Assembly: GCA_023382455.1 (NCBI GenBank)
Contig: JAHDVX010000005.1
Location: forward strand, 1-64,000
Reading direction: 5' to 3'
Source: Flavobacteriales bacterium
Lineage (GTDB): Bacteria; Bacteroidota; Bacteroidia; Flavobacteriales_F; PHOS-HE28
Length of the DNA: 64,000 nucleotides
The notes under the pieces: generated by a model
What the model was told of the DNA's origin: nothing
Databases searched by the model: none
What the model saw: the letters and a program-made list of their open reading frames with translations, nothing else
Shown: positions 1 to 64,000 of the stretch, piece after piece
How positions within the stretch are numbered: position 1 is the stretch's first letter
How the letters are laid out: every line of letters begins with the position of its first letter
Position numbers and translations under genes: made by a program

Positions 1-59
1 GCAAGGCCGAAGCAGTCTTTGATCCCATGACGTGAGTGCAGGGGGAATTAAGGATTGCT

Positions 60-180
60 TCGCCCGAGGCGGGCTCGCAATGACGGTGTGGCCCGAGGCG
101 CCGCTCGCGATGACGGCGGGGCTTCGCGCCAATGGCGCTCGCGATGACGGTGTGGGCCAAGGCGGGCTCGCAATGACGGC
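60..180. repeat. Degenerate ~30-bp tandem repeat
   Basis: Four copies of the core CTCGC(A/G)ATGACGG begin at 74, 104, 138 and 167, spaced 29-34 bp, and are separated by GC-rich variable linkers. No gene is supported in positions 1-203. This looks like one of the intergenic repeat families of this genome. It lies just beyond the stop of the glycosyltransferase gene on the minus strand. Confidence 0.6.
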
Positions 181-203
181 GGGAGACGGCCTTGCGAAGG
201 CAA

Positions 204-1340
204 CTAGTCCGCAAGCAATTGCAGCAACCTACGGTAACCGGCCTCATGCGCGGCCTTGGTGTAATGGGCCAAGGCAAAAGCCCGAAAGCGGTCGCGTTCA
301 TCCGGCGTGGGGCGCTCCAGCGTGGGCAGGAGTTCACCTGGCTGATGGACTATCCCCAGCCGTTCACGCTGCACCTGTGCCGAACAGTCGCCGATGTGCG
401 CGCTGATGATCATCGGCAGGCCGCTGGCGAGGTACTCGGCGAATTTGGTGGGGGAGGCCACGCGGTTGGTCACGGTGTCCGCGCGCAGGAGCAGGGCCAT
501 GTCGCAGGCGGCCAGGACGGCATTCACGCGGGAGGGATCCACCCAGGTGCGCAGGGCCCGTCCGATCCAATTGGCCGTGAGGGCGTCGATGGCGGGGTCC
601 GGGGGGCAGAGCAGCAACACCTTCACGCGGGGTTGCGCCACCAGGAGCGGCGTGATGGCCTGCTCCAGCAGGGCGAAGGATTGCCAACCGGCCGCGGATC
701 CGGCGTAGGCCAGCACCACATCGTCCGGCCCGAAGCCGAGGTCGGCGCGCACGGCGCCGGGATCGTTGGCCGCGGCCAGGTGGGAGGCCCCCAGGGTGCA
801 GGGGATCACCAGGTGTGCATCGCCGGCATAGGCGTAGTGCCCGCGCCAATGATCCACCAGGGCGTGGCTTACGGCGATACGCAGGTCGCTGCGCCGCACG
901 GCCTCCTGCTCCACGGCCGGGAATTGGGCGATCAGTCGGTCATCGTCGATGATGCGGTATTCCTGCCATTCGGCGGCGTAGGCCCCGCGTCCGTCGAAGC
1001 ACACGCGGCGCACCAGGCCGGCATCGCGTGCACGCAGGGCCATCCAGGTGGCCAACGGCCCCCGTGCCACGATGCCCCCCGGCCGCAGCAGGCGGCAGGC
1101 GGCCTTGACGAGCATGGCGTTGGCCCGCCAATGCTTCATGCGCGGCACCATGGGCAGCACGATGGCGTCGGGGCTGTGCGCGCGGATCTTGCGGCGGATG
1201 CCGAAGAAGTCGCGTGCGCTTACCAGGGCCAACAGCCGCACGCGCGGGCCGCCCAAGGTGTTGAGGTGGGCCACCACATCGGTCACCTGGCTCCAGTAGA
1301 CGCCGGTGGGCTGGTCGTTATAGGTGAGGAAGAGGATCAA
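204..1340 (-). CDS. Glycosyltransferase, GT4-like
   Basis: A GT-B fold glycosyltransferase of about 378 residues, probably adding a sugar to the surface polysaccharide. The N-terminal part begins ILFLTYNDQPTGVYWSQV. The C-terminal donor-binding half contains SPTKFAEYLASGLPMI, where GT4 enzymes have their E-x7-E-like region. The preferred start is a TTG at 1340 whose bases overlap the TGA stop of the upstream epimerase gene, which implies translational coupling. An ATG at 1388 is possible but would lie 51 bp inside the epimerase gene. The acceptor and donor sugars cannot be read from the sequence. Confidence 0.8.
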   Translation of the reverse strand: MILFLTYNDQPTGVYWSQVTDVVAHLNTLGGPRVRLLALVSARDFFGIRRKIRAHSPDAIVLPMVPRMKHWRANAMLVKAACRLLRPGGIVARGPLATWMALRARDAGLVRRVCFDGRGAYAAEWQEYRIIDDDRLIAQFPAVEQEAVRRSDLRIAVSHALVDHWRGHYAYAGDAHLVIPCTLGASHLAAANDPGAVRADLGFGPDDVVLAYAGSAAGWQSFALLEQAITPLLVAQPRVKVLLLCPPDPAIDALTANWIGRALRTWVDPSRVNAVLAACDMALLLRADTVTNRVASPTKFAEYLASGLPMIISAHIGDCSAQVQRERLGIVHQPGELLPTLERPTPDERDRFRAFALAHYTKAAHEAGYRRLLQLLAD

Positions 1341-2422
1341 AGCGCAGCGATCACGTCGAGGACACGTTCGGTGGCATGGCCGTCCCACAGCGGCGGTACT
1401 TGCCCCTTGCCCGCCCGGCCTTCCACGATATCGGCGATGGCCGCCTCCAGCGCGGGCAGGTCGAAGGTGATCAGGCGGTTGCTGCCCATGGTGACGGTGA
1501 TGGGCCGTTCGGTGTTGGGCCGCAGGGTGAGGCAGGGCACCTGGCGGAAGGTGGTCTCCTCCTGGATGCCGCCGCTGTCGGTGATCACGAAGGCGCAGGT
1601 GGCGATGAGCTTCTGGAAGTTGAAGTAGTCCATGGGCCCGGTGATGCGCAGGTTCTTCAAGGCCTCCAGCTTCGGCAGCAGGCCCGTTTCCTTCAGCTTG
1701 GCCGTGGTGCGCGGGTGCACGGGGAACACCACATGCCGCCCGCGTGCCACGTAGGCGATCAAGTCCACCAATTTGGTCAGTTCCTCCGGTACATCCACGG
1801 TTGCCGGGCGGTGGATGGTCATCAGCACGTGGTCGCCGCCCGGCAGGCCGAGGTCCTCCAGCACGGTGGCCGCCTGCACCTGGGCATCGTAGGCCACCAG
1901 GGTGTCGATCATGGTGTTGCCCGTGAAATGGATGTCCTTGGCCGGTCGGCCCTCGGCCTTCAGGTGGTCGATGCCGCTCTGTTCGGTGACGAAGAAGTGG
2001 TCGGTGATGCGGTCGGTGAGGATGCGGTTGATCTCCTCGGGCATGCCCATGTCGCCGCTGCGTAGGCCGCTCTCCAGGTGGGCCAGGGGGATGCCCATCT
2101 TGTTGGCCACCAGGGCACCGGCCAAGGTGCTGTTCACATCGCCGGGCACGATCATCAAGTCCGGCCTCAAGGCTTCGGCGGCCGCCTCCAGGGCGATCAT
2201 GATATGGCCCATCTGCGCGGCGGGCCTGGCATGGGGCGTGTCCAGGAAACGGTCCGGCCGCAGGCCGAACTGGTCGAAGAAGACGGTGCTCATCTTCTCG
2301 TCGTAGTGCTGGCCGGTATGCACCAGCTGCACCTCCATGCCGCGCTTGGCGGCCTCCGCCTTGAAGCGGGTGACCTTGATGAAATTCGGGCGCGTGCCCA
2401 CCACCACCATCAGCTTCTTCAT
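1337..2422 (-). CDS. wecB: UDP-N-acetylglucosamine 2-epimerase (non-hydrolysing)
   Basis: This enzyme converts UDP-GlcNAc to UDP-ManNAc in the cytoplasm, supplying an amino-sugar precursor for polysaccharide. The protein is about 361 residues, the usual family length. It shows the N-terminal GTRPNFIK motif, HTGQHYDEKM, VPGDVNST, the HLESGLRSGD segment, TIHRPATVD and the C-terminal ITDSGGIQEE motif that binds the UDP phosphates. The start MKKLMVV at 2422 is preferred over an ATG at 2437 because family members begin at that point. Its stop codon overlaps the next glycosyltransferase start, so the two genes form an operon. Confidence 0.93.
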   Translation of the reverse strand: MKKLMVVVGTRPNFIKVTRFKAEAAKRGMEVQLVHTGQHYDEKMSTVFFDQFGLRPDRFLDTPHARPAAQMGHIMIALEAAAEALRPDLMIVPGDVNSTLAGALVANKMGIPLAHLESGLRSGDMGMPEEINRILTDRITDHFFVTEQSGIDHLKAEGRPAKDIHFTGNTMIDTLVAYDAQVQAATVLEDLGLPGGDHVLMTIHRPATVDVPEELTKLVDLIAYVARGRHVVFPVHPRTTAKLKETGLLPKLEALKNLRITGPMDYFNFQKLIATCAFVITDSGGIQEETTFRQVPCLTLRPNTERPITVTMGSNRLITFDLPALEAAIADIVEGRAGKGQVPPLWDGHATERVLDVIAAL

Positions 2423-2454
2423 GCCTGTGCTGCCCATACCGTGCGTTAGGTGCG

Positions 2455-2462
2455 CGAAAGTA
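2455..2462 (-). promoter_or_regulatory. -7 box TACTTTCG upstream of wecB
   Basis: On the minus strand the sequence TACTTTCG lies 32 bp upstream of the wecB ATG and matches the Bacteroidota TAnnTTTG element with one change. The same TTCG variant recurs upstream of several other genes here. Confidence 0.45.
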
Positions 2463-2521
2463 GTGGCCGGGGCAGCGGGGAACGGTCCCTGCGGCTCAAG
2501 TATGTCGCGAGAGGAGCTTCG

Positions 2522-2539
2522 CCGCGGACGGGCCCGCGG
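2522..2539 (-). terminator. GC-rich hairpin after exosortase operon
   Basis: Two CCGCGG hexamers at 2522-2527 and 2534-2539 pair around a 6-base loop, 6 bp beyond the stop codon of the last exosortase-operon gene. There is no clear U tract, so a role in transcription termination is only likely. Confidence 0.4.
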
Positions 2540-2545
2540 TCCCGT

Positions 2546-3025
2546 TCAGTCCGTGGCATCGCTTTTGGCCAACGCCCCGATCAACACGAATACCAAGGGC
2601 ACGGGATATTGCAGCATGTGGGAGATGCGCACCGAGACCAGCTCCAGGGGCGGGGCCCAAGGGGAGAGGAAGTGCATCAACAGGGAGAAGGCCGCGAAGG
2701 CCGCGAACCCGGCCAGGATCATGTTCCGGTGGCGCCAGCTGCCGTAGAGGGTGCGGGCCAGCAGGATACAGAGCAGTGCCACCACCAGCATGCTGAACAG
2801 GGCCAGGCCCCATTTCACGCGCAGGAGCGTGGCCAGGTCCCAGCCGTTCGTCCACCCCTGCACCAGCGAATGGGCGTAGGAAAAGCGCGTGTGACGGGCC
2901 AGGTGGTCGATCTGGTAGTTGAGGTTGATGAAGGCGAATTCGCGCCAGGCCCCGAAGGCGATGCCGGCCACCAGCACCACGGCCGCCTCCAGGCGGCGGT
3001 CCCAGCGGATCCCCGATCGGCTCAT
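2546..3025 (-). CDS. Exosortase-associated membrane protein (XrtX-associated type)
   Basis: An integral membrane protein of 159 residues with about four hydrophobic segments (near residues 14-25, 70-88, 97-115 and 135-152). It has no catalytic motif that I recognise. The start MSRSGIRWDRR at 3025 overlaps the exosortase stop codon by 4 bp, so the two genes are translationally coupled. Small membrane proteins next to Bacteroidota exosortases are a recognised association, and I assign it by that context and its topology. It may help the sorting enzyme or handle the sorted product. Confidence 0.65.
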   Translation of the reverse strand: MSRSGIRWDRRLEAAVVLVAGIAFGAWREFAFINLNYQIDHLARHTRFSYAHSLVQGWTNGWDLATLLRVKWGLALFSMLVVALLCILLARTLYGSWRHRNMILAGFAAFAAFSLLMHFLSPWAPPLELVSVRISHMLQYPVPLVFVLIGALAKSDATD

Positions 3026-3582
3026 GGTTCCTTGGCCAGGGTTGTCCGGCGGGCGAAGCGCCTCACCCAGATGTACCAGAGCAGGAAGACCCAACCGTAG
3101 ACAATGACATAGAACGTATAGTCGTGGTTGAAGTTGAGCCACTCATAGTTGATGCTTACCACGATGCACAGGGCGGCCACGCGCAGGGCGTTCACCAAGT
3201 GGATGCTCAGGATGCCCAAGGCGCCGAACCAGAGCTTGTGGCGCCACGGGCCGCCGAAGGCCACCAGGAAGATGAGGAACACGGCGAACAGGCCCACCCC
3301 GTTGCACGGATCCCCGATCCAGAGCAGGTGTCCGCCCTCCACGCCGATGGTGCGGATGTTCTCGGCATTCACCGGTTCGGGGATCAGTTCGTAGCCCAAG
3401 GTGGTCAGGATGGTGCCGGCCCAGGTGATCAGCGCGGCGATCACGGCGCGGTCCAGCCCGCCCCACGGGTGGATCATCACCGCGTACAGCACATACCACG
3501 CCGCGTACAGCAGCCCTGCGGTAAGGAGGAAACGAAGCAAAGGGTCACGGGTGACCTTCAAGGAGGGCATGCCCGCAGGCAT
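3022..3582 (-). CDS. xrtX: Exosortase/archaeosortase family protease-transpeptidase
   Basis: A multi-pass membrane protein of 186 residues with the exosortase catalytic triad. Cys93 lies in the motif GDPCNGVG, Arg134 in VNALRVAAL and His153 in FNHDYTFY, each at the end of a hydrophobic segment as the family requires. Exosortases cut C-terminal sorting tails from exported proteins in the inner membrane and are thought to join the product to another molecule. The gene lies between a small protein with a sorting tail (it starts on the last base of that stop codon) and an associated membrane protein. It is embedded in a polysaccharide gene cluster, the classical exosortase setting. The subfamily name XrtX is inferred from the PIDGG-type tail next door. 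Confidence 0.85.
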   Translation of the reverse strand: MPAGMPSLKVTRDPLLRFLLTAGLLYAAWYVLYAVMIHPWGGLDRAVIAALITWAGTILTTLGYELIPEPVNAENIRTIGVEGGHLLWIGDPCNGVGLFAVFLIFLVAFGGPWRHKLWFGALGILSIHLVNALRVAALCIVVSINYEWLNFNHDYTFYVIVYGWVFLLWYIWVRRFARRTTLAKEP

Positions 3583-3800
3583 CAGGCCCCGGTCTTGCGG
3601 GCCTTGCGCAGGTCCATGGCCTTCTTGCCGCCCAGGAGGGCGCCGGCACCGATCAGCAGCGAGAGGCCACCATCAATGGGAATGCAGGGAGGAGGCCAGC
3701 AGGGCGGTTCCCCGCCGGGCCCGGGCTGGGCCATCAACGCACCCATCAGCGGGGCCAGCATCAGGGCGCTGAGGAGCAGGAAGCGGAGTGGGGTTTTCAT
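3582..3800 (-). CDS. Small PID-CTERM protein, predicted exosortase substrate
   Basis: A 72-residue protein made almost entirely of targeting signals. A signal peptide covers residues 1-24 (ending ALMA). It is followed by a short Pro/Cys-rich segment GEPPCWPPPCI and then the motif PIDGG at 41-45. A hydrophobic stretch LSLLIGAGALLGG and a basic tail KKAMDLRKARK complete the tripartite C-terminal sorting signal. After removal of both ends, only about 15-17 residues, containing two cysteines, would remain. It is the first gene of the exosortase operon and has its own TACATTTG box at 3839-3846. Function unknown. Confidence 0.8.
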   Translation of the reverse strand: MKTPLRFLLLSALMLAPLMGALMAQPGPGGEPPCWPPPCIPIDGGLSLLIGAGALLGGKKAMDLRKARKTGA

Positions 3801-3838
3801 GGATGGGAAATACGATCGAGGGAAAATCGGAATGCGGC

Positions 3839-3846
3839 CAAATGTA
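3839..3846 (-). promoter_or_regulatory. -7 box TACATTTG for exosortase operon
   Basis: The minus strand reads TACATTTG here, a perfect match to the Bacteroidota TAnnTTTG element, 38 bp upstream of the ATG at 3800. Together with the divergent box at 4057-4064 it accounts for the gene-free stretch 3801-4126. I see nothing else in that stretch. Confidence 0.6.
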
Positions 3847-4056
3847 GTTCAGCGGGATCCACCCGGCCAAAAGCGCACCGCCATCGGGTTGCATGCCGGT
3901 GGGCGGGGTGCAGCGGACCAACTACTACCACCCCATGCGTTCCCCATCCACTTGCGATGCCAACATCCGGGCGGAGCATGTCGCGCCGGAGGACGGATGC
4001 TTCATCGGTGAACAGCCCCCATGGGAACAGCCGGATCCGCCACCGGCCTGCCCGCT

Positions 4057-4064
4057 TATCTTTG
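4057..4064 (+). promoter_or_regulatory. -7 box TATCTTTG for wzc-wzm
   Basis: A perfect TAnnTTTG match 62 bp upstream of the wzc-like start codon. It is divergent from the exosortase-operon promoter in the same intergenic region. Confidence 0.55.
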
Positions 4065-4126
4065 GCGCCCTCCAAGAAAAAACCCGCCCCCGCGGCCTGC
4101 GGGCCGTGCGGCACCGGTGAACGAAC

Positions 4127-6541
4127 ATGGCGGCAGCCCAAAGCCCGAAGGGTGGCATCATCGAGGTGAACGACCTGCGGACCGTGGCCCGCATCGTTTC
4201 CAAGAACTGGTACATCGTGGCCATCGCCCTGGTGCTTTCCGCCGTGCTCTCCTTCCTCTATTCCTACAAGATCCCCGACGTGTACGGGGCCAGTACGCAG
4301 ATCCTGCTCAAGGACCAGGATGCGTACGACTACCAGAGCCAGATGTACAAGAGCCTGGGTTATGTGAATGCCTACGGGGATATCGTGAACCAGAAGCGCG
4401 TGCTCACCAGCTACGACCTGATCGACCGTACGCTGGAGAAGCTCGACTTCGAGGTGTCCTACTACATCATCGGGCGCTTCAAGACCACCCAGGTCTTCAC
4501 CAACCTGCCCTTCACCGTGCAGATGCAGCCGCTCAACCCCAAGCTCTTCGACCGGCCCATCGACCTGCACATCATCGACCCGCGGCACTTCAGCATCAGC
4601 TATGATCCCGGCCAAGGCATGGTCACCAAGACCTTCGCCTTCAATACCGACGTGGCCGACGCCGACTTCACCCTGCGCGTCACCCCCAACGTGGACATCC
4701 GCCCGTCCACCATCGGGAAGTACGCCGCCACCGACTACCGCTTCATCCGCCACGCCCGCGAGCGCCTGGTGGCCAAGTACGCCAAGTCCCTCACGGTGGA
4801 GGACTTCGCGTACACCTCCATCCTCAAGGTCTCCGTGGAGGACGAGGTGGCCGAGCGCGCCAAGATCTTCCTCGACACGCTGAGCCACGAGTACATCCAG
4901 TACACCCTGCAGGGTGACTTCGACATCAACGAGAACACGTTGAAGTACATCGACCGCCAGCTGGACGAGGTGTCCAACATCCTGGGCGATTACGAGGATG
5001 ACCTGCAGGCCTTTCTGCGCAGCAAGGACATCCTAGACCTGAACAAGGAGAGCAGCATGTACTTCAACCAGCTGGTGGACCTGGACGCCCAGAAGCGCAA
5101 GCACGAGCTGATGATCGAGAGCGTGGACAACCTGCGCAACTACGTGCTCAACATCGGCGATGCCGAGCTGCTGCCGCCCTCGTTCTACATCCTCAGCGAC
5201 GATGGCTTCCTGAAGAAGACCCTGGGCGAGCTCTACGACATGCAGATGTCGCTGAACCGCCTGAAGTACGTCGTGGAGCCGGAGAACCCCACGGTGCAGG
5301 AGCTCAAGCAGACCATTCAGCTCACGCGGGCCAACCTGCTGATCTACCTGAAGAACACCCGCCAGGCCATCACCGAGAAGATCGGCGACCTGGACAAGCA
5401 GAGCGGCGAGTACATGCAACTGATCCGGGCCGTGCCCGAGAACCAGCGCGACGTGGAGGCCTTCCAGCGCAAGGTGAGCGTGAACGAGAAGCTCTACCAG
5501 TTCCTGCTGGAGAAGCGCGCCAGCACGGTGATCGCCCGCGCGGGGATCCTGCCCAAGACCAAGGTGATCGAGACCGCCAGGGTCACCGGCATCGTGCGGC
5601 CGGACAAGACGAAGATCCTGTACACCTTCCTGGTGGGCGGCGGCATCCTGTCCCTGCTGCTGGTCTTCATCCGCGTGCTCTTCTACGACCGGCTGGAGAA
5701 CGCCGACCAGCTGCGCGCCGTCACCGGTATTCCCGTGTTCGGCGAGGTGATCGCCAGCGAAAAGGCCGAGGCCAACTACGTGGTGGTGGACAGCGACCCC
5801 AAGGCCGCCATCACCGAGAGCTTCCGCACGGTGCGCACCAACCTGGAGTACCTGCCGCCCGTTCCCGCCGGCCGCGCCGTGCTGGTCACCAGTTACCGGC
5901 CCAGCGAAGGCAAGACTTTCTGCTCGGTGAACCTCAGCGCCATCCTGGCCAAGGCCGGCAAAAAGGTGCTGCTGCTGGAGCTGGACCTGCACAAGCCCAA
6001 GGTGGGCAACGGCCTGGGCATGACCAGCAACGTGGGCATCAGCACCATCCTGGTCGGCAAGGCCGAGATCGCACCGTGCGTGCTGCACACCCAGATCGAG
6101 AACTTCGACGTGATCCTGGCCGGTGCCAGCCCCCCCAACGCCTCCGAGCTCATCCTCAGCAAGCGCCTCACCGATATCTTCGACTACGGCCGCCAGCACT
6201 ACGACTATGTGCTGGTCGACACCCCGCCCGTGGGCCTCATCACCGACGCGCTGCTGATGATGCGCCACGTGGATGCCAGCCTCTTCGTGATCAACACCCG
6301 CTTCGCCAACCGCGACCACGTGCGCAATGCCATCGACGTGCACGCCGCCAACCCCGCGCCCAACTTCGGCTTCATCCTCAACGGGGTGCGCATGAAGAAG
6401 AGCAAGTACTACTACAACACCAACTACGGCTACGGCTACCGCTACGCCTACGGCTACGGCGGCTATGGCTACGGGTATGGCTACGGCACCCGCAAGCGGA
6501 AAAAGGACAGGAAGAACAATGGCGAAGGCCCGGCAAGCTGA
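4127..6541 (+). CDS. wzc: Polysaccharide co-polymerase / tyrosine autokinase (Wzc-type)
   Basis: An 804-residue inner-membrane protein that controls chain length and export of surface polysaccharide through cycles of tyrosine autophosphorylation. A first membrane helix lies near residues 24-44. A long periplasmic coiled-coil Wzz/GumC region follows, with a second helix near 498-516 and then a cytoplasmic BY-kinase domain. The Walker A motif is RPSEGKT with Lys596, and the Walker B region is YVLVDTPP. The Walker A' motif reads LLLELDLHKP, with Glu and His where Asp and Arg are usual. The C-terminus is a tyrosine cluster of more than ten Tyr alternating with Gly, followed by a basic KRKKDRK tail. 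The next gene overlaps its end by 23 bp. Confidence 0.93.
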   Translation: MAAAQSPKGGIIEVNDLRTVARIVSKNWYIVAIALVLSAVLSFLYSYKIPDVYGASTQILLKDQDAYDYQSQMYKSLGYVNAYGDIVNQKRVLTSYDLIDRTLEKLDFEVSYYIIGRFKTTQVFTNLPFTVQMQPLNPKLFDRPIDLHIIDPRHFSISYDPGQGMVTKTFAFNTDVADADFTLRVTPNVDIRPSTIGKYAATDYRFIRHARERLVAKYAKSLTVEDFAYTSILKVSVEDEVAERAKIFLDTLSHEYIQYTLQGDFDINENTLKYIDRQLDEVSNILGDYEDDLQAFLRSKDILDLNKESSMYFNQLVDLDAQKRKHELMIESVDNLRNYVLNIGDAELLPPSFYILSDDGFLKKTLGELYDMQMSLNRLKYVVEPENPTVQELKQTIQLTRANLLIYLKNTRQAITEKIGDLDKQSGEYMQLIRAVPENQRDVEAFQRKVSVNEKLYQFLLEKRASTVIARAGILPKTKVIETARVTGIVRPDKTKILYTFLVGGGILSLLLVFIRVLFYDRLENADQLRAVTGIPVFGEVIASEKAEANYVVVDSDPKAAITESFRTVRTNLEYLPPVPAGRAVLVTSYRPSEGKTFCSVNLSAILAKAGKKVLLLELDLHKPKVGNGLGMTSNVGISTILVGKAEIAPCVLHTQIENFDVILAGASPPNASELILSKRLTDIFDYGRQHYDYVLVDTPPVGLITDALLMMRHVDASLFVINTRFANRDHVRNAIDVHAANPAPNFGFILNGVRMKKSKYYYNTNYGYGYRYAYGYGGYGYGYGYGTRKRKKDRKNNGEGPAS

Positions 6542-7409
6542 AACGGCGGAAAGCCCTGCACCGGAAGGACCCTGGGACGTGGTGATCGCCCCGGCGGCCC
6601 CGTGGTGGCGCCTCCACCTCGGTGAGCTTTGGCAATACCGCGACCTGCTGAAGGAGCTGGTGGTGCGCGACCTCACCGCCGTGTACAAGCAGACCATCCT
6701 GGGACCCATCTGGGTGCTGGTGCAGCCCTTGATCACCTCCCTGATGTTCGCCCTGGTGTTCGGGTTGATGGCGCGCATGAGCCTGCCGGGCATCCCCGCG
6801 CTGCTCTTCTACATGAGCGCCATCGTGCCCTGGGCCTACTTCGCCGGGGTGATCAACAAGACCGCCGCCACCTTGATGGCCAACGCCAACCTGATGACCA
6901 AGGTGTACTTCCCGCGCCTCATTCCCCCGCTCTCCACCATGTTCTCCACCGGCTTCACCTTCCTGGTGCAGCTCGCCTTCTTCTTCCTCTTCGCCTTGGC
7001 CTATCACCTCAGCGGCAGCTATCACTGGGCGCCGGGCGCCGCCCTGCTGATGCTGCCCGTGCTGCTGCTGCTGCTCATGATGCTGGCGTTCGGCACGGGC
7101 CTGCTGGTGGCCGCCCTTACCACCAAGTACAAGGACCTCAACTTCCTGATCTCCTTCGCCGTGCAGCTGCTCATGTACATGAGCCCGGTGATTTTCCCGC
7201 TCAGCCGCGTGGAGCCCGGCAGCATGCTGCGCCCCATCATCGAGGCGAACCCCATCACACCCATCATCGAGGGCTTCCGCGGCGCCCTCCTCGGGACCGG
7301 GATGCACTGGGGTAGCCTCTGGTATTCCTTCGGTTTCGCCGCCGTGGCCTTGGTGGTCGGCATTGCGGCCTTCCAGCGCGCCCAGCGCAGCTATGCCGAC
7401 GTGGTGTGA
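6519..7409 (+). CDS. wzm: ABC-2 type polysaccharide export permease (Wzm-like)
   Basis: A 296-residue inner-membrane permease with about six hydrophobic segments, including the family pattern LVVRDLTAVYKQTILGPIW near the N-terminus and NPITPIIEGFR near the C-terminus. It would export a lipid-linked glycan together with a Wzt-type ATPase. The start ATG at 6519 is preceded by AGGAAG and lies inside the 3' end of wzc. No ATPase gene follows. Instead the next 300 bp hold a glycosyltransferase remnant and a row of hairpins, so the partner is either elsewhere or has been deleted. Confidence 0.88.
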   Translation: MAKARQAETAESPAPEGPWDVVIAPAAPWWRLHLGELWQYRDLLKELVVRDLTAVYKQTILGPIWVLVQPLITSLMFALVFGLMARMSLPGIPALLFYMSAIVPWAYFAGVINKTAATLMANANLMTKVYFPRLIPPLSTMFSTGFTFLVQLAFFFLFALAYHLSGSYHWAPGAALLMLPVLLLLLMMLAFGTGLLVAALTTKYKDLNFLISFAVQLLMYMSPVIFPLSRVEPGSMLRPIIEANPITPIIEGFRGALLGTGMHWGSLWYSFGFAAVALVVGIAAFQRAQRSYADVV

Positions 7410-7420
7410 TGGCGGGCCTC

Positions 7421-7515
7421 AGGCCAACACCTCGTTGATCAGCCGGTCCGTAACCGGGCCCAGTAGATAGGCGCTGTGGTCGGCATTCAGGTCCACCATC
7501 AACGGCTCGCGCAGC
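7421..7515 (-). pseudogene. 3' remnant of a glycosyltransferase gene
   Basis: On the minus strand this segment encodes NADHSAYLLGPVTDRLINEV followed by LA and a stop. It is almost identical to the end of the glycosyltransferase at 7711-8988 and about 90% identical to it at DNA level by eye over some 80 bp. Homology fades before 7520 and there is no upstream coding sequence. It is a scar of a duplication followed by deletion. Confidence 0.8.
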
Positions 7516-7560
7516 AGACGTTGATGCCGGAAACCCTGATGGAGCAAGAGTGGGCATTGT

Positions 7561-7670
7561 GGTCGCCGGGGGCGACCGAATAGCAGCCGCGCGGCTGGGG
7601 CCGCGCAGCTGCTGCGGGAGTTCGCGCCCGGCCCCAGCCGGGAGCGAACTATTTGGGGGGCACCAGCCCC
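7561..7670. repeat. Cluster of four adjacent hairpins
   Basis: Four inverted repeats lie end to end. GGTCGCC/GGCGACC pairs at 7561-7577 with a 3-base loop. GCGCGGC/GCCGCGC pairs at 7589-7606 with a 4-base loop. A 14-bp arm with one mismatch pairs at 7619-7632 and 7637-7650. GGGGC/GCCCC pairs at 7657-7670. The cluster sits between the convergent ends of the permease and a glycosyltransferase gene, so it may act as a bidirectional terminator or be a REP-like element. Confidence 0.65.
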
Positions 7671-7710
7671 GCTACCAAGCGTGTTGCGCTAAGAACTGCG
7701 CACCAATCTT

Positions 7711-8988
7711 TCAGGCCAACACCTCGTTGATCAGCCGGTCCGTTACCGGGCCCAGCAGGTAGGCGCTGTGGTCGGCAGCCAGGTCCACCGTGATCTTCCG
7801 CTCGCCGCGGATGATGCGCGGGAGTTCGGTGGCCAGTTCCTCCACGCGCACCGAGTCGCCCAGCCTTCGTTCGACCAAGGTGCGGCTCACCAGGCCGGGT
7901 TCGCCGATGTGCAGGATGGGCCGGCGCAGGTAAAAGATCTCGTGGAACTTGGTGCCCAGGATGTCCTTGTTCATGCTGGGGATGAAGGTGAGCACCAGGT
8001 CGGAGGCGGCGATGCGGTTGAAGATCTCCTTGGGCGGTAGCGGGGCATGAAACCGGATCTGTTCGCCCAGACCTTGGTCGTGCACCCGTTGGGAATAAGC
8101 GTCGATGCCGTGCCCGGTGATGTACAGGTCCAAACGGCAATTGAGGAAAGCCTCCGGGCTTTCCGTCCGAAGGCGCGAGAAGGTGTCCAGCAAGGCATCG
8201 AAATACTGGTCCGCTTCCCCGGCGCCGTATAAGCTGCCGGCGTATATCATGCGGAAGGTGCCGTCCTTGGTAGGGCCGATACCGAGGTCCAGGTCGTCGG
8301 GGTCCACGGCATGGGGGATCACCGCGTACTTGTCAGCCGGGCCGCCATAGGTGGTATGCAGGTGATCGATCACGGTGGCATGCGGTGAGATCAACCGGTC
8401 GCTGGCGCGGGCCATGCGGGCCTCCAGGTCTCGTTCCTGCCGCAGGCGCCGGTGGGGCATGCGGCCCAGGCCGTACCCGTCGCCCCAGGTCCATTTGTCG
8501 CGCAGGTCGCAGACCAGGTGCACCTGCGGGAACTCCTCCTTCAGCAAGGCCGCATGTGCCAGGATGTGGAACGGGGCGCCGGTGGCGATCACGTTGCGGA
8601 TCCCGTGCTGCCGGACCAGCCGGCCGGCCTCCGCCAGGAGCTGGCGTTCCCACAAGGCGGCGGCGTCCATGTAATTCCCGGGGGCCAACAGGGGCAACAG
8701 CCTGCGCCAGGCGCGGTACATCAGCTTGTCGCGGAGCCCGGTGATGGGCCGTTTGGTGATGACCTCCGGGAAGCGCTGGGGCAGGGGATGGTGCATGATG
8801 CCGGGCGCCAGGGCATCGTTCGTCCACAAGGAGTTCAAGGTGGCCGGGGTCGCCGCGTTGCGGATCACGTGCACGGGATGACCGCGGCGCGCCAACTCCT
8901 TGGCGAACTTGGCCCACCTCCGCCCGCCGATGCCCCGCACGGGGGGAAAGCCGTGGCATACTATCAGGATCGGTTCCTGTGCTTCCAT
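7711..8988 (-). CDS. Glycosyltransferase family 4 (tandem paralogue 1)
   Basis: A 425-residue GT-B glycosyltransferase. The N-terminus has EPILIVCHGFPPVRGIGGRR, a GT4 acceptor-domain start. The donor half has FRMIYAGSLYG and FLNCRLDLYITGHG, and ends in the IRGER and DHSAYLLGPV segments. The start at 8988 (MEAQEPIL) is preferred over ATG 9003 because the paralogue begins with the equivalent MSPGEPIL. It is the second gene of a tandem pair with 8997-10274, separated by 8 bp. The sugar it transfers is unknown, and polysaccharide assembly is inferred from the neighbourhood. Confidence 0.85.
   Translation of the reverse strand: MEAQEPILIVCHGFPPVRGIGGRRWAKFAKELARRGHPVHVIRNAATPATLNSLWTNDALAPGIMHHPLPQRFPEVITKRPITGLRDKLMYRAWRRLLPLLAPGNYMDAAALWERQLLAEAGRLVRQHGIRNVIATGAPFHILAHAALLKEEFPQVHLVCDLRDKWTWGDGYGLGRMPHRRLRQERDLEARMARASDRLISPHATVIDHLHTTYGGPADKYAVIPHAVDPDDLDLGIGPTKDGTFRMIYAGSLYGAGEADQYFDALLDTFSRLRTESPEAFLNCRLDLYITGHGIDAYSQRVHDQGLGEQIRFHAPLPPKEIFNRIAASDLVLTFIPSMNKDILGTKFHEIFYLRRPILHIGEPGLVSRTLVERRLGDSVRVEELATELPRIIRGERKITVDLAADHSAYLLGPVTDRLINEVLA
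8885..8934. repeat. 50-bp perfect repeat, copy 1
   Basis: This 50-bp stretch is identical to 10171-10220. It encodes the start of the glycosyltransferase acceptor domain (IGGRRWAKFAKELARR). Identity stops abruptly at both ends. Confidence 0.8.
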
Positions 8989-8996
8989 CCGGGGAT

Positions 8997-10274
8997 TCAG
9001 CACAGTACCTCTTCAAGCAAGCGCGAGGTGACCGCCGCCAACAGGCTCTCGCTCAGGTCGGCCTTGGGGTCCACTTCCAGGCGGCGTTCCCCACGGATGA
9101 TTGCGGGAAGCTCCGTGACGAGCTCGTCCACCCGCACCGAAGCCCCGAGCCGGCGGGCCACGATGGCCCTGCCCACGGTACCAAGTTCGCCCACGTGCAG
9201 TACCGGCCGGTGCAAATGGAACAGCTCGTTGAGCTTGGTGACCATCACGTCCTTTTTGTCGGCCGGGAGGAATACCGGGAACAGGTCGGCCTGGGCCAAG
9301 TGCACCAGGATCTCTTTGGGCGGCAGCGGGTCATGGAAGCAGATGAGCCTGTCCAGTCTACGGGCGGAGACCTGCGCCCGGAAGGTCTCCGCACCTTGGC
9401 CGGTGATGTACAGGTCCAACCGGCAGCGGGCCGCATCCTGTGGGAAATGTGTTTGTAGGGTTGAGAAGGCTTCGAGCAGGGCCGGGAAGTAGCCTTCCGC
9501 CTCCTCCGTGCCGTAAAGGCTGCCGGCATAGATCATGCGGAAGGTGCCATCGTTCCGAGGCGTGGTGTTCACGGGTAGGTCATCGGGATCGATGGCGTGC
9601 GGGATGAGCACCCGCTTTCGCGGAACGCTCCCATATACTTCATGCAGATGGTCCAAGATCGCGGCATGCGGGGATATCACGGCATCCACGCTCTCCATCA
9701 GCCAAGCTTCCAGCTTCTGCTCGCGGGCTATGCGGCCCGGTCCCATGGTGGAGAATCCGTAGTGCCTGCCCCATGTCCATGCATCCCGGAAATCCACTGC
9801 TACATGTAACTGGGGGGTGGCCTGCTTCAGTTCCGCGGCATAGGCCAACAGGTGGAATGGGGCCCCCGAGGCCACCACTTGGCGGATCCCGTATCTACGG
9901 ACCAAGCGCCCGGCTGTGTCCAGGACATCGTTCCGGGAAAGACAGGATTCGTCGTAGTAGTTGTTGCTTACCCGCAGGCGCATCACCCGGATCCAGAACC
10001 GGTACATGAGCTTGTCCCAAAGGGAGGTCAAGGGCCAACGCGTCATCACCTCCGGGTAGCGGCTGGGCACAGGGTGGTGGAAAATGTTGGGATGGGCCGC
10101 ATCATCCTTCCATAGCGACACCTTGTCCCCGGGCCTTGGTGCCTTGTGCACCACGTGCACGGGGTGGCCCCGGCGCGCCAACTCCTTGGCGAACTTGGCC
10201 CACCTCCGCCCGCCGATGCCGGGATTGGGCGGGAACGAATGGCAGAGGAGCAGGATCGGTTCGCCGGGTGACAT
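8997..10274 (-). CDS. Glycosyltransferase family 4 (tandem paralogue 2)
   Basis: A 425-residue paralogue of the downstream gene, aligning along its whole length (GIGGRRWAKFAKELARRGHP, FRMIYAGSLYG, CRLDLYITGQG, PLPPKEI). The pair arose by tandem duplication. The first domains share a 50-bp stretch of perfect DNA identity, although the proteins overall are well diverged. It starts 75 bp from a divergently transcribed epimerase gene, and its specificity is unknown. Confidence 0.85.
   Translation of the reverse strand: MSPGEPILLLCHSFPPNPGIGGRRWAKFAKELARRGHPVHVVHKAPRPGDKVSLWKDDAAHPNIFHHPVPSRYPEVMTRWPLTSLWDKLMYRFWIRVMRLRVSNNYYDESCLSRNDVLDTAGRLVRRYGIRQVVASGAPFHLLAYAAELKQATPQLHVAVDFRDAWTWGRHYGFSTMGPGRIAREQKLEAWLMESVDAVISPHAAILDHLHEVYGSVPRKRVLIPHAIDPDDLPVNTTPRNDGTFRMIYAGSLYGTEEAEGYFPALLEAFSTLQTHFPQDAARCRLDLYITGQGAETFRAQVSARRLDRLICFHDPLPPKEILVHLAQADLFPVFLPADKKDVMVTKLNELFHLHRPVLHVGELGTVGRAIVARRLGASVRVDELVTELPAIIRGERRLEVDPKADLSESLLAAVTSRLLEEVLC
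10171..10220. repeat. 50-bp perfect repeat, copy 2
   Basis: This is the second copy of the 50-bp identical tract shared by the two tandem glycosyltransferase genes. A perfect tract inside otherwise diverged paralogues suggests gene conversion. Confidence 0.8.
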
Positions 10275-10325
10275 GGCGCGCTAAGGTAGATGCCGCAGTT
10301 GCTTCACCGTTTGGGGCGTTTGGGT

Positions 10326-10333
10326 TAGCTTTC
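10326..10333 (+). promoter_or_regulatory. -7-like box TAGCTTTC
   Basis: TAGCTTTC differs from TAnnTTTG only at the last base and lies 16 bp upstream of the epimerase ATG at 10350. Confidence 0.35.
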
Positions 10334-10349
10334 CACCGATTCGGACCGT

Positions 10350-11330
10350 ATGGAAAGACACGCGATCATCACGGGGGGGGCGGGGTTTATCGGAAGCCAC
10401 CTGGTGGATCGCCTGCTGGGGGAAGGTACCTGGAAGGTGACGGTGATCGACAACTTCGATCCCTTCTACCCGAGGGTGGTGAAGGAGGCCAACTTGGCCG
10501 GGCACCACGGTGATCCGGCCTTCACCTTGGTGGAGGGCGAAATCGGTGATGACGACACCTTGGACCGGGCCTTCGCCGGGGCCGGGGCCGGCACCACGGT
10601 GATCCACCTTGCCGCCAAGGTGGGGGTGAGGCCCAGCATCCGCGAGCCGCTGGAGTACCACCGGGTGAACGCGACCGGAACCCTCAAGCTGCTCGAGCGT
10701 GCGCGGGCACATCGGGTGGCGCATTTCGTGCTGGCCAGCAGCAGCAGCGTCTACGGTATCAATCCCGAGGTGCCGTGGAAGGAAACGATCGGGGACCTGC
10801 ATCCGATCAGCCCCTACGCGGCCACGAAACTGGCCGCGGAGCAGTTTGTGCAGGTGTATGCCCGGTTGCATGCCTTGGACACCACGGTGCTCCGCTTCTT
10901 CACCGTCTTCGGGCCCAGGCAACGGCCGGACCTGGCCATCCATTCGTTCTTCCGGAAAGTGAAGGAGGGCTTGCCGATCCAGCAGTTCGGCGATGGCACC
11001 ACGCGGCGCGACTACACCTTTGTCGGCGATATCATCGATGGGGTACGCGCCGCCCTGGACAGGACCATGGAGCGCGTACCGGGGCATGGATCGTTCGAGA
11101 TCTTCAACCTCGGCAACTCGCGCACGGTACCCTTGCGGGACCTGATCGTCGCCATTGAACGGGAAGCCGGGTGCAAAGCTGCGGTGGAGAAACTGCCCGA
11201 GCAATCCGGCGATGTGCCACAGACCTATGCGGACGTGGGCAAGGCCAAGCGCCTGTTGGACTTCAATCCCCACACGGACCTGAAGGAAGGGCTTCGCCTG
11301 TTCGCGGAATGGTACGGGGCCATGCACTGA
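10350..11330 (+). CDS. NAD-dependent epimerase, UDP-glucuronate 4-epimerase-like
   Basis: A 326-residue extended SDR enzyme acting on a nucleotide sugar in the cytoplasm. It has the NAD-binding motif GGAGFIGSH at residues 9-17, the active-site serine segment ASSSSVYG, and YAATK with the catalytic Tyr and Lys. The C-terminal substrate region includes FTVFGPRQRPDLAI, GDGTTRRDYTFVGDI and NLGNS, the pattern of UDP-glucuronate 4-epimerases that make UDP-galacturonate. The substrate assignment is by similarity only. The following glycosyltransferase starts 26 bp downstream. Confidence 0.85.
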   Translation: MERHAIITGGAGFIGSHLVDRLLGEGTWKVTVIDNFDPFYPRVVKEANLAGHHGDPAFTLVEGEIGDDDTLDRAFAGAGAGTTVIHLAAKVGVRPSIREPLEYHRVNATGTLKLLERARAHRVAHFVLASSSSVYGINPEVPWKETIGDLHPISPYAATKLAAEQFVQVYARLHALDTTVLRFFTVFGPRQRPDLAIHSFFRKVKEGLPIQQFGDGTTRRDYTFVGDIIDGVRAALDRTMERVPGHGSFEIFNLGNSRTVPLRDLIVAIEREAGCKAAVEKLPEQSGDVPQTYADVGKAKRLLDFNPHTDLKEGLRLFAEWYGAMH

Positions 11331-11356
11331 ACACCCCGTACCGGAACCAGTATTCC

Positions 11357-12394
11357 ATGCGCACCATCGGGATCAGCCATAAGACGCGGTACTGGCAGCA
11401 CTACTGCTTCAACAACCCGCCGGAGGGCCACCGCTATGCGCGTATGCCCGACATCCCGTGGCATGTGGCCGGCATCAAGTGGGAGTTCCTCGCAAACACC
11501 AAGCTTTTCCTGCCATATCCCCGCCCCGACCTCTACCATACGTACAACGGCGTGGTGGCCAACGCCCATCCGTGGGTGGTGGAGGTGGAGAGCTACCTGC
11601 CGCGCTATCAACGCATGCCGCGCACCCACCCGCTGTACCGATGGGCGCTGAGGCGCCTGGCCGGGAAGCATTGCAAGGCGATTATTTTCACCAGCCACCG
11701 CACCATGGGGCGCAACAGGCCATTTCTGGAAGCGGCCGGCGTGGATCCCGCGAAGATGACGGTGGTCTACCGGGCGGTGGAGCAGTTCGGTCATCTGGGT
11801 GGCGATCCAAGCCGGTTCACCATCCTGTTTGCCGGCAATGGCTTCTACCGGAAGGGCGGTGTGGAGCTGCTCAAGGCCTTCCGGCGGATGGACCGGACGG
11901 ATGCCCGGCTGGTCATCATCAGCCGCTTGGAAACGGATTGGGGCTTGTGCCCCTTGCCGGAGGTGAAGGCATGGGCCGAAAAGACCATTGCAGAAGATCC
12001 CCGGATCACCCTGCACCGGCAGTTGCCCCATGACCGCGTGATCGAGCACATGCGTGCCGCCGACCTCTTCGTGGGGGCCACCTACCTGGACCCTTTCAAT
12101 AACACCGTGCTGGAGGCCATGGGCGCGGGCCTACCGGTGATCTGCTCCGATGCCGGCGCCCTTGGCGAGGTGGTGGAGCATGGCCGCAACGGATGGGTGA
12201 TGCACGTGAACGACAAGGCCAGTGCGGATGTTGCGGATGAGCTGTCGGCCTTGCTCGTGCGCATGATGGATGATCCGGAAGGACGGCGGCGCATGGGGCG
12301 GGAAAGCCATGCGATCGTGCAGGAAAAATTCTCCTTGGACACCCGGAATGGCCGATTGCTGAAGCTCTACGCCCAGGCCCTTGCCGACCATTGA
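11357..12394 (+). CDS. Glycosyltransferase family 4
   Basis: A 345-residue GT4 enzyme that begins MRTIGISHKTRYWQHY at 11357. The donor domain contains FTILFAGNGFYRKGG and FVGATYLDPFNNTVLEAMGA, which carries the E-x7-E-type nucleotide-sugar contact, then GLPVICSDAGALGEVVEHGR. It probably follows the epimerase in one transcript, as the gap is only 26 bp. It ends 10 bp from the stop of a convergent glycosyltransferase gene. Substrates are unknown. Confidence 0.85.
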   Translation: MRTIGISHKTRYWQHYCFNNPPEGHRYARMPDIPWHVAGIKWEFLANTKLFLPYPRPDLYHTYNGVVANAHPWVVEVESYLPRYQRMPRTHPLYRWALRRLAGKHCKAIIFTSHRTMGRNRPFLEAAGVDPAKMTVVYRAVEQFGHLGGDPSRFTILFAGNGFYRKGGVELLKAFRRMDRTDARLVIISRLETDWGLCPLPEVKAWAEKTIAEDPRITLHRQLPHDRVIEHMRAADLFVGATYLDPFNNTVLEAMGAGLPVICSDAGALGEVVEHGRNGWVMHVNDKASADVADELSALLVRMMDDPEGRRRMGRESHAIVQEKFSLDTRNGRLLKLYAQALADH

Positions 12395-12404
12395 GCGGGC
12401 GGAG

Positions 12405-13532
12405 CTACCGGTCCGGGCCGGTCAAACCCCGGAACAAGGCGATGTACCCTCGGGCCACCTGCGGCCAATCGAAACGCTGCCGGGCCAGTGTGTGGCCGGC
12501 TTGGCCCATAGCCCGCCGTTGTGCGGCGTCCATCCGGCAGAAACGGACCAATCCCCGGTACAACGCTTCCGCATCCCCGGCGGGCAGCAGCAGCCCGTTC
12601 AAGCCGTCGGTCACCAGGTCGGCGGTGGCGCCCACGTCGCTTACCACCACGGGGCAGGCCCGTGCCATGGCCTCCAGCACCACGGTGGGCATGCCTTCGA
12701 ACCGTGTGGGCAGCACGAAGCAATCGCTGTCCGCGTAGAGCTGGAAGAGGTGCTCATCGTCCACGCGCCCGAGCAGCTCCACGTTGGGCGGCAGCCCTTC
12801 CGCCCGGTATTGCCGCAGCAAGGGTCCGTCGCCCGCCAACTGGAACCGTGCCGGTACCTGCTCCTTCGCCAGTCGCTGCGCCGCGTGCATCAGCAGGTCG
12901 ATCCCCTTGTTGAAGGCGAACCGGCCCACGAAGAGGAAGCGCACGGCATCCCCGGGTTCGCGGTCGGCCGGCGGTTGCTGGGGCACGTCCACCGCATTGG
13001 GAAGCACCACCACTTGCCGGGCGCCGATGGAGCGAAGAATGGCGGTGAGCTTGCCGCCCAGGGAAATGGTGCAGCGGGCCTGCCGCGCCAGATGCTGCAC
13101 CAGCATGCGGAAGGGGAGACCCAGCATCCGCTCCTTGGTGGTGAGGCCCTGGAACATCTCCAGTCCGTGGGGGTGGAAGATGAGCTTGTCCCTGAAGGTG
13201 TGAGCGCCGGCCCAGACGCTGAAGCCTTGGCTGAGCACCACATCGGGCTGCAACCGGTGAAGCGCAGCTTCCACATGCCGGCTGTATCGCCACAGTTCAC
13301 GCAGGTAGAACTTGCCGGTGTCGATCGGCGGCAACGGCATTTCCTCCACGTGGGGCAGGTCGCTGAAAACTCCGGTGGGGTGGGGGTGAAGCACGATCAG
13401 GTCCACCTCACCCGAGCGTGCCAGGTGTTCCACCAGCAACCGTGAATGCCGCTGCATGCCGCCCATGGCCAGGGGGAACACCCCGTCCGTGCAGATGGCC
13501 ACGCGCGGCCGCACCGCCCCGGGGCCGTTCAT
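12405..13532 (-). CDS. Glycosyltransferase family 4
   Basis: A 375-residue GT4 enzyme. The acceptor domain starts VAICTDGVFPLAMGGMQRH, with the glycine-rich loop typical of GT4. The donor domain has FLFVGRFAFNKGIDLL and FVLPTRFEGMPTVVLEAMA, with the E-x7-E motif, and VVVSDVGATADLV. Its start overlaps the stop of the SDR gene at 13529 by 4 bp, so the two are co-translated, and that SDR may make its donor sugar. Confidence 0.88.
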   Translation of the reverse strand: MNGPGAVRPRVAICTDGVFPLAMGGMQRHSRLLVEHLARSGEVDLIVLHPHPTGVFSDLPHVEEMPLPPIDTGKFYLRELWRYSRHVEAALHRLQPDVVLSQGFSVWAGAHTFRDKLIFHPHGLEMFQGLTTKERMLGLPFRMLVQHLARQARCTISLGGKLTAILRSIGARQVVVLPNAVDVPQQPPADREPGDAVRFLFVGRFAFNKGIDLLMHAAQRLAKEQVPARFQLAGDGPLLRQYRAEGLPPNVELLGRVDDEHLFQLYADSDCFVLPTRFEGMPTVVLEAMARACPVVVSDVGATADLVTDGLNGLLLPAGDAEALYRGLVRFCRMDAAQRRAMGQAGHTLARQRFDWPQVARGYIALFRGLTGPDR

Positions 13533-14458
13533 GGCCTTGCCGGCTCCCGCAACAGGGTGGCCACGCCTTCGTCAATGCTCCATTCCGGCGCCCAGCCGGT
13601 GGCGGCCTTCAGCTTGGAAACGTCGGCCAGCAGGTGCATGCGTTCCACCTTCCGTACCCGCGCCGGGTCCACCTCGATGTGCAGGGGCTCGCCCAGTTGC
13701 CGCTCGAAGGCCTGCACCACGTCGCGCACACTGTACTCGATGCCGCGGCCGATGTTGAACACCTCAAAGCCGGGAAGTCCGGCATCCAACAAGGCGAGCA
13801 CGGCGCGGGCCATGTCAGCGGTGTGGATGAAGTCCCGCTTGGGGTCCAGGTTGCCCAGCTGCAGGGTGCGCTGGCCGGCCAGCACCTGCCGTTGGATCTC
13901 CGGGATCAGGTGCGGATTGGTCTCGTTGGGCCCGAAGGCATTGAAGAACCGCCCCACCACCACGGGCGTGCCGGTGCGCCGTTGGAACTCGGCCGCCACC
14001 TTTTCCGTGGCCAGCTTGGTCACCCCGTAGATGTCCATCGGCCCGGGTTCGTGCGCCTCACCCACGGCCTCGTCACTGATCGGGTACACCGCCGCCGTGC
14101 TGGCCACGAACACCTCCTTTACGCTGCCCGCTGCCTCGCAGGCGTCCAGCACGTTGATGGTGCCCATGATGTTGATGTCCGCCGCCTCGGCCGGGTGTGC
14201 GTTGCAGTAGGGGATGAAGTGCACTGCGGCCAGGTGCAGCACCAGCTCCGGGTGCATGGTGCACAGGGCTCCGCGCACCGCGGACCGGTCGCGGATGTCC
14301 ATCCGGTGGAAGCGTGCGTCCGGCACGTCGGCCAGTTCGCGGCGCCCGAAGGAGAGGTCGTCCAGTACATGCACCTCGTCGCCCCTTTCGTTCAGCTTGG
14401 CCACCAAGGCCGAGCCGATGAAGCCCGCGCCGCCGGTGACAAGTACCCGTTTTGCCAT
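13529..14458 (-). CDS. NAD-dependent epimerase/dehydratase (SDR)
   Basis: A 309-residue extended SDR nucleotide-sugar enzyme, UDP-glucose 4-epimerase or dehydratase-like. It has GGAGFIGSA at residues 9-17, VLHLAAVHFIPYCNAHP, the active-site STAAVYP segment, and YGVTK with Tyr and Lys. FFNAFGPNETNPHLIPEI and KRDFIHTADMA form the substrate side. The start at 14458 follows a TACCTTCG box by only 4 bp. It is co-translated with the glycosyltransferase downstream. The exact sugar cannot be told from sequence. Confidence 0.85.
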   Translation of the reverse strand: MAKRVLVTGGAGFIGSALVAKLNERGDEVHVLDDLSFGRRELADVPDARFHRMDIRDRSAVRGALCTMHPELVLHLAAVHFIPYCNAHPAEAADINIMGTINVLDACEAAGSVKEVFVASTAAVYPISDEAVGEAHEPGPMDIYGVTKLATEKVAAEFQRRTGTPVVVGRFFNAFGPNETNPHLIPEIQRQVLAGQRTLQLGNLDPKRDFIHTADMARAVLALLDAGLPGFEVFNIGRGIEYSVRDVVQAFERQLGEPLHIEVDPARVRKVERMHLLADVSKLKAATGWAPEWSIDEGVATLLREPARP

Positions 14459-14462
14459 GCCG

Positions 14463-14470
14463 CGAAGGTA
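14463..14470 (-). promoter_or_regulatory. -7 box TACCTTCG abutting an SDR start
   Basis: TACCTTCG on the minus strand ends 4 bp before the ATG at 14458. If transcription starts 4-7 bp after the box, the mRNA would have almost no leader. Confidence 0.45.
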
Positions 14471-14521
14471 GCGTTGGGCCGCTTGGCCCGGCCTGCGGCG
14501 GAGCTCCCTTGGAGGGCCTGC

Positions 14522-14529
14522 TACATTTG
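14522..14529 (+). promoter_or_regulatory. -7 box TACATTTG for O-antigen ligase-like gene
   Basis: A perfect TAnnTTTG match 22 bp upstream of the ATG at 14552. It is divergent from the promoter at 14463-14470. Confidence 0.6.
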
Positions 14530-14551
14530 CCGGCCTTGCAGCGGCGGCCAC

Positions 14552-15934
14552 ATGCGCAGTTTCCTCCGTGAGAACAGCCATACCGTGGGATTCCTCATCC
14601 TGTGGATGGTGGTGGCCAGGTTCGCACCGATCCTGATGTACGGCCTGCTGCCGTTGGGCGTGTTCCTGCTTCGCCGGGTGGACAAGTGGCAGGACATCTT
14701 GTTCGGGTTCATCATGGTGCTGGTGATGTCCGATGCCGGACCGGAGTTCGGCCACATGGCGGTGTTCAAGTCGGCCAAGGCCTTGTACATCCTGGCGCTT
14801 ACCCTGGTCCTGTTCGTGGACCAGGTCCGCATGGCCCCCATGGCCCGCCTGTTCACCATCTTCCTTCCGTTCTTCGTTTATGCGTTGTTCCCCATCATCC
14901 GCAACGAGACACCGTTGATCTCGGCGGAAAAGACGCTTTCCTATGCACTGCTTTTCCTGGTGGTGCCCAATATCGTCCTGTACAACTTCAGGCTGTACAA
15001 GTGGGATTTCTTCAAGAATCTGATCTGGTTCCTGGTCTTCGTCCTGGTGTCCCAATTGTTCCTTCCCTACCTCGGCGAAAGGGAACTCTATTATTTGGGT
15101 GGCCGCTTCCGGGGTTGGTTCGGCAACCCGAACGGAATGGCCATTTTCACCTACCTCACCTTGGTGCTGTTCACCGTGGTGAACCGCTTGCACCCGGGGC
15201 TTTTCTCGCGGTGGGGCTCCTTGTTCATCCATCTCGTGCTGTTCTATTTCATCATCACCTGCGGGGCGCGTACCTCCCTGGTCGCCTCGCTGATGTTCCT
15301 GGTGTTCATCCCTTTCTTCCGCCTGTCGACGGCGTTGGGCATTATTTCCTTCGTGGCCTTTGTGGCCGTCGGTGAGTTGATGGCCAGCAACCTGCCGTAC
15401 ATCATCACCACGTTGGGCCTGGAGGAGTACATGCGGGTGGACACCATCGCCACGGGGTCAGGCCGGTACATCGCATGGAATTATGCCTGGGAGCAGATCA
15501 ATGCACGCGGCGACCTGCTCTTCGGTGCCGGGTTTGAGCATGAATACAACGTGTTCCTCGAAGCGTGGAGGTATTTGTCACGGCAGGGCCACCAAGGCGG
15601 CGTGCACAACTCCTATCTGGCTTTCTGGCTCAACGTGGGCATCGTGGGCCTCTTCCTGTACTTCCGCAGCTTCACGCTCATCTTCATCAAGGCCAGCAAG
15701 AACACGCCCCTCGCCTTGGCCGTGATGTTCTCCGTGCTGTTCTCCATCATCTACGAAAGCTGGCTGGCCGGGTCGCTCAACCCCTACACCATCCTGCTCC
15801 TGGTGATCCTTACCCTGATGTCCGAGGAGGAGATCATCGGCTCATTGGGCAAACCGGAGGGCGGGGATGCGGAGCCTGTGGAGGAGGTGCAAGGGCCCTT
15901 GCCCCCGCCCCCGTTGATCCTGCCCGCACGCTAA
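14552..15934 (+). CDS. O-antigen ligase/polymerase-like membrane protein
   Basis: A 460-residue inner-membrane protein with about ten hydrophobic segments and the Wzy_C features of the O-antigen ligase family. GWFGNPNGMA lies in the middle, GARTS follows a helix, TGSGR precedes the large periplasmic loop, and the loop holds GVHNSYL. Such proteins polymerise repeat units or ligate glycans to an acceptor. The tail after residue 430 is acidic and proline-rich. The start MRSFLRENSH fits the promoter at 14522-14529. Polymerase and ligase cannot be told apart by sequence. Confidence 0.82.
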   Translation: MRSFLRENSHTVGFLILWMVVARFAPILMYGLLPLGVFLLRRVDKWQDILFGFIMVLVMSDAGPEFGHMAVFKSAKALYILALTLVLFVDQVRMAPMARLFTIFLPFFVYALFPIIRNETPLISAEKTLSYALLFLVVPNIVLYNFRLYKWDFFKNLIWFLVFVLVSQLFLPYLGERELYYLGGRFRGWFGNPNGMAIFTYLTLVLFTVVNRLHPGLFSRWGSLFIHLVLFYFIITCGARTSLVASLMFLVFIPFFRLSTALGIISFVAFVAVGELMASNLPYIITTLGLEEYMRVDTIATGSGRYIAWNYAWEQINARGDLLFGAGFEHEYNVFLEAWRYLSRQGHQGGVHNSYLAFWLNVGIVGLFLYFRSFTLIFIKASKNTPLALAVMFSVLFSIIYESWLAGSLNPYTILLLVILTLMSEEEIIGSLGKPEGGDAEPVEEVQGPLPPPPLILPAR

Positions 15935-15940
15935 CTGTTA

Positions 15941-16120
15941 CTGAGGCGACATGAAAGAAACGGACGGATCAAGGGTGCGAGAGTGCTAGAGTGCTAGAGT
16001 GCGAGGGTGCCAGTGTGCGAGAGGAGCGGCCCTCGCACCCTCGCATTCTTGAACCCTTGCACCACATCGTTCTTCCACCGGATGGAAAAGGAGAACGGAT
16101 CTTCCTCACCGGCTCAGTAG
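15941..16120 (+). repeat. Dispersed intergenic element, copy A
   Basis: This element of about 180 bp matches 41452-41620 in inverted orientation. Conserved ends (CTGAGGCG.CATGAAAGAAAC on the left; CACATC.TTCTTCCACCGG and GGATCTTCCTCACCGG on the right) flank a variable core of GTGCGAG/GTGCTAG heptads. In this copy the core ends in an inverted GCGAGGGTGC/GCACCCTCGC pair. There is no open frame inside. Confidence 0.75.
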
Positions 16121-16125
16121 TTTCG
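16118..16125 (+). promoter_or_regulatory. -7 box TAGTTTCG
   Basis: TAGTTTCG lies 25 bp upstream of the SDR start at 16151 and begins exactly at the right end of dispersed element A. The element may therefore have landed next to this promoter. Confidence 0.4.
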
Positions 16126-16150
16126 CCCGCCAAGAGAAGCGATCTGTTCC

Positions 16151-17089
16151 ATGCCCCGTATCCTTGTCACCGGCGGTGCCGGCTTCATTCCCAGCGCCAT
16201 CGCCATCCGCCTTTCCCAACTGCCGGGCACGGAGGTGCTCGCCGTGGACAATCTTTCCACCGGCGACCTGCGCAAGCTGGAACTGGCACAGCATCCCGGT
16301 ATCCGGTTCATCAAGTGCGATGTCAATCGCTTCGAGGACATCAGCAGCGTGTTCTACTCCTACCGCCCGGATCATGTGTTCCACTACGCCGCCGTGGTGG
16401 GCGTGAAGCGCACCACCGACCACCCCGTGAACGTGTTGCACGACATCGACGGTATCCGCAATGTGCTCGACCTGTGCAAGAACACCGGCGTGGAGCGCGT
16501 CTTCTTCAGCAGCAGCAGCGAGGTGTACGGCGAACCCGTGGAGTTTCCGCAGAACGAGCACACCACCCCGCTGAACAGCAAGCTGCCCTACGCCATCGTG
16601 AAGAACCTTGGCGAGGCCTTCCTGCGCAGCTACCACCGCGAGTTCGGCCTGAACTACACGGTCTTCCGTTTCTTCAACACCTACGGGCCCAAGCAGAGCA
16701 AGGATTTCGTGGTGAGCAAGTTCATCCGCGCGGCCCTCAAGGGGGAGGACATCACCATTTTCGGCGACGGCCGCCAAACGCGCACCTTCTGCTTCATCGA
16801 CGACAATGCCGAGGCCACCGTCAATGCCTTCCGCAACAAGGAGGTGATCAACGACGTGGCCAACATCGGGAACGACATCGAGACCTCCATCCTCGAACTG
16901 GCCAAGCTGGTGATCGAGCTTACCGGAAGCCGCTCCAAGGTGGTGCACCTGCCACCCTTGGAGGAAGGCGACATGACGCGCCGCATGCCCGACATCCAGC
17001 GCATGCGCGGCCTGTTGGGCCGCGACCTGCTGCCCTTGCGCGAAGGATTGACCCGGATCCTGGCCGATCCCTCGTTCATCCTGGACTGA
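16151..17089 (+). CDS. NAD-dependent epimerase/dehydratase with altered Rossmann motif
   Basis: A 312-residue extended SDR nucleotide-sugar enzyme. It has FSSSSEVYG with the catalytic Ser region, YAIVK with Tyr and Lys, RFFNTYGPKQ and GDGRQTRTFCFIDD, a pattern closest to UDP-glucuronate decarboxylases and dTDP-glucose dehydratases. The N-terminal cofactor motif reads TGGAGFIPS (residues 7-15), with proline in place of the third conserved glycine. The gene is followed after 4 bp by the amidotransferase gene, so they probably act together on an amidated or amino sugar. Confidence 0.85.
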   Translation: MPRILVTGGAGFIPSAIAIRLSQLPGTEVLAVDNLSTGDLRKLELAQHPGIRFIKCDVNRFEDISSVFYSYRPDHVFHYAAVVGVKRTTDHPVNVLHDIDGIRNVLDLCKNTGVERVFFSSSSEVYGEPVEFPQNEHTTPLNSKLPYAIVKNLGEAFLRSYHREFGLNYTVFRFFNTYGPKQSKDFVVSKFIRAALKGEDITIFGDGRQTRTFCFIDDNAEATVNAFRNKEVINDVANIGNDIETSILELAKLVIELTGSRSKVVHLPPLEEGDMTRRMPDIQRMRGLLGRDLLPLREGLTRILADPSFILD

Positions 17090-17093
17090 GCCC

Positions 17094-19007
17094 ATGTGCG
17101 GTATCGCCGGCCTCGCCACCCCGGACGCCGATCACCGGGCCTCGGCCGAGGCTTCGGTGCGCCGCATGATGGACGCCATGGCCCACCGCGGCCCGGACGC
17201 CCAGGGGTTGCACGGTACGCCACAGGCCGTGCTCGGCCAGCGCCGCCTCAGCATCATCGATCCCGGGGCCGGCAGCAACCAGCCCTTCCTCAGCACCGAC
17301 GGACGCTTTGCACTGGTGTACAACGGCGCCGTGTACAACTTCCGCGAACTGCGCCGGGAGCTGGGCGACCATCCCTTCCGGACACAGGGTGACACCGAGG
17401 TGCTCCTCGCCGCTTGGATGACCTGGGGCGAGGCCTGCCTGGAACGGTTGGAGGGCATGTTCGCCTTCGCCGTGTGGGACGATCACCAAGGGCAGTTGAC
17501 CTTGGTGCGCGACCGCTTCGGCATCAAACCCCTGTACATCCACCAGCAGGAGGGAAGGCTCCACTTCGCCAGCGAGCTGCGCGCCGTGCTGGCCTCCGGT
17601 GCCGTGCCCCGGCAGCTGGACGAGGCCGCCCTTTGCGACCACCTGCGCCACGGGGCCGTACATGGCCCGGCCACCATCGTGAAGGATGTGCGCATGCTGC
17701 CGCCGGGCCACCTGCTCACTTGGAAGGACGGAACGATCACCCAACGCCGGTGGTGGTCGCTGGCCGCCAGCGCCGACCATGCCGCCGCAGGCCTGACCGC
17801 CGCGGAAGTTCAGCGCGAGGTGCGGGACCGCTTCTTCAAGGCCGTGGAGAAGCGCATGGTGGCCGACGTGCCCTTCGGGGCCTTCCTCAGCGGCGGCATC
17901 GACAGCAGCGCCGTGGTGGCCGCCATGGCCGGGTCCTCCCGCGAGCGGGTCCACACGTTCACCGTCACCTTCGACGAGGCCGAATACAGCGAGGCCCGCT
18001 TCGCGGAGATCATCGCCCGCAAGTTCGGTACCCGCCATACCGATATCCGCCTGCGGCCCGAGGAGATGCTCGCCCTCCTGCCCAAGGCCTTGGCGGACAT
18101 GGACCACCCCAGCGCGGACGGGCCCAACACCTGGGTGGTGAGCCGCATGACCCGCGAGGCCGGCATCAGCATGGCCCTCAGCGGGCTGGGCGGCGATGAG
18201 GTCTTCGCTGGCTACGAGGTGTTCAAGCGGTCGCTGGCCCTGCTGCGCAACCAACGCGTGATGGCCGTGCCGCGCCCCCTCAGGGCGTTGATGGGCGCGG
18301 TGGTGAAGCGCGGCCAAGGAGGGGTGGCCGGCTGGAAGGCTGCCGAACTGCTGAAATTGCGGGATTGGCAGGTGGCCGATACCTATCCCTTGGCACGGCT
18401 GGCCTTCAACGACGCCGAACTGAAAGCCCTGATGACGGCACCCCCGGCACCGGACGCCGTGGCGGCCGAGGTGCGCCGCTTGTTGGATGAACCGGACGGC
18501 CGTGCGCTACAGCCGCTGGGCCAGGTGAGCGTCGCCGAACTGACCACCTACCTGCCCGATGTGCTGCTGCGCGATACGGACCAGATGGCCATGGCCCATG
18601 CCCTGGAGGTGCGCGCACCATTCCTCGACCACCATCTCACCGGTTTCGTGCTCGGTGTGGCCGATGAGGTGAAGTATCCGCACACCCCGAAGAAGCTGCT
18701 CACCGACGCGCTGGGCCACCTGCTGCCCCGCGAGGTGACCCATCGGCCCAAAATGGGCTTCACCCTGCCGTGGGACCACTGGATGAGGGACCAGCTGCGC
18801 ACGTTCTGCGAGGCACGCATCGCCGCGCTGGCCAAGCGTCCCCAGTTCCGGCCGGAAGGGGTGACAGGCCTGTGGCAGCGTTTCCTGCGGAAAGACCCCG
18901 CCATCAACTGGACCCGCGTGTGGATGCTGGTGGTCCTGGAGGAATGGCTGACCACAAACGGGGTGGAGTTGGGTTGGGCGAACACCCCGTACACTTTGCG
19001 CGGAAAT
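17094..19007 (+). CDS. asnB: Asparagine synthase-like glutamine amidotransferase lacking a stop codon
   Basis: A class II glutamine amidotransferase and synthetase. The N-terminal glutaminase domain begins MCGIAGL with the nucleophile Cys2, followed by HRGPDAQG, YNGAVYN and DRFGIKPLY. The synthetase domain has the ATP pyrophosphatase loop FLSGGIDSSAVV and LGGDEVFAGY. In polysaccharide clusters such enzymes amidate uronic acids or other sugars. Recognisable homology ends near residue 630 (VELGWANTPYTLRGNE). There is no in-frame stop: the frame stays open through the palindrome at 19016-19039, antisense to the outer-membrane gene, and into the nitronate monooxygenase to 21107. The end given is the limit of homology, not a stop codon. 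The nearest stop in another frame is TGA at 19007-19009. Confidence 0.8.
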
Positions 19008-19015
19008 GAACCGGC

Positions 19016-19039
19016 CGCGCCCGGCAATTGCCGGGCGCG
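19016..19039. terminator. 24-bp perfect palindrome between convergent genes
   Basis: A perfect palindrome with half-site CGCGCCCGGCAA, located between the ends of the asnB-like gene and the minus-strand outer-membrane gene. It would form a very stable hairpin in either transcript. There is no strong U tract, so a bidirectional terminator is likely but unproven. Confidence 0.6.
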
Positions 19040-19064
19040 TCCGTTAAAAGGCCGGAATGCCCGA

Positions 19065-20012
19065 TCAGAACTTCGCGCGGCTCTTGCGTCCGATGCGTTT
19101 CTTGCCGCGCATCCAGTTGTAGCGCTGGCGGTAGAAGTTGGATTGCCCCCGCAGCACGTAGCTGTACGTCAGCGTCATGGTCAGGTAGCTGTCGTTGTGC
19201 GTGGGATCGCCGCGCTTCAGTCCCGGGCCGTACTGCACCCACTCGGTATGGTTGGGCGTGGTGCCGGATGGGCCGTAGATGTAATCCGTCTGGTTGGCCA
19301 GTGTGGCCGCCGTGCCGCCCACACCGCCCGGCAGGTCCGCCGGGTCGGCATATACGGTGCTGGCGTCGTCCAGGTAATCGTTGAAGGTGGTGCGCCAGCC
19401 AAAATCCCAGCCTACGCGGTGCCGGCGCTTGAAGGTGAAGTGGAAACCCATGCCCGCCGGGACGGCGAAGCCCAAGTTGCTATAATCCGCCAGCTCCGTG
19501 TTCAGCTCGCGCAGGTTGTAGAATTCACCGGTGTGGTTCACCTGGCCCTTGGGGTTGCTCAGGTACACTGCGGCACCCACATAGGCGAACAGCCGGAAAT
19601 CCGTGCGGTAACGGCCACGTCCGCCCAGGTCATTATCCTGGAAAATGGTGAACTCGGGCCGGGCGTAAAGCTCCAGCATGTCATTGCGGAAGTTCAGGTT
19701 GCGGCCCACCCGTGCGGGGTTGGTGCTCAGGTGGTCGCCGCCTTGGATGCGGTAGTACATCAATCCCGCGTTCACCGAGATCGTGCGGTTGATCTTCCGG
19801 CGTGCGAAAGCACCCACGGCCCAGCGGGTCTGGCCCAGCTTCATGTCCCAGATGAAATCCTGGCGGGTCTTCTCCTTGCCCCCGAACTCGCCCAAGTAGT
19901 TGGCGCCGCCCAAGTGGCCGCCGATGTCCCAGTCGTATTGGGCGCGGCCTTCGTTGGCCGCCATCAGGCCGGACAGCACCAGCACTGCCGCGATCAGTTT
20001 TCCTGCCTTCAT
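19065..20012 (-). CDS. DUF6089-like outer-membrane beta-barrel protein
   Basis: A 315-residue exported protein. The signal peptide is MKAGKLIAAVLVLSGLMAAN, with cleavage near EGRAQ. The mature part starts YDWDIGGHLGGANYLGEFG and alternates short amphipathic strands with turns, as in the Bacteroidota DUF6089/PorG-like barrels. The C-terminus is strongly basic (RGKKRIGRKSRAKF). The start at 20012 is chosen because a perfect TAAGTTTG box lies at 20039-20046. An ATG at 20021 is possible. The function is not known, but an outer-membrane structural or secretion role is plausible. Confidence 0.75.
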   Translation of the reverse strand: MKAGKLIAAVLVLSGLMAANEGRAQYDWDIGGHLGGANYLGEFGGKEKTRQDFIWDMKLGQTRWAVGAFARRKINRTISVNAGLMYYRIQGGDHLSTNPARVGRNLNFRNDMLELYARPEFTIFQDNDLGGRGRYRTDFRLFAYVGAAVYLSNPKGQVNHTGEFYNLRELNTELADYSNLGFAVPAGMGFHFTFKRRHRVGWDFGWRTTFNDYLDDASTVYADPADLPGGVGGTAATLANQTDYIYGPSGTTPNHTEWVQYGPGLKRGDPTHNDSYLTMTLTYSYVLRGQSNFYRQRYNWMRGKKRIGRKSRAKF

Positions 20013-20038
20013 GCGCTGCATGTTCTGCCGTTGACCGG

Positions 20039-20046
20039 CAAACTTA
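20039..20046 (-). promoter_or_regulatory. -7 box TAAGTTTG for outer-membrane gene
   Basis: A perfect TAnnTTTG match on the minus strand, 26 bp before the ATG at 20012. Confidence 0.6.
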
Positions 20047-20118
20047 GAAAAAACATCCCTCGTCCAACGCAGGGCAGGCAATATGGTTATCCACACCGGC
20101 CATGCCCGTCGGCCCGCC

Positions 20119-20126
20119 TACATTTG
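20119..20126 (+). promoter_or_regulatory. -7 box TACATTTG for nitronate monooxygenase
   Basis: A perfect TAnnTTTG match 30 bp upstream of the GTG start at 20157. It argues that the monooxygenase is transcribed on its own and not as part of an asnB fusion. Confidence 0.6.
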
Positions 20127-20156
20127 GGGCCCGCGCCAACCACGAATTCCCCCACC

Positions 20157-21107
20157 GTGTCAGACCGCATCACCTCCCTGTTCGGTATTCGTTTTCCCCT
20201 GGTCCAGGCGGGGATGATCTGGAATTCCGGCTGGCGGCTGGCCTCCGCCGTGAGCAATGCCGGGGGGCTGGGCATCATCGGCTCGGGCTCCATGTACCCC
20301 CAGGTGCTGTTGGAGCACGTGCGCAAGTGCAAGGCCGCCACCTCCAAGCCCTTCGCCGTAAACATCCCCATGCTCTACCCGGCCGTGGAGGAGCACATCG
20401 CCACGGTGATCGCCGAAAAGGTGCCCATCGTGTTCACCAGCGCCGGCAACCCCGCCACATGGACGGCCAGGCTCAAGGACGCGGGCATCACCGTGGTGCA
20501 CGTGGTGGCCAGCGTGAAGTTCGCCCGCAAGGCGGAGCAGGCCGGCGTGGATGCCGTGGTGGCCGAGGGCTTCGAGGCCGGCGGGCACAATGGCCGCGAG
20601 GAGACCACCACCCTGGTGCTGGTGCCCATGGTGCGCGATGCCGTGCAGCTGCCGCTGATCGCCGCCGGCGGCATCGCCGATGGCCGGGCCATGCTGGCCG
20701 CCATGGCCCTGGGGGCCGATGCCGTGCAGATGGGCAGCCGCTTCGTGTGCTCGGAGGAATCCAGCGCCCACCCGGCCTTCAAGCAGCATGTGGTGGCCAG
20801 CGGTGAAGGGGATACCATCCTCACCCTGAAGGAATTGGCACCGGTGCGGCTGATGAAGAACGCCTTCTTCCAGGAAGTGCAGCAGGCCTACGCCCGCGGG
20901 GCGGGTACCGAGGAGCTGAAGCAGGTGCTCGGCCGGGCCCGCGCCAAGCGCGGCATGTTCGAGGGCGACCTGGAGCAGGGCGAGCTGGAGGTGGGCCAAG
21001 TGGCCGCCGCCATCGATAGCGTGCTGCCGGCCGCCGCCATCGTGGAGCAGGTGATGAAGGAGTTCAGCGAGGCCCGTGAGGCCGTGGCCGCCATCCGCCC
21101 GTACTGA
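20157..21107 (+). CDS. Nitronate monooxygenase / 2-nitropropane dioxygenase family
   Basis: A 316-residue FMN-dependent TIM-barrel enzyme. The N-terminus RITSLFGIRFPLVQAGMIW matches the family start. AEGFEAGGHNG carries the catalytic His region, and IAAGGIADGR and GADAVQMGSRF bind FMN phosphate. Members oxidise nitronates, and the related FabK proteins reduce enoyl-ACP. The start is a GTG just downstream of a perfect promoter box. The upstream frame is open all the way back to the asnB-like gene, which would give a 1337-residue chimera. I regard that as an artefact of a missing asnB stop. Confidence 0.85.
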   Translation: MSDRITSLFGIRFPLVQAGMIWNSGWRLASAVSNAGGLGIIGSGSMYPQVLLEHVRKCKAATSKPFAVNIPMLYPAVEEHIATVIAEKVPIVFTSAGNPATWTARLKDAGITVVHVVASVKFARKAEQAGVDAVVAEGFEAGGHNGREETTTLVLVPMVRDAVQLPLIAAGGIADGRAMLAAMALGADAVQMGSRFVCSEESSAHPAFKQHVVASGEGDTILTLKELAPVRLMKNAFFQEVQQAYARGAGTEELKQVLGRARAKRGMFEGDLEQGELEVGQVAAAIDSVLPAAAIVEQVMKEFSEAREAVAAIRPY

Positions 21108-21173
21108 AGCATGGGCCTGCCGCCAATGAACCCGACCGGGCCGTTTTGCGTCTTCCCCCGGATAACGATCGCG

Positions 21174-23255
21174 ATGAAGCCGCGTTGGTGCAGTGTGCGC
21201 AAACCGATCCTGGCCCTGCTGGCCGCCGCCCCGTTGGCCGCCTCCGCCGCCGTGCTCGACCCGCCCTCGTTGCGCTGCATCTCCGTGGGGCCGGGCGGGG
21301 CGGCCGTGCTTTCCTGGATCGTTCCGCCCGATCCCAACGGGGACTTCCTCCATTACGAGATCTTCCATGCCACCACGCCGGCGGGGCCCTTCACGGCAGT
21401 GGCCCAGGTGCCGGTATACACGCAGACCACCTACACCCACCCCGCCGCCGGGGCCGATGCCGCACCGCAGTACTACTACCTCACCACCGTCTCCACGTCC
21501 GCACCGCCCAACACCTCCGCCAGCAGCGATACCCTGGCCAGCATCTTCGTCCAAGTGTCGCAAAGCGTGCCCTTGGGCAGCTCCGTGGTGGACTGGAACC
21601 TGCCGCACGACCCGCCCATTCCCTCCGCAGCCCCGCTGACCACGGTGGACATGGAGCACCCCCTGGGCACCTGGGCCGCGGTTGACAGCTTGGCCAATGC
21701 CCTGCACCACTGGCAACGGCCGGTCACCATCTGCGCGGATTCCCTCGCCTTCCGCGTCAGCCTGGCCGATGCCAGCGGGTGCGTCTCCGTGAGCAATGCC
21801 GCCGGCGCCATGTTCCAGGACATCACCCCGCCCAGCGTGCCGGTGATCACCGAGGTCACCGTGGATACCGCCTCCAACCAGGCCGTGTTGCACTGGGACC
21901 CCAGCCCCGAGGTCGACACCCAGGGCTACATCATCGTGCTGGCCACGCCCGGCGGCAATGTGATCCTGGACACCCTGTATGGCCGGCTGAACACCACCTT
22001 CACCTGGCCCATGAGCAACGCTGGCGCCGGGCCCGAGGCCTACACCGTGGCCGCCATCGATTCCTGCTGGAAGGGTACGCCGCCCAGCCCCAACACCAGC
22101 GCGGCCTCCGCACCCCACACCACCGTGCACCTCTCCACCCGCTACGACCGCTGTGCGGGCACCATCCGTGTGGAGCGTACCGGCTATGGCGGCTGGCCCG
22201 TGGACCACTATGAGCTGTACCGGCAGTTGGACCAGGGCGCCCCGCCCGTTCACCTGGCCACCCTGGCCCCGGGCACCATGCAGTACACCGAATCGGGCGT
22301 GCTGCCCGGCCACACCTACTGCTACGTGGTGAAGGCCGTGGGCACGGATCCCGCCGACAGCTCCCTTTCCAACCTGGCCTGCCGCACCACCGCCTACCCC
22401 CCGGTGCCGCAGTGGAACTACCTGCGCACGGCCACCGTGCTGCCCGATGGCGCCGTGCAGGTGGTCGACAGCCTGGACCTCTCGGGCTTCACTGGCCGGC
22501 TCACGCTGGAGCGCAGCTTCAACGGCGGGCCGTGGGAGCCGGTGGCCGCCATGGCCACGCCCACCGCGCCGGTGGTCACCTTCACCGATGCCGACGTGAT
22601 CACCGCGGAACGCAGCTACACCTACCGTGTGCTGGTGGAGGACAGCTGCGGCCACCAGACCGCCGTGAGCAACCGGGGGACCTCCATGCTGCTCACCGCA
22701 ACGCCCGAGGTGGGCGGCACCAACACCCTGCGGTGGAACGGCTACGTACAGTGGGCCGGGCAGGTGGCCGGCTACACCGTGTACCGCAGCGTGGCGGACG
22801 GGCCTTTCCAGGCCATCGCCACCACGGGGGCCGGCCAATGGCACCTCGTGGATGATGTGCAGGCCCTCAGCACCACCCCCGGCAAGTTCTGCTACTACGT
22901 GGAGGCCACCGAGGCCGGGAATCCCTCGGGCATCAACGCCGTATCGCTGAGCAACCAGGCCTGCGCCGTGCAGCAGGAGGAGATCTGGGTGCCCAATGCC
23001 TTCATCGAGGGCGGGGTGAACAACACCTTCAGGCCGGTGCTGGCCTATGCCGATGCCGAGCGCTACGAGTTCAGCATCTTCAACCGCTGGGGCCAGCTGA
23101 TCTGGACCACCGGCGACCCCTTCCAGGCCTGGGACGGCCGTGTGAACGGCACCACCGTGCCCCAAGGGGTCTATGCCTGGTACTGCTCCTTCCTCAATGG
23201 CTCGGGCAAGACCGTGGAGCGCCGGGGCACCGTCACCTTCCTGCCCGGGCAGTAG
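21174..23255 (+). CDS. Secreted protein with gliding-motility-type (type B) T9SS C-terminal domain
   Basis: A 693-residue exported protein. The signal peptide lies in residues 1-25 (MKPRWCSVRKPILALLAAAP, then an Ala-rich cleavage site). The body consists of fibronectin type III-like modules, for example YEIFHATTPAGPF and YELYRQLDQGAPP. The last 85 residues form a CHU_C/type B sorting domain: VPNAFIEGGVNNTFRPV, YEFSIFNRWGQLIW, AWDGRVNGTTVPQGVYAWY. This domain sends proteins through the type IX secretion system to the surface or medium. The start MKPRW at 21174 gives a proper signal peptide. The ligand is unknown. Confidence 0.85.
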   Translation: MKPRWCSVRKPILALLAAAPLAASAAVLDPPSLRCISVGPGGAAVLSWIVPPDPNGDFLHYEIFHATTPAGPFTAVAQVPVYTQTTYTHPAAGADAAPQYYYLTTVSTSAPPNTSASSDTLASIFVQVSQSVPLGSSVVDWNLPHDPPIPSAAPLTTVDMEHPLGTWAAVDSLANALHHWQRPVTICADSLAFRVSLADASGCVSVSNAAGAMFQDITPPSVPVITEVTVDTASNQAVLHWDPSPEVDTQGYIIVLATPGGNVILDTLYGRLNTTFTWPMSNAGAGPEAYTVAAIDSCWKGTPPSPNTSAASAPHTTVHLSTRYDRCAGTIRVERTGYGGWPVDHYELYRQLDQGAPPVHLATLAPGTMQYTESGVLPGHTYCYVVKAVGTDPADSSLSNLACRTTAYPPVPQWNYLRTATVLPDGAVQVVDSLDLSGFTGRLTLERSFNGGPWEPVAAMATPTAPVVTFTDADVITAERSYTYRVLVEDSCGHQTAVSNRGTSMLLTATPEVGGTNTLRWNGYVQWAGQVAGYTVYRSVADGPFQAIATTGAGQWHLVDDVQALSTTPGKFCYYVEATEAGNPSGINAVSLSNQACAVQQEEIWVPNAFIEGGVNNTFRPVLAYADAERYEFSIFNRWGQLIWTTGDPFQAWDGRVNGTTVPQGVYAWYCSFLNGSGKTVERRGTVTFLPGQ

Positions 23256-23301
23256 GCCGGCGCGAACAACATGTGCAGGGGGCGCGTGCCTGGACGGCCA
23301 C

Positions 23302-23309
23302 TACATTTG
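23302..23309 (+). promoter_or_regulatory. -7 box TACATTTG, short leader
   Basis: A perfect TAnnTTTG match only 12 bp upstream of the lipoprotein ATG at 23322. Confidence 0.55.
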
Positions 23310-23321
23310 GCTCTCCCCGCC

Positions 23322-24209
23322 ATGAAGCGATCCCGGTTCCTGATGATGGCCGCCGTGTTGGTGCTGGCCGGTGCCTGTTCCAAGGAGGAAGGTGCAACGC
23401 CCGCCACCGATACGCCGCCCGGGCCACCCTTGGAGGCCGAGATCAGGATGAATGTTTCCTATGGCCCCGACCCACAACAGGTCTACGACCTCTATCTCCC
23501 GGCGGGTCGCTCGGCCGCCAACACCAAGGTGATCGTACTGATCCACGGCGGTGGATGGGTCGAAGGCGACAAGACGGACATGGATTCCGTGGCACTGTAC
23601 CTGCGCCAACAGCATCCCCACCATGCCGTGGCCAACATCAACTACGTCCTGGCCGACAGCGGGGTCACCAAGGCGTTTCCCTATCAGTTCCTCGACCTGG
23701 GTGCCGTGCTCGATCAGTTGGATGCCCAGCACCAGCAGTTGCAGGTGAAACCCGAGTTTGCCCTGGTGGGTGTCAGCGCCGGGGCCCATATCGCCATGAT
23801 CTACGATAACGTGTACGATGCCCAGGACCGGGTGAAGCTGGTGGCCGACGTGGTAGGCCCCACCGATTTCACGGATCCCTACTACATCGCAAACCCCATG
23901 CTGCCCTTGGCGATGGCGCTGCTCACCGATGGTTCCGCCTACCCGCCCGGAACGGACCTCGCACGTGCGCTCAGCCCCGCTTGGCAGGCTTCCGCCCAAA
24001 CCAGCCCCACGGTCATGTTGTACGGCAACACGGACGACCTGGTGCCACCATCCAACGCCTACACGCTCGATTCGGTGCTTACCGGTTTTGGCGTTCCGCA
24101 CCAGCTCACCCTCTATCCGGGCGGGCACGGTGGTTGGGCCGAAAGCGACATGGGCGACATGCTGGGCCAGATCAGCGATTGGATCGGGCAGTACTTGCCG
24201 GTGGAGTAG
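23322..24209 (+). CDS. Lipoprotein alpha/beta-hydrolase (esterase-like)
   Basis: A 295-residue lipoprotein. The N-terminus ends in the lipobox LAGAC, so Cys is lipidated. The hydrolase core has the oxyanion motif IHGGGW, the nucleophile elbow GVSAG, an Asp in NTDDLVPP and a C-terminal GGHGGW that supplies the His. This is the BD-FAE/carboxylesterase fold. It probably acts in the periplasm or on the outer membrane on an ester or acylated glycan. The substrate is unknown. Confidence 0.85.
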   Translation: MKRSRFLMMAAVLVLAGACSKEEGATPATDTPPGPPLEAEIRMNVSYGPDPQQVYDLYLPAGRSAANTKVIVLIHGGGWVEGDKTDMDSVALYLRQQHPHHAVANINYVLADSGVTKAFPYQFLDLGAVLDQLDAQHQQLQVKPEFALVGVSAGAHIAMIYDNVYDAQDRVKLVADVVGPTDFTDPYYIANPMLPLAMALLTDGSAYPPGTDLARALSPAWQASAQTSPTVMLYGNTDDLVPPSNAYTLDSVLTGFGVPHQLTLYPGGHGGWAESDMGDMLGQISDWIGQYLPVE

Positions 24210-24300
24210 GGGGAAGGCTCCGGTTGCCGCACGCAAGGGCCTGGGGCGGGTCCATCCCGTTGCCGCCACTTTTCCGCCCCCGTCATTTCTTCACGCGTTT

Positions 24301-24308
24301 TACCTTTG
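24301..24308 (+). promoter_or_regulatory. -7 box TACCTTTG abutting guaB start
   Basis: A perfect TAnnTTTG match that ends only 3 bp before the guaB ATG at 24312. The normal distance from box to start site would place the mRNA 5' end at or just beyond the start codon. Confidence 0.55.
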
Positions 24309-24311
24309 TGC

Positions 24312-25841
24312 ATGGAAAATTCCTCTGCCGCCATCGCCCCCAAGCAGGGCGAACGCCCCGCCGCACGGGCCCGTAGGCCACAGGACCGCTTCGCCGCCCA
24401 AGGCCTCACCTATGATGATGTGCTGTTGGTGCCCGCCTATTCGGAGGTGCTGCCCCGCGAAGTGGACATCCGCTCGCATTTCAGCCGCAACATCACCCTG
24501 AACCTGCCCGTGGTGTCCGCTGCCATGGACACGGTGACGGGGTCCGCCTTGGCCATCGCCATCGCCCAGCAGGGCGGTATCGGCGTGATCCACAAGAACC
24601 AGGGCATCGCCGAGCAGGCCGCCGAGGTGCGCAAGGTGAAGCGCAGCGAGAGCGGCATGATCACCGACCCGCTCAAGCTCAACGAGGCCGCCACCGTGGG
24701 CGACGCCCTGAAGCTGATGGCCGAGCATAAGATCGGCGGCATCCCCGTGGTGAACGGCGACGGCGTGCTCGTGGGCATCGTCACCAACCGCGACCTGCGC
24801 TTCGAGCGCACCATGGCCAAGCCCATCGCCGAGGTGATGACCCGCGAGAACCTGGTGACCGCCAAGCAGGAGGTGACCATGGCCCAGGCCTCGGAGATCC
24901 TGCAGGAGTACAAGATCGAGAAACTGCCCGTGGTGGATACGGCCGGCAAGTTGGTGGGGCTGATCACCTACAAGGACATCATCAAGCTGAAACAGCGGCC
25001 CAATGCCTGCAAGGACAGCAAGGGGCGCCTGCGCGTGGCTGCCGCCATCGGCGTCACCGGCGACAGCATTGAGCGCGCCACCGCTCTGGTGCAGGCCGGC
25101 GTGGATGCCCTGGTGATCGATACCGCCCACGGCCACCACGTCGGCGTGCAACGCATGCTGCGCCAAGTGCGCCAGGCCTTCAGCAACGTGGACCTCGTGG
25201 TGGGCAACGTGGCCACCGCCGCCGCCGCCCGCGCCCTGGTGGATGCCGGTGCCGACGCCGTGAAGGTGGGCATCGGGCCCGGCAGCATCTGCACCACCCG
25301 CGTGATCGCCGGTGTGGGCGTGCCCCAGCTCACCGCCGTGTACGATTGTGCCCAGGCCCTGGCCGGCAGCGGCGTGCCCGTGATCGCCGACGGCGGCATC
25401 CGCTACACCGGCGATGTGGTGAAGGCCCTCGCCGCCGGTGGCGACAGCGTGATGATCGGCTCGATGTTCGCCGGCGTGGAGGAAAGCCCCGGCGAGACCG
25501 TGATCTACGAAGGCCGCCGCTTCAAGACCTACCGCGGCATGGGCAGCCTGGAGGCCATGCAGAAGGGCAGCAAGGACCGCTACTTCCAGGATATGGAGGA
25601 CGACATTAAGAAGCTGGTGCCCGAAGGCATCAGCGGACGGGTGCCGTACAAGGGCCCCCTGCACGAGGTGGTGCACCAGATCGAGGGTGGCCTGCGCGCC
25701 GGTATGGGCTACTGCGGCGCGGCCAACATCGGCGACCTGCAGCAGGCCACCTTCATGCGCATCACCCCCGCCGGCATGCGCGAAAGCCACCCGCACGATG
25801 TGTTCATCACCCGGGAGGCGCCGAACTACAGTATGGGGTAG
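24312..25841 (+). CDS. guaB: IMP dehydrogenase
   Basis: A 509-residue enzyme that oxidises IMP to XMP with NAD, the committed step of GMP synthesis. It begins after a variable basic N-terminus with [17 protein letters not shown]. Two CBS domains lie near residues 110-225. The catalytic loop GPGSICTTR has Cys327, and the mobile flap [10 protein letters not shown] and the C-terminal GYCGAANI are present. The only usable start is ATG 24312, just after a TACCTTTG promoter box. Confidence 0.96.
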
Positions 25842-25851
25842 GGATTTTAGT

Positions 25852-25935
<84 letters not shown>

Positions 25936-25973
25936 TCGTGGTGCTTAGGAAGCATACCCCTCCGACCTGTGAC

Positions 25974-26759
25974 CTACGAACTCTTTCCCTCCACCCCCAA
26001 CCCGAACAGGGCGATATCGTATTTGACCGGGTCGTTGAGGTCGTAGAGGCGCAGTGCGGCGGTCAGTTCCTCCACGGCCTTCCAGTCATCCTGCTTGCGC
26101 CGCAACAGGCCTAGCTGACGCGCCACGCGGCCGGTGTGTACGTCCAACGGCACGTGCAAGGCCCTGGTTGGGATCCGTTTCCAGAGGCCCAGGTCCACGC
26201 CCTTGTCCGCGGGGCGCACCATCCACCGCAGGAACATGTTGATGCGCTTGGCGTTGCTGCCGCGCAGCGGGTCGGCCACGTGCTTCTCCGTGCGGCGCTC
26301 GTGGGCGGGCTCCAGGAAGCGCGAGCGGAACAAGGCGATCATCTCCGCCATGGGCGGAAGGGCATCCCGCGCCTCCGCGGGCAGGAAGGCCTGCTCCATG
26401 CCGCCGTAGGCCGTGTGGATGTGGCGCAGGCCCAGGATGAATTGGCGCAGGTCCCCGCCGTTGAACGTGCGGTGCACGAAGCGCGCCGTGCGCCCCAGCT
26501 CGGCCTCGGAGGCGTGCAGCACGAAATCGTGCGGCGCGCCGTCCATCAGCCGCACCAGCTTCCACGCGTTGGCAATGATCGTCTTGCGTTGACCCCAGGC
26601 GATGGTGGCCGTGAGGAAGCCGATCAGCTCGGCATCCTCGCGCCGGGTGAAGCTGCGCGGCACCTGCAAGGGGTCGTCCGCCACGAAGGCCGGCCGGGCA
26701 TGGCGCTCATAAGCTTCGTCCAGCAACTCGCGCAGCCCGGTCTGCTGGCTTGGGCGCAT
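25974..26759 (-). CDS. TIGR02757 (DUF2400) family protein
   Basis: A 261-residue protein of a conserved Bacteroidota family without an established function. It has [20 protein letters not shown] near residue 40, [16 protein letters not shown] near 170 and [19 protein letters not shown] near 205. The C-terminal region resembles the helix-hairpin-helix DNA glycosylase fold, which suggests a DNA-related role by inference only. It lies 30 bp downstream of the secreted-protein gene on the same strand. Confidence 0.85.
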
Positions 26760-26788
26760 ACGCCGCCGGGCGGGGTGCTTGCCGGGGC

Positions 26789-27469
26789 TCAGCGGGGCGT
26801 GGACTGAGGTGACAGGTGGATGCCCGGGCTTGGGGTGTCAGTGGGCCTTACGGGCATACCGCCGCCCGGGGTGCCCGAACCGGGGTTGATGTTGTTCCTT
26901 TCCGATGGGAAGGTCTTATCCACGGGATGTACACCGCCCGGGTTCGGCTTCGGTGCGGGCGTGCCCTTCCTGAGCGGCTTTACGGCCCGCTTCGTACCCG
27001 TGGGGCGCGGCGCAGGGGTGCCGCTCCCCGATCCCTTCACCGCGGGCTTCATGGTGCCCTTCCCCGGGTCCCGGGCGGGTGCGGGCACCGGTGTGGCCAC
27101 CGGCAGGCTGTCCACCGCGATACTGCGCACGCAGTCCACCGGCACCAGCACCACCTGGGTATCCACGGTGCCGCACGCCGTGGCCGTGCGGCCCTCGGCA
27201 TCCATTACCGTGATGCAGCGCGATTGCCCCGCGACCACATCATCCTTCAGTACCGTATACGGCGCGGTGCCGTCCACCACGTGCCATTGGAAACGGCCCG
27301 CCTGCCGCTCCACGATACCCAAGGTATCCGCCGGTTGGTCCAACGCTGCCTGGCAGATGAACTTGACCACCACCCGGTCCGTGGTGTGCACCACCACGGC
27401 CATTTTACCGGGCTTTGCGGCCGTGGCCGATAGCGCGGCCAACACAAGGGGGAGTGCCAGGAGTTTCAT
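26789..27469 (-). CDS. Secreted Pro/Thr/Gly-rich protein of unknown function
   Basis: A 226-residue protein with a signal peptide (MKLLALPLVLAALSATAAKP). A globular first half, about residues 20-120, has three cysteines. A second half rich in Pro, Gly, Thr and Lys (TPVPAPARDPGKGTMKP, GTPAPKPNPGGVHP) is probably unstructured. No family was recognised. The start at 27469 is set by the signal peptide and a TAACTTCG box at 27490-27497. The same frame is open upstream into the suhB remnant, but that part is not the gene. Confidence 0.65.
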   Translation of the reverse strand: MKLLALPLVLAALSATAAKPGKMAVVVHTTDRVVVKFICQAALDQPADTLGIVERQAGRFQWHVVDGTAPYTVLKDDVVAGQSRCITVMDAEGRTATACGTVDTQVVLVPVDCVRSIAVDSLPVATPVPAPARDPGKGTMKPAVKGSGSGTPAPRPTGTKRAVKPLRKGTPAPKPNPGGVHPVDKTFPSERNNINPGSGTPGGGMPVRPTDTPSPGIHLSPQSTPR

Positions 27470-27489
27470 GGTGGGCGGTTTGATGCACC

Positions 27490-27497
27490 CGAAGTTA
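27490..27497 (-). promoter_or_regulatory. -7 box TAACTTCG
   Basis: TAACTTCG on the minus strand lies 20 bp before the ATG at 27469. The same octamer occurs at 38097-38104 and 52194-52201. Confidence 0.45.
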
Positions 27498-27592
27498 AGT
27501 CGTGCAACGGCGTAATACAAGTTTGTCCTTCCACGGGGATCGGTGGGCGTGGGGGCCGCTGAAGGTTCCCTATGGGGTGTGCCGCTTCTTCG

Positions 27593-27808
27593 ATCCTGCC
27601 TTGGCCAGTTCCTTTCGATCACCTCCAGCAGTTCCTCGTGGATGGCGCTGTTGCTGGCTACGATGGCCTCGTCGAACACTGGGTTCTTGGTGGGGTGGAA
27701 GCCGCTGACCTTGCGGTGGGCCATGCCCCTTACGTCCGGATGGAGGCGGCACGGACCGGGACCCATTTTGATGGGCGGCAGGCCGGACCAGGAGGGGATG
27801 GGGGAGTG
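27593..27808 (-). pseudogene. Left flanking direct repeat: suhB 3'-end remnant
   Basis: On the minus strand this encodes KVSGFHPTKNPVFDEAIVAS and SNSAIHEELLEVIERNWPRQ, the last 43 residues of an inositol monophosphatase like the intact gene at 54887-55687. Its stop codon is lost (CAGGATCGA). Upstream of that lies a non-suhB segment (IKMGPGPCRLHPD). The whole segment is repeated in the same orientation at 36602-36818, about 87% identical by eye. Between it and the array (27809-27915) are GC-rich hairpins such as GCCGCC/GGCGGC at 27842-27856. Confidence 0.85.
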
Positions 27809-27915
27809 CCGCGCCGGGCGCGGATGAATACCCTACATGCCGCCGCCGGAGGCGGCTGAGCTGGCGGCTTGGGCCGCGAGGCCGGGCGAAGGCCCAGGCA
27901 AGCGGCTCGGGGCAC

Positions 27916-30802
27916 CAGCTCAACGGCTTTCAATTCTTTCCTTTGGGCCTAGCTGATCCAACAAATGGGAGCAGGCGGGCAACAAGGCGTTGTTGTGATC
28001 TGCTTTCAATTCTTTCCTTTGGGCCTAGCTGATCCAACCCTGGTGCAATTCTTGAAGTGATGGAGGAAGTTGTGATCTGCTTTCAATTCTTTCCTTTGGG
28101 CCTAGCTGATCCAACTGGACCTGCTTCGTTCATGCAACCCGGGCCGTTGTGATCTGCTTTCAATTCTTTCCTTTGGGCCTAGCTGATCCAACCGGCCCGC
28201 ACCGTGAACCGTTCCCGGACTTGTTGTGATCTGCTTTCAATTCTTTCCTTTGGGCCTAGCTGATCCAACCCTGCAAGTGGACGGCTGGTATCTGCGCCAG
28301 GTTGTGATCTGCTTTCAATTCTTTCCTTTGGGCCTAGCTGATCCAACAAGGCCAAGTAGCCCAAAAAGTAGAACGCGTTGTGATCTGCTTTCAATTCTTT
28401 CCTTTGGGCCTAGCTGATCCAACTAGTACAGGAGGTTGTTGATGCGCAGCGGCGTTGTGATCTGCTTTCAATTCTTTCCTTTGGGCCTAGCTGATCCAAC
28501 CCTCTTCCATCGCTACTACCAGTACCACAAGTTGTGATCTGCTTTCAATTCTTTCCTTTGGGCCTAGCTGATCCAACTCATGTACTCTCGGGCCTCTTCT
28601 GCGGTTGTTGTGATCTGCTTTCAATTCTTTCCTTTGGGCCTAGCTGATCCAACACTGCGCAAATAGTCACTGTTGAGCAGCCGGTTGTGATCTGCTTTCA
28701 ATTCTTTCCTTTGGGCCTAGCTGATCCAACATTTGGCGTTTCACTTCCCCACCGTTCGCCGTTGTGATCTGCTTTCAATTCTTTCCTTTGGGCCTAGCTG
28801 ATCCAACTTGGCGAAGTGATGGAGAACGTGCGCGAATGTTGTGATCTGCTTTCAATTCTTTCCTTTGGGCCTAGCTGATCCAACCCGTTGAGCATGGGGT
28901 TCAAGCGACCAGGGTTGTGATCTGCTTTCAATTCTTTCCTTTGGGCCTAGCTGATCCAACTCACTCACCCAACATCAGCAGCACCCACATGTTGTGATCT
29001 GCTTTCAATTCTTTCCTTTGGGCCTAGCTGATCCAACCGAACACCTCACCCCTTTCCTATTTCCTCGGTTGTGATCTGCTTTCAATTCTTTCCTTTGGGC
29101 CTAGCTGATCCAACTTGGGATAGTGAAAAGCGCACAAACGGCGCGTTGTGATCTGCTTTCAATTCTTTCCTTTGGGCCTAGCTGATCCAACTTTTTCCCG
29201 GCACATTGTGGGGTGGAGCAGGTTGTGATCTGCTTTCAATTCTTTCCTTTGGGCCTAGCTGATCCAACGGGCGGCCATTGCGGGCCTCGGCGTGTCGCGT
29301 TGTGATCTGCTTTCAATTCTTTCCTTTGGGCCTAGCTGATCCAACGCGATGGTGAACAGCGCCATCCATCCGCTGTTGTGATCTGCTTTCAATTCTTTCC
29401 TTTGGGCCTAGCTGATCCAACTTCCCAGCTTCAATGCGCGGAGCCGACCCCGTTGTGATCTGCTTTCAATTCTTTCCTTTGGGCCTAGCTGATCCAACTA
29501 ACACGACGCAGTATACGCTTCTGCATTAGTTGTGATCTGCTTTCAATTCTTTCCTTTGGGCCTAGCTGATCCAACTAAGATACACCGTAACTCCTGTAAC
29601 GGCGAGTTGTGATCTGCTTTCAATTCTTTCCTTTGGGCCTAGCTGATCCAACTCAAAGGCGTTTTGATTGCGCTGGTCGGCAGTTGTGATCTGCTTTCAA
29701 TTCTTTCCTTTGGGCCTAGCTGATCCAACGCGAGGTGCTGAAGGAGGAAATGGGCGTGGTTGTGATCTGCTTTCAATTCTTTCCTTTGGGCCTAGCTGAT
29801 CCAACAGGGAGTTAAGCCCTATTTGCGGCCCATTAGTTGTGATCTGCTTTCAATTCTTTCCTTTGGGCCTAGCTGATCCAACGGTGGGAGGAACAACAAG
29901 TGACCGACACCGTTGTGATCTGCTTTCAATTCTTTCCTTTGGGCCTAGCTGATCCAACTGCCGCATAGGTGCATGTTCTTGGCAGGCGGTTGTGATCTGC
30001 TTTCAATTCTTTCCTTTGGGCCTAGCTGATCCAACTAATAACAAATGAGTGCAGGGGGGACGCAGTTGTGATCTGCTTTCAATTCTTTCCTTTGGGCCTA
30101 GCTGATCCAACGCTCATGGCGCACGGCGCGAACCCCAGGGAGTTGTGATCTGCTTTCAATTCTTTCCTTTGGGCCTAGCTGATCCAACTCCACAGGTGCC
30201 AGGCCGATGTTTCGCCCGTTGTGATCTGCTTTCAATTCTTTCCTTTGGGCCTAGCTGATCCAACGGTCTGTGGTATCGGTAACGAAGCCGAGGCGTTGTG
30301 ATCTGCTTTCAATTCTTTCCTTTGGGCCTAGCTGATCCAACCGTTGGCTTCATGCGCCTGTCCCCGTAGCTGTTGTGATCTGCTTTCAATTCTTTCCTTT
30401 GGGCCTAGCTGATCCAACCCACGTCGGCGGCGTTCGCGCCGTCGAGGCGTTGTGATCTGCTTTCAATTCTTTCCTTTGGGCCTAGCTGATCCAACTCCAC
30501 CAAGGCATCAAGGCCAAGGCCGCGCGTTGTGATCTGCTTTCAATTCTTTCCTTTGGGCCTAGCTGATCCAACCACTACACGCAGTACGTGGAGCCGGGCG
30601 CGTTGTGATCTGCTTTCAATTCTTTCCTTTGGGCCTAGCTGATCCAACAAGGCACAGCGGCCCGCCGGTGGCGGTGAAGTTGTGATCTGCTTTCAATTCT
30701 TTCCTTTGGGCCTAGCTGATCCAACCGGACATGCTGAACTATCGGACGCTCGTGGGTTGTGATCTGCTTTCAATTCTTTCCTTTGGGCCTAGCTGATCCA
30801 AC
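27916..30802 (+). CRISPR. Type II-C CRISPR array, 38 repeats and 37 spacers
   Basis: The repeat is 47 bp, from GTTGTGATCTGCTTTCAATT to GCCTAGCTGATCCAAC. I counted 38 copies; 37 look intact and the period is 76-78 bp. Spacers are 29-31 bp and all appear different. The leftmost copy (27916-27962) has lost the first ten or so bases but keeps the rest. The tracrRNA anti-repeat pairs with the repeat as written on the plus strand, so pre-crRNA must be made left to right, toward cas2. The repeat contains TTG-N18-TTCCTTTG, close to a Bacteroidota promoter. Protospacer origins cannot be judged without searching. Confidence 0.98.
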
Positions 30803-30905
30803 GCGATTGGCTAGAGCCCTTGGGAGACGTGGCCTGTAGCGATTCCGGCCCGCCAAAAATCCAAGCCCGCCCTTGCGCATCACAGCCTTGGGTCCGTCCG
30901 TTTTT
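30803..30905. other. Array flank next to cas2, possible leader
   Basis: This 103-bp gap lies between the last intact repeat and the cas2 stop codon. It contains no gene and no obvious promoter box. Because the degenerate repeat is at the far end, this side may be where new spacers are added. Confidence 0.3.
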
Positions 30906-31244
30906 TCAGAAGAGCTCCAGCTGCGGAGGGGCATCCATGCCAACTACCTCCCGCGTGTTCAGGAAGATCTCCATGGTGCCGAACTGTTTGTCCGTGACGG
31001 CCAGCAAATTCACTTGGCCGTGCGGCGGCAACATGGCCAGCACGCGCCTGCGATGGACCTCCGTGTTCTCCCGGCTGGCGCAATGGCGCAGGTAGATGGA
31101 GAATTGCATCATGCTGAACCCGTTCTCCAGCAACCGCTTCCGGAAGAGCGCCGCCTGCTGGCGGTCCTTCTTGGTCTCGGTGGGCAGGTCGAACATGACG
31201 AAGAGCCACATGACGCGGTAGGCGCTATATCGATCATGGCTCAT
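30906..31244 (-). CDS. cas2: CRISPR-associated endonuclease Cas2
   Basis: A 112-residue ferredoxin-like subunit of the Cas1-Cas2 integrase that inserts new spacers. The N-terminal strand [19 protein letters not shown] carries the conserved Asp, and [17 protein letters not shown] and the C-terminal strand [16 protein letters not shown] complete the fold. The start [10 protein letters not shown] at 31244 lies within the 3' end of cas1 (11-bp overlap), which shows translational coupling. It is the last gene of the cas9-cas1-cas2 operon. Confidence 0.95.
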
Positions 31245-32145
31245 GCAGGGTGGGCAGGGCCAGGGTTTCCCCATTCCCTAGAAAAGCCCGTGCCAAACTG
31301 GCGCTGGTCTCGCTGGCCGCCACTTGCAGCGGGCGCGTACGATCACCCATGCGCACGTCCAAGGTGGGCAAGCGGAGCAAGGCGATCTTGGCTTCCTGGT
31401 CCAGCTCCTCTCGATCCAGCGGCCGGTCCTGCACCAGGCCCCCCACCACTTGGTCCACCAATGGACGATAAGGTTCCATCATATCGTCTGCCAGGCAGAA
31501 GGCGTTGTACCGGTTGCGGTGGAAGAGCCCGAGGGTAGGGTGCAGGCCGCTGCCCACCAAAGCTCGGGCGATAAGGGCCCGCAGGATGGCATAACCATAG
31601 TTGAGCAGGTTGTTGGGGTAGTGCCCCTCCCTGTCGCGCTGGAAGTTCGGCAGGCTGCGAAAGACCTTGGGCCAGTAATACACGGCGGCCGCTCCCTCCC
31701 GGTTGTCGGTATCGCCGCTCAACACCTCGCGGGCCAATCGCTCCAAGCGGGTCGCATCCGATCCTTGCGCGGCCAATATCGCCGCTTGGTTGTTGATCTT
31801 CGCTTGCACCACCTGCTTCCATAACCGCTTCTTCAGCGGCTTGTTGGCCTCGGCCTGGGCGATGAAGGTTTCCGTTTGCGTACTGTGGCCCTGAAAGTTA
31901 AACAACATGCCGCTGGGATGGTGGGTGGCATCGCAATGCACCACGGCCACATTGTGCTCCATCAGGAAGGCCAACAAGGCCTGGGTCACCGTGATCTGCG
32001 GATGCTCCATCAGCAACAGGCCCAGGTCCTCCACGGGCACAGTGCGCCCCGTGTCGCCCTCCACCAACTTGCTGCGCACCAACATCTGTTGCTGCCGCAA
32101 CGACAGGTGGCAGGGGGTGGTGATGGCCACGGTGCGTTTGATCAT
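31234..32145 (-). CDS. cas1: CRISPR-associated endonuclease Cas1
   Basis: A 303-residue type II Cas1, the catalytic subunit of spacer integration. The C-terminal helical domain carries the metal-binding residues in [18 protein letters not shown] (preceded by a conserved region), the His in [20 protein letters not shown] and the acidic residues in [12 protein letters not shown]. The N-terminal beta domain begins [20 protein letters not shown]. It starts 2 bp after the cas9 stop and overlaps cas2. Its length is normal for the II-C subtype. Confidence 0.96.
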
Positions 32146-32147
32146 CT

Positions 32148-35100
32148 TCAGTACTCGCCTACATGGACAATCTGGCCGAGGTGGTTCAAACGGACCTTAA
32201 TCATGCCCGAGAGGGCTTGTGGGGTCCATTTGAATTGATAAGTGATACCATTAAGGTTCTTTTTCTTCAACATTTCGCCATCAACAGCTTGGGTAATCAG
32301 GTGATGGTTGAAGACATAGTACTTACTCGAGATCTTCTGTACCCTGAACAGATGAGGCGCAATCAATGATGTATTGGCCGAATTCATCAGGTTAATGCCT
32401 GCGGGGTCGAAGCCGGTTTCCGGATCGGGGAAGACGAACATTTCATTCTGCTTCATGGTGAAGAGGAATTGCCAACCCTTTTCGCTGTTGAAGTCCTTGT
32501 CAACAACAGGCTGGCCATCCAAGCGCCGTGCCACGGCTACATGGAAGGACACTACCTGCTCCTGCAGATCGCCCTTTTCGTCACGGTAAATGGCCACGTG
32601 GTGGTTGTTGCCGGTCTGCACAAAGTCGGCAGGTATTTCCTGTCCTTCGTCGTTCAGGATCGGTTTGCCGTGGTGGTCGCGTTGAATGTGCAGCGGGATG
32701 GCGTTGCTAACGCCGGTAATGGTCACGCGCTTCAGCTTGGCGCCGCCGGGCCTGTCCACCCAGATGGGGTCTTCATCCAAGTTGACGAAGGCTTTCTTGG
32801 GTTCACCGCCGAAGCGGTCCAACCGCTCTTGCAGCAGGCGCTTCACCCGCCCATCGATCACTTTTTCCACATTCAGGTCCGGGGCGATGGGCTTGCGGAT
32901 GGTGAAGATGTCCGTCCATTCCACCACGGCAACTTTTTCGGGTACTTGGTCCTTCTGGTGCTCGTCCAACCAGATCGGCCTTTTGTTCAAGGCATTCTTT
33001 CCGCCAAAGGCTTTTTTGGGATCCCCGCCGGCTTCCTGCAAGCGGAGTTGCAGCGCTTCGCGATAGGCCTTGTCGGCCACCGTGGCGATTATTTCCGGCC
33101 CGAAGCCTGGCCCGACTTTCACGACCTTGGTGGTGTACTGCTTGCGCTTGCCGTACACGGTTTCCTTGTGTAGTTGCCCACGCGGGGTCAGTTCGGTCTT
33201 CCTGTGGTACCCCTTGGCCTTTTTGCTCTTGTTCACGTTGCGGGTGGTCACCTTGTTCTTGGTCTTGAAGCTGACCAGGATGCTCTCCAACTGTTGTTTG
33301 GCCTCATCGCGGAAATCCTTGCTGGGGATCGGCGGAATGAAATACCGCCGGCCTTGTTCATCCAGCTTCGTTTCCTTGTTCTCGATGGCCAGGATGTTCC
33401 GGTGCTTTTTGTGCCCTTCGTCCTTGCGGGCGTTCAGGTAGTTCAGGTATTGGATGTGGCTGGGCCGGGTGAAGGCAATGGTGATGGCATCCATGGCATG
33501 GTGCCGGTGGTCGTTGCGCTTGGTCCAATCGGTGATCAGGGTGAGCTGCTTGCCATCCTTGGTGGTCTCCTGGTGCACCAGCCCGGCCTTTTCATACTTG
33601 GGCCGGTTCAATTCCTGCAGGACATTCATCAGGCCCCAATCACGGCGCAGCTCGTCGGTGACCTTTCCCGTCGTGGGTGTCACGGTGCGGGCCACCTGCT
33701 TCAGCATGGCTACGGCCGTGCGGGTGATGTACTGCGTGTTGCGCAGGTCGCGCTCAATGAAGCCGTCGGGTATATCGGCCTCCTTCATCAGCAGTTTCTT
33801 GTACTTGGCCTTGCTGCCTTCCTTGAAGAACTTTTCCACCCGCTCCTTGTACTGGGCCACCTCGGTGCTTTCGGCCCCGTATTGGGCCTCCATGAAATCC
33901 ATGGCCGTGGCATTGCCCTTCTGCACGTTCACCGTTTTCAGGGCAAGGGTCTTGTTGCTGAAGCTGTCATCGAACAGCCGTGCTTGCGGGATGATGTGCT
34001 CGATATCGAACTTGTTGCCGAAGAGCTCCTCCAGCGGGATGTACGTGCCGGTGTAGAGGGTCTTGTGGCCGTTCTGTTCCAACTCCTGCCACAGCTTGTA
34101 CTTGATGATGTCGTTGCGCGTGATGCGAACGCCGGTGTTGAACGGATGCAGCTTGGCGATCTCCTGCCGGATCTTGTCGTGCTCGCGGGTGGCCTTGTCA
34201 ATGTTGGTGGTCATCTCGGCCCGTTCCTTGGCGCCCATCTTCATCTCGCGGGCCATTTCGATGCGGATCTCATCGGGGCGGCCGTATGCATCGATCACCC
34301 CGTTCACCACATGGATCATCTGGTTCAGCACCTTTTCCACCACGGGGTTGCGCAGGCTGTTCTTGGGCAGGACCGACAGCTTCTCCAGTAGCTCGCGGTT
34401 CTCGTTCTCTTCGGCGGTAATGGAATGGCTGTGGTTGTACCCCGCAGCCAGGCAAGCCTCGTCGTAGGTCACCCCTTCCTTCAAGTGCGGAAGGATCTTT
34501 TTGATGGCACGGGCGCTCAGGTTGCCGTGGGCATCCTCGAAGCCCACCTTGGCCATGATCTTGGCACACTCCGCGTCGAAATCGAACTTCTTTTGGAGTT
34601 TTCGGGCCAGTTTTTCGGTGCCGCTGCGGCTGCCGTCCCCTTCGTACGAGTACAGGAGGTGCCATAGGGCGTAGGCCGGTTGTTGTTCAAATGCCTTGCC
34701 CCCAAGGCTGGCATCGAACTCGAGGAAGGAAAGGTTCACACCGAGGTTGCCCAGAACAGACTGCACGAGGTCCAGTTGATCGGCAACTTCCATTTTATCG
34801 AAGTCGGGCTGCTCATGGCCGGTCACGGCCAACATTTGGTCAAAGGCCTCCAAGTATTTCACATGTGTCCGGTTGCCCTCCAACTTATCATGGTTCAGTT
34901 TCCACTCCTTCGGCTTCAGGCCGATCAACTTCAAGGCTTGGTGGGCGGAGAGTTCCTTCCTCCAGTTCAATTCTTCGAATAACCGGGCCTTGTATTCCGG
35001 ACCAAGGGTCCACTCCTTGCCCTGCCGGTCAATGCCGTTGCCCAGGTGCCCTTCACCATCATCCTTTCCTTGATAGGTAAGCACAAGATTGTTGAGTACT

Positions 35101-36383
35101 TGCCAGATCCGAAACTCCTGGAACAGCGGGGACGACTTGGGACAGACACGGGGGCCCACCATGTGCATCTTGGGTTTGCCGTCCTTGGTCAGCACGGGTT
35201 GCCCATTCTCATCCAGCTTCTGCTCCTTACGCCCTTCGAATTCGCAAACCGACAACAATCCCTTCTGTGACTTGAGCCTACGCTGATAGAAAATGACCGT
35301 GTCACGTATTTCGGCCTTTAGCTGGTCGGTGAGGCGTTCGGGATGTGCCTTGCTTTGGGTTATCCAGAGCCGTTCAAACTCGTCCAAATAATCCAACCGG
35401 TAGAAGGTTTGATTCTTGAGCGAGGTATGGGGGTCCTTCTTGATCTGTGCATACAAGTACTGGCCCACGGTGAGGTCTTGGATCATGAGCTGCTTGCTCC
35501 GGTCACTGATCGCGCCGAGCAAGCCGCTGGAAGAGCTCATGGCCCCGTTGATCTGCTGGATCACCACGGCCAGTTGCTCCAGGCTCAGCTTCTTGGTTAA
35601 GGCATCCACCCGCCATTGGTAGTCCTCCAGCCTCTTTTCCGCTCCATTGGTGTTCCGCTTTTCTCCCACCAGGCCCCAAGGTTCCTTCAGTATGGCCCAT
35701 GTGGCCTTCTGCGCCTTCCCTGCGATCTTTTCCAGTAGGGCGCCATTCAACAGGTCCACGCCGTGGTACTCTTGTTGCTTCCGCCAGATTTGGTCAAGTT
35801 CGGCTTGCAGGTCGCTGTGGTAGAAATCCGGGATGTAGCGCTTGCCTTCCTGTAGGCGGCGTAGTCCGTATTGCCCCGGGGTGAGGTCATTGTCATACAG
35901 TTCACGGGCCACGGTCATGCCGTCCAAGGCCTGGCCTTCGTCCTCATCCTTGGCCTTCCGGTTGCTCTTGTATCCCCGCTTCTTGTTGATGGCCATCAGC
36001 ACGCGGGCAAATTCATGCAAGGCGATCGGGTCCGTGACGGCCTTTGCACGTAGCCGCCAAGTTTCATGGGTGGTTCCTTTGCCGTCCTCGGCTAGTGGTG
36101 TGTTGTCGTCTATGATCCCGTTCTTTCGCAGAAGTGCGATCAGGTGATCTCGTCGCATCTGGTAGCGGTCCAGGTTACGGCGCATACCACGCTTCAATGT
36201 GCGATCGGCCGTGGTGGTGATCGACTGGCCTTTCTCGAAGGCAGCCTGTTCGTCAGTGGTCAAGGGCACCACCCGCACACCGGTCTTCACAATACTGGAG
36301 CGCTCGCTGTCCGATTCGGCTTCATTCACCACGGCCCAGCCAATGGATGTAGTGCCGAGGTCAAGTCCAAGGATCTTTTTCAT
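32148..36383 (-). CDS. cas9: Type II-C CRISPR effector nuclease Cas9
   Basis: A 1411-residue RNA-guided double-strand DNA nuclease. RuvC-I has Asp8 in LGLDLGTTSIGWA. The arginine-rich bridge helix follows near residues 60-90 (RTLKRGMRRNLDRYQMRRD). RuvC-II has Glu709 in IRIEMARE. The HNH domain has His796 in FDIEHIIPQARLFDD. RuvC-III has His961 and Asp965 in HRHHAMDAI. All catalytic residues are intact. The length fits large Bacteroidota II-C enzymes. The C-terminal region holds a tandem motif GGxPKKAF...PIWxD at 1119-1141 and 1192-1210, about 73 residues apart. The start MKKILGLD at 36383 is 30 bp from the divergent tracrRNA promoter. The PAM is not inferable here. Confidence 0.98.
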   Translation of the reverse strand: MKKILGLDLGTTSIGWAVVNEAESDSERSSIVKTGVRVVPLTTDEQAAFEKGQSITTTADRTLKRGMRRNLDRYQMRRDHLIALLRKNGIIDDNTPLAEDGKGTTHETWRLRAKAVTDPIALHEFARVLMAINKKRGYKSNRKAKDEDEGQALDGMTVARELYDNDLTPGQYGLRRLQEGKRYIPDFYHSDLQAELDQIWRKQQEYHGVDLLNGALLEKIAGKAQKATWAILKEPWGLVGEKRNTNGAEKRLEDYQWRVDALTKKLSLEQLAVVIQQINGAMSSSSGLLGAISDRSKQLMIQDLTVGQYLYAQIKKDPHTSLKNQTFYRLDYLDEFERLWITQSKAHPERLTDQLKAEIRDTVIFYQRRLKSQKGLLSVCEFEGRKEQKLDENGQPVLTKDGKPKMHMVGPRVCPKSSPLFQEFRIWQVLNNLVLTYQGKDDGEGHLGNGIDRQGKEWTLGPEYKARLFEELNWRKELSAHQALKLIGLKPKEWKLNHDKLEGNRTHVKYLEAFDQMLAVTGHEQPDFDKMEVADQLDLVQSVLGNLGVNLSFLEFDASLGGKAFEQQPAYALWHLLYSYEGDGSRSGTEKLARKLQKKFDFDAECAKIMAKVGFEDAHGNLSARAIKKILPHLKEGVTYDEACLAAGYNHSHSITAEENENRELLEKLSVLPKNSLRNPVVEKVLNQMIHVVNGVIDAYGRPDEIRIEMAREMKMGAKERAEMTTNIDKATREHDKIRQEIAKLHPFNTGVRITRNDIIKYKLWQELEQNGHKTLYTGTYIPLEELFGNKFDIEHIIPQARLFDDSFSNKTLALKTVNVQKGNATAMDFMEAQYGAESTEVAQYKERVEKFFKEGSKAKYKKLLMKEADIPDGFIERDLRNTQYITRTAVAMLKQVARTVTPTTGKVTDELRRDWGLMNVLQELNRPKYEKAGLVHQETTKDGKQLTLITDWTKRNDHRHHAMDAITIAFTRPSHIQYLNYLNARKDEGHKKHRNILAIENKETKLDEQGRRYFIPPIPSKDFRDEAKQQLESILVSFKTKNKVTTRNVNKSKKAKGYHRKTELTPRGQLHKETVYGKRKQYTTKVVKVGPGFGPEIIATVADKAYREALQLRLQEAGGDPKKAFGGKNALNKRPIWLDEHQKDQVPEKVAVVEWTDIFTIRKPIAPDLNVEKVIDGRVKRLLQERLDRFGGEPKKAFVNLDEDPIWVDRPGGAKLKRVTITGVSNAIPLHIQRDHHGKPILNDEGQEIPADFVQTGNNHHVAIYRDEKGDLQEQVVSFHVAVARRLDGQPVVDKDFNSEKGWQFLFTMKQNEMFVFPDPETGFDPAGINLMNSANTSLIAPHLFRVQKISSKYYVFNHHLITQAVDGEMLKKKNLNGITYQFKWTPQALSGMIKVRLNHLGQIVHVGEY

Positions 36384-36412
36384 GGAAGTTGTATGGGGCT
36401 TTGGTTTCGATC

Positions 36413-36420
36413 TATCTTTG
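36413..36420 (+). promoter_or_regulatory. tracrRNA promoter, TTG-N21-TATCTTTG
   Basis: TATCTTTG is a perfect TAnnTTTG box. A TTG at 36389-36391 lies 21 bp upstream, within the 17-23 bp spacing known for Flavobacterium promoters. It points away from cas9, into the anti-repeat. Confidence 0.75.
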
Positions 36421-36425
36421 GGCCA

Positions 36426-36513
36426 AGAATTGAAGCAGATCACAATAAGGGTTATCCCGTTGTGTGAACATTTACTCGGCCCGGTAGCGCAAGCTGCCGG
36501 GTCGCTTTATTTT
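36426..36513 (+). ncRNA. tracrRNA
   Basis: The transcript begins just after the TATCTTTG box. An anti-repeat (GAATTGAAGCAGATCACAA and flanking bases, about 36426-36445) pairs with the first 22 bases of the CRISPR repeat over about 21 bp with a one-base bulge. A short GGG-TTAT-CCC hairpin follows, then a single-stranded linker and a strong terminator hairpin. Its location upstream of and divergent from cas9 is usual for II-C systems. The exact 5' end is inferred from the promoter. Confidence 0.88.
36477..36513 (+). terminator. Rho-independent terminator of the tracrRNA
   Basis: A 12-bp stem (left arm 36477-36488, right arm 36493-36504) closes a GCAA tetraloop and is followed by CTTTATTTT. It also serves as the 3' structural hairpin of the tracrRNA. 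Confidence 0.85.
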
Positions 36514-36601
36514 CCGCTTCAGCCTTGCTTGCCCAAGGTAAGTGACTCCCGGATATCTGCGCGAGGCTTGGCAAGCTTATGGATGGCCTTGGCCCCCCTC
36601 A

Positions 36602-36818
36602 ATCCTGCCTTTGCCAGTTCCTTTCGATCACCTCGAGCAGCTCCTCGTGGATGGCGCTGTTGCTGGCCATGATGGCCGCGTCGTACACGGGGGCCTTGCT
36701 GGGGTGGAAGCCGCTGACCTGGCCGCCGCCCCACGCTCCTTAGGTCCGGATGGAGGCGGCACGAGCCGGGATCCATTTTGATGCGCGGCAGGCCGGAAAA
36801 GGAGGGGATGGGGGAGTG
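36602..36818 (-). pseudogene. Right flanking direct repeat: suhB 3'-end remnant
   Basis: On the minus strand this encodes QVSGFHPSKAPVYDAAIMAS and SNSAIHEELLEVIERNWQRQ, then D and a TGA stop, the end of an inositol monophosphatase. It is preceded by the same foreign segment (IKMDPGSCRLHPD) as the left copy. It lies in the same orientation as 27593-27808, 9.0 kb away, and brackets the whole CRISPR-Cas locus. The gene-free stretch 36514-36841 holds nothing else that I can identify. Confidence 0.85.
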
Positions 36819-36841
36819 AACCCTGCATGCCGCTGCCGCAC

Positions 36842-38089
36842 CTATTCCTTCACCAGGCGCAGCACACCACCCGTGCCGTGGATCCGCACGAGATACCATC
36901 CGGGAGGTAAGCCGTGGAGGTCCAGCACCGCATGGCCGCCTGCCACGGTTCCTTGGCGGAGCGGCCGGCCCTGGAGGTCCGTGATGGTGTAGGAGGCCGG
37001 CGCGGGTGAGGGGAGCGAGAGGGTGGTGGTGGCCGCTGCGGGGTTGGGCGCGAGCCGTGCCAGCGTGCCGGGTTCCACCTGTGGCACGGCCGTGGGGATG
37101 CCGCACATCACATCGCGCATCCATTGAACCAATTCGGCGGTGACGCCCTCGAGGTCGTGTATGGCATGCTCATTTCCGGGGTGGAGGATGAACCGGTAGC
37201 GGTCCGTGCCGTAGCCCAGGTGTTGCGTCCGCGCCTCGATCAGGCAGGAGCCGAAGAGCCAGGGGTTGTTGTCCGGTATGCCGAGGCCGATGCCCCAATA
37301 CGGCTGCTGCAGGCCGCAGCCCACCACGGGGTCGCCGCTCTGGTGGTAACTGAAGAGCGCCGCATCCTCCGCGCTTCCGATGTAGGCCGTGTCCATCAGC
37401 GCCCCGTAGATGTTCACCACGCCCATCACCGAGGCATCCTGCCCGTTGAGGTTCAGGTCGCCATCCATACTGCCCAGGTCCGGCCGCGGGTAGAAGGAGA
37501 GGAAATGCTGCACATCGCCGATGGCGCCGCAATCGGCAGGCTTCTCCGAGGGGTTGTCCAGGTAGGCCGCGTGCAGCGCCGTGATGGCTCCTGCGCTGCC
37601 GCCCAGCAGGAACATGGCCGTGGTGCTGGTGCTGTCCTGCTCATGGCGCCCCTTCAGGAAGCGGACGGCGCCCTTGGCATCCTGCATGGCGCGGTAGATG
37701 GCGCGGCGCAGCTCATGCGGGTCGTTGGCGTAGGGCGGCCCGAAGAGCCAGGAGCCGTAGAAGCCCAGGCGGTAGCTGATGGTGGCCGCCGCCCAGCCCT
37801 TGGAGGCCAGCTCCTCGGCCCAGGGGTTGAACTCGTCCCGGCTCCCCTCGAAGAAGCCGCCGCCGTGGATCAGCACCACCAGTGGCCGTTGCGTCTGTCC
37901 GTCGCCCACCGGCTTATACAGGTTCAGGCGCAGGCTGTCGGTGCCGCCATCAAAGCGGGTGGCATTGCCGTACCACACACCGCTTTCCACCTGCACGGCG
38001 AAGAGGGAATCGGTGAAGGGGATGGAGCAATCCTGGCCGCGGACGGCGACAGCCGCCGCCAACAGCACGGGAAGAAACAGGGGGCGCAT
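36842..38089 (-). CDS. Secreted esterase with type A T9SS sorting domain
   Basis: A 415-residue exported alpha/beta-hydrolase. The signal peptide is MRPLFLPVLLAAAVAVRG. The catalytic core has the oxyanion motif LIHGGGF, the nucleophile elbow LGGSAGAITA and a candidate His in HPGNEHAIHD. The last 75 residues form a type A C-terminal sorting domain (LAPNPAAATTTLSL, YTITDLQGRPLRQG, LPPGWYLVRI), the signal for type IX secretion. A TAACTTCG box lies 7 bp upstream of the start. The substrate is unknown. Confidence 0.87.
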   Translation of the reverse strand: MRPLFLPVLLAAAVAVRGQDCSIPFTDSLFAVQVESGVWYGNATRFDGGTDSLRLNLYKPVGDGQTQRPLVVLIHGGGFFEGSRDEFNPWAEELASKGWAAATISYRLGFYGSWLFGPPYANDPHELRRAIYRAMQDAKGAVRFLKGRHEQDSTSTTAMFLLGGSAGAITALHAAYLDNPSEKPADCGAIGDVQHFLSFYPRPDLGSMDGDLNLNGQDASVMGVVNIYGALMDTAYIGSAEDAALFSYHQSGDPVVGCGLQQPYWGIGLGIPDNNPWLFGSCLIEARTQHLGYGTDRYRFILHPGNEHAIHDLEGVTAELVQWMRDVMCGIPTAVPQVEPGTLARLAPNPAAATTTLSLPSPAPASYTITDLQGRPLRQGTVAGGHAVLDLHGLPPGWYLVRIHGTGGVLRLVKE

Positions 38090-38096
38090 GGATAAC

Positions 38097-38104
38097 CGAA
38101 GTTA
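38097..38104 (-). promoter_or_regulatory. -7 box TAACTTCG, very short leader
   Basis: TAACTTCG on the minus strand ends 7 bp before the ATG at 38089, leaving almost no leader. Confidence 0.45.
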
Positions 38105-38242
38105 CGGGGGCGGGGATGCTTCCTCCAAGTGCCCGGCATCATTGTAAAGGACGGCCATGCAGGGGCTGCTTCCGATGCGCGGATGAGCGATAGGTGGCCG
38201 GTGCTTCCAGAGGATCTTGCACAACGCCCCTCTGGTCGGAAC

Positions 38243-38304
38243 GGGAAAGCCAAGGTTGTTGGGTCCTCGGCTGCGCTCGGACTGACAACAACCTTGACTT
38301 TCCC
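38243..38304. repeat. Long imperfect inverted repeat
   Basis: The arms GGGAAAGCCAAGGTTGTTG (38243-38261) and CAACAACCTTGACTTTCCC (38286-38304) pair over 19 bp with one mismatch. The 24-base loop reads CCTCGGCTGCGCTCGG within it, a motif I associate with dispersed repeats of Bacteroidota genomes. It lies in the middle of a 473-bp gene-free stretch (38090-38562), of which the rest shows only the lolA promoter. Confidence 0.75.
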
Positions 38305-38535
38305 GGTGGTGACGGGCAGGGCGGGCGCAGGTAGCGGTTGCCTCGAAAGTCCAGCGTCCGGAACAGGGGTGCCGACACAATAAGGGCTTTGATCAAAGGC
38401 CGTGGACCGGTCATGCACGGCCCGCGACCCCTAACCCGCCAACCTGTGGCCCAGCCGGCAGTTGGCAGGGGGCGGCACGGAATGGCACGCCTCTTGCCCA
38501 AGGGTTCTTCGGGGTAGCCCCAAAGCCCGGCAACC

Positions 38536-38543
38536 TACTTTTG
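38536..38543 (+). promoter_or_regulatory. -7 box TACTTTTG for lolA
   Basis: A perfect TAnnTTTG match 19 bp upstream of the lolA ATG. Confidence 0.6.
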
Positions 38544-38562
38544 CGGCCCGTTTGCCTATCCG

Positions 38563-39207
38563 ATGAAAAAGACCATCCTGCTGTTGACCACCCTCCTCCT
38601 GGCCTTGCACGCCTTTTCCCAGGACGACCCGAAGAGCCGCGCCATCGTGGACCGGCTGATCGCCAAGAACAAGAGCTACAAGAGCTTCGACGCCGACTTC
38701 ACCAGCCGCCTGGTGAACAGTGCCAGCAAGCTGGACCTGACCCAGGAAGGCAACCTCAAGGTAAAGGACCGGAAGTTCCGCCTGACGCTGATGGACAACG
38801 TGGTGATCAACGACGGTGCCGCCCTGTGGACCTACAGCAAGAAGACCAACGAGGTGAGCATCAGCGACCCCGGCGGGATGGATGAGACACTGGACCCCGC
38901 CAACCTGTTCAACGTGTACGAGAAAGGCTTCAAGAGCCAATACGTGGGCAGCAGCACCGAGGGCGGTGTGACCGTGGAGACCATCAAGCTCTTCCCGCTG
39001 GACCCCGCCAAGAAGGCGTTCCACACGGTGATCCTCACGGTGGACAAGGCCAAAGTGGAGCCGCGCCGGGTGGTGATGAAGTACAAGGACGGCAACGAGG
39101 TGACCTACACCTTGAAGCGCTTCGTGCCCAATGCCGAGATGGTGGATGCCTTGTTCAGCTTCGACAAGGGCAAGTACCCCGGTGTGGAGGTGAACGACCT
39201 GCGCTGA
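38563..39207 (+). CDS. lolA: Outer-membrane lipoprotein carrier protein LolA-like
   Basis: A 214-residue periplasmic protein that would carry lipoproteins from the inner to the outer membrane. The signal peptide is MKKTILLLTTLLLALHAFSQ. The mature protein has the half-barrel pattern KSYKSFDADFTSRL, GNLKVKDRKFRLTL, NDGAALWTYSKKTNEV and DPANLFNVYEKGF, as in LolA homologues. It stands alone, with its own promoter, ahead of the potassium transporter gene. Length is normal. Confidence 0.88.
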   Translation: MKKTILLLTTLLLALHAFSQDDPKSRAIVDRLIAKNKSYKSFDADFTSRLVNSASKLDLTQEGNLKVKDRKFRLTLMDNVVINDGAALWTYSKKTNEVSISDPGGMDETLDPANLFNVYEKGFKSQYVGSSTEGGVTVETIKLFPLDPAKKAFHTVILTVDKAKVEPRRVVMKYKDGNEVTYTLKRFVPNAEMVDALFSFDKGKYPGVEVNDLR

Positions 39208-39277
39208 GGCGCCACCGCAGTGCCCGGTGCCACCAGGCTTTAGGGATAGCCTTTTGCGCCGGAATTACGGGCCTGCA

Positions 39278-39285
39278 TACATTCG
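39278..39285 (+). promoter_or_regulatory. -7 box TACATTCG for kup
   Basis: TACATTCG lies 45 bp upstream of the kup ATG and differs from TAnnTTTG at one base. Confidence 0.4.
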
Positions 39286-39330
39286 CCGCCCGTTTGCCCG
39301 GCACTGGAAGCCGGGGACGGCCCCGCCGCC

Positions 39331-41304
39331 ATGCCCAAGCCGCATATCCACCCGTTCTCGTGGGCCGGGATGCTGGTCACGCTGGGCATCGTGTTCGGCG
39401 ACATCGGCACATCGCCGCTGTATGTGTTCAAGGCCATCGTGGGCGAGGATGAGCCGATCAACGAACGGGTGGTGCTGGGGGGGCTCAGCTGTATCTTCTG
39501 GACGCTCACCCTGCAGACCACCTTCAAGTACATCCTGATCACCCTGCAGGCCGACAACCGGGGAGAAGGAGGCGTGTTCTCCTTGTACGCCCTGGTGCGC
39601 CGCTTCGGCAAATGGGCCTGGCTGCCGGCCATGATCGGCGCGGCCACGCTGCTGGCCGATGGCATCCTGACACCACCCATCTCCGTGGCCTCGGCCATCG
39701 AGGGTCTGGGCAGCGTACCGGCATTCGCCGGCATCATCATGCCGGGTGCGCCCACCACGGTGCTGGTGGTGGTGATCATCATCAGCCTGCTTTTCTTCTT
39801 CCAGCGCTTCGGCACCCGGGTGGTGGGCATGGCCTTCGGGCCCATCATGCTGATCTGGTTCTCCATGTTGCTGGTGCTCGGTGTGGCGGCGGTTCTGACG
39901 AAACCGGAAGTGCTGGCCAGCATCCATCCGAAGTACGCGGTGGACCTCCTGGCCCGGTATCCCGGCGGTTTCTGGCTGCTGGGGGCGGTGTTCCTGTGCA
40001 CCACCGGGGCCGAAGGGCTGTACAACGACATGGGGCACTGCGGGCGGCGCAACATCCGGGTCACCTGGATCTTCGTGAAGACCGCGCTGGTGTGCAACTA
40101 CATGGGGCAGGGGGCGTGGCTGCTGGGGCATGAAGGCCTGGTACTGGGCACGCGCAACCCGTTCTTCGAACTGATGCCGGAATGGTTCCGCCTGGTCGGC
40201 ATCGGCATCTCCACCATGGCGGCCATCGTGGCCTGCCAGGCGGTGATCAGCGGTTCGTTCACGCTGATCAACGAGGCCATCACGCTGAACTTCTGGCCCC
40301 GCGTGCGGGTGAAGTTCCCCACGGTGGTCCGCGGACAGATCTACATCCCCAGCGTGAACTGGCTGCTGTGGGCGGGCTGCGTGGGCGTGATGTTCTATTT
40401 CCGCAGCAGCGGCAACATGGAGGCGGCATACGGCTTCTTCATCGTGGTGGCCATGCTGATGACCACCTTGCTGCTCTTCGGCTACCTGCACTACCTGCGC
40501 CACTGGCACCTGGTGCCTGTGGCGGCCATGATCGGTCTGTTCCTCACCATCGAGGGCGCCAACTTCGTGGCCAACGCGGTGAAGATCCTGCACTACCCAT
40601 TGCTGCTGGTGGCGGTGGTGCTGGTGCTGGGCGTGATGTACGTGTGGTACCGCGCCCGCAAGATCATCAACCGCTTCATCGAGTTCCTGCCGCTGATGGA
40701 TTATGCGGAGGCCCTGCGGGAACTGAGCCGGGACAAGGACATCCCCAAGTACGCCACGCACCTGGCCTACCTCACCAAGGCCAACGCGCCGGACCAGGTG
40801 GAGCGCCAGATCATCAACAGCATCCTGGCGCGCAAGGTGAAGCGGGCCGAGATCTACTGGTTCATCCACGTGAACTACACCGACGAGCCCTACACCATGG
40901 AGTACCGGGTGAAGGAGATGATCGACGACAAGGTGATCCGGATCGATTTCGACCTGGGCTTCCGTGTGCAGCCGCGGGTGAACCTCCTGTTCCGCCACGT
41001 GCTGCAGAACATGGAGGCCAACCATGAACTGGATTTCCACAGCAAGTACGAATCCATCAAGCGCGGCGATTTCCACACGGACATCCTCTACGTGATCACC
41101 GAACGGGTGCTTTCCGTGGAGAACGAGTTCAGCTTGCTGGATGACTTCACCCTGGACGTCTATTTCGCCCTCAAGGCGCTTGCACAAAGCGATCGCGAAG
41201 CGATGGGCCTGGACCCCAACGTGACCGTCGTGGAAAAGGTGCCGCTGGTGATCCAGGCCCCGCGCGAAGTGCCGCTGGTGCGGGTGGGGAAGTGCACGAA
41301 GTGA
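39331..41304 (+). CDS. kup: Potassium uptake transporter, KUP family
   Basis: A 657-residue inner-membrane K+ symporter with about twelve hydrophobic segments. The family signature GIVFGDIGTSPLYVFKAI is at the N-terminus, with NRGEGGVFSLYALVRR, GAATLLADGILTPPISVASA and GAVFLCTTGAEGLYNDMGH in the expected order. A cytoplasmic C-terminal domain of about 200 residues completes it. The length is typical of the family. The gene appears to be monocistronic. Confidence 0.95.
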   Translation: MPKPHIHPFSWAGMLVTLGIVFGDIGTSPLYVFKAIVGEDEPINERVVLGGLSCIFWTLTLQTTFKYILITLQADNRGEGGVFSLYALVRRFGKWAWLPAMIGAATLLADGILTPPISVASAIEGLGSVPAFAGIIMPGAPTTVLVVVIIISLLFFFQRFGTRVVGMAFGPIMLIWFSMLLVLGVAAVLTKPEVLASIHPKYAVDLLARYPGGFWLLGAVFLCTTGAEGLYNDMGHCGRRNIRVTWIFVKTALVCNYMGQGAWLLGHEGLVLGTRNPFFELMPEWFRLVGIGISTMAAIVACQAVISGSFTLINEAITLNFWPRVRVKFPTVVRGQIYIPSVNWLLWAGCVGVMFYFRSSGNMEAAYGFFIVVAMLMTTLLLFGYLHYLRHWHLVPVAAMIGLFLTIEGANFVANAVKILHYPLLLVAVVLVLGVMYVWYRARKIINRFIEFLPLMDYAEALRELSRDKDIPKYATHLAYLTKANAPDQVERQIINSILARKVKRAEIYWFIHVNYTDEPYTMEYRVKEMIDDKVIRIDFDLGFRVQPRVNLLFRHVLQNMEANHELDFHSKYESIKRGDFHTDILYVITERVLSVENEFSLLDDFTLDVYFALKALAQSDREAMGLDPNVTVVEKVPLVIQAPREVPLVRVGKCTK

Positions 41305-41451
41305 GGGGGCGGCCCGCCTTCGCGGAAGCTTCAGCCAGACGAGTTGGCCGGAGCAGGGCGTAGGACGCAGTGGATCCCGTGCAACACTCCGAACCACGAC
41401 TGAGGCAGAGGGCGTAGGCGCGCTCATGGCTCAAGGCGTACAGCTTGAGCC

Positions 41452-41620
41452 TACTGTGCCGGTGAGGAAGATCCGGTCTCCTTTTCAACCCGGTGGAAGA
41501 ATGATGTGGTGCATGGGTGCAAGGGTTCAAGGGTTCAAGGGTGCGAGGGTGCGAGAGTGCGAGAGTAAGAGAGTGCGAGGGCCGTTCCTTGAGCAGTCCG
41601 TTTCTTTCATGCCGCCTCAG
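41452..41620 (-). repeat. Dispersed intergenic element, copy B
   Basis: This is the inverted counterpart of 15941-16120, with conserved ends (CTGAGGCGGCATGAAAGAAA and GGATCTTCCTCACCGG when read on the minus strand). The core of AAGGGTTC and GTGCGAG heptads has diverged in length and order. It occupies most of the 370-bp gap between kup and the DnaJ-type gene. No gene is seen in that gap. Confidence 0.75.
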
Positions 41621-41674
41621 CAAAAACTCACGGCTCGCAGTTCCCAAGAACGGGTGAAGCCCGGCCCTGAAACT

Positions 41675-42424
41675 TCACAGCCCCCGCTCGCGCTCAATGC
41701 GCTCCCAGGCCTGCTGCACGTTCTTGAACTTCTCGGCGGCCGCTTTCTGGAATTCCTCGCCCAGGTGGGCCACCCGGTCCGGGTGGTGCTTCATGGCCAT
41801 GCGGCGGTAAGCCTTCTTCACCTCCTCGTCGCTGGCCTTGGGGTCCACCTCCAGGATGGTGTAGGCATTCCCGGCTGAAGCCCCGCGGAACATGGCGTCC
41901 AGCGAGGCGAGGTCCTTCTCGCTGATGCCCATGTCCGCAGCGATGCGCTCCAGGACCTGCCTTTCGGCGGCCAGCACCTTCCCGTCGGCATGGGCCAGGC
42001 CGATCAGGTAGTGCATCACCTGCAGCCGTTCGGGGTGGGACAGGTGGCCGCGGATCTGTTGGCAGACGTCGCGCACGGGGATCTCCCGCTTGAGCACGTC
42101 GCGGAGCAGGCGCACCAGCTCGGCGGCATGCGCGGGGCCGAATTGGCTGGTGAAGAACTTGCGCACATGGCCCAGCTCGCCGTGGGTGGGCTTGCCGTCG
42201 GCCTTCATCACGGCGGCGGTGAGCACCACCAGGCTGACGGCGAGATCACCGGCCGTGGCAGGGCGTTGGGCCTGGTGCCGCCCGCCGGTGGGGCCCCGGA
42301 CCGGCACCTTGTCGGCCGCCCCGTCCATCAGGGCGCCCAGTGCGAAGCCGACCACCGCACCGATGGGCGTGCCTGTGAGCGCGAAGCCCAGGCTGCCGAA
42401 GATCCACTTGTTGTACCCGGCCAT
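41675..42424 (-). CDS. TerB/DnaJ-domain co-chaperone (DjlA-like)
   Basis: A 249-residue protein. The N-terminus has a glycine-rich hydrophobic segment ([20 protein letters not shown]) that may anchor it in the membrane. Residues 60-170 form a TerB-like helical domain with [14 protein letters not shown] and [14 protein letters not shown] acidic motifs. The C-terminal 65 residues are a J domain ([20 protein letters not shown]) with the HPD tripeptide in KHHPDRV that stimulates DnaK. It sits 3 bp after the TPM gene on the same strand and probably belongs to that operon. Confidence 0.88.
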
Positions 42425-42427
42425 GGC

Positions 42428-43234
42428 TCACCACGATCCACCGGCGCCGCCACCACCGAAGCTGCCGCCGCCGAAACCTCCGAAGCCGCCTCCTCCGCCC
42501 GAGAACCCGCCGCCTCCGCCGGAGAACCCGCCCCAACTGCCGCTGTGCCGCGAGCTGGCCGCGTTCATCAGGGCCATCGCCGTCCACAGGTCCACGCCGT
42601 TCACGCGGGCGTACCGGCGGGCCCGGCCGACCACCGAGAGCAGGAAGAGGCCGCCGAAGAACAGGATCATGATGATGGCCCCCCAGGGCACGGGCTCCTC
42701 CCCGTAGCTCTTGGCGTCGATCTCACCCTTGGCCAGGCCCATCAGCACGCCGGTGGCCTGGTCCATGCCGCCGTAGTAGTCGCCCTGGCGGAAGCGCGGA
42801 ATGATCTCCTCCTCCACGATGCGCTTGGCGGTGAGGTCGGGGATGGCGCCCTCCAGCCCGTAGCCCACGGCGATGAACACGTGGCGGGTGCCGGGCGGGC
42901 CGTTGGGCTTCACCAGGATGAGCACTCCGTTGTCCAAGCCCTTCTTGCCCAGCCCCCAGGCCTCGCCCAGCTGGAAGGCGAACTCCGAAGGCGGATAGCC
43001 GCACAGCGTGTCCACCGCCACGATGGCGATGCGGTTGCTGGTCTCGCGGGCGAAGTGGACCAGCTTGGCATCCAGCTGCGCAACCTCGTGCGGGGAGAGG
43101 AAGCCGGTGAATTGGAACACCAGGTGGTTCTCGTCCACGGGCTTGGGCGGGAAGCACGGATCGGGTGCCTGCGCCGCGGCGGCCAGGCCGAGCGTGACGA
43201 AGAGGCAGGAGAGCAGCTTCCGCAGGTTGGTCAT
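42428..43234 (-). CDS. TPM-domain (YgcG-type) exported membrane protein
   Basis: A 268-residue protein with a signal peptide (residues 1-22). A TPM domain spans about 40-165 (FTGFLSPHEVAQLDAKLVHF, IAIVAVDTLCG, GLGKKGLDNGVLILV, FIAVGYGLEGAIPD), followed by a transmembrane helix near 185-205. The Gly/Ser-rich tail is made of GGGGGFSGGG repeats and ends in GGSW, the usual ending of YgcG proteins. It overlaps the next TPM gene by 4 bp. The operon with LemA is a common arrangement of unknown function. Confidence 0.9.
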   Translation of the reverse strand: MTNLRKLLSCLFVTLGLAAAAQAPDPCFPPKPVDENHLVFQFTGFLSPHEVAQLDAKLVHFARETSNRIAIVAVDTLCGYPPSEFAFQLGEAWGLGKKGLDNGVLILVKPNGPPGTRHVFIAVGYGLEGAIPDLTAKRIVEEEIIPRFRQGDYYGGMDQATGVLMGLAKGEIDAKSYGEEPVPWGAIIMILFFGGLFLLSVVGRARRYARVNGVDLWTAMALMNAASSRHSGSWGGFSGGGGGFSGGGGGFGGFGGGSFGGGGAGGSW

Positions 43235-43680
43235 CGGCCGATGCTCACCTCGTCGCTGAGCTCATTGCAGTCGGTGCGTTCGTACGGGAAATGCTCGCGG
43301 AGCTTTTCACCCAGCAGGTGTACGCCGGCGCAGAGGCCATCGCAGAAGCGGTCCTGGCGGAAATGGGCGAGCACCGTATCCAGCACGCCGTGCCAGTAGC
43401 TGTCGCCCAGTTTGGCATGGATGGCCTCGTCGCCGATGACGGCCAGCTTGCGCCCCGGCACGCTCACATAGAGCAGCACGCCGTTGCGTTCCCGGGTCCG
43501 GTCCATGCCCAATTGCCTGAAGATCCAGGCGGCATGGTCCAGCACGTCATCCATGATGGCCACATCGAGGTGTACGCGGATCTCGCCGCTGGTACGCTTC
43601 TCGGCGTCCCGCACGGCATCGCGCACGCGGCCCAGCTCATCGGGCGAGAGCCAGTCCTCGATCTCCACGCGTGCCTTCAC
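43231..43680 (-). CDS. Cytoplasmic-type TPM-domain protein
   Basis: A 149-residue single-domain TPM protein without signal peptide or membrane helix. It has KRTSGEIRVHLDVAIMDDVLDHA, DRTRERNGVLLYVSVPGRKLAVIGDEAI and a C-terminal helix. It overlaps the LemA gene upstream and the larger TPM gene downstream by 4 bp each, so the three are translated as a unit. The biochemical role is unknown, and a phosphatase activity is reported for some TPM relatives. Confidence 0.88.
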   Translation of the reverse strand: MKARVEIEDWLSPDELGRVRDAVRDAEKRTSGEIRVHLDVAIMDDVLDHAAWIFRQLGMDRTRERNGVLLYVSVPGRKLAVIGDEAIHAKLGDSYWHGVLDTVLAHFRQDRFCDGLCAGVHLLGEKLREHFPYERTDCNELSDEVSIGR

Positions 43681-44264
43681 TTGCTGAAGTCGATGTTGGG
43701 CGCCACGTCGGTGCCTTCCTGGGCCTTGAAGTAGCCCTTCTCGGTGAAGCCGAAGATGCCGGCGAGCAGGTTGTTGGGGAATGCCTTGATGCGGGTGTTG
43801 AAGGCGCGCGCCAGGTCGTTGAACTTGCGGCGCTCCACGCCGATGCGGTTCTCCATGCCTTCGTACTGCGCCTGGAAGTTTATGAAGGCGGTGGTGGTCT
43901 TCAGGTCCGGGTAGCGCTCCACGGTGACCATCAGGCGGCTGAGGGCGCCGCTGAGCTGGGCCTGGGCCTGCTCGAACTGGGCGATCTTCTCGGGCGTGAG
44001 GTCATCGGCCTTGAGCTGGATGCTGGTGGCCTTCGAGCGGGCCTCGATCACGTCGGTGAGGGTTTTCTGCTCGAAGTCGGCGGAGCCCTTGATGATCTGC
44101 ACGATGTTCTGGGTCTTGTCGGCCCTCAGCTGGTAGGCGTTCTCCACGTTGCTCCATTGGGCGGCCACGCCTTCGTTCATGCCCACCAGCCCGCGTTGCA
44201 GGTTGATGGCCCACAATACGATGACGCCGAGGACCGCGAGGAGGATGATGGTGGATCGTTTCAT
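43677..44264 (-). CDS. lemA: LemA family membrane protein
   Basis: A 195-residue protein. An N-terminal membrane helix (STIILLAVLGVIVLWAINLQ) is followed by a long helical domain with VAAQWSNVENAYQLRADKT, ERYPDLKTTTAFINFQAQYE and RRKFNDLARAFN, the LemA signature with the conserved YPDLKA-like motif. It is the first gene of the LemA-TPM-TPM operon. The start at 44264 is set by the membrane helix, and a CATCTTTG box lies upstream. Function unknown. Confidence 0.92.
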   Translation of the reverse strand: MKRSTIILLAVLGVIVLWAINLQRGLVGMNEGVAAQWSNVENAYQLRADKTQNIVQIIKGSADFEQKTLTDVIEARSKATSIQLKADDLTPEKIAQFEQAQAQLSGALSRLMVTVERYPDLKTTTAFINFQAQYEGMENRIGVERRKFNDLARAFNTRIKAFPNNLLAGIFGFTEKGYFKAQEGTDVAPNIDFSK

Positions 44265-44312
44265 GTTCCCGTTCGTTTTGTTCTGGTTTTTTCGGCCACA
44301 CGGCCACAGGTA

Positions 44313-44320
44313 CAAAGATG
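44313..44320 (-). promoter_or_regulatory. -7-like box CATCTTTG for lemA operon
   Basis: CATCTTTG on the minus strand differs from TAnnTTTG only at the first base and lies 48 bp upstream of the lemA ATG. The same variant precedes mutL. Confidence 0.4.
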
Positions 44321-44423
44321 CACGGCCTGCCGGAACCGTGGATGCCCGCAAGGGCTGAACGGTCGAGGATGCGGATGTGTGCACTTGGGAGGCCCGGCCT
44401 GCCTGTGGGGGAGGTTCCGGCGG

Positions 44424-45365
44424 TCAACGGAAGATGGCCGCTTGCTCCACGCCTTGCGCGTTGATGGAGGCACGGTACATGCCGGTGCAATTGAAATCCA
44501 GCACCAGGTGGCCTTGGCGGTCCACGGCGATGAGGCCGCCCTCGCCGTCCAGCGGCGGCAGCTTTTCGTGCACCACGGTGCGCACGGCCTCCTGCAGGGA
44601 GAGTCCTTTGTAGGCCATCAGGGCGTGCACGTCGTGGGCGGCCACGGCGCGCAGGAAGGCCTCGCCGTTGCCGGTGCAGCTCACCGCGCAAGTGGCGTTG
44701 TTGGCGTAGGTGCCCGCGCCGGGCACGGGGCTGTCGCCGATGCGGCCCCAGCGCTTGTTGGTCATGCCGCCGGTGCTGGTGGCCGCGGCCAGGTTGCCAT
44801 GGGCATCCAGGGCCACCGCGCCCACGGTGCCGAACTTCTTCTCACCCTCGCTGTGGTCCAGGCGCACGGCGGCGGTGCCGCGCACCTCCTGCCATTGGTC
44901 ATGGCGCAGCTGGTCGAAGAAGTAGGCGTCGTCCTCCAGCTCCACCCGTTGTTGATGGGCGAACTCGAAGGCGCCGCGGCCGCTGAGCAGCACATGGCCG
45001 CTGCGCTCCATCACCCGGCGGGCCAGGGAAACGGGGTTCTTCACGTTCTGCACGCCGGCCACGGCCCCCGTGCCCAGGTCGCTGCCGCGCATCACGGCGG
45101 CATCCATCTCGTGCAGGCCCTGGGCGTTGAACACCGACCCGCGCCCGGCATTGAACAGGGGGGAGTCCTCCAACACGCGCACGGCGGCCTCCACGGCATC
45201 CAGGCTGCTTCCGCCGGCCAGCAGCACCTGGTGGCCGCTGCGCACAGCCCGGCCCAAGGCGGCACGGTACGCGGCCTCCTTATCGGGGGTCATCAGCGCC
45301 GGGTCCAAGGTGCCCGCACCGCCGTGCACGGCAATGGCCAACGGGCTTTTCGCGCCGGGCATCAT
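44424..45365 (-). CDS. iaaA: Isoaspartyl peptidase / L-asparaginase (Ntn hydrolase)
   Basis: A 313-residue plant-type asparaginase that cleaves isoaspartyl dipeptides and asparagine. It is made as a precursor that cuts itself before Thr180 in KKFGTVGAVALD, giving alpha and beta chains. The family start AIAVHGGAGTLD, GSSLDAVEAAVRVLEDSPLFNAGRG and STGGMTNKRWGRIGDSPVPG with GAGTYAN are all present. There is no signal peptide, so it acts in the cytoplasm. It overlaps the DUF4920 gene by 4 bp. Confidence 0.93.
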   Translation of the reverse strand: MMPGAKSPLAIAVHGGAGTLDPALMTPDKEAAYRAALGRAVRSGHQVLLAGGSSLDAVEAAVRVLEDSPLFNAGRGSVFNAQGLHEMDAAVMRGSDLGTGAVAGVQNVKNPVSLARRVMERSGHVLLSGRGAFEFAHQQRVELEDDAYFFDQLRHDQWQEVRGTAAVRLDHSEGEKKFGTVGAVALDAHGNLAAATSTGGMTNKRWGRIGDSPVPGAGTYANNATCAVSCTGNGEAFLRAVAAHDVHALMAYKGLSLQEAVRTVVHEKLPPLDGEGGLIAVDRQGHLVLDFNCTGMYRASINAQGVEQAAIFR

Positions 45366-45841
45366 TCCTTGATCAGCACGCCAACCGCCTCGAACTTCCA
45401 GCCGGTCTCCGGCTCGGTGATGGCGGCGATCTCCTCCTTGCTTTTGCCGGCGTCCTCCGCGTAGTGGCGCAGCATGCTCACCGGGGTCACTTCCTTGCGT
45501 GCGCGGCCCTGCATCACGGCCTGCTTGCCTTCCAGGCCCTGCTTGGGCACGAAGAAGGCGTAGTCGCGGAAGCGCACCATCATGGGCTGGCCGTCGCTCA
45601 TCTTCACGGTCATCCAGCAGCCCTTCTTGGTGCAGCTGGTGATCACTTCCCCCGAGAGCTTCACGTCCATGGAATCCACGTTGGCCGCGGCCTTCTCGAA
45701 CTCGGCCACGGTGATGGCGCCGTCCGGTGTGATGGCCTCGCCGTAGCTGGCGTAGGTGGCCTCCTTGGCCTGGCCCTCTTGTTGGGCTTGGGCGTGGAAC
45801 GCGTTGGGGAGCAGGGCGAGCAGCAGGAGCAGGTGTTTCAT
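45362..45841 (-). CDS. DUF4920 exported protein
   Basis: A 159-residue protein with a signal peptide (MKHLLLLLALLPNAFHAQAQ). The conserved core has YASYGEAITPDGAI, KLSGEVITSCTKKGCWMTV with two cysteines, MMVRFRDYAFFVPK and the C-terminal GWKFEAVGVLI. The Cys pair and the fold pattern suggest a metal-binding or redox role in the periplasm, but none is established. A TATCTTCG box lies at 45861-45868. It is the first gene of a two-gene operon with the asparaginase. Confidence 0.88.
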   Translation of the reverse strand: MKHLLLLLALLPNAFHAQAQQEGQAKEATYASYGEAITPDGAITVAEFEKAAANVDSMDVKLSGEVITSCTKKGCWMTVKMSDGQPMMVRFRDYAFFVPKQGLEGKQAVMQGRARKEVTPVSMLRHYAEDAGKSKEEIAAITEPETGWKFEAVGVLIKE

Positions 45842-45860
45842 TTTCAGATGGTTCGGATCG

Positions 45861-45868
45861 CGAAGATA
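45861..45868 (-). promoter_or_regulatory. -7 box TATCTTCG
   Basis: TATCTTCG on the minus strand lies 19 bp upstream of the DUF4920 ATG at 45841. Confidence 0.4.
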
Positions 45869-45966
45869 CCGGGTGGGGGGCAGTCGCGGAACAGGCTCAC
45901 GGCGTTCAGGCCCCGGCTTGGGCGATAAATTGCGTGAACGGCCCGGGCGTTATGCGGCGCGGCCCG

Positions 45967-45974
45967 CATCTTTG
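45967..45974 (+). promoter_or_regulatory. -7-like box CATCTTTG for mutL
   Basis: CATCTTTG lies 32 bp upstream of the mutL ATG and differs from TAnnTTTG at the first base. Confidence 0.4.
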
Positions 45975-46006
45975 CAGGCATTCCGCCGCGCGCCGGCGAC
46001 GCATCC

Positions 46007-47824
46007 ATGAGCGACATCATCCGTCTGCTGCCCGACCATGTGGCCAACCAGATCGCTGCGGGCGAAGTGGTGCAGCGCCCGGCCAGCGTGGTGAAGGAGC
46101 TGCTGGAGAACAGCGTGGACGCCGGCGCCGCGCAGATCATCCTGGTGGTGAAGGACGCGGGGCGCACCCTGATCCAGGTGACCGACGACGGTGCGGGCAT
46201 GAGCCCCACGGACGCGCGTACCAGCTTCGAGCGGCACGCCACCAGCAAGATACGCAGCGCCGAGGAGCTGCAATCGCTGCGCACCAAGGGCTTCCGGGGC
46301 GAGGCCTTGGCCAGCATCGCGGCCATTGCCCAGGTGGAGATGCGCACGCGCCAGGCCGACCACGACCTGGGCACCCGGGTGCTGATCGAGGGCAGCCGCG
46401 TGCAGGTGCAGGAACCCGTGGCCTGCCCCGCCGGCACCTCCATCCAGGTGCGCAGCCTCTTCTTCAATGTGCCGGCCCGCCGCCAGTTCCTCAAGAGCGA
46501 TGCCGTGGAGATGAAGCACGTGGTGGAGGAGTTCCAGCGCGTGGCCCTGGCCCATCCGGGCATCCGCTTCCGCCTGCTGCACAACGAGCAGGAACTCTTC
46601 CACCTGGAGGCGGGCAACGAGCGCCAGCGCATCGTGCACCTCTTCGGCCGCAAGTACGATGAGCGGCTGGTGCCCGTGGAGGAATCCACCGAGTTCCTGC
46701 ACGTGGAGGGCTTTATCACCAAGCCGGAGTTCGCCAAGCGCGGCCGCGGCGAGCAGTACTTCTTCGTCAACCACCGCTTCATCCGCAGCCCCTACCTGGA
46801 GCATGCCGTGCGCAAGGCCTATGATGAGCTGATCGCGCGCGACAACTACCCCGGCTGGTTCCTCTTCCTGGAGCTGGACCCCGCGTGGATCGACATCAAC
46901 ATCCACCCCACCAAGACGGAGATCAAGTTCCGCGACGACCGCGCGGTGTACGCCATCGTGCATGCGGCGGTGCGGCGCGCGCTTGGGCGGCACAACCTGA
47001 CGCCCAGCCTGGACTTCGAGCCGGAGCCCGCCCTGCTGGCCACGGCCCAAAGCAGCGGCCCCGTGCAGGGCGAGCCGCCGATGGCCTCCGGCCGGTGGCG
47101 CCCGCAGGACCTGCCCATGCGCGGCAGCACCGCAGGCTGGCAACAGCTTTTCGACCTGGGCGAGGAGCCCGTGAAACAGCACGATGAGGCCTTGCCCGGC
47201 CAGGTGCCGCAACCCGCCGAGGAGGGTGAGGCGCGGCCGGCGCCCACGCTGCACGGCAGCAACCGCCCCATGTTCCAGCTGCCGGGCCGCTACATCCTGG
47301 CCCAGGTGAAGACGGGCTTCGTGGTGGTGGATCAGGTGCGGGCGCGGGAACGGATCCTCTACGAGCGCAGCCTGCGGTCCCTGGAGCAGGGCAGCGGCAG
47401 CAGCCAGGCCCAGCTCTTCCCGGTCACCCTGGAGCTGAACGCCGCGGACCACGGCCTGCTCACGGCCATCCTGCCCGAGTTGCGCGCCTTGGGCTTCGAC
47501 CTGGAGCCCCTGAGCGGGCGCAGCGTGGCCGTGAACGGCATCCCTGCGGAAAGCGGTGTGGAGGATCCCACCGAACTGCTCGGCCAGTTGCTGGAGCAGG
47601 TGCACCATGAGCGCGGCTCGCTGAAGGCCGAGCGCCACGCCACCCTTGCCCGGGGCATGGCGCGCAGCGCCCGCAGCAGCGCGGTGAAGCCCATGGGCAA
47701 TGAGGAGATGCACGACCTGATCGACCGCCTCTTCGCCTGCGAGATGCCCTACTTCACCCCCGGCGGCAAGCCCGTGCTGATCACCTTCGGCCAGGAGGAG
47801 CTGGACAAACGATTCGAACGTTGA
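46007..47824 (+). CDS. mutL: DNA mismatch repair protein MutL
   Basis: A 605-residue GHKL ATPase that links MutS mismatch recognition to strand excision. The ATPase motifs are all present: NQIAAGEVVQRPASVVKELL with the catalytic Glu, VTDDGAGM, and TKGFRGEALASIAA. The transducer region IDINIHPTKTEIKF follows. A variable linker spans about residues 340-415, and a C-terminal dimerisation domain closes the protein with ACEMPYFTPGGKPVLI. The rhomboid gene starts on the last base of its stop codon. Confidence 0.96.
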   Translation: MSDIIRLLPDHVANQIAAGEVVQRPASVVKELLENSVDAGAAQIILVVKDAGRTLIQVTDDGAGMSPTDARTSFERHATSKIRSAEELQSLRTKGFRGEALASIAAIAQVEMRTRQADHDLGTRVLIEGSRVQVQEPVACPAGTSIQVRSLFFNVPARRQFLKSDAVEMKHVVEEFQRVALAHPGIRFRLLHNEQELFHLEAGNERQRIVHLFGRKYDERLVPVEESTEFLHVEGFITKPEFAKRGRGEQYFFVNHRFIRSPYLEHAVRKAYDELIARDNYPGWFLFLELDPAWIDINIHPTKTEIKFRDDRAVYAIVHAAVRRALGRHNLTPSLDFEPEPALLATAQSSGPVQGEPPMASGRWRPQDLPMRGSTAGWQQLFDLGEEPVKQHDEALPGQVPQPAEEGEARPAPTLHGSNRPMFQLPGRYILAQVKTGFVVVDQVRARERILYERSLRSLEQGSGSSQAQLFPVTLELNAADHGLLTAILPELRALGFDLEPLSGRSVAVNGIPAESGVEDPTELLGQLLEQVHHERGSLKAERHATLARGMARSARSSAVKPMGNEEMHDLIDRLFACEMPYFTPGGKPVLITFGQEELDKRFER

Positions 47825-48636
47825 TGTACACCTACCAAGACACTTCCTCCCGGCTGCCCGAAGTGGTGAAGAACCTGTTGATCATCAACGGCCTGATGCT
47901 GCTGCTGAAGATCGTCATGGGCACCGACGCCATGGGGCGCAGCATCCTGGACAACTGGCTCGGCCTGCACGCCATCGGCTCGCCGGACTTCAAGCCCTGG
48001 CAGGTGCTTACCCACATGTTCATGCACGCCGGCCCCAGTTCCGGCGGCGGGTGGTACTGGCACATCGTCTCCAACATGTTCGCCCTGTTCATCTTTGGCG
48101 GGCCCATTGAGCGGGTGATGGGGCCCAAGCGCTTCCTGCAGTACTACCTGCTTTGCGGCCTGGGTGCGGCCGCCTTGCAGATGGGTGTCAGCTATGCCGA
48201 ATCGCAAGCCACCGTGGCCGAACTGGAGGCCACCGGTGCCACCCTCCACGATGTGAAGCGCATGGTGGCCGCCAGCCACATCTCCCCCGACGAGGCCAAC
48301 CTGGTGCTGAACGAGGTGGTGGAGCGCCACCCCGGCAGCGCCCAGGCCTTGCAGGACATGTTCTGGGACTATGCCGGCGTGATGGTGGGCGCCAGTGGCG
48401 CGGTGTTCGGCATCCTCATCGCCTTCGGCATGCTCTTCCCCAACGTGGAGCTCTTCCTGCTCTTCCTGCCCATCCCCATCAAGGCCAAGTACTTCGTGGT
48501 GCTCTATGGCCTGTGGGAGCTCTTCTCCGGAGTCAGCCAACGGCCGGGCGACAACGTGGCCCACTACGCGCACCTGGGCGGCCTCATCTTCGGGTTCTTC
48601 ATCATCCGGCACTGGAGGAGGAAGGGGTATCTTTAG
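47824..48636 (+). CDS. Rhomboid family intramembrane serine protease 1
   Basis: A 270-residue inner-membrane protease with about six hydrophobic segments. The active-site dyad is Ser191 in GASGAVFG and His250 in VAHYAHLGG. The N-terminal part has HMFMHAGPSSGGGWYWHIVSNM with the conserved His and Asn. A large insertion rich in charged residues (about 125-175) lies between helices. It begins with the TGATG overlap at the mutL stop, so it is co-translated with mutL. The substrate is unknown. Confidence 0.92.
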   Translation: MYTYQDTSSRLPEVVKNLLIINGLMLLLKIVMGTDAMGRSILDNWLGLHAIGSPDFKPWQVLTHMFMHAGPSSGGGWYWHIVSNMFALFIFGGPIERVMGPKRFLQYYLLCGLGAAALQMGVSYAESQATVAELEATGATLHDVKRMVAASHISPDEANLVLNEVVERHPGSAQALQDMFWDYAGVMVGASGAVFGILIAFGMLFPNVELFLLFLPIPIKAKYFVVLYGLWELFSGVSQRPGDNVAHYAHLGGLIFGFFIIRHWRRKGYL

Positions 48637-48647
48637 CTGAGAGGGTA

Positions 48648-48860
48648 GTTGGCAGTTCTCCGTTCTCAGTTGTTGGTTGTCAGGTAGTAGATGGAGGATG
48701 GTTGGCAGGAATATGCGATCAAACAAACCACGGTCCACAGCAAGGGAACCATCAATGGCCAGCCCAGTGCTGCTTGCTGCTCCTGCAAACTGCCAACTGG
48801 GAACCGCCAACTGAGAACTGGCAACTGAGAACTGGCAACTAACAACCAACAACCAACAAC
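48648..48860. repeat. Low-complexity inverted repeat region
   Basis: The left part (GTTGGCAGTTCTCCGTTCTC, then AGTTGTTGGTTGT) and the right part (tandem AACTGAGAACTGGC units, then three AACAACC units) are reverse complements and could form a long imperfect hairpin around about 100 bp. The region fills the gap between the two rhomboid genes and is non-coding. Confidence 0.8.
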
Positions 48861-48880
48861 ACGATCCGCGTCATCCCCCC

Positions 48881-49786
48881 ATGACCATCACCGACGACAT
48901 CAAGCACCAGTGGCGAACAGGCGGCATGCTGAAGCGGCTGCTGATGGTGAACATCGGCGTTTTCCTGGCCGTGTGGGCGGTGGAGCTGGCGGGTTGGCTG
49001 TTCAACGCCAAGGGGCTGGGCTACCTGCTGCTGGACCAGTTGATGGGCACCAGCGACCCGGCGAAGCTGCTGCGCCGGCCGTGGTCGCCCGTGACGTACA
49101 TGTTCACCCACCAGGCGCCGATGCACCTCTTCTGGAACATGGTGATGTTCTGGTTCAGCGGGCAGCTCTTCCAGGACCTGCTGGGCGGCAAGCGTCTGCT
49201 GGGCTTCTACCTGCTGGGCGGGCTTTCGGGCTTTGTCTTCTATGCGCTGGGCGCGGTGATGCCGGCCCATCTGGCACTGGCCAGCAACGGCCCCATTTTG
49301 GGCGCCTCGGCGGCGGTGATGAGCGTGTTGATCGGCATCGCCACCTACCGGCCGGACATGCTGGTGAACCTCTTCCTGATCGGTCCGGTGCGGCTCAAGT
49401 ACGTGGGCATCGCCATCCTGGTGCTGGACCTGATCGCCATCCGCGGGGGCAGCAACACCGGCGGCCACCTGGCCCACCTGGGTGGTGCCCTCTACGGCTT
49501 CCTGGCGGCGCGGCAGCTGGCGCAGGGCGTGGACTGGTCCGGCCGACTGGTGGAACGATTGGAGGGCCTCGGCGCGCTGTTCGCCCGGAGGAAGGGGCCG
49601 CGCATGCGCGTGGAGAAGGCCCCCGCCGGGCGCCGTGCCTCGCGCAGCGATGCGGACTACAACCTGGCCAAGAAGCAGAAGCAGGAGCGCATCGATGCCA
49701 TCCTGGACAAGATCTCCCGCTCCGGTTACGACAGCCTGACGAAGGACGAACGGGACTTCCTCTTCAAGAGCGGGAATGGGAACTGA
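48881..49786 (+). CDS. Rhomboid family intramembrane serine protease 2
   Basis: A 301-residue rhomboid. The dyad is Ser143 in GASAAVMS and His199 in GGHLAHLGG. HQAPMHLFWNMVMFWF supplies the oxyanion His and Asn. After the membrane domain a cytoplasmic tail of about 85 basic and acidic residues ends in a small conserved helix pair (ILDKISRSGYDSLTKDERDF), seen in Bacteroidota rhomboids. It is a diverged relative of the preceding rhomboid. The next gene overlaps its 3' end by 11 bp. Confidence 0.92.
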   Translation: MTITDDIKHQWRTGGMLKRLLMVNIGVFLAVWAVELAGWLFNAKGLGYLLLDQLMGTSDPAKLLRRPWSPVTYMFTHQAPMHLFWNMVMFWFSGQLFQDLLGGKRLLGFYLLGGLSGFVFYALGAVMPAHLALASNGPILGASAAVMSVLIGIATYRPDMLVNLFLIGPVRLKYVGIAILVLDLIAIRGGSNTGGHLAHLGGALYGFLAARQLAQGVDWSGRLVERLEGLGALFARRKGPRMRVEKAPAGRRASRSDADYNLAKKQKQERIDAILDKISRSGYDSLTKDERDFLFKSGNGN

Positions 49787-50918
49787 AGGCCCGGGCGGCA
49801 AGGCTCGCAAGGTATCGCGCTGGCACCGGCCCATCTGGTGGCTGAACGGGCTGGCCGTGCTGAGCCTGCTTGTGGCATACCTGAGCACGCGGGTGGACCC
49901 CTCCACCTGGTGGCCGCTGGCACTGGTGGGCATGGCCTATCCCTACCTGCTGCTCGCCAACCTGCTGTGCATCGCCTGGTGGCTCCTCTTTCGCCGCAAA
50001 CGCATGCTCCCTTCGCTGGTGGCCATCCTGCTCGGTTGGGGGCACCTGGGCAACTACGTGCAGTTTTCCGGCACCCATGAACCGCCGGGCCCCGTGCGCA
50101 CCCCTTTCACCCTGATGAGCTGGAACGTGCGCCTGTTCGACCTCTACAATTGGACACATAACCAGCAGACGCGCGACGAGATCATGGAGCTGATCCGCGT
50201 GGAGGACCCGGACATCCTCTGCATGCAGGAGTTCCTCAACGTGGAGCCGGGCAATCCGCTGATGGTGAAGGATACCCTGCTCTCGGACTACCGCTTCACC
50301 CATTGCGCCGACGCCTACACGGTGCGTTCACGCGGCGGCCACTACATCGGCATCGCCATCTTCAGCACCTGGCCCATCCTGGCCCGTGGCAGCATCCAGT
50401 TTCCCGATGAGCTGAACAACCTCTGCCTATGGGCGGACATCGCCGTGGGGCAGGACACCATCCGCGTCTACACCGCCCACCTGGCCAGCCTGCGCTTCGG
50501 CGATGTGGACTACGCGTTCATGCGGGACCTGGGTCCGGGCAAGGGCGACAGCTCCTTCTCCGCCGCCGGCGGGCGCATCCTGGGCCGGCTGAAGGACGCC
50601 TTCATCCGCAGGTCCGCTGAAGTGGACAAGATGGTGGCCCACATGCGCAAGAGCCCATGGCCCGTGGTGTACTGCGGCGACCTGAACGACACGCCCATGA
50701 GCTTCAGCTACCACGAGTTGCGGCGGGCGGGCCTGAGCGATGCCTTCGTGGAGGGCGGCAAGGGCTTGGGGCGCACCTACATCGGCGATGTGCCCAGCTT
50801 CCGCATCGACCATATCCTGCACGGCCCGCAGTTCCGCTCCTGGGGCTTCCGCACCTTGCCCGATGAGCTGGGCGATCACCGGGCCATCATCAGCTCGATG
50901 GGCCTGGCCGGTGAATGA
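49776..50918 (+). CDS. Membrane-anchored endonuclease/exonuclease/phosphatase family protein
   Basis: A 380-residue protein. Three N-terminal hydrophobic segments (about 24-40, 47-70 and 80-96) anchor it in the membrane. The EEP domain carries the metal-binding residues in FTLMSWNVRLFD, DILCMQEFLN, VYCGDLNDTPMS and FRIDHILHG. Members hydrolyse phosphodiesters in nucleic acids, lipids or inositol phosphates, and this substrate is unknown. It is the last of the mutL-rhomboid-rhomboid-EEP set and ends 4 bp before a convergent gene. Confidence 0.9.
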   Translation: MGTEGPGGKARKVSRWHRPIWWLNGLAVLSLLVAYLSTRVDPSTWWPLALVGMAYPYLLLANLLCIAWWLLFRRKRMLPSLVAILLGWGHLGNYVQFSGTHEPPGPVRTPFTLMSWNVRLFDLYNWTHNQQTRDEIMELIRVEDPDILCMQEFLNVEPGNPLMVKDTLLSDYRFTHCADAYTVRSRGGHYIGIAIFSTWPILARGSIQFPDELNNLCLWADIAVGQDTIRVYTAHLASLRFGDVDYAFMRDLGPGKGDSSFSAAGGRILGRLKDAFIRRSAEVDKMVAHMRKSPWPVVYCGDLNDTPMSFSYHELRRAGLSDAFVEGGKGLGRTYIGDVPSFRIDHILHGPQFRSWGFRTLPDELGDHRAIISSMGLAGE

Positions 50919-50922
50919 CCCG

Positions 50923-51795
50923 TCAGTGTTCGCGTGCCGGCACGGCGGGGCGGGCGGCCACCGTGTAGCCCTTGGCCCGCAACAGCGACAGCACGCCGCC
51001 TTCCCCGGGCAAATGGCCCACGCCCACGGCGAACAGGAAGCTGCGACCGCCGGTCATCAGGCTGTCCATGCGCTGGGCCATCACCCGGTTGCGGTCCGTG
51101 AGCAGGCTTTTGCTGAAGCCGTCCGAGAGGCCGCCCTGTGCGGTGATGCGCAGGATGGCGTCCAGGTCCTGGGCGGCGTAGGCCTCCATCATGCGTTCGA
51201 GGTCCTTGCGGTGCATGTCGTTCGCCACCAGCTCGTAGAGCATGTCCGCCTGCTCCTGCAAGGGTACGGAGGCCACCACGGCCAGTTGCTCCTGCATGGT
51301 CTCCAGGCCCAGAACCTCCTTGCCCATGGCCTTGGCCTTGTGCTCGATGTACTGGTCCAGCACCAGGTCGCTGTCGGCCCGCATCACGGTTTCGGCCAGC
51401 ATGCTCATCAGGAAAAAGGGCTTGATGCGCGCCCCGACCATGGCCATGGGACCGAGCTGTTTCTCCAGGGTCGCCTTCACACGCTTGAGCTTGCGTTTGC
51501 CGTAGAGGTCGGCCAGCGCGGTTCCGGAAGGCAGCATCATGGCCTGGGCCAGTTCCATGGAAGGTGCCAGGGCGGTGAGGTCCAGCTCGCCGGCCACGGC
51601 ATCCACGGCGGGCATCACCTCCAGCAGGGCAGGCACCTGGCCGTAGGCGCGGGCATCGCGGCTGTGCACCGTGCCCACCACATAGCTCGGCGCGGCCAGG
51701 CCTTTGCCCTCCACACGCCAGAGCAGGGCATGCGGCGTTTCCTGGGCCCGGCCCAGCAGGGGGGTCAGCAACAGGAAAAGGAGGAGCAGGCGCAT
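50923..51795 (-). CDS. TraB/GumN family protein
   Basis: A 290-residue exported protein with a signal peptide (MRLLLLFLLLTPLLGRAQ). The TraB/GumN motifs are SYVVGTVHSRD with the conserved GTxH, KEVLGLETMQEQLAV and the C-terminal FLFAVGVGHLPGEGGVLSLL. The GxxH pairs and the Glu suggest a metal-dependent hydrolase, as found for the Tiki proteins of this superfamily. The start directly follows a TACCTTGC sequence, again with nearly no leader. Confidence 0.88.
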   Translation of the reverse strand: MRLLLLFLLLTPLLGRAQETPHALLWRVEGKGLAAPSYVVGTVHSRDARAYGQVPALLEVMPAVDAVAGELDLTALAPSMELAQAMMLPSGTALADLYGKRKLKRVKATLEKQLGPMAMVGARIKPFFLMSMLAETVMRADSDLVLDQYIEHKAKAMGKEVLGLETMQEQLAVVASVPLQEQADMLYELVANDMHRKDLERMMEAYAAQDLDAILRITAQGGLSDGFSKSLLTDRNRVMAQRMDSLMTGGRSFLFAVGVGHLPGEGGVLSLLRAKGYTVAARPAVPAREH

Positions 51796-51985
51796 GGCGG
51801 CAAGGTAGCCTGCGGCTTACGATGGGCGTGAGGCTCCGGTTAGCGTGGGCCTTGAGAAGCGTACATTCCAGGATCCGGTTGCTTAGGCAGTACCGTGCTA
51901 CTTGCGGCCGGGGACGAAGTGAAGGGGAACTTGGCACAGCCGAGCGCCGGGGTGCAAAGGAGAGAGGAGGGCGGACGCCCGCGCC

Positions 51986-52111
51986 TCAGCTCGGCGCGTA
52001 GGCCAGCAGCAGCAGGATCACGGCGAACAGGGCGCTGACGATGCCGCACACGAAGATCACCTTGTCTCGTTCGGAGGGCACCTGTACCGGTCGGTTTTGG
52101 GCGCGGAGCAT
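51986..52111 (-). CDS. Small single-helix membrane protein, hypothetical
   Basis: A 41-residue open frame from ATG 52111 to TGA 51986. A polar N-terminus (MLRAQNRPVQVPSERDK) is followed by one hydrophobic helix (VIFVCGIVSALFAVILLLLA) and a short end. The composition is that of a real small membrane protein, but there is no promoter box or family to confirm it. The stretch on either side (51796-51985 and 52112-52193) shows nothing recognisable. Confidence 0.4.
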   Translation of the reverse strand: MLRAQNRPVQVPSERDKVIFVCGIVSALFAVILLLLAYAPS

Positions 52112-52193
52112 GGTTCAGAGGGGTCGGGAATGCATAGACGCAGGTGCCTGCGCAGGGTTGCCACCGCCCCCTGTCCCCTCCGGACGGCGTGGA

Positions 52194-52201
52194 TAACTTC
52201 G
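52194..52201 (+). promoter_or_regulatory. -7 box TAACTTCG upstream of mtaB
   Basis: TAACTTCG lies 80 bp upstream of the mtaB start codon and is identical to boxes at 27490-27497 and 38097-38104. Confidence 0.4.
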
Positions 52202-52281
52202 CGCCCTCACCAGCTGCCGCTCCATGGGCGGTCCGGGAGGTCCTACCGGATCGTCCTCAGCCACCGGTGAAGGCCCGAACG

Positions 52282-53655
52282 ATGAGCACCCCGCAGAAAG
52301 CCGCCTTCCACACCTTGGGCTGCAAGCTCAATTTCGCTGAGACCAGCACCTTGGCGCGGCAGCTGGAGGATGCCGGCTACGCACGGGTGCGTGTGGAGGA
52401 GCGTCCCGATGTGTTCGTGCTGAACACCTGCAGCGTGACGGAAAACGCCGACCGCGAATGCCGGCACATCATCCGCCGGTTCCGTGGCATCAATCCGGAG
52501 GCCTTCATCGCCGTGGTGGGCTGCTATGCCCAGCTGAGGCCCGAGGAGATCGCCGCCATACCGGGCGTTGACCTGGTGCTGGGGGCCAATGAGAAGTTCA
52601 ACCTCGTGGACCACCTCCGGGCGCTGGAAGGCAAACAGGAGCATGGCAAGGCCATCTACGGGGCCATCAAGGAGGTAAGGAGGTTCATTCCCTCCTTCAA
52701 CGGGAACGACGAGGCGTCCGCCGGCAGGCGCACCCGCACCTTCCTGAAGGTGCAGGACGGCTGCGACTACTTCTGCTCGTTCTGTACCATTCCCCTGGCC
52801 CGGGGGCGCAGCCGCAGCGCCAGCATCGCGGAAACGGTGGCCATCGCCGAAAAGATCGCCGCCAGCGGGGTGAAGGAGGTCGTGCTTACCGGGGTGAACA
52901 CCGGCGACTTCGGCCGCGAACACGGGGAGAACTTCCTGCAGCTGATCGAGGCGCTGGACCGCGTGGAGGGCATTCGCCGCTTCCGCATCAGCAGCATCGA
53001 GCCCAATCTCTGCAGCGACGAGGTGATCGACTTCGTGGCGACCAGCCGGGCCTTCATGCCCCACCTGCACATGCCGCTGCAAAGCGGCAGCGACACCATC
53101 CTGAAACGGATGCGGCGACGCTACGACACGGCGCTGTACGCCGACCGTGTGGCCCACATCCGCCGGGTGATGCCCCATGCTTGCATCGGTGTGGACGTGA
53201 TCACCGGCACCCCGGGCGAGACGGACGAGGAATTCATGAAGACGCACGGCTTCCTGCGGAGCATCGACGTGAGCTACCTGCACGTCTTCACGTACAGCGA
53301 ACGGGCCAACACCACGGCGGTGCGCATGGAGGACAGTGTGCCGATGGACGTGCGGCGCCAACGCACCGGCCAGTTGCGGAACATCGGCAGCAAGCTGATG
53401 CGTGCCCACTACGAACGGCACCTGGGCACCACCCGGCCGGTGCTGTTTGAATACGGGGATGAAGGGGAAATGAGCGGTCAGATCTTCGGGTACACGGACA
53501 ACTATATCCGCGTGGCCCTGCCGTACCGCGCCGATCTGGCCAACACCCGGCAATGGGTGGCCTTGGAGGGCATCGACGGCGATGGCCACCTGACCGGCAC
53601 GTTGACCGAAACAGCCCCTCCTTCCAGCCCCTCCCGTCACCACCTCACCACCTGA
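52282..53655 (+). CDS. mtaB: tRNA threonylcarbamoyladenosine methylthiotransferase MtaB
   Basis: A 457-residue radical-SAM enzyme that adds a methylthio group to t6A37 of tRNAs reading ANN codons. The N-terminal UPF0004 domain binds the auxiliary cluster through HTLGCKLN, VLNTCSVTENADRE and VVGCYAQ. The radical-SAM cluster is held by Cys161, Cys165 and Cys168 in GCDYFCSFCTIP. LTGVNTGDFG and HMPLQSGSD distinguish the MtaB branch from RimO and MiaB. A C-terminal TRAM-like part follows. The last residues (SSPSRHHLTT) run into a tandem repeat and may be recent. Confidence 0.94.
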   Translation: MSTPQKAAFHTLGCKLNFAETSTLARQLEDAGYARVRVEERPDVFVLNTCSVTENADRECRHIIRRFRGINPEAFIAVVGCYAQLRPEEIAAIPGVDLVLGANEKFNLVDHLRALEGKQEHGKAIYGAIKEVRRFIPSFNGNDEASAGRRTRTFLKVQDGCDYFCSFCTIPLARGRSRSASIAETVAIAEKIAASGVKEVVLTGVNTGDFGREHGENFLQLIEALDRVEGIRRFRISSIEPNLCSDEVIDFVATSRAFMPHLHMPLQSGSDTILKRMRRRYDTALYADRVAHIRRVMPHACIGVDVITGTPGETDEEFMKTHGFLRSIDVSYLHVFTYSERANTTAVRMEDSVPMDVRRQRTGQLRNIGSKLMRAHYERHLGTTRPVLFEYGDEGEMSGQIFGYTDNYIRVALPYRADLANTRQWVALEGIDGDGHLTGTLTETAPPSSPSRHHLTT

Positions 53656-53709
53656 CCATCTGATCTTCTGATCTTCTGATCATCCAATTATCTGATCGCC
53701 TGATCGCCC
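53654..53709. repeat. Short tandem repeat (TCTGATC)n
   Basis: Seven-base units TCTGATC/TCTGATT and variants repeat about seven times between mtaB and lgt. It is low-complexity and non-coding, like the arrays at 25852 and 48648. Confidence 0.8.
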
Positions 53710-53715
53710 CCGCCC

Positions 53716-54912
53716 ATGTACCCCACCCTCTATCACGCGCTGCTCGACCTCACCGGTCTGGATTGGCCCATGCTGAAATTCCTCAACAGCTTCGGCTTCT
53801 TCGTGGCGTTGGCCTTCATGGGTGCGTACTGGACCCTGGTGCTGGAGCTCAAGCGAAAGGAAGGCCTGGGTCTGATCAAGGCCAGCGTGCAAAAGGTCAC
53901 CATCGGTGCACCGGCCACGCCGGCCGAGCTGGCGGTGCAGGCCCTCACGGGCTTCATCCTCGGCTGGAAAGGCCTGTACATCGTGCTGCACACGGCTGAG
54001 GTCACCGCCGATCCGCCAGGTTTCCTGCTCAGCGGCAAGGGCAGCCTCCTGGGGGGCGTGGCCGTGGCCGCGCTGCTGGCCTGGCTGCTTTGGCGGGAGA
54101 AGGAGAAGAAGCGCCTGAAGGAGCCCCGCACGGAGACCGTCACCATCCACCCGGCTCAGCACGGCAACAACATTACCATCACCGCCGCCGTCTGGGGCTT
54201 CATCGGCGCCAAGCTTTTCCACTGGCTGGAAAGCCCGCGCGACTTCTTTGACCTGGTGGCCACCGGCAACGTGGCCGACCTGGTCTCCGGCCTCACCATG
54301 TACGGCGGCCTCATCGTGGCCGGCATCATGGTGGTGCGCTACTTCCGCAAGCACGGCATGGCCGTACTGCCCAGCATGGACGCCGCCGCGCCCGGCCTGA
54401 TGCTCGCCTACGGCATCGGCCGCCTGGGCTGCCAGGTGAGCGGCGACGGCGACTGGGGCATCGCCAACATCGCCCCCAAGCCCGGCTGGATCCCCCAGTG
54501 GCTCTGGAGCTACGACTACCCCAACAACGTGAACGCCGTGCTGGGCCCGCACCGCGGCGGCTACGTGGGCCAGCCCATCACCGACGGCACCTGCTTCGAG
54601 GGCTACTGCACCCACCTGGTACCCGGCGTTTTCCCCACGCCGCTCTACGAGACCATCATGTGCCTGCTGCTCTTCGCGGCCCTCTGGTGGCTGCGCAAGC
54701 GCATCAGCCTGCCGGGCGTGCTCTTCAGCGTTTACCTCATCATGAACGGCGTAGAGCGCTTCCTTATCGAGAAGATCCGCGTCAACGAACCCTTCCTGGG
54801 CAGCTGGACCCAGGCGGAGGTCATCAGCATTAGCCTCATCATCCTCGGCACCGCAGGCATCCTGTGGAGCCGCAAACGCCACATCGATGGAAAACATCAA
54901 GTCGCTCACTGA
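53716..54912 (+). CDS. lgt: Prolipoprotein diacylglyceryl transferase-like protein
   Basis: A 398-residue inner-membrane enzyme that would transfer diacylglycerol to the lipobox Cys of prolipoproteins. The family motif GIGRLGCQVSGDGDWG contains the essential Arg, and GGLIVAGIMVVRYF and FPTPLYETIMCLLLF match Lgt membrane helices. It is longer than the roughly 280-residue enterobacterial Lgt because of an N-terminal extension and a cytoplasmic loop near residues 110-150. This longer form is seen in Bacteroidota. It overlaps suhB by 26 bp. Confidence 0.87.
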   Translation: MYPTLYHALLDLTGLDWPMLKFLNSFGFFVALAFMGAYWTLVLELKRKEGLGLIKASVQKVTIGAPATPAELAVQALTGFILGWKGLYIVLHTAEVTADPPGFLLSGKGSLLGGVAVAALLAWLLWREKEKKRLKEPRTETVTIHPAQHGNNITITAAVWGFIGAKLFHWLESPRDFFDLVATGNVADLVSGLTMYGGLIVAGIMVVRYFRKHGMAVLPSMDAAAPGLMLAYGIGRLGCQVSGDGDWGIANIAPKPGWIPQWLWSYDYPNNVNAVLGPHRGGYVGQPITDGTCFEGYCTHLVPGVFPTPLYETIMCLLLFAALWWLRKRISLPGVLFSVYLIMNGVERFLIEKIRVNEPFLGSWTQAEVISISLIILGTAGILWSRKRHIDGKHQVAH

Positions 54913-55687
54913 ACAGGTGGTGCTCCTGAGCCGGGAGGTCGCCGCCTTCATCCGCACCGAAAGCCATAAGATCACCGAGGCCAGCGTGGAGAACAAGGGC
55001 CTGAACAACCTGGTGAGCTACGTGGACAAGCAGGCTGAACAGCGCTTCGTGGACGGTTTGCGCGGCATCCTTCCCCAGGCAGGCTTCATCGCCGAGGAAG
55101 GCACCGGCGAGCGTGCCGAAGGCTACAACTGGATCATCGACCCGCTGGACGGCACCACCAACTTCGTGCACGGCATGCCTTGCTACTGCACCAGCGTGGC
55201 CCTGGTGAAGGGCGAGGAGATCCTGCTCGGCGTGGTACTCGAAGTGAACCGCGACGAATGCTTCGCCGCCTGGCGCGGCGGTGGCGCCACCCTGAACGGA
55301 ACGCCCATCAGCGTATCCACCCGCGCCAAGCTGCAGGAAAGCCTGCTCGCCACCGGCTTCCCATACGACGACTTCGGTTTCGAGAGCGAATACATGGACC
55401 TGCTGCGCGAGCTGATGCACCGCACCCGCGGCATCCGCCGCCTGGGCAGTGCGGCCGCCGACCTGGCCTACGTGGCCTGCGGGCGCTTCGAGGCCTTCTA
55501 CGAGTACGGCCTCAACAGCTGGGACGTGGCCGCAGGCATCCTCCTGGTGCGCGAGGCCGGTGGCCGGGTCAGCGGCTTCCACCCCGGCAAAGACCCGGTG
55601 TACGACGAGGAGATCGTGGCCAGCAACAGCGCCATCCACGAAGAACTGCTGGAGGTGATCGAACGCAACTGGCAGCGGCAGGACTGA
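54887..55687 (+). CDS. suhB: Inositol-1-monophosphatase family protein
   Basis: A 266-residue Mg-dependent phosphatase of inositol phosphates and related sugar phosphates. The metal sites are FIAEEG, WIIDPLDGTTNFVHG and NSWDVAAG, all intact. The C-terminus VSGFHPGKDPVYDEEIVASN...ERNWQRQD is the sequence found twice more in the window, as the remnants at 27593-27808 and 36602-36818 that flank the CRISPR-Cas island. It is translated with lgt through a 26-bp overlap. The sequence downstream of its stop is unrelated to the island flanks. Confidence 0.94.
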   Translation: MENIKSLTEQVVLLSREVAAFIRTESHKITEASVENKGLNNLVSYVDKQAEQRFVDGLRGILPQAGFIAEEGTGERAEGYNWIIDPLDGTTNFVHGMPCYCTSVALVKGEEILLGVVLEVNRDECFAAWRGGGATLNGTPISVSTRAKLQESLLATGFPYDDFGFESEYMDLLRELMHRTRGIRRLGSAAADLAYVACGRFEAFYEYGLNSWDVAAGILLVREAGGRVSGFHPGKDPVYDEEIVASNSAIHEELLEVIERNWQRQD

Positions 55688-55790
55688 GGGAGTCCTTGGG
55701 CCAGGCCGCGTGCGCCGGGCCGGAAAGGCCATCTGGCCCTGCCCACTCGCTTTGCCCTGGCCTTGGTGAAAGTGGACTGCCCGCTCCCCA

Positions 55791-56276
55791 CTATTCCCCT
55801 CCGGTCCACCGCTCGTGGTCCATGGGTTTCAGCATGGTGCCCGTACAGTTGGGTGCACCGCAGCGGCAGGCCCAGATCTTTTTCAGTCGTGCGGTGTAGG
55901 GCATGTCGAAGCTGATGCCGTAGTCGTAGGTGAGTTCCTCGCCCTTGCGCACATCACGCAGCGTCTCGATGACCACCCGGTCCTTGCGGTGGTCGCGCCG
56001 GTGCGCGTGCAGGTACGGGATGCAGTTCGGGGCGCAGCCGTGGTTGATCCACCGCGCGTCATTGCCGCCCACGTTCGCGTCGATGATCCACTCGTCGTTC
56101 AGGGTGAAGAGGAAGGTGTGCCCGCTGTAGATCTCGTCGTACTCCGCATCGGCCTGCGCGCGGCTGATCAGCCGGCCGGTGTATTCGATCAGCTCCGTGC
56201 CCGCGGGAATGTTGCGCGCCGCGAAGACACCGTTGCCGTGGATCGGTGAATGCCGCACGATGATCAGGTCCTCCAT
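55791..56276 (-). CDS. SET-domain protein-lysine methyltransferase 1
   Basis: A 161-residue protein consisting of one SET domain and a post-SET zinc-binding tail. SPIHGNGVFAARNIPAGTEL is the first SET motif, ARWINHGCAPNC the SAM/pseudoknot motif, and GEELTYDYG carries the catalytic Tyr. The tail has CRCGAPNCTG. SET enzymes methylate lysines of proteins, and bacterial targets are largely unknown. It starts 3 bp after a paralogous SET gene, forming a tandem pair. Confidence 0.9.
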   Translation of the reverse strand: MEDLIIVRHSPIHGNGVFAARNIPAGTELIEYTGRLISRAQADAEYDEIYSGHTFLFTLNDEWIIDANVGGNDARWINHGCAPNCIPYLHAHRRDHRKDRVVIETLRDVRKGEELTYDYGISFDMPYTARLKKIWACRCGAPNCTGTMLKPMDHERWTGGE

Positions 56277-56279
56277 GCC

Positions 56280-56771
56280 TCAGGCGGTTGCTCGTCGCTT
56301 CACACCCTTGCGGGCTAGGTGGATCATGGAGCCCGTGCAGTTCGGTGCGCCGCAACGGCAGGCCCAGAGCTTGCGCTCCTCGGCGCTGATAGGACCTTCC
56401 ACCTGGATGTCGTAGTCGTAGGTGAGCTCCTCTCCGGCGGCGATGTCACGCAGGGCTTCGATCACCACGCGGTCCTTGCGCGGGTCGTCGTCCTCGTTGC
56501 CGATCACATACGCCTTGCAGTTGGGGGAGCAGCCGTGGTTGATCCAGCGCGCCACGTTGCCGCCGATGTTGGCGTCGATCACGTAGTCGTCGTTGAGGAT
56601 GAAGAGGAACGTGTGGCCGTCATCATGCCCGCCGTACTCATCGTCCACCTCGGCATGCGTGCGCAGCTTGCCCTTGTACTCCACGACCTCCTCGCCGGCC
56701 TTGATGGGAGCGGTGGCGAACACGCCTTGGCCGTGGATCTTGGAGTTGCGGCGGATGATCTTGCTGGGCAT
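56280..56771 (-). CDS. SET-domain protein-lysine methyltransferase 2
   Basis: A 163-residue paralogue of the next gene. It has NSKIHGQGVFATAPIKAGEE, ARWINHGCSPNC, GEELTYDYD and the post-SET CRCGAPNCTG, and ends in a basic tail (ARKGVKRRATA). An acidic loop GNEDDDPRKD replaces the HRRDHRKD loop of its partner, so the two may recognise different proteins. The start at 56771 follows a perfect TAAGTTTG box. Confidence 0.9.
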   Translation of the reverse strand: MPSKIIRRNSKIHGQGVFATAPIKAGEEVVEYKGKLRTHAEVDDEYGGHDDGHTFLFILNDDYVIDANIGGNVARWINHGCSPNCKAYVIGNEDDDPRKDRVVIEALRDIAAGEELTYDYDIQVEGPISAEERKLWACRCGAPNCTGSMIHLARKGVKRRATA

Positions 56772-56789
56772 GGTTTTTCGGAAGGGCTG

Positions 56790-56797
56790 CAAACTTA
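56790..56797 (-). promoter_or_regulatory. -7 box TAAGTTTG for the SET pair
   Basis: A perfect TAnnTTTG match on the minus strand, 18 bp upstream of the ATG at 56771. Confidence 0.6.
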
Positions 56798-56814
56798 CGC
56801 GATGCAGGGCGGGG

Positions 56815-57615
56815 TCAGTTTCGCGTGGCCACCACACTGAACACCATGGGCAGCTTGCCTTCCATGCCGCGGATGCGGTACAGGCCATCGGTGCCGTGCA
56901 CGGTGTTGGCGAAGCAGTCGTGCGGCGAGCCGTCCAGTTCCTGGAGACCGTTGATGCGCAAGCCAGCGTCCAGCAAGGCAGTGACGGTCTCGGCCAGCGA
57001 ATGGTTCCAGGTGTGCGAGGGCAAAGCGATGGGCGCGGCCGTGTCGGCGTAGGTGCCTTGTTCCACTTCTTCGATCCGCTCCCGGTTGAAGTAGGACCAG
57101 GCCACGGCAGTGAACTCATTGTTGAACATCCACACCGCCGGGTGGAACTCCACCAGCACCAGCCGCCCGCCGGGCTTCAGCCAGCGCGCGATGTTCCGCG
57201 CCCAGGGGCCGAGGTCAGGCAGCCAGCCCAATACGCCGTAACTGGTGAAGATGATGTCGAAGCGGTCCTCGAACGCGGGCTGCGGGTCGAGCACGTTGGC
57301 GAGCACGAATTCCGCTTGCAGCCCGGCGCGATCCGCCAGCTTGCGCGCCTCGGCGATGGCTTCGTCCGAGAGGTCGAGCCCCGTGGCCGTTGCGCCCATG
57401 CGTGCCAGCGAGAGGGTGTCCTGCCCGAAATGGCATTGCAGGTGCAGCAGGGCCTTGCCGCGCACGTCGCCGAGCAGCTCCCGCTCATGCGCGCCCAAGG
57501 AATTCGCACCGTTCAGGAAGCCTTCCACATCGTAGAACTTCGAGCCGACGTGATGCCGGGTGCGGGCATTCCACAGCGCACGGTTCACCTCGAACGAGGC
57601 CGCATGGTCTTGCAT
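56815..57615 (-). CDS. Class I SAM-dependent methyltransferase
   Basis: A 266-residue methyltransferase with the SAM-binding region LLHLQCHFGQDTLSLARMG (motif I, with the usual glycines partly replaced), TGLDLSDEAIAEARKLA, FDIIFTSYGVLGWL and LKPGGRLVLVEFHP. The substrate is unknown. It lies upstream of the SET pair on the same strand but is separated from it by a promoter. A CATCTTTA sequence ends 4 bp before its start. Confidence 0.88.
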   Translation of the reverse strand: MQDHAASFEVNRALWNARTRHHVGSKFYDVEGFLNGANSLGAHERELLGDVRGKALLHLQCHFGQDTLSLARMGATATGLDLSDEAIAEARKLADRAGLQAEFVLANVLDPQPAFEDRFDIIFTSYGVLGWLPDLGPWARNIARWLKPGGRLVLVEFHPAVWMFNNEFTAVAWSYFNRERIEEVEQGTYADTAAPIALPSHTWNHSLAETVTALLDAGLRINGLQELDGSPHDCFANTVHGTDGLYRIRGMEGKLPMVFSVVATRN

Positions 57616-57619
57616 GGTG

Positions 57620-57627
57620 TAAAGATG
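57620..57627 (-). promoter_or_regulatory. -7-like box CATCTTTA abutting start
   Basis: CATCTTTA on the minus strand ends 4 bp before the methyltransferase ATG at 57615. It differs from TAnnTTTG at the first and last bases, so support is weak. Confidence 0.3.
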
Positions 57628-57633
57628 CGGTGC

Positions 57634-59082
57634 TTAGAAGTACAGCACGCACACCCCGATGGCGGTGAGCACGCACACCAGGTCCACCAGCAGCATGATG
57701 CCCAGCGTGTAGCGGGTGTCCTTCACGTTCACCGCGCCGAAGTAGAGGGCGATCACGTAGAAGGTGGTCTCCGCCGCGCCTTGCAGGATGGAGACGAGCT
57801 GGCCGGTGAAGGTGTCCGCGCCGTAGGTCTTCATGGCGTCCAGCATGAAGCCGCGCGAGCCGCCGGAGCTGAAGGGCCGCATCAGCGCCACAGGGATGGC
57901 GTCGATCACCTCGCGGCTCACGCCCACGAAGGCCAGGGCGCGGGAGAGGCCGCTCATGACGATCTCCATCAGGCCGCTGTTGCGGAAGATGCTCAACGCG
58001 GCCAGCATGGCCAGCATGTAAGGCAGCACACGCAGGCCCGTGGTCCAGCCGTCCTTGCTGCCGTGGATGAAGGAGTCGAACATGTTGGTGCCCTTCTCCT
58101 TGAAGTAGCGCTCGTGCAGGAAGGCGTAGGCCACGATCAGCAGGATGATGCCCAGCAGCATGCCATTGCCGAGGTTGTCGGTGAAGTGGATCTTGGCCGC
58201 GCCCGCCAGCCCGCTGATGTAGGCCATCAGGCCGCCGATGACACCGCTCACGCCCAGCACGAAGAGCAGCACCGGCCCGTTGAACAGGTTGATGCGCTGG
58301 CGCACGGCCACGAAGGCCAGCGCGGCCAAGGTGCCCACGAAGCTGGTGACGATCATGGGCACCATGATGTCCGCCGGGTTGGCTGCGCCCATGGCCGCCC
58401 GGTAGCCGATGATGCTGGTGGGCAGCAGGGTGAGGCCCGCCGCGTGCAGGCACAGGAACATGATCTGGCTGTTCGTGGCCCGCTCCGGCGCGGGGTTGTT
58501 CTCCTGCATGCTTTCCATGGCCTTCAGGCCGAAGGGCGTGGCGGCATTGTCCAGGCCGAGGAAGTTGGCGGCGAAGTTCAAGGTCATGTAGCCGTAGGCG
58601 GGGTGGTCCTTCGGCAGGTCGGGGAACACGCGGCCGAAGAGCGGCGAGAGGAAACGCGCGAGCTTCTCCATGGCGCGCGAATCCACCAGCAGGTTCATCA
58701 GGCCGCAGAAGAAGGTGAGGTAGCCGATCAGCGGCAGCCACAGGTCCATCACCGTGTTCTTGCAGGTGGGGAAGAGGCCGTCCGCCGGTACGGTGCCCAG
58801 TGTGCCCTGCACGGTGCCCTTGGCGGTGAGGGTGAACACGGTGTCGCCGTGCATCACCGCGGGGGCGTCGGCCTGCACGGACAGCGGATCGCTTCTCCGA
58901 AGGTCGCCCAGCAGCGGGCTGCCGCGCAGCTCGGCAGTGTCGCGCTCGTACACCACCAAGGGTGCGCCCTGCTTGCCGTTCACCAGCAGGCCCAGGCTGT
59001 GCTGCCGCCCGATGGCCAGCATCAGCAACGCATAGCCGATGCTGAGGATGAGGATGAAGGTCCAGAAACGGCTGAGGGCCAT
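57634..59082 (-). CDS. Nucleoside recognition domain membrane protein (SpmA-SpmB fusion type)
   Basis: A 482-residue inner-membrane protein with about ten hydrophobic segments. Two Gate/nucleoside-recognition domains are arranged like spore maturation proteins SpmA and SpmB joined in one chain. The first has NFAANFLGLDNAATPFGLKA, and the second has VALMRPFSSGGSRGFMLDAM and QGAAETTFYVIALYFG. An extracytoplasmic loop spans about residues 25-95. The transported substrate is unknown. The start MALSRFWTF at 59082 begins with a membrane helix. Confidence 0.88.
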   Translation of the reverse strand: MALSRFWTFILILSIGYALLMLAIGRQHSLGLLVNGKQGAPLVVYERDTAELRGSPLLGDLRRSDPLSVQADAPAVMHGDTVFTLTAKGTVQGTLGTVPADGLFPTCKNTVMDLWLPLIGYLTFFCGLMNLLVDSRAMEKLARFLSPLFGRVFPDLPKDHPAYGYMTLNFAANFLGLDNAATPFGLKAMESMQENNPAPERATNSQIMFLCLHAAGLTLLPTSIIGYRAAMGAANPADIMVPMIVTSFVGTLAALAFVAVRQRINLFNGPVLLFVLGVSGVIGGLMAYISGLAGAAKIHFTDNLGNGMLLGIILLIVAYAFLHERYFKEKGTNMFDSFIHGSKDGWTTGLRVLPYMLAMLAALSIFRNSGLMEIVMSGLSRALAFVGVSREVIDAIPVALMRPFSSGGSRGFMLDAMKTYGADTFTGQLVSILQGAAETTFYVIALYFGAVNVKDTRYTLGIMLLVDLVCVLTAIGVCVLYF

Positions 59083-59266
59083 GTGAAGGGGCTTGCTGCA
59101 AAGAAGGGGAGCGGGGAGGGCCTTGAGCAGCCAAGGGGCCACGGGTGTTGAACAAGGCGATGTGCATGAGCCTGGCCTCATGCCGCGGTCTTGCTTTCCC
59201 AATGGATGCAAATGCCCTGATCGTGGTATTGCCGTTCCCTTGTGGCCGGGGTTGCTTTGCGCCCCG

Positions 59267-60226
59267 ATGGACCGGCTGAAGAATTCGTTGCCTGGCGTGT
59301 TCGCCTTTTTGATCGTGCTGTTGCTGATGCCGCTGGGGCATGCCTTGATGGTGCTCAATGAACAGCTGCTGCACATCAACCAGTTCATCGGGGCCGCGGT
59401 GATCGGCCTGGTGGGCATGGCCCTGCTGGCGTGGGGCCTGAAGGTGAACCAAAAGCCCGCCACAGCCACCGTGCTGGGCCTGCTGGCCGGGGTGCTGGTG
59501 TGGACCGGCTGGGTGGAGTTCTCCTTTGTCTGGATGGCCCACAAGCTGCAGGTGCAGCCCTTGATGGAGAACGGTGAGGTGGCCACCAAGCCGGAGTATC
59601 TGGTGATGTTGTCCTCGTTGGGCCTGCTCGCTTCCGTCACATTGCTCTACCTGTTCGGTTCCACGCGTTGTACGTTCTTCGTCTGGTTCCAAAAGCGCAT
59701 GGGCTTCTTCAACAAGCTGAAGCTGGCTGCAGCGCCGGCCAGTGCCCGCCCCTTGGCCGTGATCACGTTCATGGAGACGCTGATGTTGATCTGGACCTTC
59801 TACATCGTGCTGTTGCTGGTGTACGACAAGGACATTGCCGGTGATCGCCACCCGGCCACGTACGTGGTCGCCTTCGGCTCGCTCGCCTGGTCGATGTACC
59901 TGATGACCCGCCTGGTGCGGATACGGGTGTTCGACCAAGCGGTACGCTACGCCATCCCCACGGTGGTGATCTTCTGGAACTTCGTGGAGGTGATCGGCCG
60001 GTGGGACATGTTCCACGAGATCTGGGTTCATCCCTTTGAGTACTGGCTGGAGAACACGATCATCCTGGCTTCCTTGCTTGGATTCATCGCGGCCACGGTG
60101 CTCGGCGGCATCGGGGAGCGCAAGAAGGAGCGCCCCGGCAAACGGGCCGCCCATGAGGATTCCAGCCGGTTGTCCATCAACCTCACCGCCGGCCAGCCGA
60201 AGAAGGAAGCCGTGGCGCAGTTGTGA
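59267..60226 (+). CDS. Multi-pass membrane protein of unknown function
   Basis: A 319-residue protein with about eight hydrophobic segments (starting near residues 9, 38, 68, 112, 158, 192, 229 and 263) and a basic cytoplasmic tail (ERKKERPGKRAAHED). No family was recognised. The start MDRLKNSLPG at 59267 is 7 bp after TTGCTTTG, which resembles the -7 box. It is transcribed away from the nucleoside-recognition gene and precedes the OmpA lipoprotein by 67 bp. Confidence 0.75.
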   Translation: MDRLKNSLPGVFAFLIVLLLMPLGHALMVLNEQLLHINQFIGAAVIGLVGMALLAWGLKVNQKPATATVLGLLAGVLVWTGWVEFSFVWMAHKLQVQPLMENGEVATKPEYLVMLSSLGLLASVTLLYLFGSTRCTFFVWFQKRMGFFNKLKLAAAPASARPLAVITFMETLMLIWTFYIVLLLVYDKDIAGDRHPATYVVAFGSLAWSMYLMTRLVRIRVFDQAVRYAIPTVVIFWNFVEVIGRWDMFHEIWVHPFEYWLENTIILASLLGFIAATVLGGIGERKKERPGKRAAHEDSSRLSINLTAGQPKKEAVAQL

Positions 60227-60293
60227 GTGGACGGGCCCATTCCGTGGTGTCCATTGGCGCGGCACACCTATCTTTCCCTTCCCAATCATTGCC

Positions 60294-61187
60294 ATGAAAC
60301 AGCTGCCACTTCTCGCCGTCGCGTTGCTGATGGTGTCTTCCGCGTGTGTTTCCAAGAAGAAGTACACCGCCATCCAGCTTTCCAACCAAACCCTGAACAA
60401 CAAGCTGGACGAGGCCAACCGGGCACTGGCGGAATGCAACGCCGCCAAGGCCAGCATGGATGGAACGATCAGATCCCTGCAGACCAGCAACGACCACCTG
60501 AAGGACCAGGTGGCCGAGATGAGCGTCACCAACCAGGCCCTGCTGCAGAATGTGGGCAACATGGCCACGCTCAGCGCGCAGGAAGCCGCCAACCTGGAGA
60601 AGAGCCTGGAGAGTATCAAGGAGAAGGACCTGCAGATCCGCCGCATGCAGGATGCCCTCGACAAGAAGGATTCCGTCACCCTCGCGCTGGTGGTGAGCCT
60701 GAAGAGCTCCCTGGGCAACCTCAACGACACGGATGTTACCGTCAACGTGGAGAAGAGCGTGGTCTTCATCGAGCTCAGCGACAAGATGCTCTTCAAGAGC
60801 GGAAGCGCCGAGCTTTCACCCCGCGCCAAGGAAGTGCTGGGCAAGGTGGCCACCGTGCTGAACGACAAGCCCGACCAGGAAGTGCTCGTGGAGGGCCACA
60901 CGGACAATGTGCCCATCAGCCGCGAGTGCATCAAGGACAACTGGGACCTGAGCGCATCGCGCGCCATCACCATCACCCGGGTGCTGCAGAACGACTACAA
61001 GGTGGACCCCGCGCGCATCACCGCCGCCGGCCGCAGCGAGTACGTACCGAAGGCCAGCAACGACACACCCGAAGGACGGAGCATCAACCGGCGGATCCGC
61101 ATCGTGATCCTGCCCAAGATGGACCAGTTCTACAACATGATCGAGGACGGCCTGAAGAAGGCCACCGAGGCGGAAGAAGGGCAGTGA
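60294..61187 (+). CDS. OmpA/MotB-family peptidoglycan-binding lipoprotein
   Basis: A 297-residue lipoprotein with a lipobox at VSSAC (Cys18). A coiled coil of about 110 residues follows (near 25-135, rich in Leu, Lys and Glu). The OmpA-like domain starts near 150 with VVFIELSDKMLFKSGSAELS and has VEGHTDNVPI and SASRAITITRVL, the residues that bind diaminopimelate in peptidoglycan. It probably ties the outer membrane to the cell wall. TATCTTTC lies 17 bp upstream of the start. Confidence 0.9.
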   Translation: MKQLPLLAVALLMVSSACVSKKKYTAIQLSNQTLNNKLDEANRALAECNAAKASMDGTIRSLQTSNDHLKDQVAEMSVTNQALLQNVGNMATLSAQEAANLEKSLESIKEKDLQIRRMQDALDKKDSVTLALVVSLKSSLGNLNDTDVTVNVEKSVVFIELSDKMLFKSGSAELSPRAKEVLGKVATVLNDKPDQEVLVEGHTDNVPISRECIKDNWDLSASRAITITRVLQNDYKVDPARITAAGRSEYVPKASNDTPEGRSINRRIRIVILPKMDQFYNMIEDGLKKATEAEEGQ

Positions 61188-61195
61188 CCCTGGCC

Positions 61196-61804
61196 CTAGG
61201 ACGTGGCGGCCACCGGCCGTGGGTGGGCTGCCGGTTCCGGCGGCACCGCCGCCAGCAGCCGCCCGATCTGCAGGAAGTGACGTTCCTGGTGGGCCACCAC
61301 GAACCGGAAGGCATCGCCGGCCTTGAAGCGGATCACCGGCCCCAGGCTGCTCACCACCTTCATTCGGCCCAGGTCCGTGCGGCGGGCCCGCTCCAGCAGT
61401 TCCAGCAGGCTGGTGCAGAGGCGGATGAACGCATCGATGCTTTCCATGGACGCACCGTGCTGCTTGACCGGGTCGAAGATCTTCAGCGTCTTCATCTTCC
61501 ACGCGATGCGGCCGCCCGGCTTGGGGCGCATGCCGCTGGTGAACCATTCGCCCAGCAGGCCCGGCTTGAAATCCGGTGCGTCCGGCAGGGCATCGGCCTT
61601 CTTGTCGAACACACTGCGCAGGCCACGTTCATAGATGCCGCTGCTCAGCACCATGTGCGCGAATACCTCCAGCACGTTCCATTGCCCTTGCGCCGGCCGG
61701 TGGCGCAACCGCTGTTCCGAGAGCGTCCTCAGCTGCCGGGCCCGTTCCACCTGCGCATGCAGCGAGGCGGCCAGCTCATCGATCATCTTTTGCTTATCCA
61801 TCAT
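61196..61804 (-). CDS. DinB-family protein
   Basis: A 202-residue four-helix-bundle protein of the DinB/YfiT superfamily. It has HRPAQGQWNVLEVFAHMV with the first metal-ligand His, and the C-terminal FRFVVAHQERHFLQIGRLL with the other two His residues. Members are metal-dependent enzymes, often thiol transferases, and this one is uncharacterised. It is convergent with the OmpA lipoprotein, with only 8 bp between the stops. Confidence 0.85.
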   Translation of the reverse strand: MMDKQKMIDELAASLHAQVERARQLRTLSEQRLRHRPAQGQWNVLEVFAHMVLSSGIYERGLRSVFDKKADALPDAPDFKPGLLGEWFTSGMRPKPGGRIAWKMKTLKIFDPVKQHGASMESIDAFIRLCTSLLELLERARRTDLGRMKVVSSLGPVIRFKAGDAFRFVVAHQERHFLQIGRLLAAVPPEPAAHPRPVAATS

Positions 61805-61860
61805 GGTGCGAAACAAGGCATGGACCGTGCTTGCCGCACTTGATCTGGCTCAAGAAGTGC

Positions 61861-62427
61861 TTACTGCACGGTCCGCCTCAACCGGCTGAAGGTCTCCGGG
61901 GTCATGCGCAGGTAGCTGGCGATGTCCTTCTGTGGCACCAGTTGCAGCAGGTGCGGACTGCGGGCCACCAGCCTGCGGTAGCGTTCCTCCGCCGTTAGGC
62001 TCAACAGCTCCACCTCGCGCACCCCGCGGCCCACCAGCACTTCCTCCAAGATCAGGCGCCCGAACCGCTCCATGACCGGCACCTCGCGGTATAGCCGCTG
62101 CAAGTCCTCATAAGTGATCCCCAACAGGGTGCTATCCGTCACGGCCACCACGTCGAAGCGTGCCGGTTTCCGAGTGACGAACGACGCATATTCCCCGCTC
62201 CAGCTGCCATCATAGGAGAAGCCTACGCAGATGTCCTCCCCGTCATGCGGGAACGACAGGCGCTGAACCCCGTCGCGCACGATGTAGAAATGCTCCTCCA
62301 CTTTTCCCGCCGCACAGATGAAGGATTTCCGCGGGAAGTGGAATTCCTTCCAGCAGGGCAGTATGATCGCCCATTCCCGATCAGTGGGGTCGATGTATCG
62401 CTGCAGGGTTCGGCGGACCAGTTCCAT
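61861..62427 (-). CDS. Crp/Fnr-family transcriptional regulator
   Basis: A 188-residue regulator. The N-terminal cyclic-nucleotide-type beta roll (FPRKSFICAAGKVEEHFYIV, VGFSYDGSWSGEYASFVTRK) is joined by the dimer helix to a C-terminal winged helix with LVPQKDIASYLRMTPETFSR as the recognition region. This short form is typical of Bacteroidota Crp/Fnr regulators. There is no Fe-S cysteine set, and its effector and targets are unknown. Confidence 0.9.
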   Translation of the reverse strand: MELVRRTLQRYIDPTDREWAIILPCWKEFHFPRKSFICAAGKVEEHFYIVRDGVQRLSFPHDGEDICVGFSYDGSWSGEYASFVTRKPARFDVVAVTDSTLLGITYEDLQRLYREVPVMERFGRLILEEVLVGRGVREVELLSLTAEERYRRLVARSPHLLQLVPQKDIASYLRMTPETFSRLRRTVQ

Positions 62428-62463
62428 ACAAGAACGCTCGTGCGGCGTGATCGACGATCGTGG

Positions 62464-63216
62464 TCAACGAAGCACGGTGAAACGCTGGCTTGAGATCTTT
62501 CCGTCCGGCCCGGACACGCTCAGGACGTATATGCCTTCAGCTTCGCCAGCAAGGTTGATGGTTCCTTGCCCGATGAAATCGCGACGTGCCACTACACGCC
62601 CGTTCACGTCCAGCACACGGGCGGTGGTATGGGCCATGCCCGGCAGGTCGATCACCAACTGCTGGCCGTTGGCCGCCGTGGGCCATTGGATCCGTGTATC
62701 CAAGCCTGGTACGGCGTTCACGCCGGTGGCCAATTGCACCGTGCAGTTGTCATCCACCACCGGGGTCAGGCCTTCCGGGCAGAACATCATGTTGCTCATC
62801 CAGAACGCGCTGGCGGAACAAGGGTGGGTTTGGCCGGCCACGGTGGGCATACCCGTGGCGCGGAACTCGATCACCGCGGAATTCGTGCCCGCCGACATCA
62901 AAATGCCGCGTTCCACCGCTGCATCGATCACTATCCCGTTTCCTACGATGCCGTTGGTCAGCCCCGGAAGGATGCTCACATGGCCCGTGGGCGGAACGAT
63001 GGCCGTGATGACCGCTTTGTAGGCCACACCCGAGACCGTGCAGGGGGCCAGGTTGAACGTATAGTCCGGGTCGGGGTCGCAGCCGCCGTAGAACGTTTGG
63101 CTGTACAGCAGCATGTCCACCGGTTCGCCAACGGTCCAGTTTTGGGCATTCACCGATGCGCCCATCACAAGCGCAACCATTAAGGAAGGAAACTTCAGGG
63201 TTGTGCGCAAGCTCAT
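62464..63216 (-). CDS. Secreted protein with type A T9SS sorting domain
   Basis: A 250-residue exported protein. The signal peptide is MSLRTTLKFPSLMVALVMGA, cleaved near SVNAQ. The central part is an unrecognised domain with several Cys (GGCDPDPDYTFNLAPCTV, CPEGLTPVVDDNCTVQL). The last 75 residues form a type A sorting domain (IQWPTAANGQQLVIDLPG, ARVLDVNGRVVARRD, GIYVLSVSG). The start at 63216 is fixed by the signal peptide and a perfect TAGCTTTG box. Confidence 0.82.
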   Translation of the reverse strand: MSLRTTLKFPSLMVALVMGASVNAQNWTVGEPVDMLLYSQTFYGGCDPDPDYTFNLAPCTVSGVAYKAVITAIVPPTGHVSILPGLTNGIVGNGIVIDAAVERGILMSAGTNSAVIEFRATGMPTVAGQTHPCSASAFWMSNMMFCPEGLTPVVDDNCTVQLATGVNAVPGLDTRIQWPTAANGQQLVIDLPGMAHTTARVLDVNGRVVARRDFIGQGTINLAGEAEGIYVLSVSGPDGKISSQRFTVLR

Positions 63217-63237
63217 GTGGTCAAGGTCTTGGAGTGC

Positions 63238-63245
63238 CAAAGCTA
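63238..63245 (-). promoter_or_regulatory. -7 box TAGCTTTG
   Basis: A perfect TAnnTTTG match on the minus strand, 21 bp upstream of the ATG at 63216. Confidence 0.55.
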
Positions 63246-63332
63246 ACCGGAGCTTGATGTCGCTGGAGAGCAAGACCCCTTCAATCCCCGGACCCTTTCC
63301 GGAGGCCAAAAGGGAAGTACGTCGCTTATCCC

Positions 63333-63944
63333 TTACGCGAACTCACTGCCCGGATGGTAGCGCTTGACCAAGTGCAGCGTGTTGCGGTCGGTATGGTGCA
63401 TCTGCTTGCCGCCCAATGCGGCCAGCTTCAACACCAGGTCCTGGGCATAGCTGAAGGTCCCGTCGTCGTTGAGCTGGAAAGTACCGGTGAACTTGATGAG
63501 CTCCGCGCGCTGGGAGAGGTACTTGTTCTGCAAGATCCCATAATTCGGGTCGCCCGGGGTGGCGGTGAAGCTGAACTTGGTGTCCCGTGCCTTGGCCGTG
63601 CCGCCCGCGATCAGCGCGATGCCCCGGCCGAACACGTTGCACCGCATGATCGTCCCGGTCTTCTTTTCCCAGAGCAGGTAGCCCACCTCGTCGTGGAACG
63701 GGTCCATGGCCTCTTCGCCATGCCGCCAGGCCGTCATCTTGAAGTTGAGGCCCTCGAGCTCCTGCTGGCCATTCTCCTGCAAGGGAATTGGCTTGAACCA
63801 GGCTTTTTCGAAATAGCCCGTCTCGGTGGTCTCATCGTCCTTGTTGTGGTAGGAGAGGTCCACGCCCACATTGCCTTCCCATTCACCTACCAGCCAGCTC
63901 AAGGGACCCAGGCGCTGCGGGCCTTGGATTGATTTCTTCGCCAT
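63333..63944 (-). CDS. Nitrobindin-like heme-binding beta-barrel protein
   Basis: A 203-residue cytoplasmic protein with the signature LGPLSWLVGEWEGNVGV, the GxWxGxG turn of the nitrobindin/THAP4 C-terminal family. Further strands are GLNFKMTAWR, EVGYLLWEKKTGTIMR and FTGTFQLNDDGTFSY. The C-terminal HHTDRNTLHLVKR holds the candidate proximal heme-ligand His. Relatives bind ferric heme and nitric oxide derivatives, and here the function is inferred. Confidence 0.82.
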   Translation of the reverse strand: MAKKSIQGPQRLGPLSWLVGEWEGNVGVDLSYHNKDDETTETGYFEKAWFKPIPLQENGQQELEGLNFKMTAWRHGEEAMDPFHDEVGYLLWEKKTGTIMRCNVFGRGIALIAGGTAKARDTKFSFTATPGDPNYGILQNKYLSQRAELIKFTGTFQLNDDGTFSYAQDLVLKLAALGGKQMHHTDRNTLHLVKRYHPGSEFA

Positions 63945-64000
63945 GGTTACGTGTGTTTGTTTGTGGTGTCATGTTGCGGAACAACCGGCCGGATGAACAT

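Follow-up and report, generated by a model that had tools for sequence, protein, structure and literature searches.

A Bacteroidota −7 box in the long repeats of type II-C CRISPR arrays points to repeat-embedded promoters, weakened or possibly lost in one array

Our comparison of type II-C CRISPR loci suggests that σABfr-type promoters embedded in the repeats are most likely a rule of this lineage, and that they are weakened or possibly lost in the array from which the analysis started. Four lines of evidence support this idea: a TAnnTT[T][G/A] element is locked in position in long repeats, the tracrRNA promoters of all classes examined share it, non-type-II repeats lack the element and the degenerate extra repeats at array starts preserve it. 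The sequence of the element, its position, its conservation pattern and the pairing of the repeat with tracrRNA are direct observations, and the best explanation that we can offer for them, with a rough probability of 0.62, is that repeats of 44–48 nt carry embedded −7 promoters, which would be weak in the array described here.

Results

The window, the 64,000-nt stretch of DNA analysed here, belongs to a Bacteroidota genome of 3.43 Mb and 64% G+C, and its CRISPR system is an ordinary Cas9 type II-C system. The cas genes lie on the minus strand: cas2 (30906..31274; NCBIfam TIGR01573, E 4e-17), a type II cas1 (cas1_NMENI, 31234..32145; NCBIfam TIGR03639, score 282 bits, cut-off 120) and cas9 (32148..36383, ~1411 aa, start ATG at 36383; NCBIfam TIGR01865, E 1e-154, and HNH_4). 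There is neither csn2 nor cas4, the stretch from cas9 to the array contains no additional gene, and the cas2 end is ~100 nt from the array. The full repeats (27992..30802, plus strand) number 37, all identical at 47 nt, GTTGTGATCTGCTTTCAATTCTTTCCTTTGGGCCTAGCTGATCCAAC, with 36 spacers of 29–31 nt. Upstream, at the leader-distal end, stands an extra, degenerate 38th repeat (27916..27962, plus strand), in which the first 10 nt, including the TTG, are degenerate and positions 11–47 are intact. The flank opposite the degenerate repeat (30803..30905) adjoins cas2 and is the expected site of spacer addition, the leader side being assigned from the polarity of II-C arrays (PMC12080349, PMC8092290).

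A tracrRNA is predicted on the plus strand at 36425..36515, with an anti-repeat, hairpins and then a G+C-rich terminator-like stem between putative 5′ and 3′ ends. The anti-repeat (36425–36447) pairs with repeat positions 1–24 at −29.9 kcal/mol; the duplex spans these positions only, and 25–47 have no pairing role. This pairing assigns the crRNAs to the plus strand; their direction is contrary to that of the cas genes and points to the cas2/leader end. An Rfam search of 27000–37200 gave no match. The candidate −7 element, TTCCTTTG, occupies repeat positions 23–30 on the plus strand (28014–28021 in the first full repeat) and is intact in the extra repeat (27938–27945). The initial annotation had placed a TTG at positions 2–4, followed after 18 nt by TTCCTTTG at 23–30, in each repeat; these coordinates are right, but "each" is not, since the first repeat begins CAGCTCAACG.

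The tracrRNA promoters provide an independent yardstick

Among 80 related cas9 loci fetched, 75 gave an anti-repeat, and the 40-nt regions upstream of it (n = 75) were submitted to an expectation-maximisation motif search that presupposed no motif. The search returned TATATTTG, with T, A, T and T nearly invariant, mostly 11–22 nt upstream of the anti-repeat, and the motif precedes every tracrRNA class examined. It is the Bacteroidota −7 box, TAnnTTTG, known from Bacteroides fragilis and B. thetaiotaomicron (PMC7366714). A TTG at N17–23 before the tracrRNAs is only moderately enriched (23/70 against 8.1 expected). The predicted tracrRNA promoter of the window reads TTG-N21-TATCTTTG (36389..36420, plus strand), with a perfect TAnnTTTG at 36413–36420, the motif having emerged de novo at 75 homologous positions. 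Nearly all Bacteroidota II-C tracrRNAs (L003–L081) have TAnnTTTG 11–22 nt before the anti-repeat, a feature that could serve to annotate them.

RNase P leaders of the genus were tried as another −7 yardstick and set aside: only one among those listed has TnnnTTTG within 55 nt upstream, and the promoters probably sit farther off, which would explain why so few have it. The same leaders brought up a separate observation. In the genus, a box GTTCNTT(G/C), often GTTCNTTGA, resembles the boxA antitermination element (L140–L169, L170–L199); in the leaders listed it stands between the promoter and the tmRNA 5′ end and directly before RNase P RNA, and in these two sets of loci it lies ~55 nt upstream of the RNA match.

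The −7 box is locked in position in long repeats across the class

We applied the tracrRNA-derived profile to 52 unique Bacteroidota II-C repeats, which form 29 clusters at 80% identity. The mean score was 8.3 bits, against 3.4 in dinucleotide shuffles of the same segments (score p ~2e-15), and the best site fell at repeat positions 21–26 in 27/29 clusters, against 28% in shuffles (binomial p 2.6e-13). The profile peaks at positions 22–25 in nearly all repeats, and nothing was obtained when the antisense strand of the repeats was scored with it. Column information is 1.64 for T1, 1.78 for A2, 0.45 and 0.56 for the two n positions, 2.0 for each of the following T bases, 0.79 for T7 and 1.0 for G/A8, and across species it stays below 0.3 bit over about the next 18 columns past the box. 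Bases 7–8 of the repeat box show no significant covariation with the same-locus tracrRNA promoter, with p 0.25 for base 8 against the tracrRNA box.

The pattern recurred in a hold-out sample, drawn by cas1 and not by Cas9 similarity from 395 class-wide genomes: TAnnTT lies at 21–26 in 24/28 long repeats, with L296 excluded as a non-CRISPR repeat (24/29 with it). Repeats of 34–36 nt have the box in only 3/13 cases; with the 36-nt repeats mostly lacking it, the −7 box does not hold as a general feature of Bacteroidia II-C arrays. Among 21 non-type-II Bacteroidia repeats, none has TAnnTTT[GA] in either sense.

Several further repeat types came to light. Short Bacteroidia II-C repeats beginning TTGTGGTTTGATT (L282, L288, L289, L300, L330, L342) have no −7 box. 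The genus also contains another II-C system, whose Cas9 is diverged (~32–38% identity) and whose repeats begin GTTGTGAAAGGCTTTCAGGTCAAGATCTTTGACG and have the box GATCTTTG (L202, L200, L092, L093 and others); this G1 variant is common to several unrelated repeats. Finally, one Bacteroidota genome (cas1 locus L356) has a 36-nt Neisseria-like repeat ending GCTACAATC, possibly a transferred system.

The array of the window carries the worst version of the box

The closeness of TTCCTTTG to TAnnTTTG, as proposed in the initial annotation, holds for 7 of the 8 bases, but the missing base is A2, replaced by T, and taken alone the match is within chance (shuffle p = 0.13). The array of the window has the worst version of the box, and the position of the element becomes significant solely through homology with other Bacteroidota repeats. 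A2 is present in 51/52 unique homologous repeats, the sole exception being the repeat of the window, in 25/25 tmRNA promoters examined in the genus (all TA..TT) and invariably in the tracrRNA promoters listed for the genus. Genes in ~700 kb of the window's own genome were called with a simple codon-usage script. In the regions upstream of them TTnnTTTG shows no enrichment (7 seen against 9.1 expected), whereas TAnnTTTG is enriched (22 against 4.5). TAnnTTCG is more enriched still (35 against 3.4) and looks like a G+C-adapted form of the −7 box. With A2 missing and TTnnTTTG not enriched, the promoters of this array should be weak, or may be lost.

These are the observations to be expected if embedded promoters were real in the class and abolished in this genus by the change of A2 to T, the array then being read from an unrecognised promoter or poorly expressed. 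We consider this the strongest of the alternatives, though an unlikely one, since the genus variants of the repeat still carry TTCCTTTG, and CTTTCCTTTG is constant in all of them and in the extra repeat, whereas the bases just after it differ between species. The promoter scans speak against loss as well. TAnnTT[TCAG][GA] has no match on the plus strand from 27301 to the array, so that the 600 nt upstream hold no consensus promoter, and none on the minus strand at 30700–31000, where a leader promoter toward the array would lie; an external or leader promoter driving the array was rejected for lack of a consensus match in the regions scanned. No sigma-70-like promoters were found in the array region, and the 3′ end of the repeat, GCTGATCCAAC, is not an extended −10 of the TGnTACAAT type.

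Entry from upstream would in addition be blocked by a strong hairpin directly 5′ of the array (27857..27922, plus strand), whose 3′ arm extends into the extra repeat at its degenerate 5′ end. The fold has a z of −5.0 and an MFE of −68.5 kcal/mol (27820–27935), and comparable long hairpins occur at the same place in relatives within the genus. From the modelled fold, the hairpin is probably an insulator that stops read-through, sequesters the guide of an extraneous crRNA, or does both.

Extra repeats keep the box and lose the TTG

In the first repeats of 41 arrays with a readable start, 32% of sites are changed at positions 1–16 and 9% from there to the box, but only 1.5% within the −7 box and 1.1% downstream of it; the extra repeat of the window keeps its box. 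Two boxes are altered, TATTTTCA to TATGTTGA and TATCTTTG to CAGGTTTG, and as they retain TA..TT or A..TTTG, the bases that would be critical to a promoter mostly stayed. That extra repeats lose their tracrRNA-pairing end is already known and has been read as avoidance of extraneous crRNA (PMC12080349). What remains of an extra repeat serves no spacer as a 3′ tag, which makes a promoter for the first spacer the simplest reason for keeping it. The −33 TTG is not preserved. In the window a TTG does stand at N18 from the box, at repeat positions 2–4, and the initial annotation had taken it as promoter support; it belongs, however, to the GTTGTG block fixed by tracrRNA pairing and is gone from the extra repeats, and we rejected it as promoter evidence.

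In extra repeats, the stretch separating the −7 box from the spacer is preserved to the same degree as the box, yet it varies freely between species. This preservation is more than a −7 element alone requires, and the retention of the entire 3′ half, together with the need of Cas1-Cas2 to recognise repeats, is what would favour reading the central element as an integration mark, or as serving some other DNA or RNA function, with a coincidental likeness to a −7 box. We regard that reading as improbable: the profile was derived from tracrRNA upstream regions and not from repeats, the box is retained in the repeat at the leader-distal end, where integration does not occur, conservation across species drops to near zero directly past the box, and non-type-II repeats do without it. 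Chance, finally, is a very poor explanation even though TAnnTTT-like strings are frequent in A+T-rich repeats and the window's own copy is within chance, as it is already refuted at class level by the dinucleotide shuffles, the positional locking, the antisense control and the hold-out set.

Discussion

A unifying model based on these data divides the 44–48-nt Bacteroidota II-C repeat in two: the first half (about positions 1–24) would pair with tracrRNA, and the second would carry a −7 element of the TAnnTTTG type, presumably read by the primary Bacteroidota sigma factor. RNA polymerase would start ~5–7 nt downstream, near repeat position 35–37, which fits the spacing, and would transcribe against the direction of the cas genes, heading for the leader/cas2 end. 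The predicted products are RNAs made up of ~11 repeat nucleotides, a spacer and the following repeat, and every one of them could pair with tracrRNA. With its off-consensus TTCCTTTG, each promoter of the window is expected to be weak, for which the 38 tandem copies may compensate. The general idea of a sigma motif embedded in II-C repeats, firing toward the leader end, is upheld strongly by the class-level comparison, while the array for which it was proposed is itself off-consensus. Sequence comparison makes it very probable that Bacteroidota II-C arrays have repeat-embedded promoters, and rather likely that these also work in the array of the window. More broadly, and with a confidence only slightly better than even, the long repeats may be a fusion of a tracrRNA-pairing half with a promoter half that bears the −7 box of the phylum. 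In that case every array would consist of identical weak promoters in series, weaker than the tracrRNA promoter, and host sigma specificity would limit the phyla in which it is usable.

If true, this model would account for the extra ten or so nucleotides that Bacteroidota II-C repeats have compared with those elsewhere, for the failure of promoter-prediction programs to find anything in them and for the production of crRNA without a leader promoter. It would also supply a usable rule to orient arrays and to find tracrRNAs in the phylum. Unless given a foreign promoter, the arrays would be predicted to be silent in E. coli, a point of relevance for the use of these Cas9s.

The arrangement as such is known; the variant proposed here is sigma-specific. 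Repeat-embedded promoters, the principle in question, are established in the II-C systems of Neisseria meningitidis (Zhang 2013) and Campylobacter jejuni (Dugar 2013), both cited in later papers (PMC7038990, PMC12080349). These systems share with the array of the window their type, a promoter proposed here within each repeat, transcription toward the acquisition end and one extra repeat at the start of transcription. Their extended −10 lies within the final nine bases of a 36-nt repeat, with the start at the spacer, whereas the window has a TAnnTTTG-type box in mid-repeat (23–30 of 47) with ~17 repeat nucleotides after it, recognised here from sequence alone.

Closer in phylogeny are two Flavobacterium systems of the same phylum, with the same direction of transcription and a proposed repeat-encoded promoter. 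In F. columnare II-C, a TTG in the repeat was proposed as promoter, a proposal supported by eight reads that fall in the array (PMC8092290); this TTG lies 33 bp from the spacer, which would imply a ~36-nt repeat. In F. psychrophilum, a repeat-encoded promoter was inferred, and transcripts come from both parts of an array that an IS has split (PMC10309648). Both papers name only the −33 TTG and no −7 box (PMC8092290, PMC10309648), whereas in the long repeats compared here it is the −7 box that is conserved, and the TTG is uninformative. Among published open-access papers, we found no report of a −7 box in repeats. Riemerella anatipestifer CRISPR1, a homologous locus with the same repeat type, has 47-nt repeats in which a general neural-network promoter predictor detected no promoter (PMC5006608), although a perfect TATCTTTG is present in its repeat (locus L022). 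Finally, mutation of the extra repeat and upstream hairpins are known to act against extraneous crRNA (Feussner 2025, PMC12080349), and the window conforms, with a first repeat mutated at its tracrRNA-pairing end and a strong hairpin before it. The preservation of promoter positions was not the subject of that study, and our comparison adds to it a sharp boundary of preservation at the −7 box.
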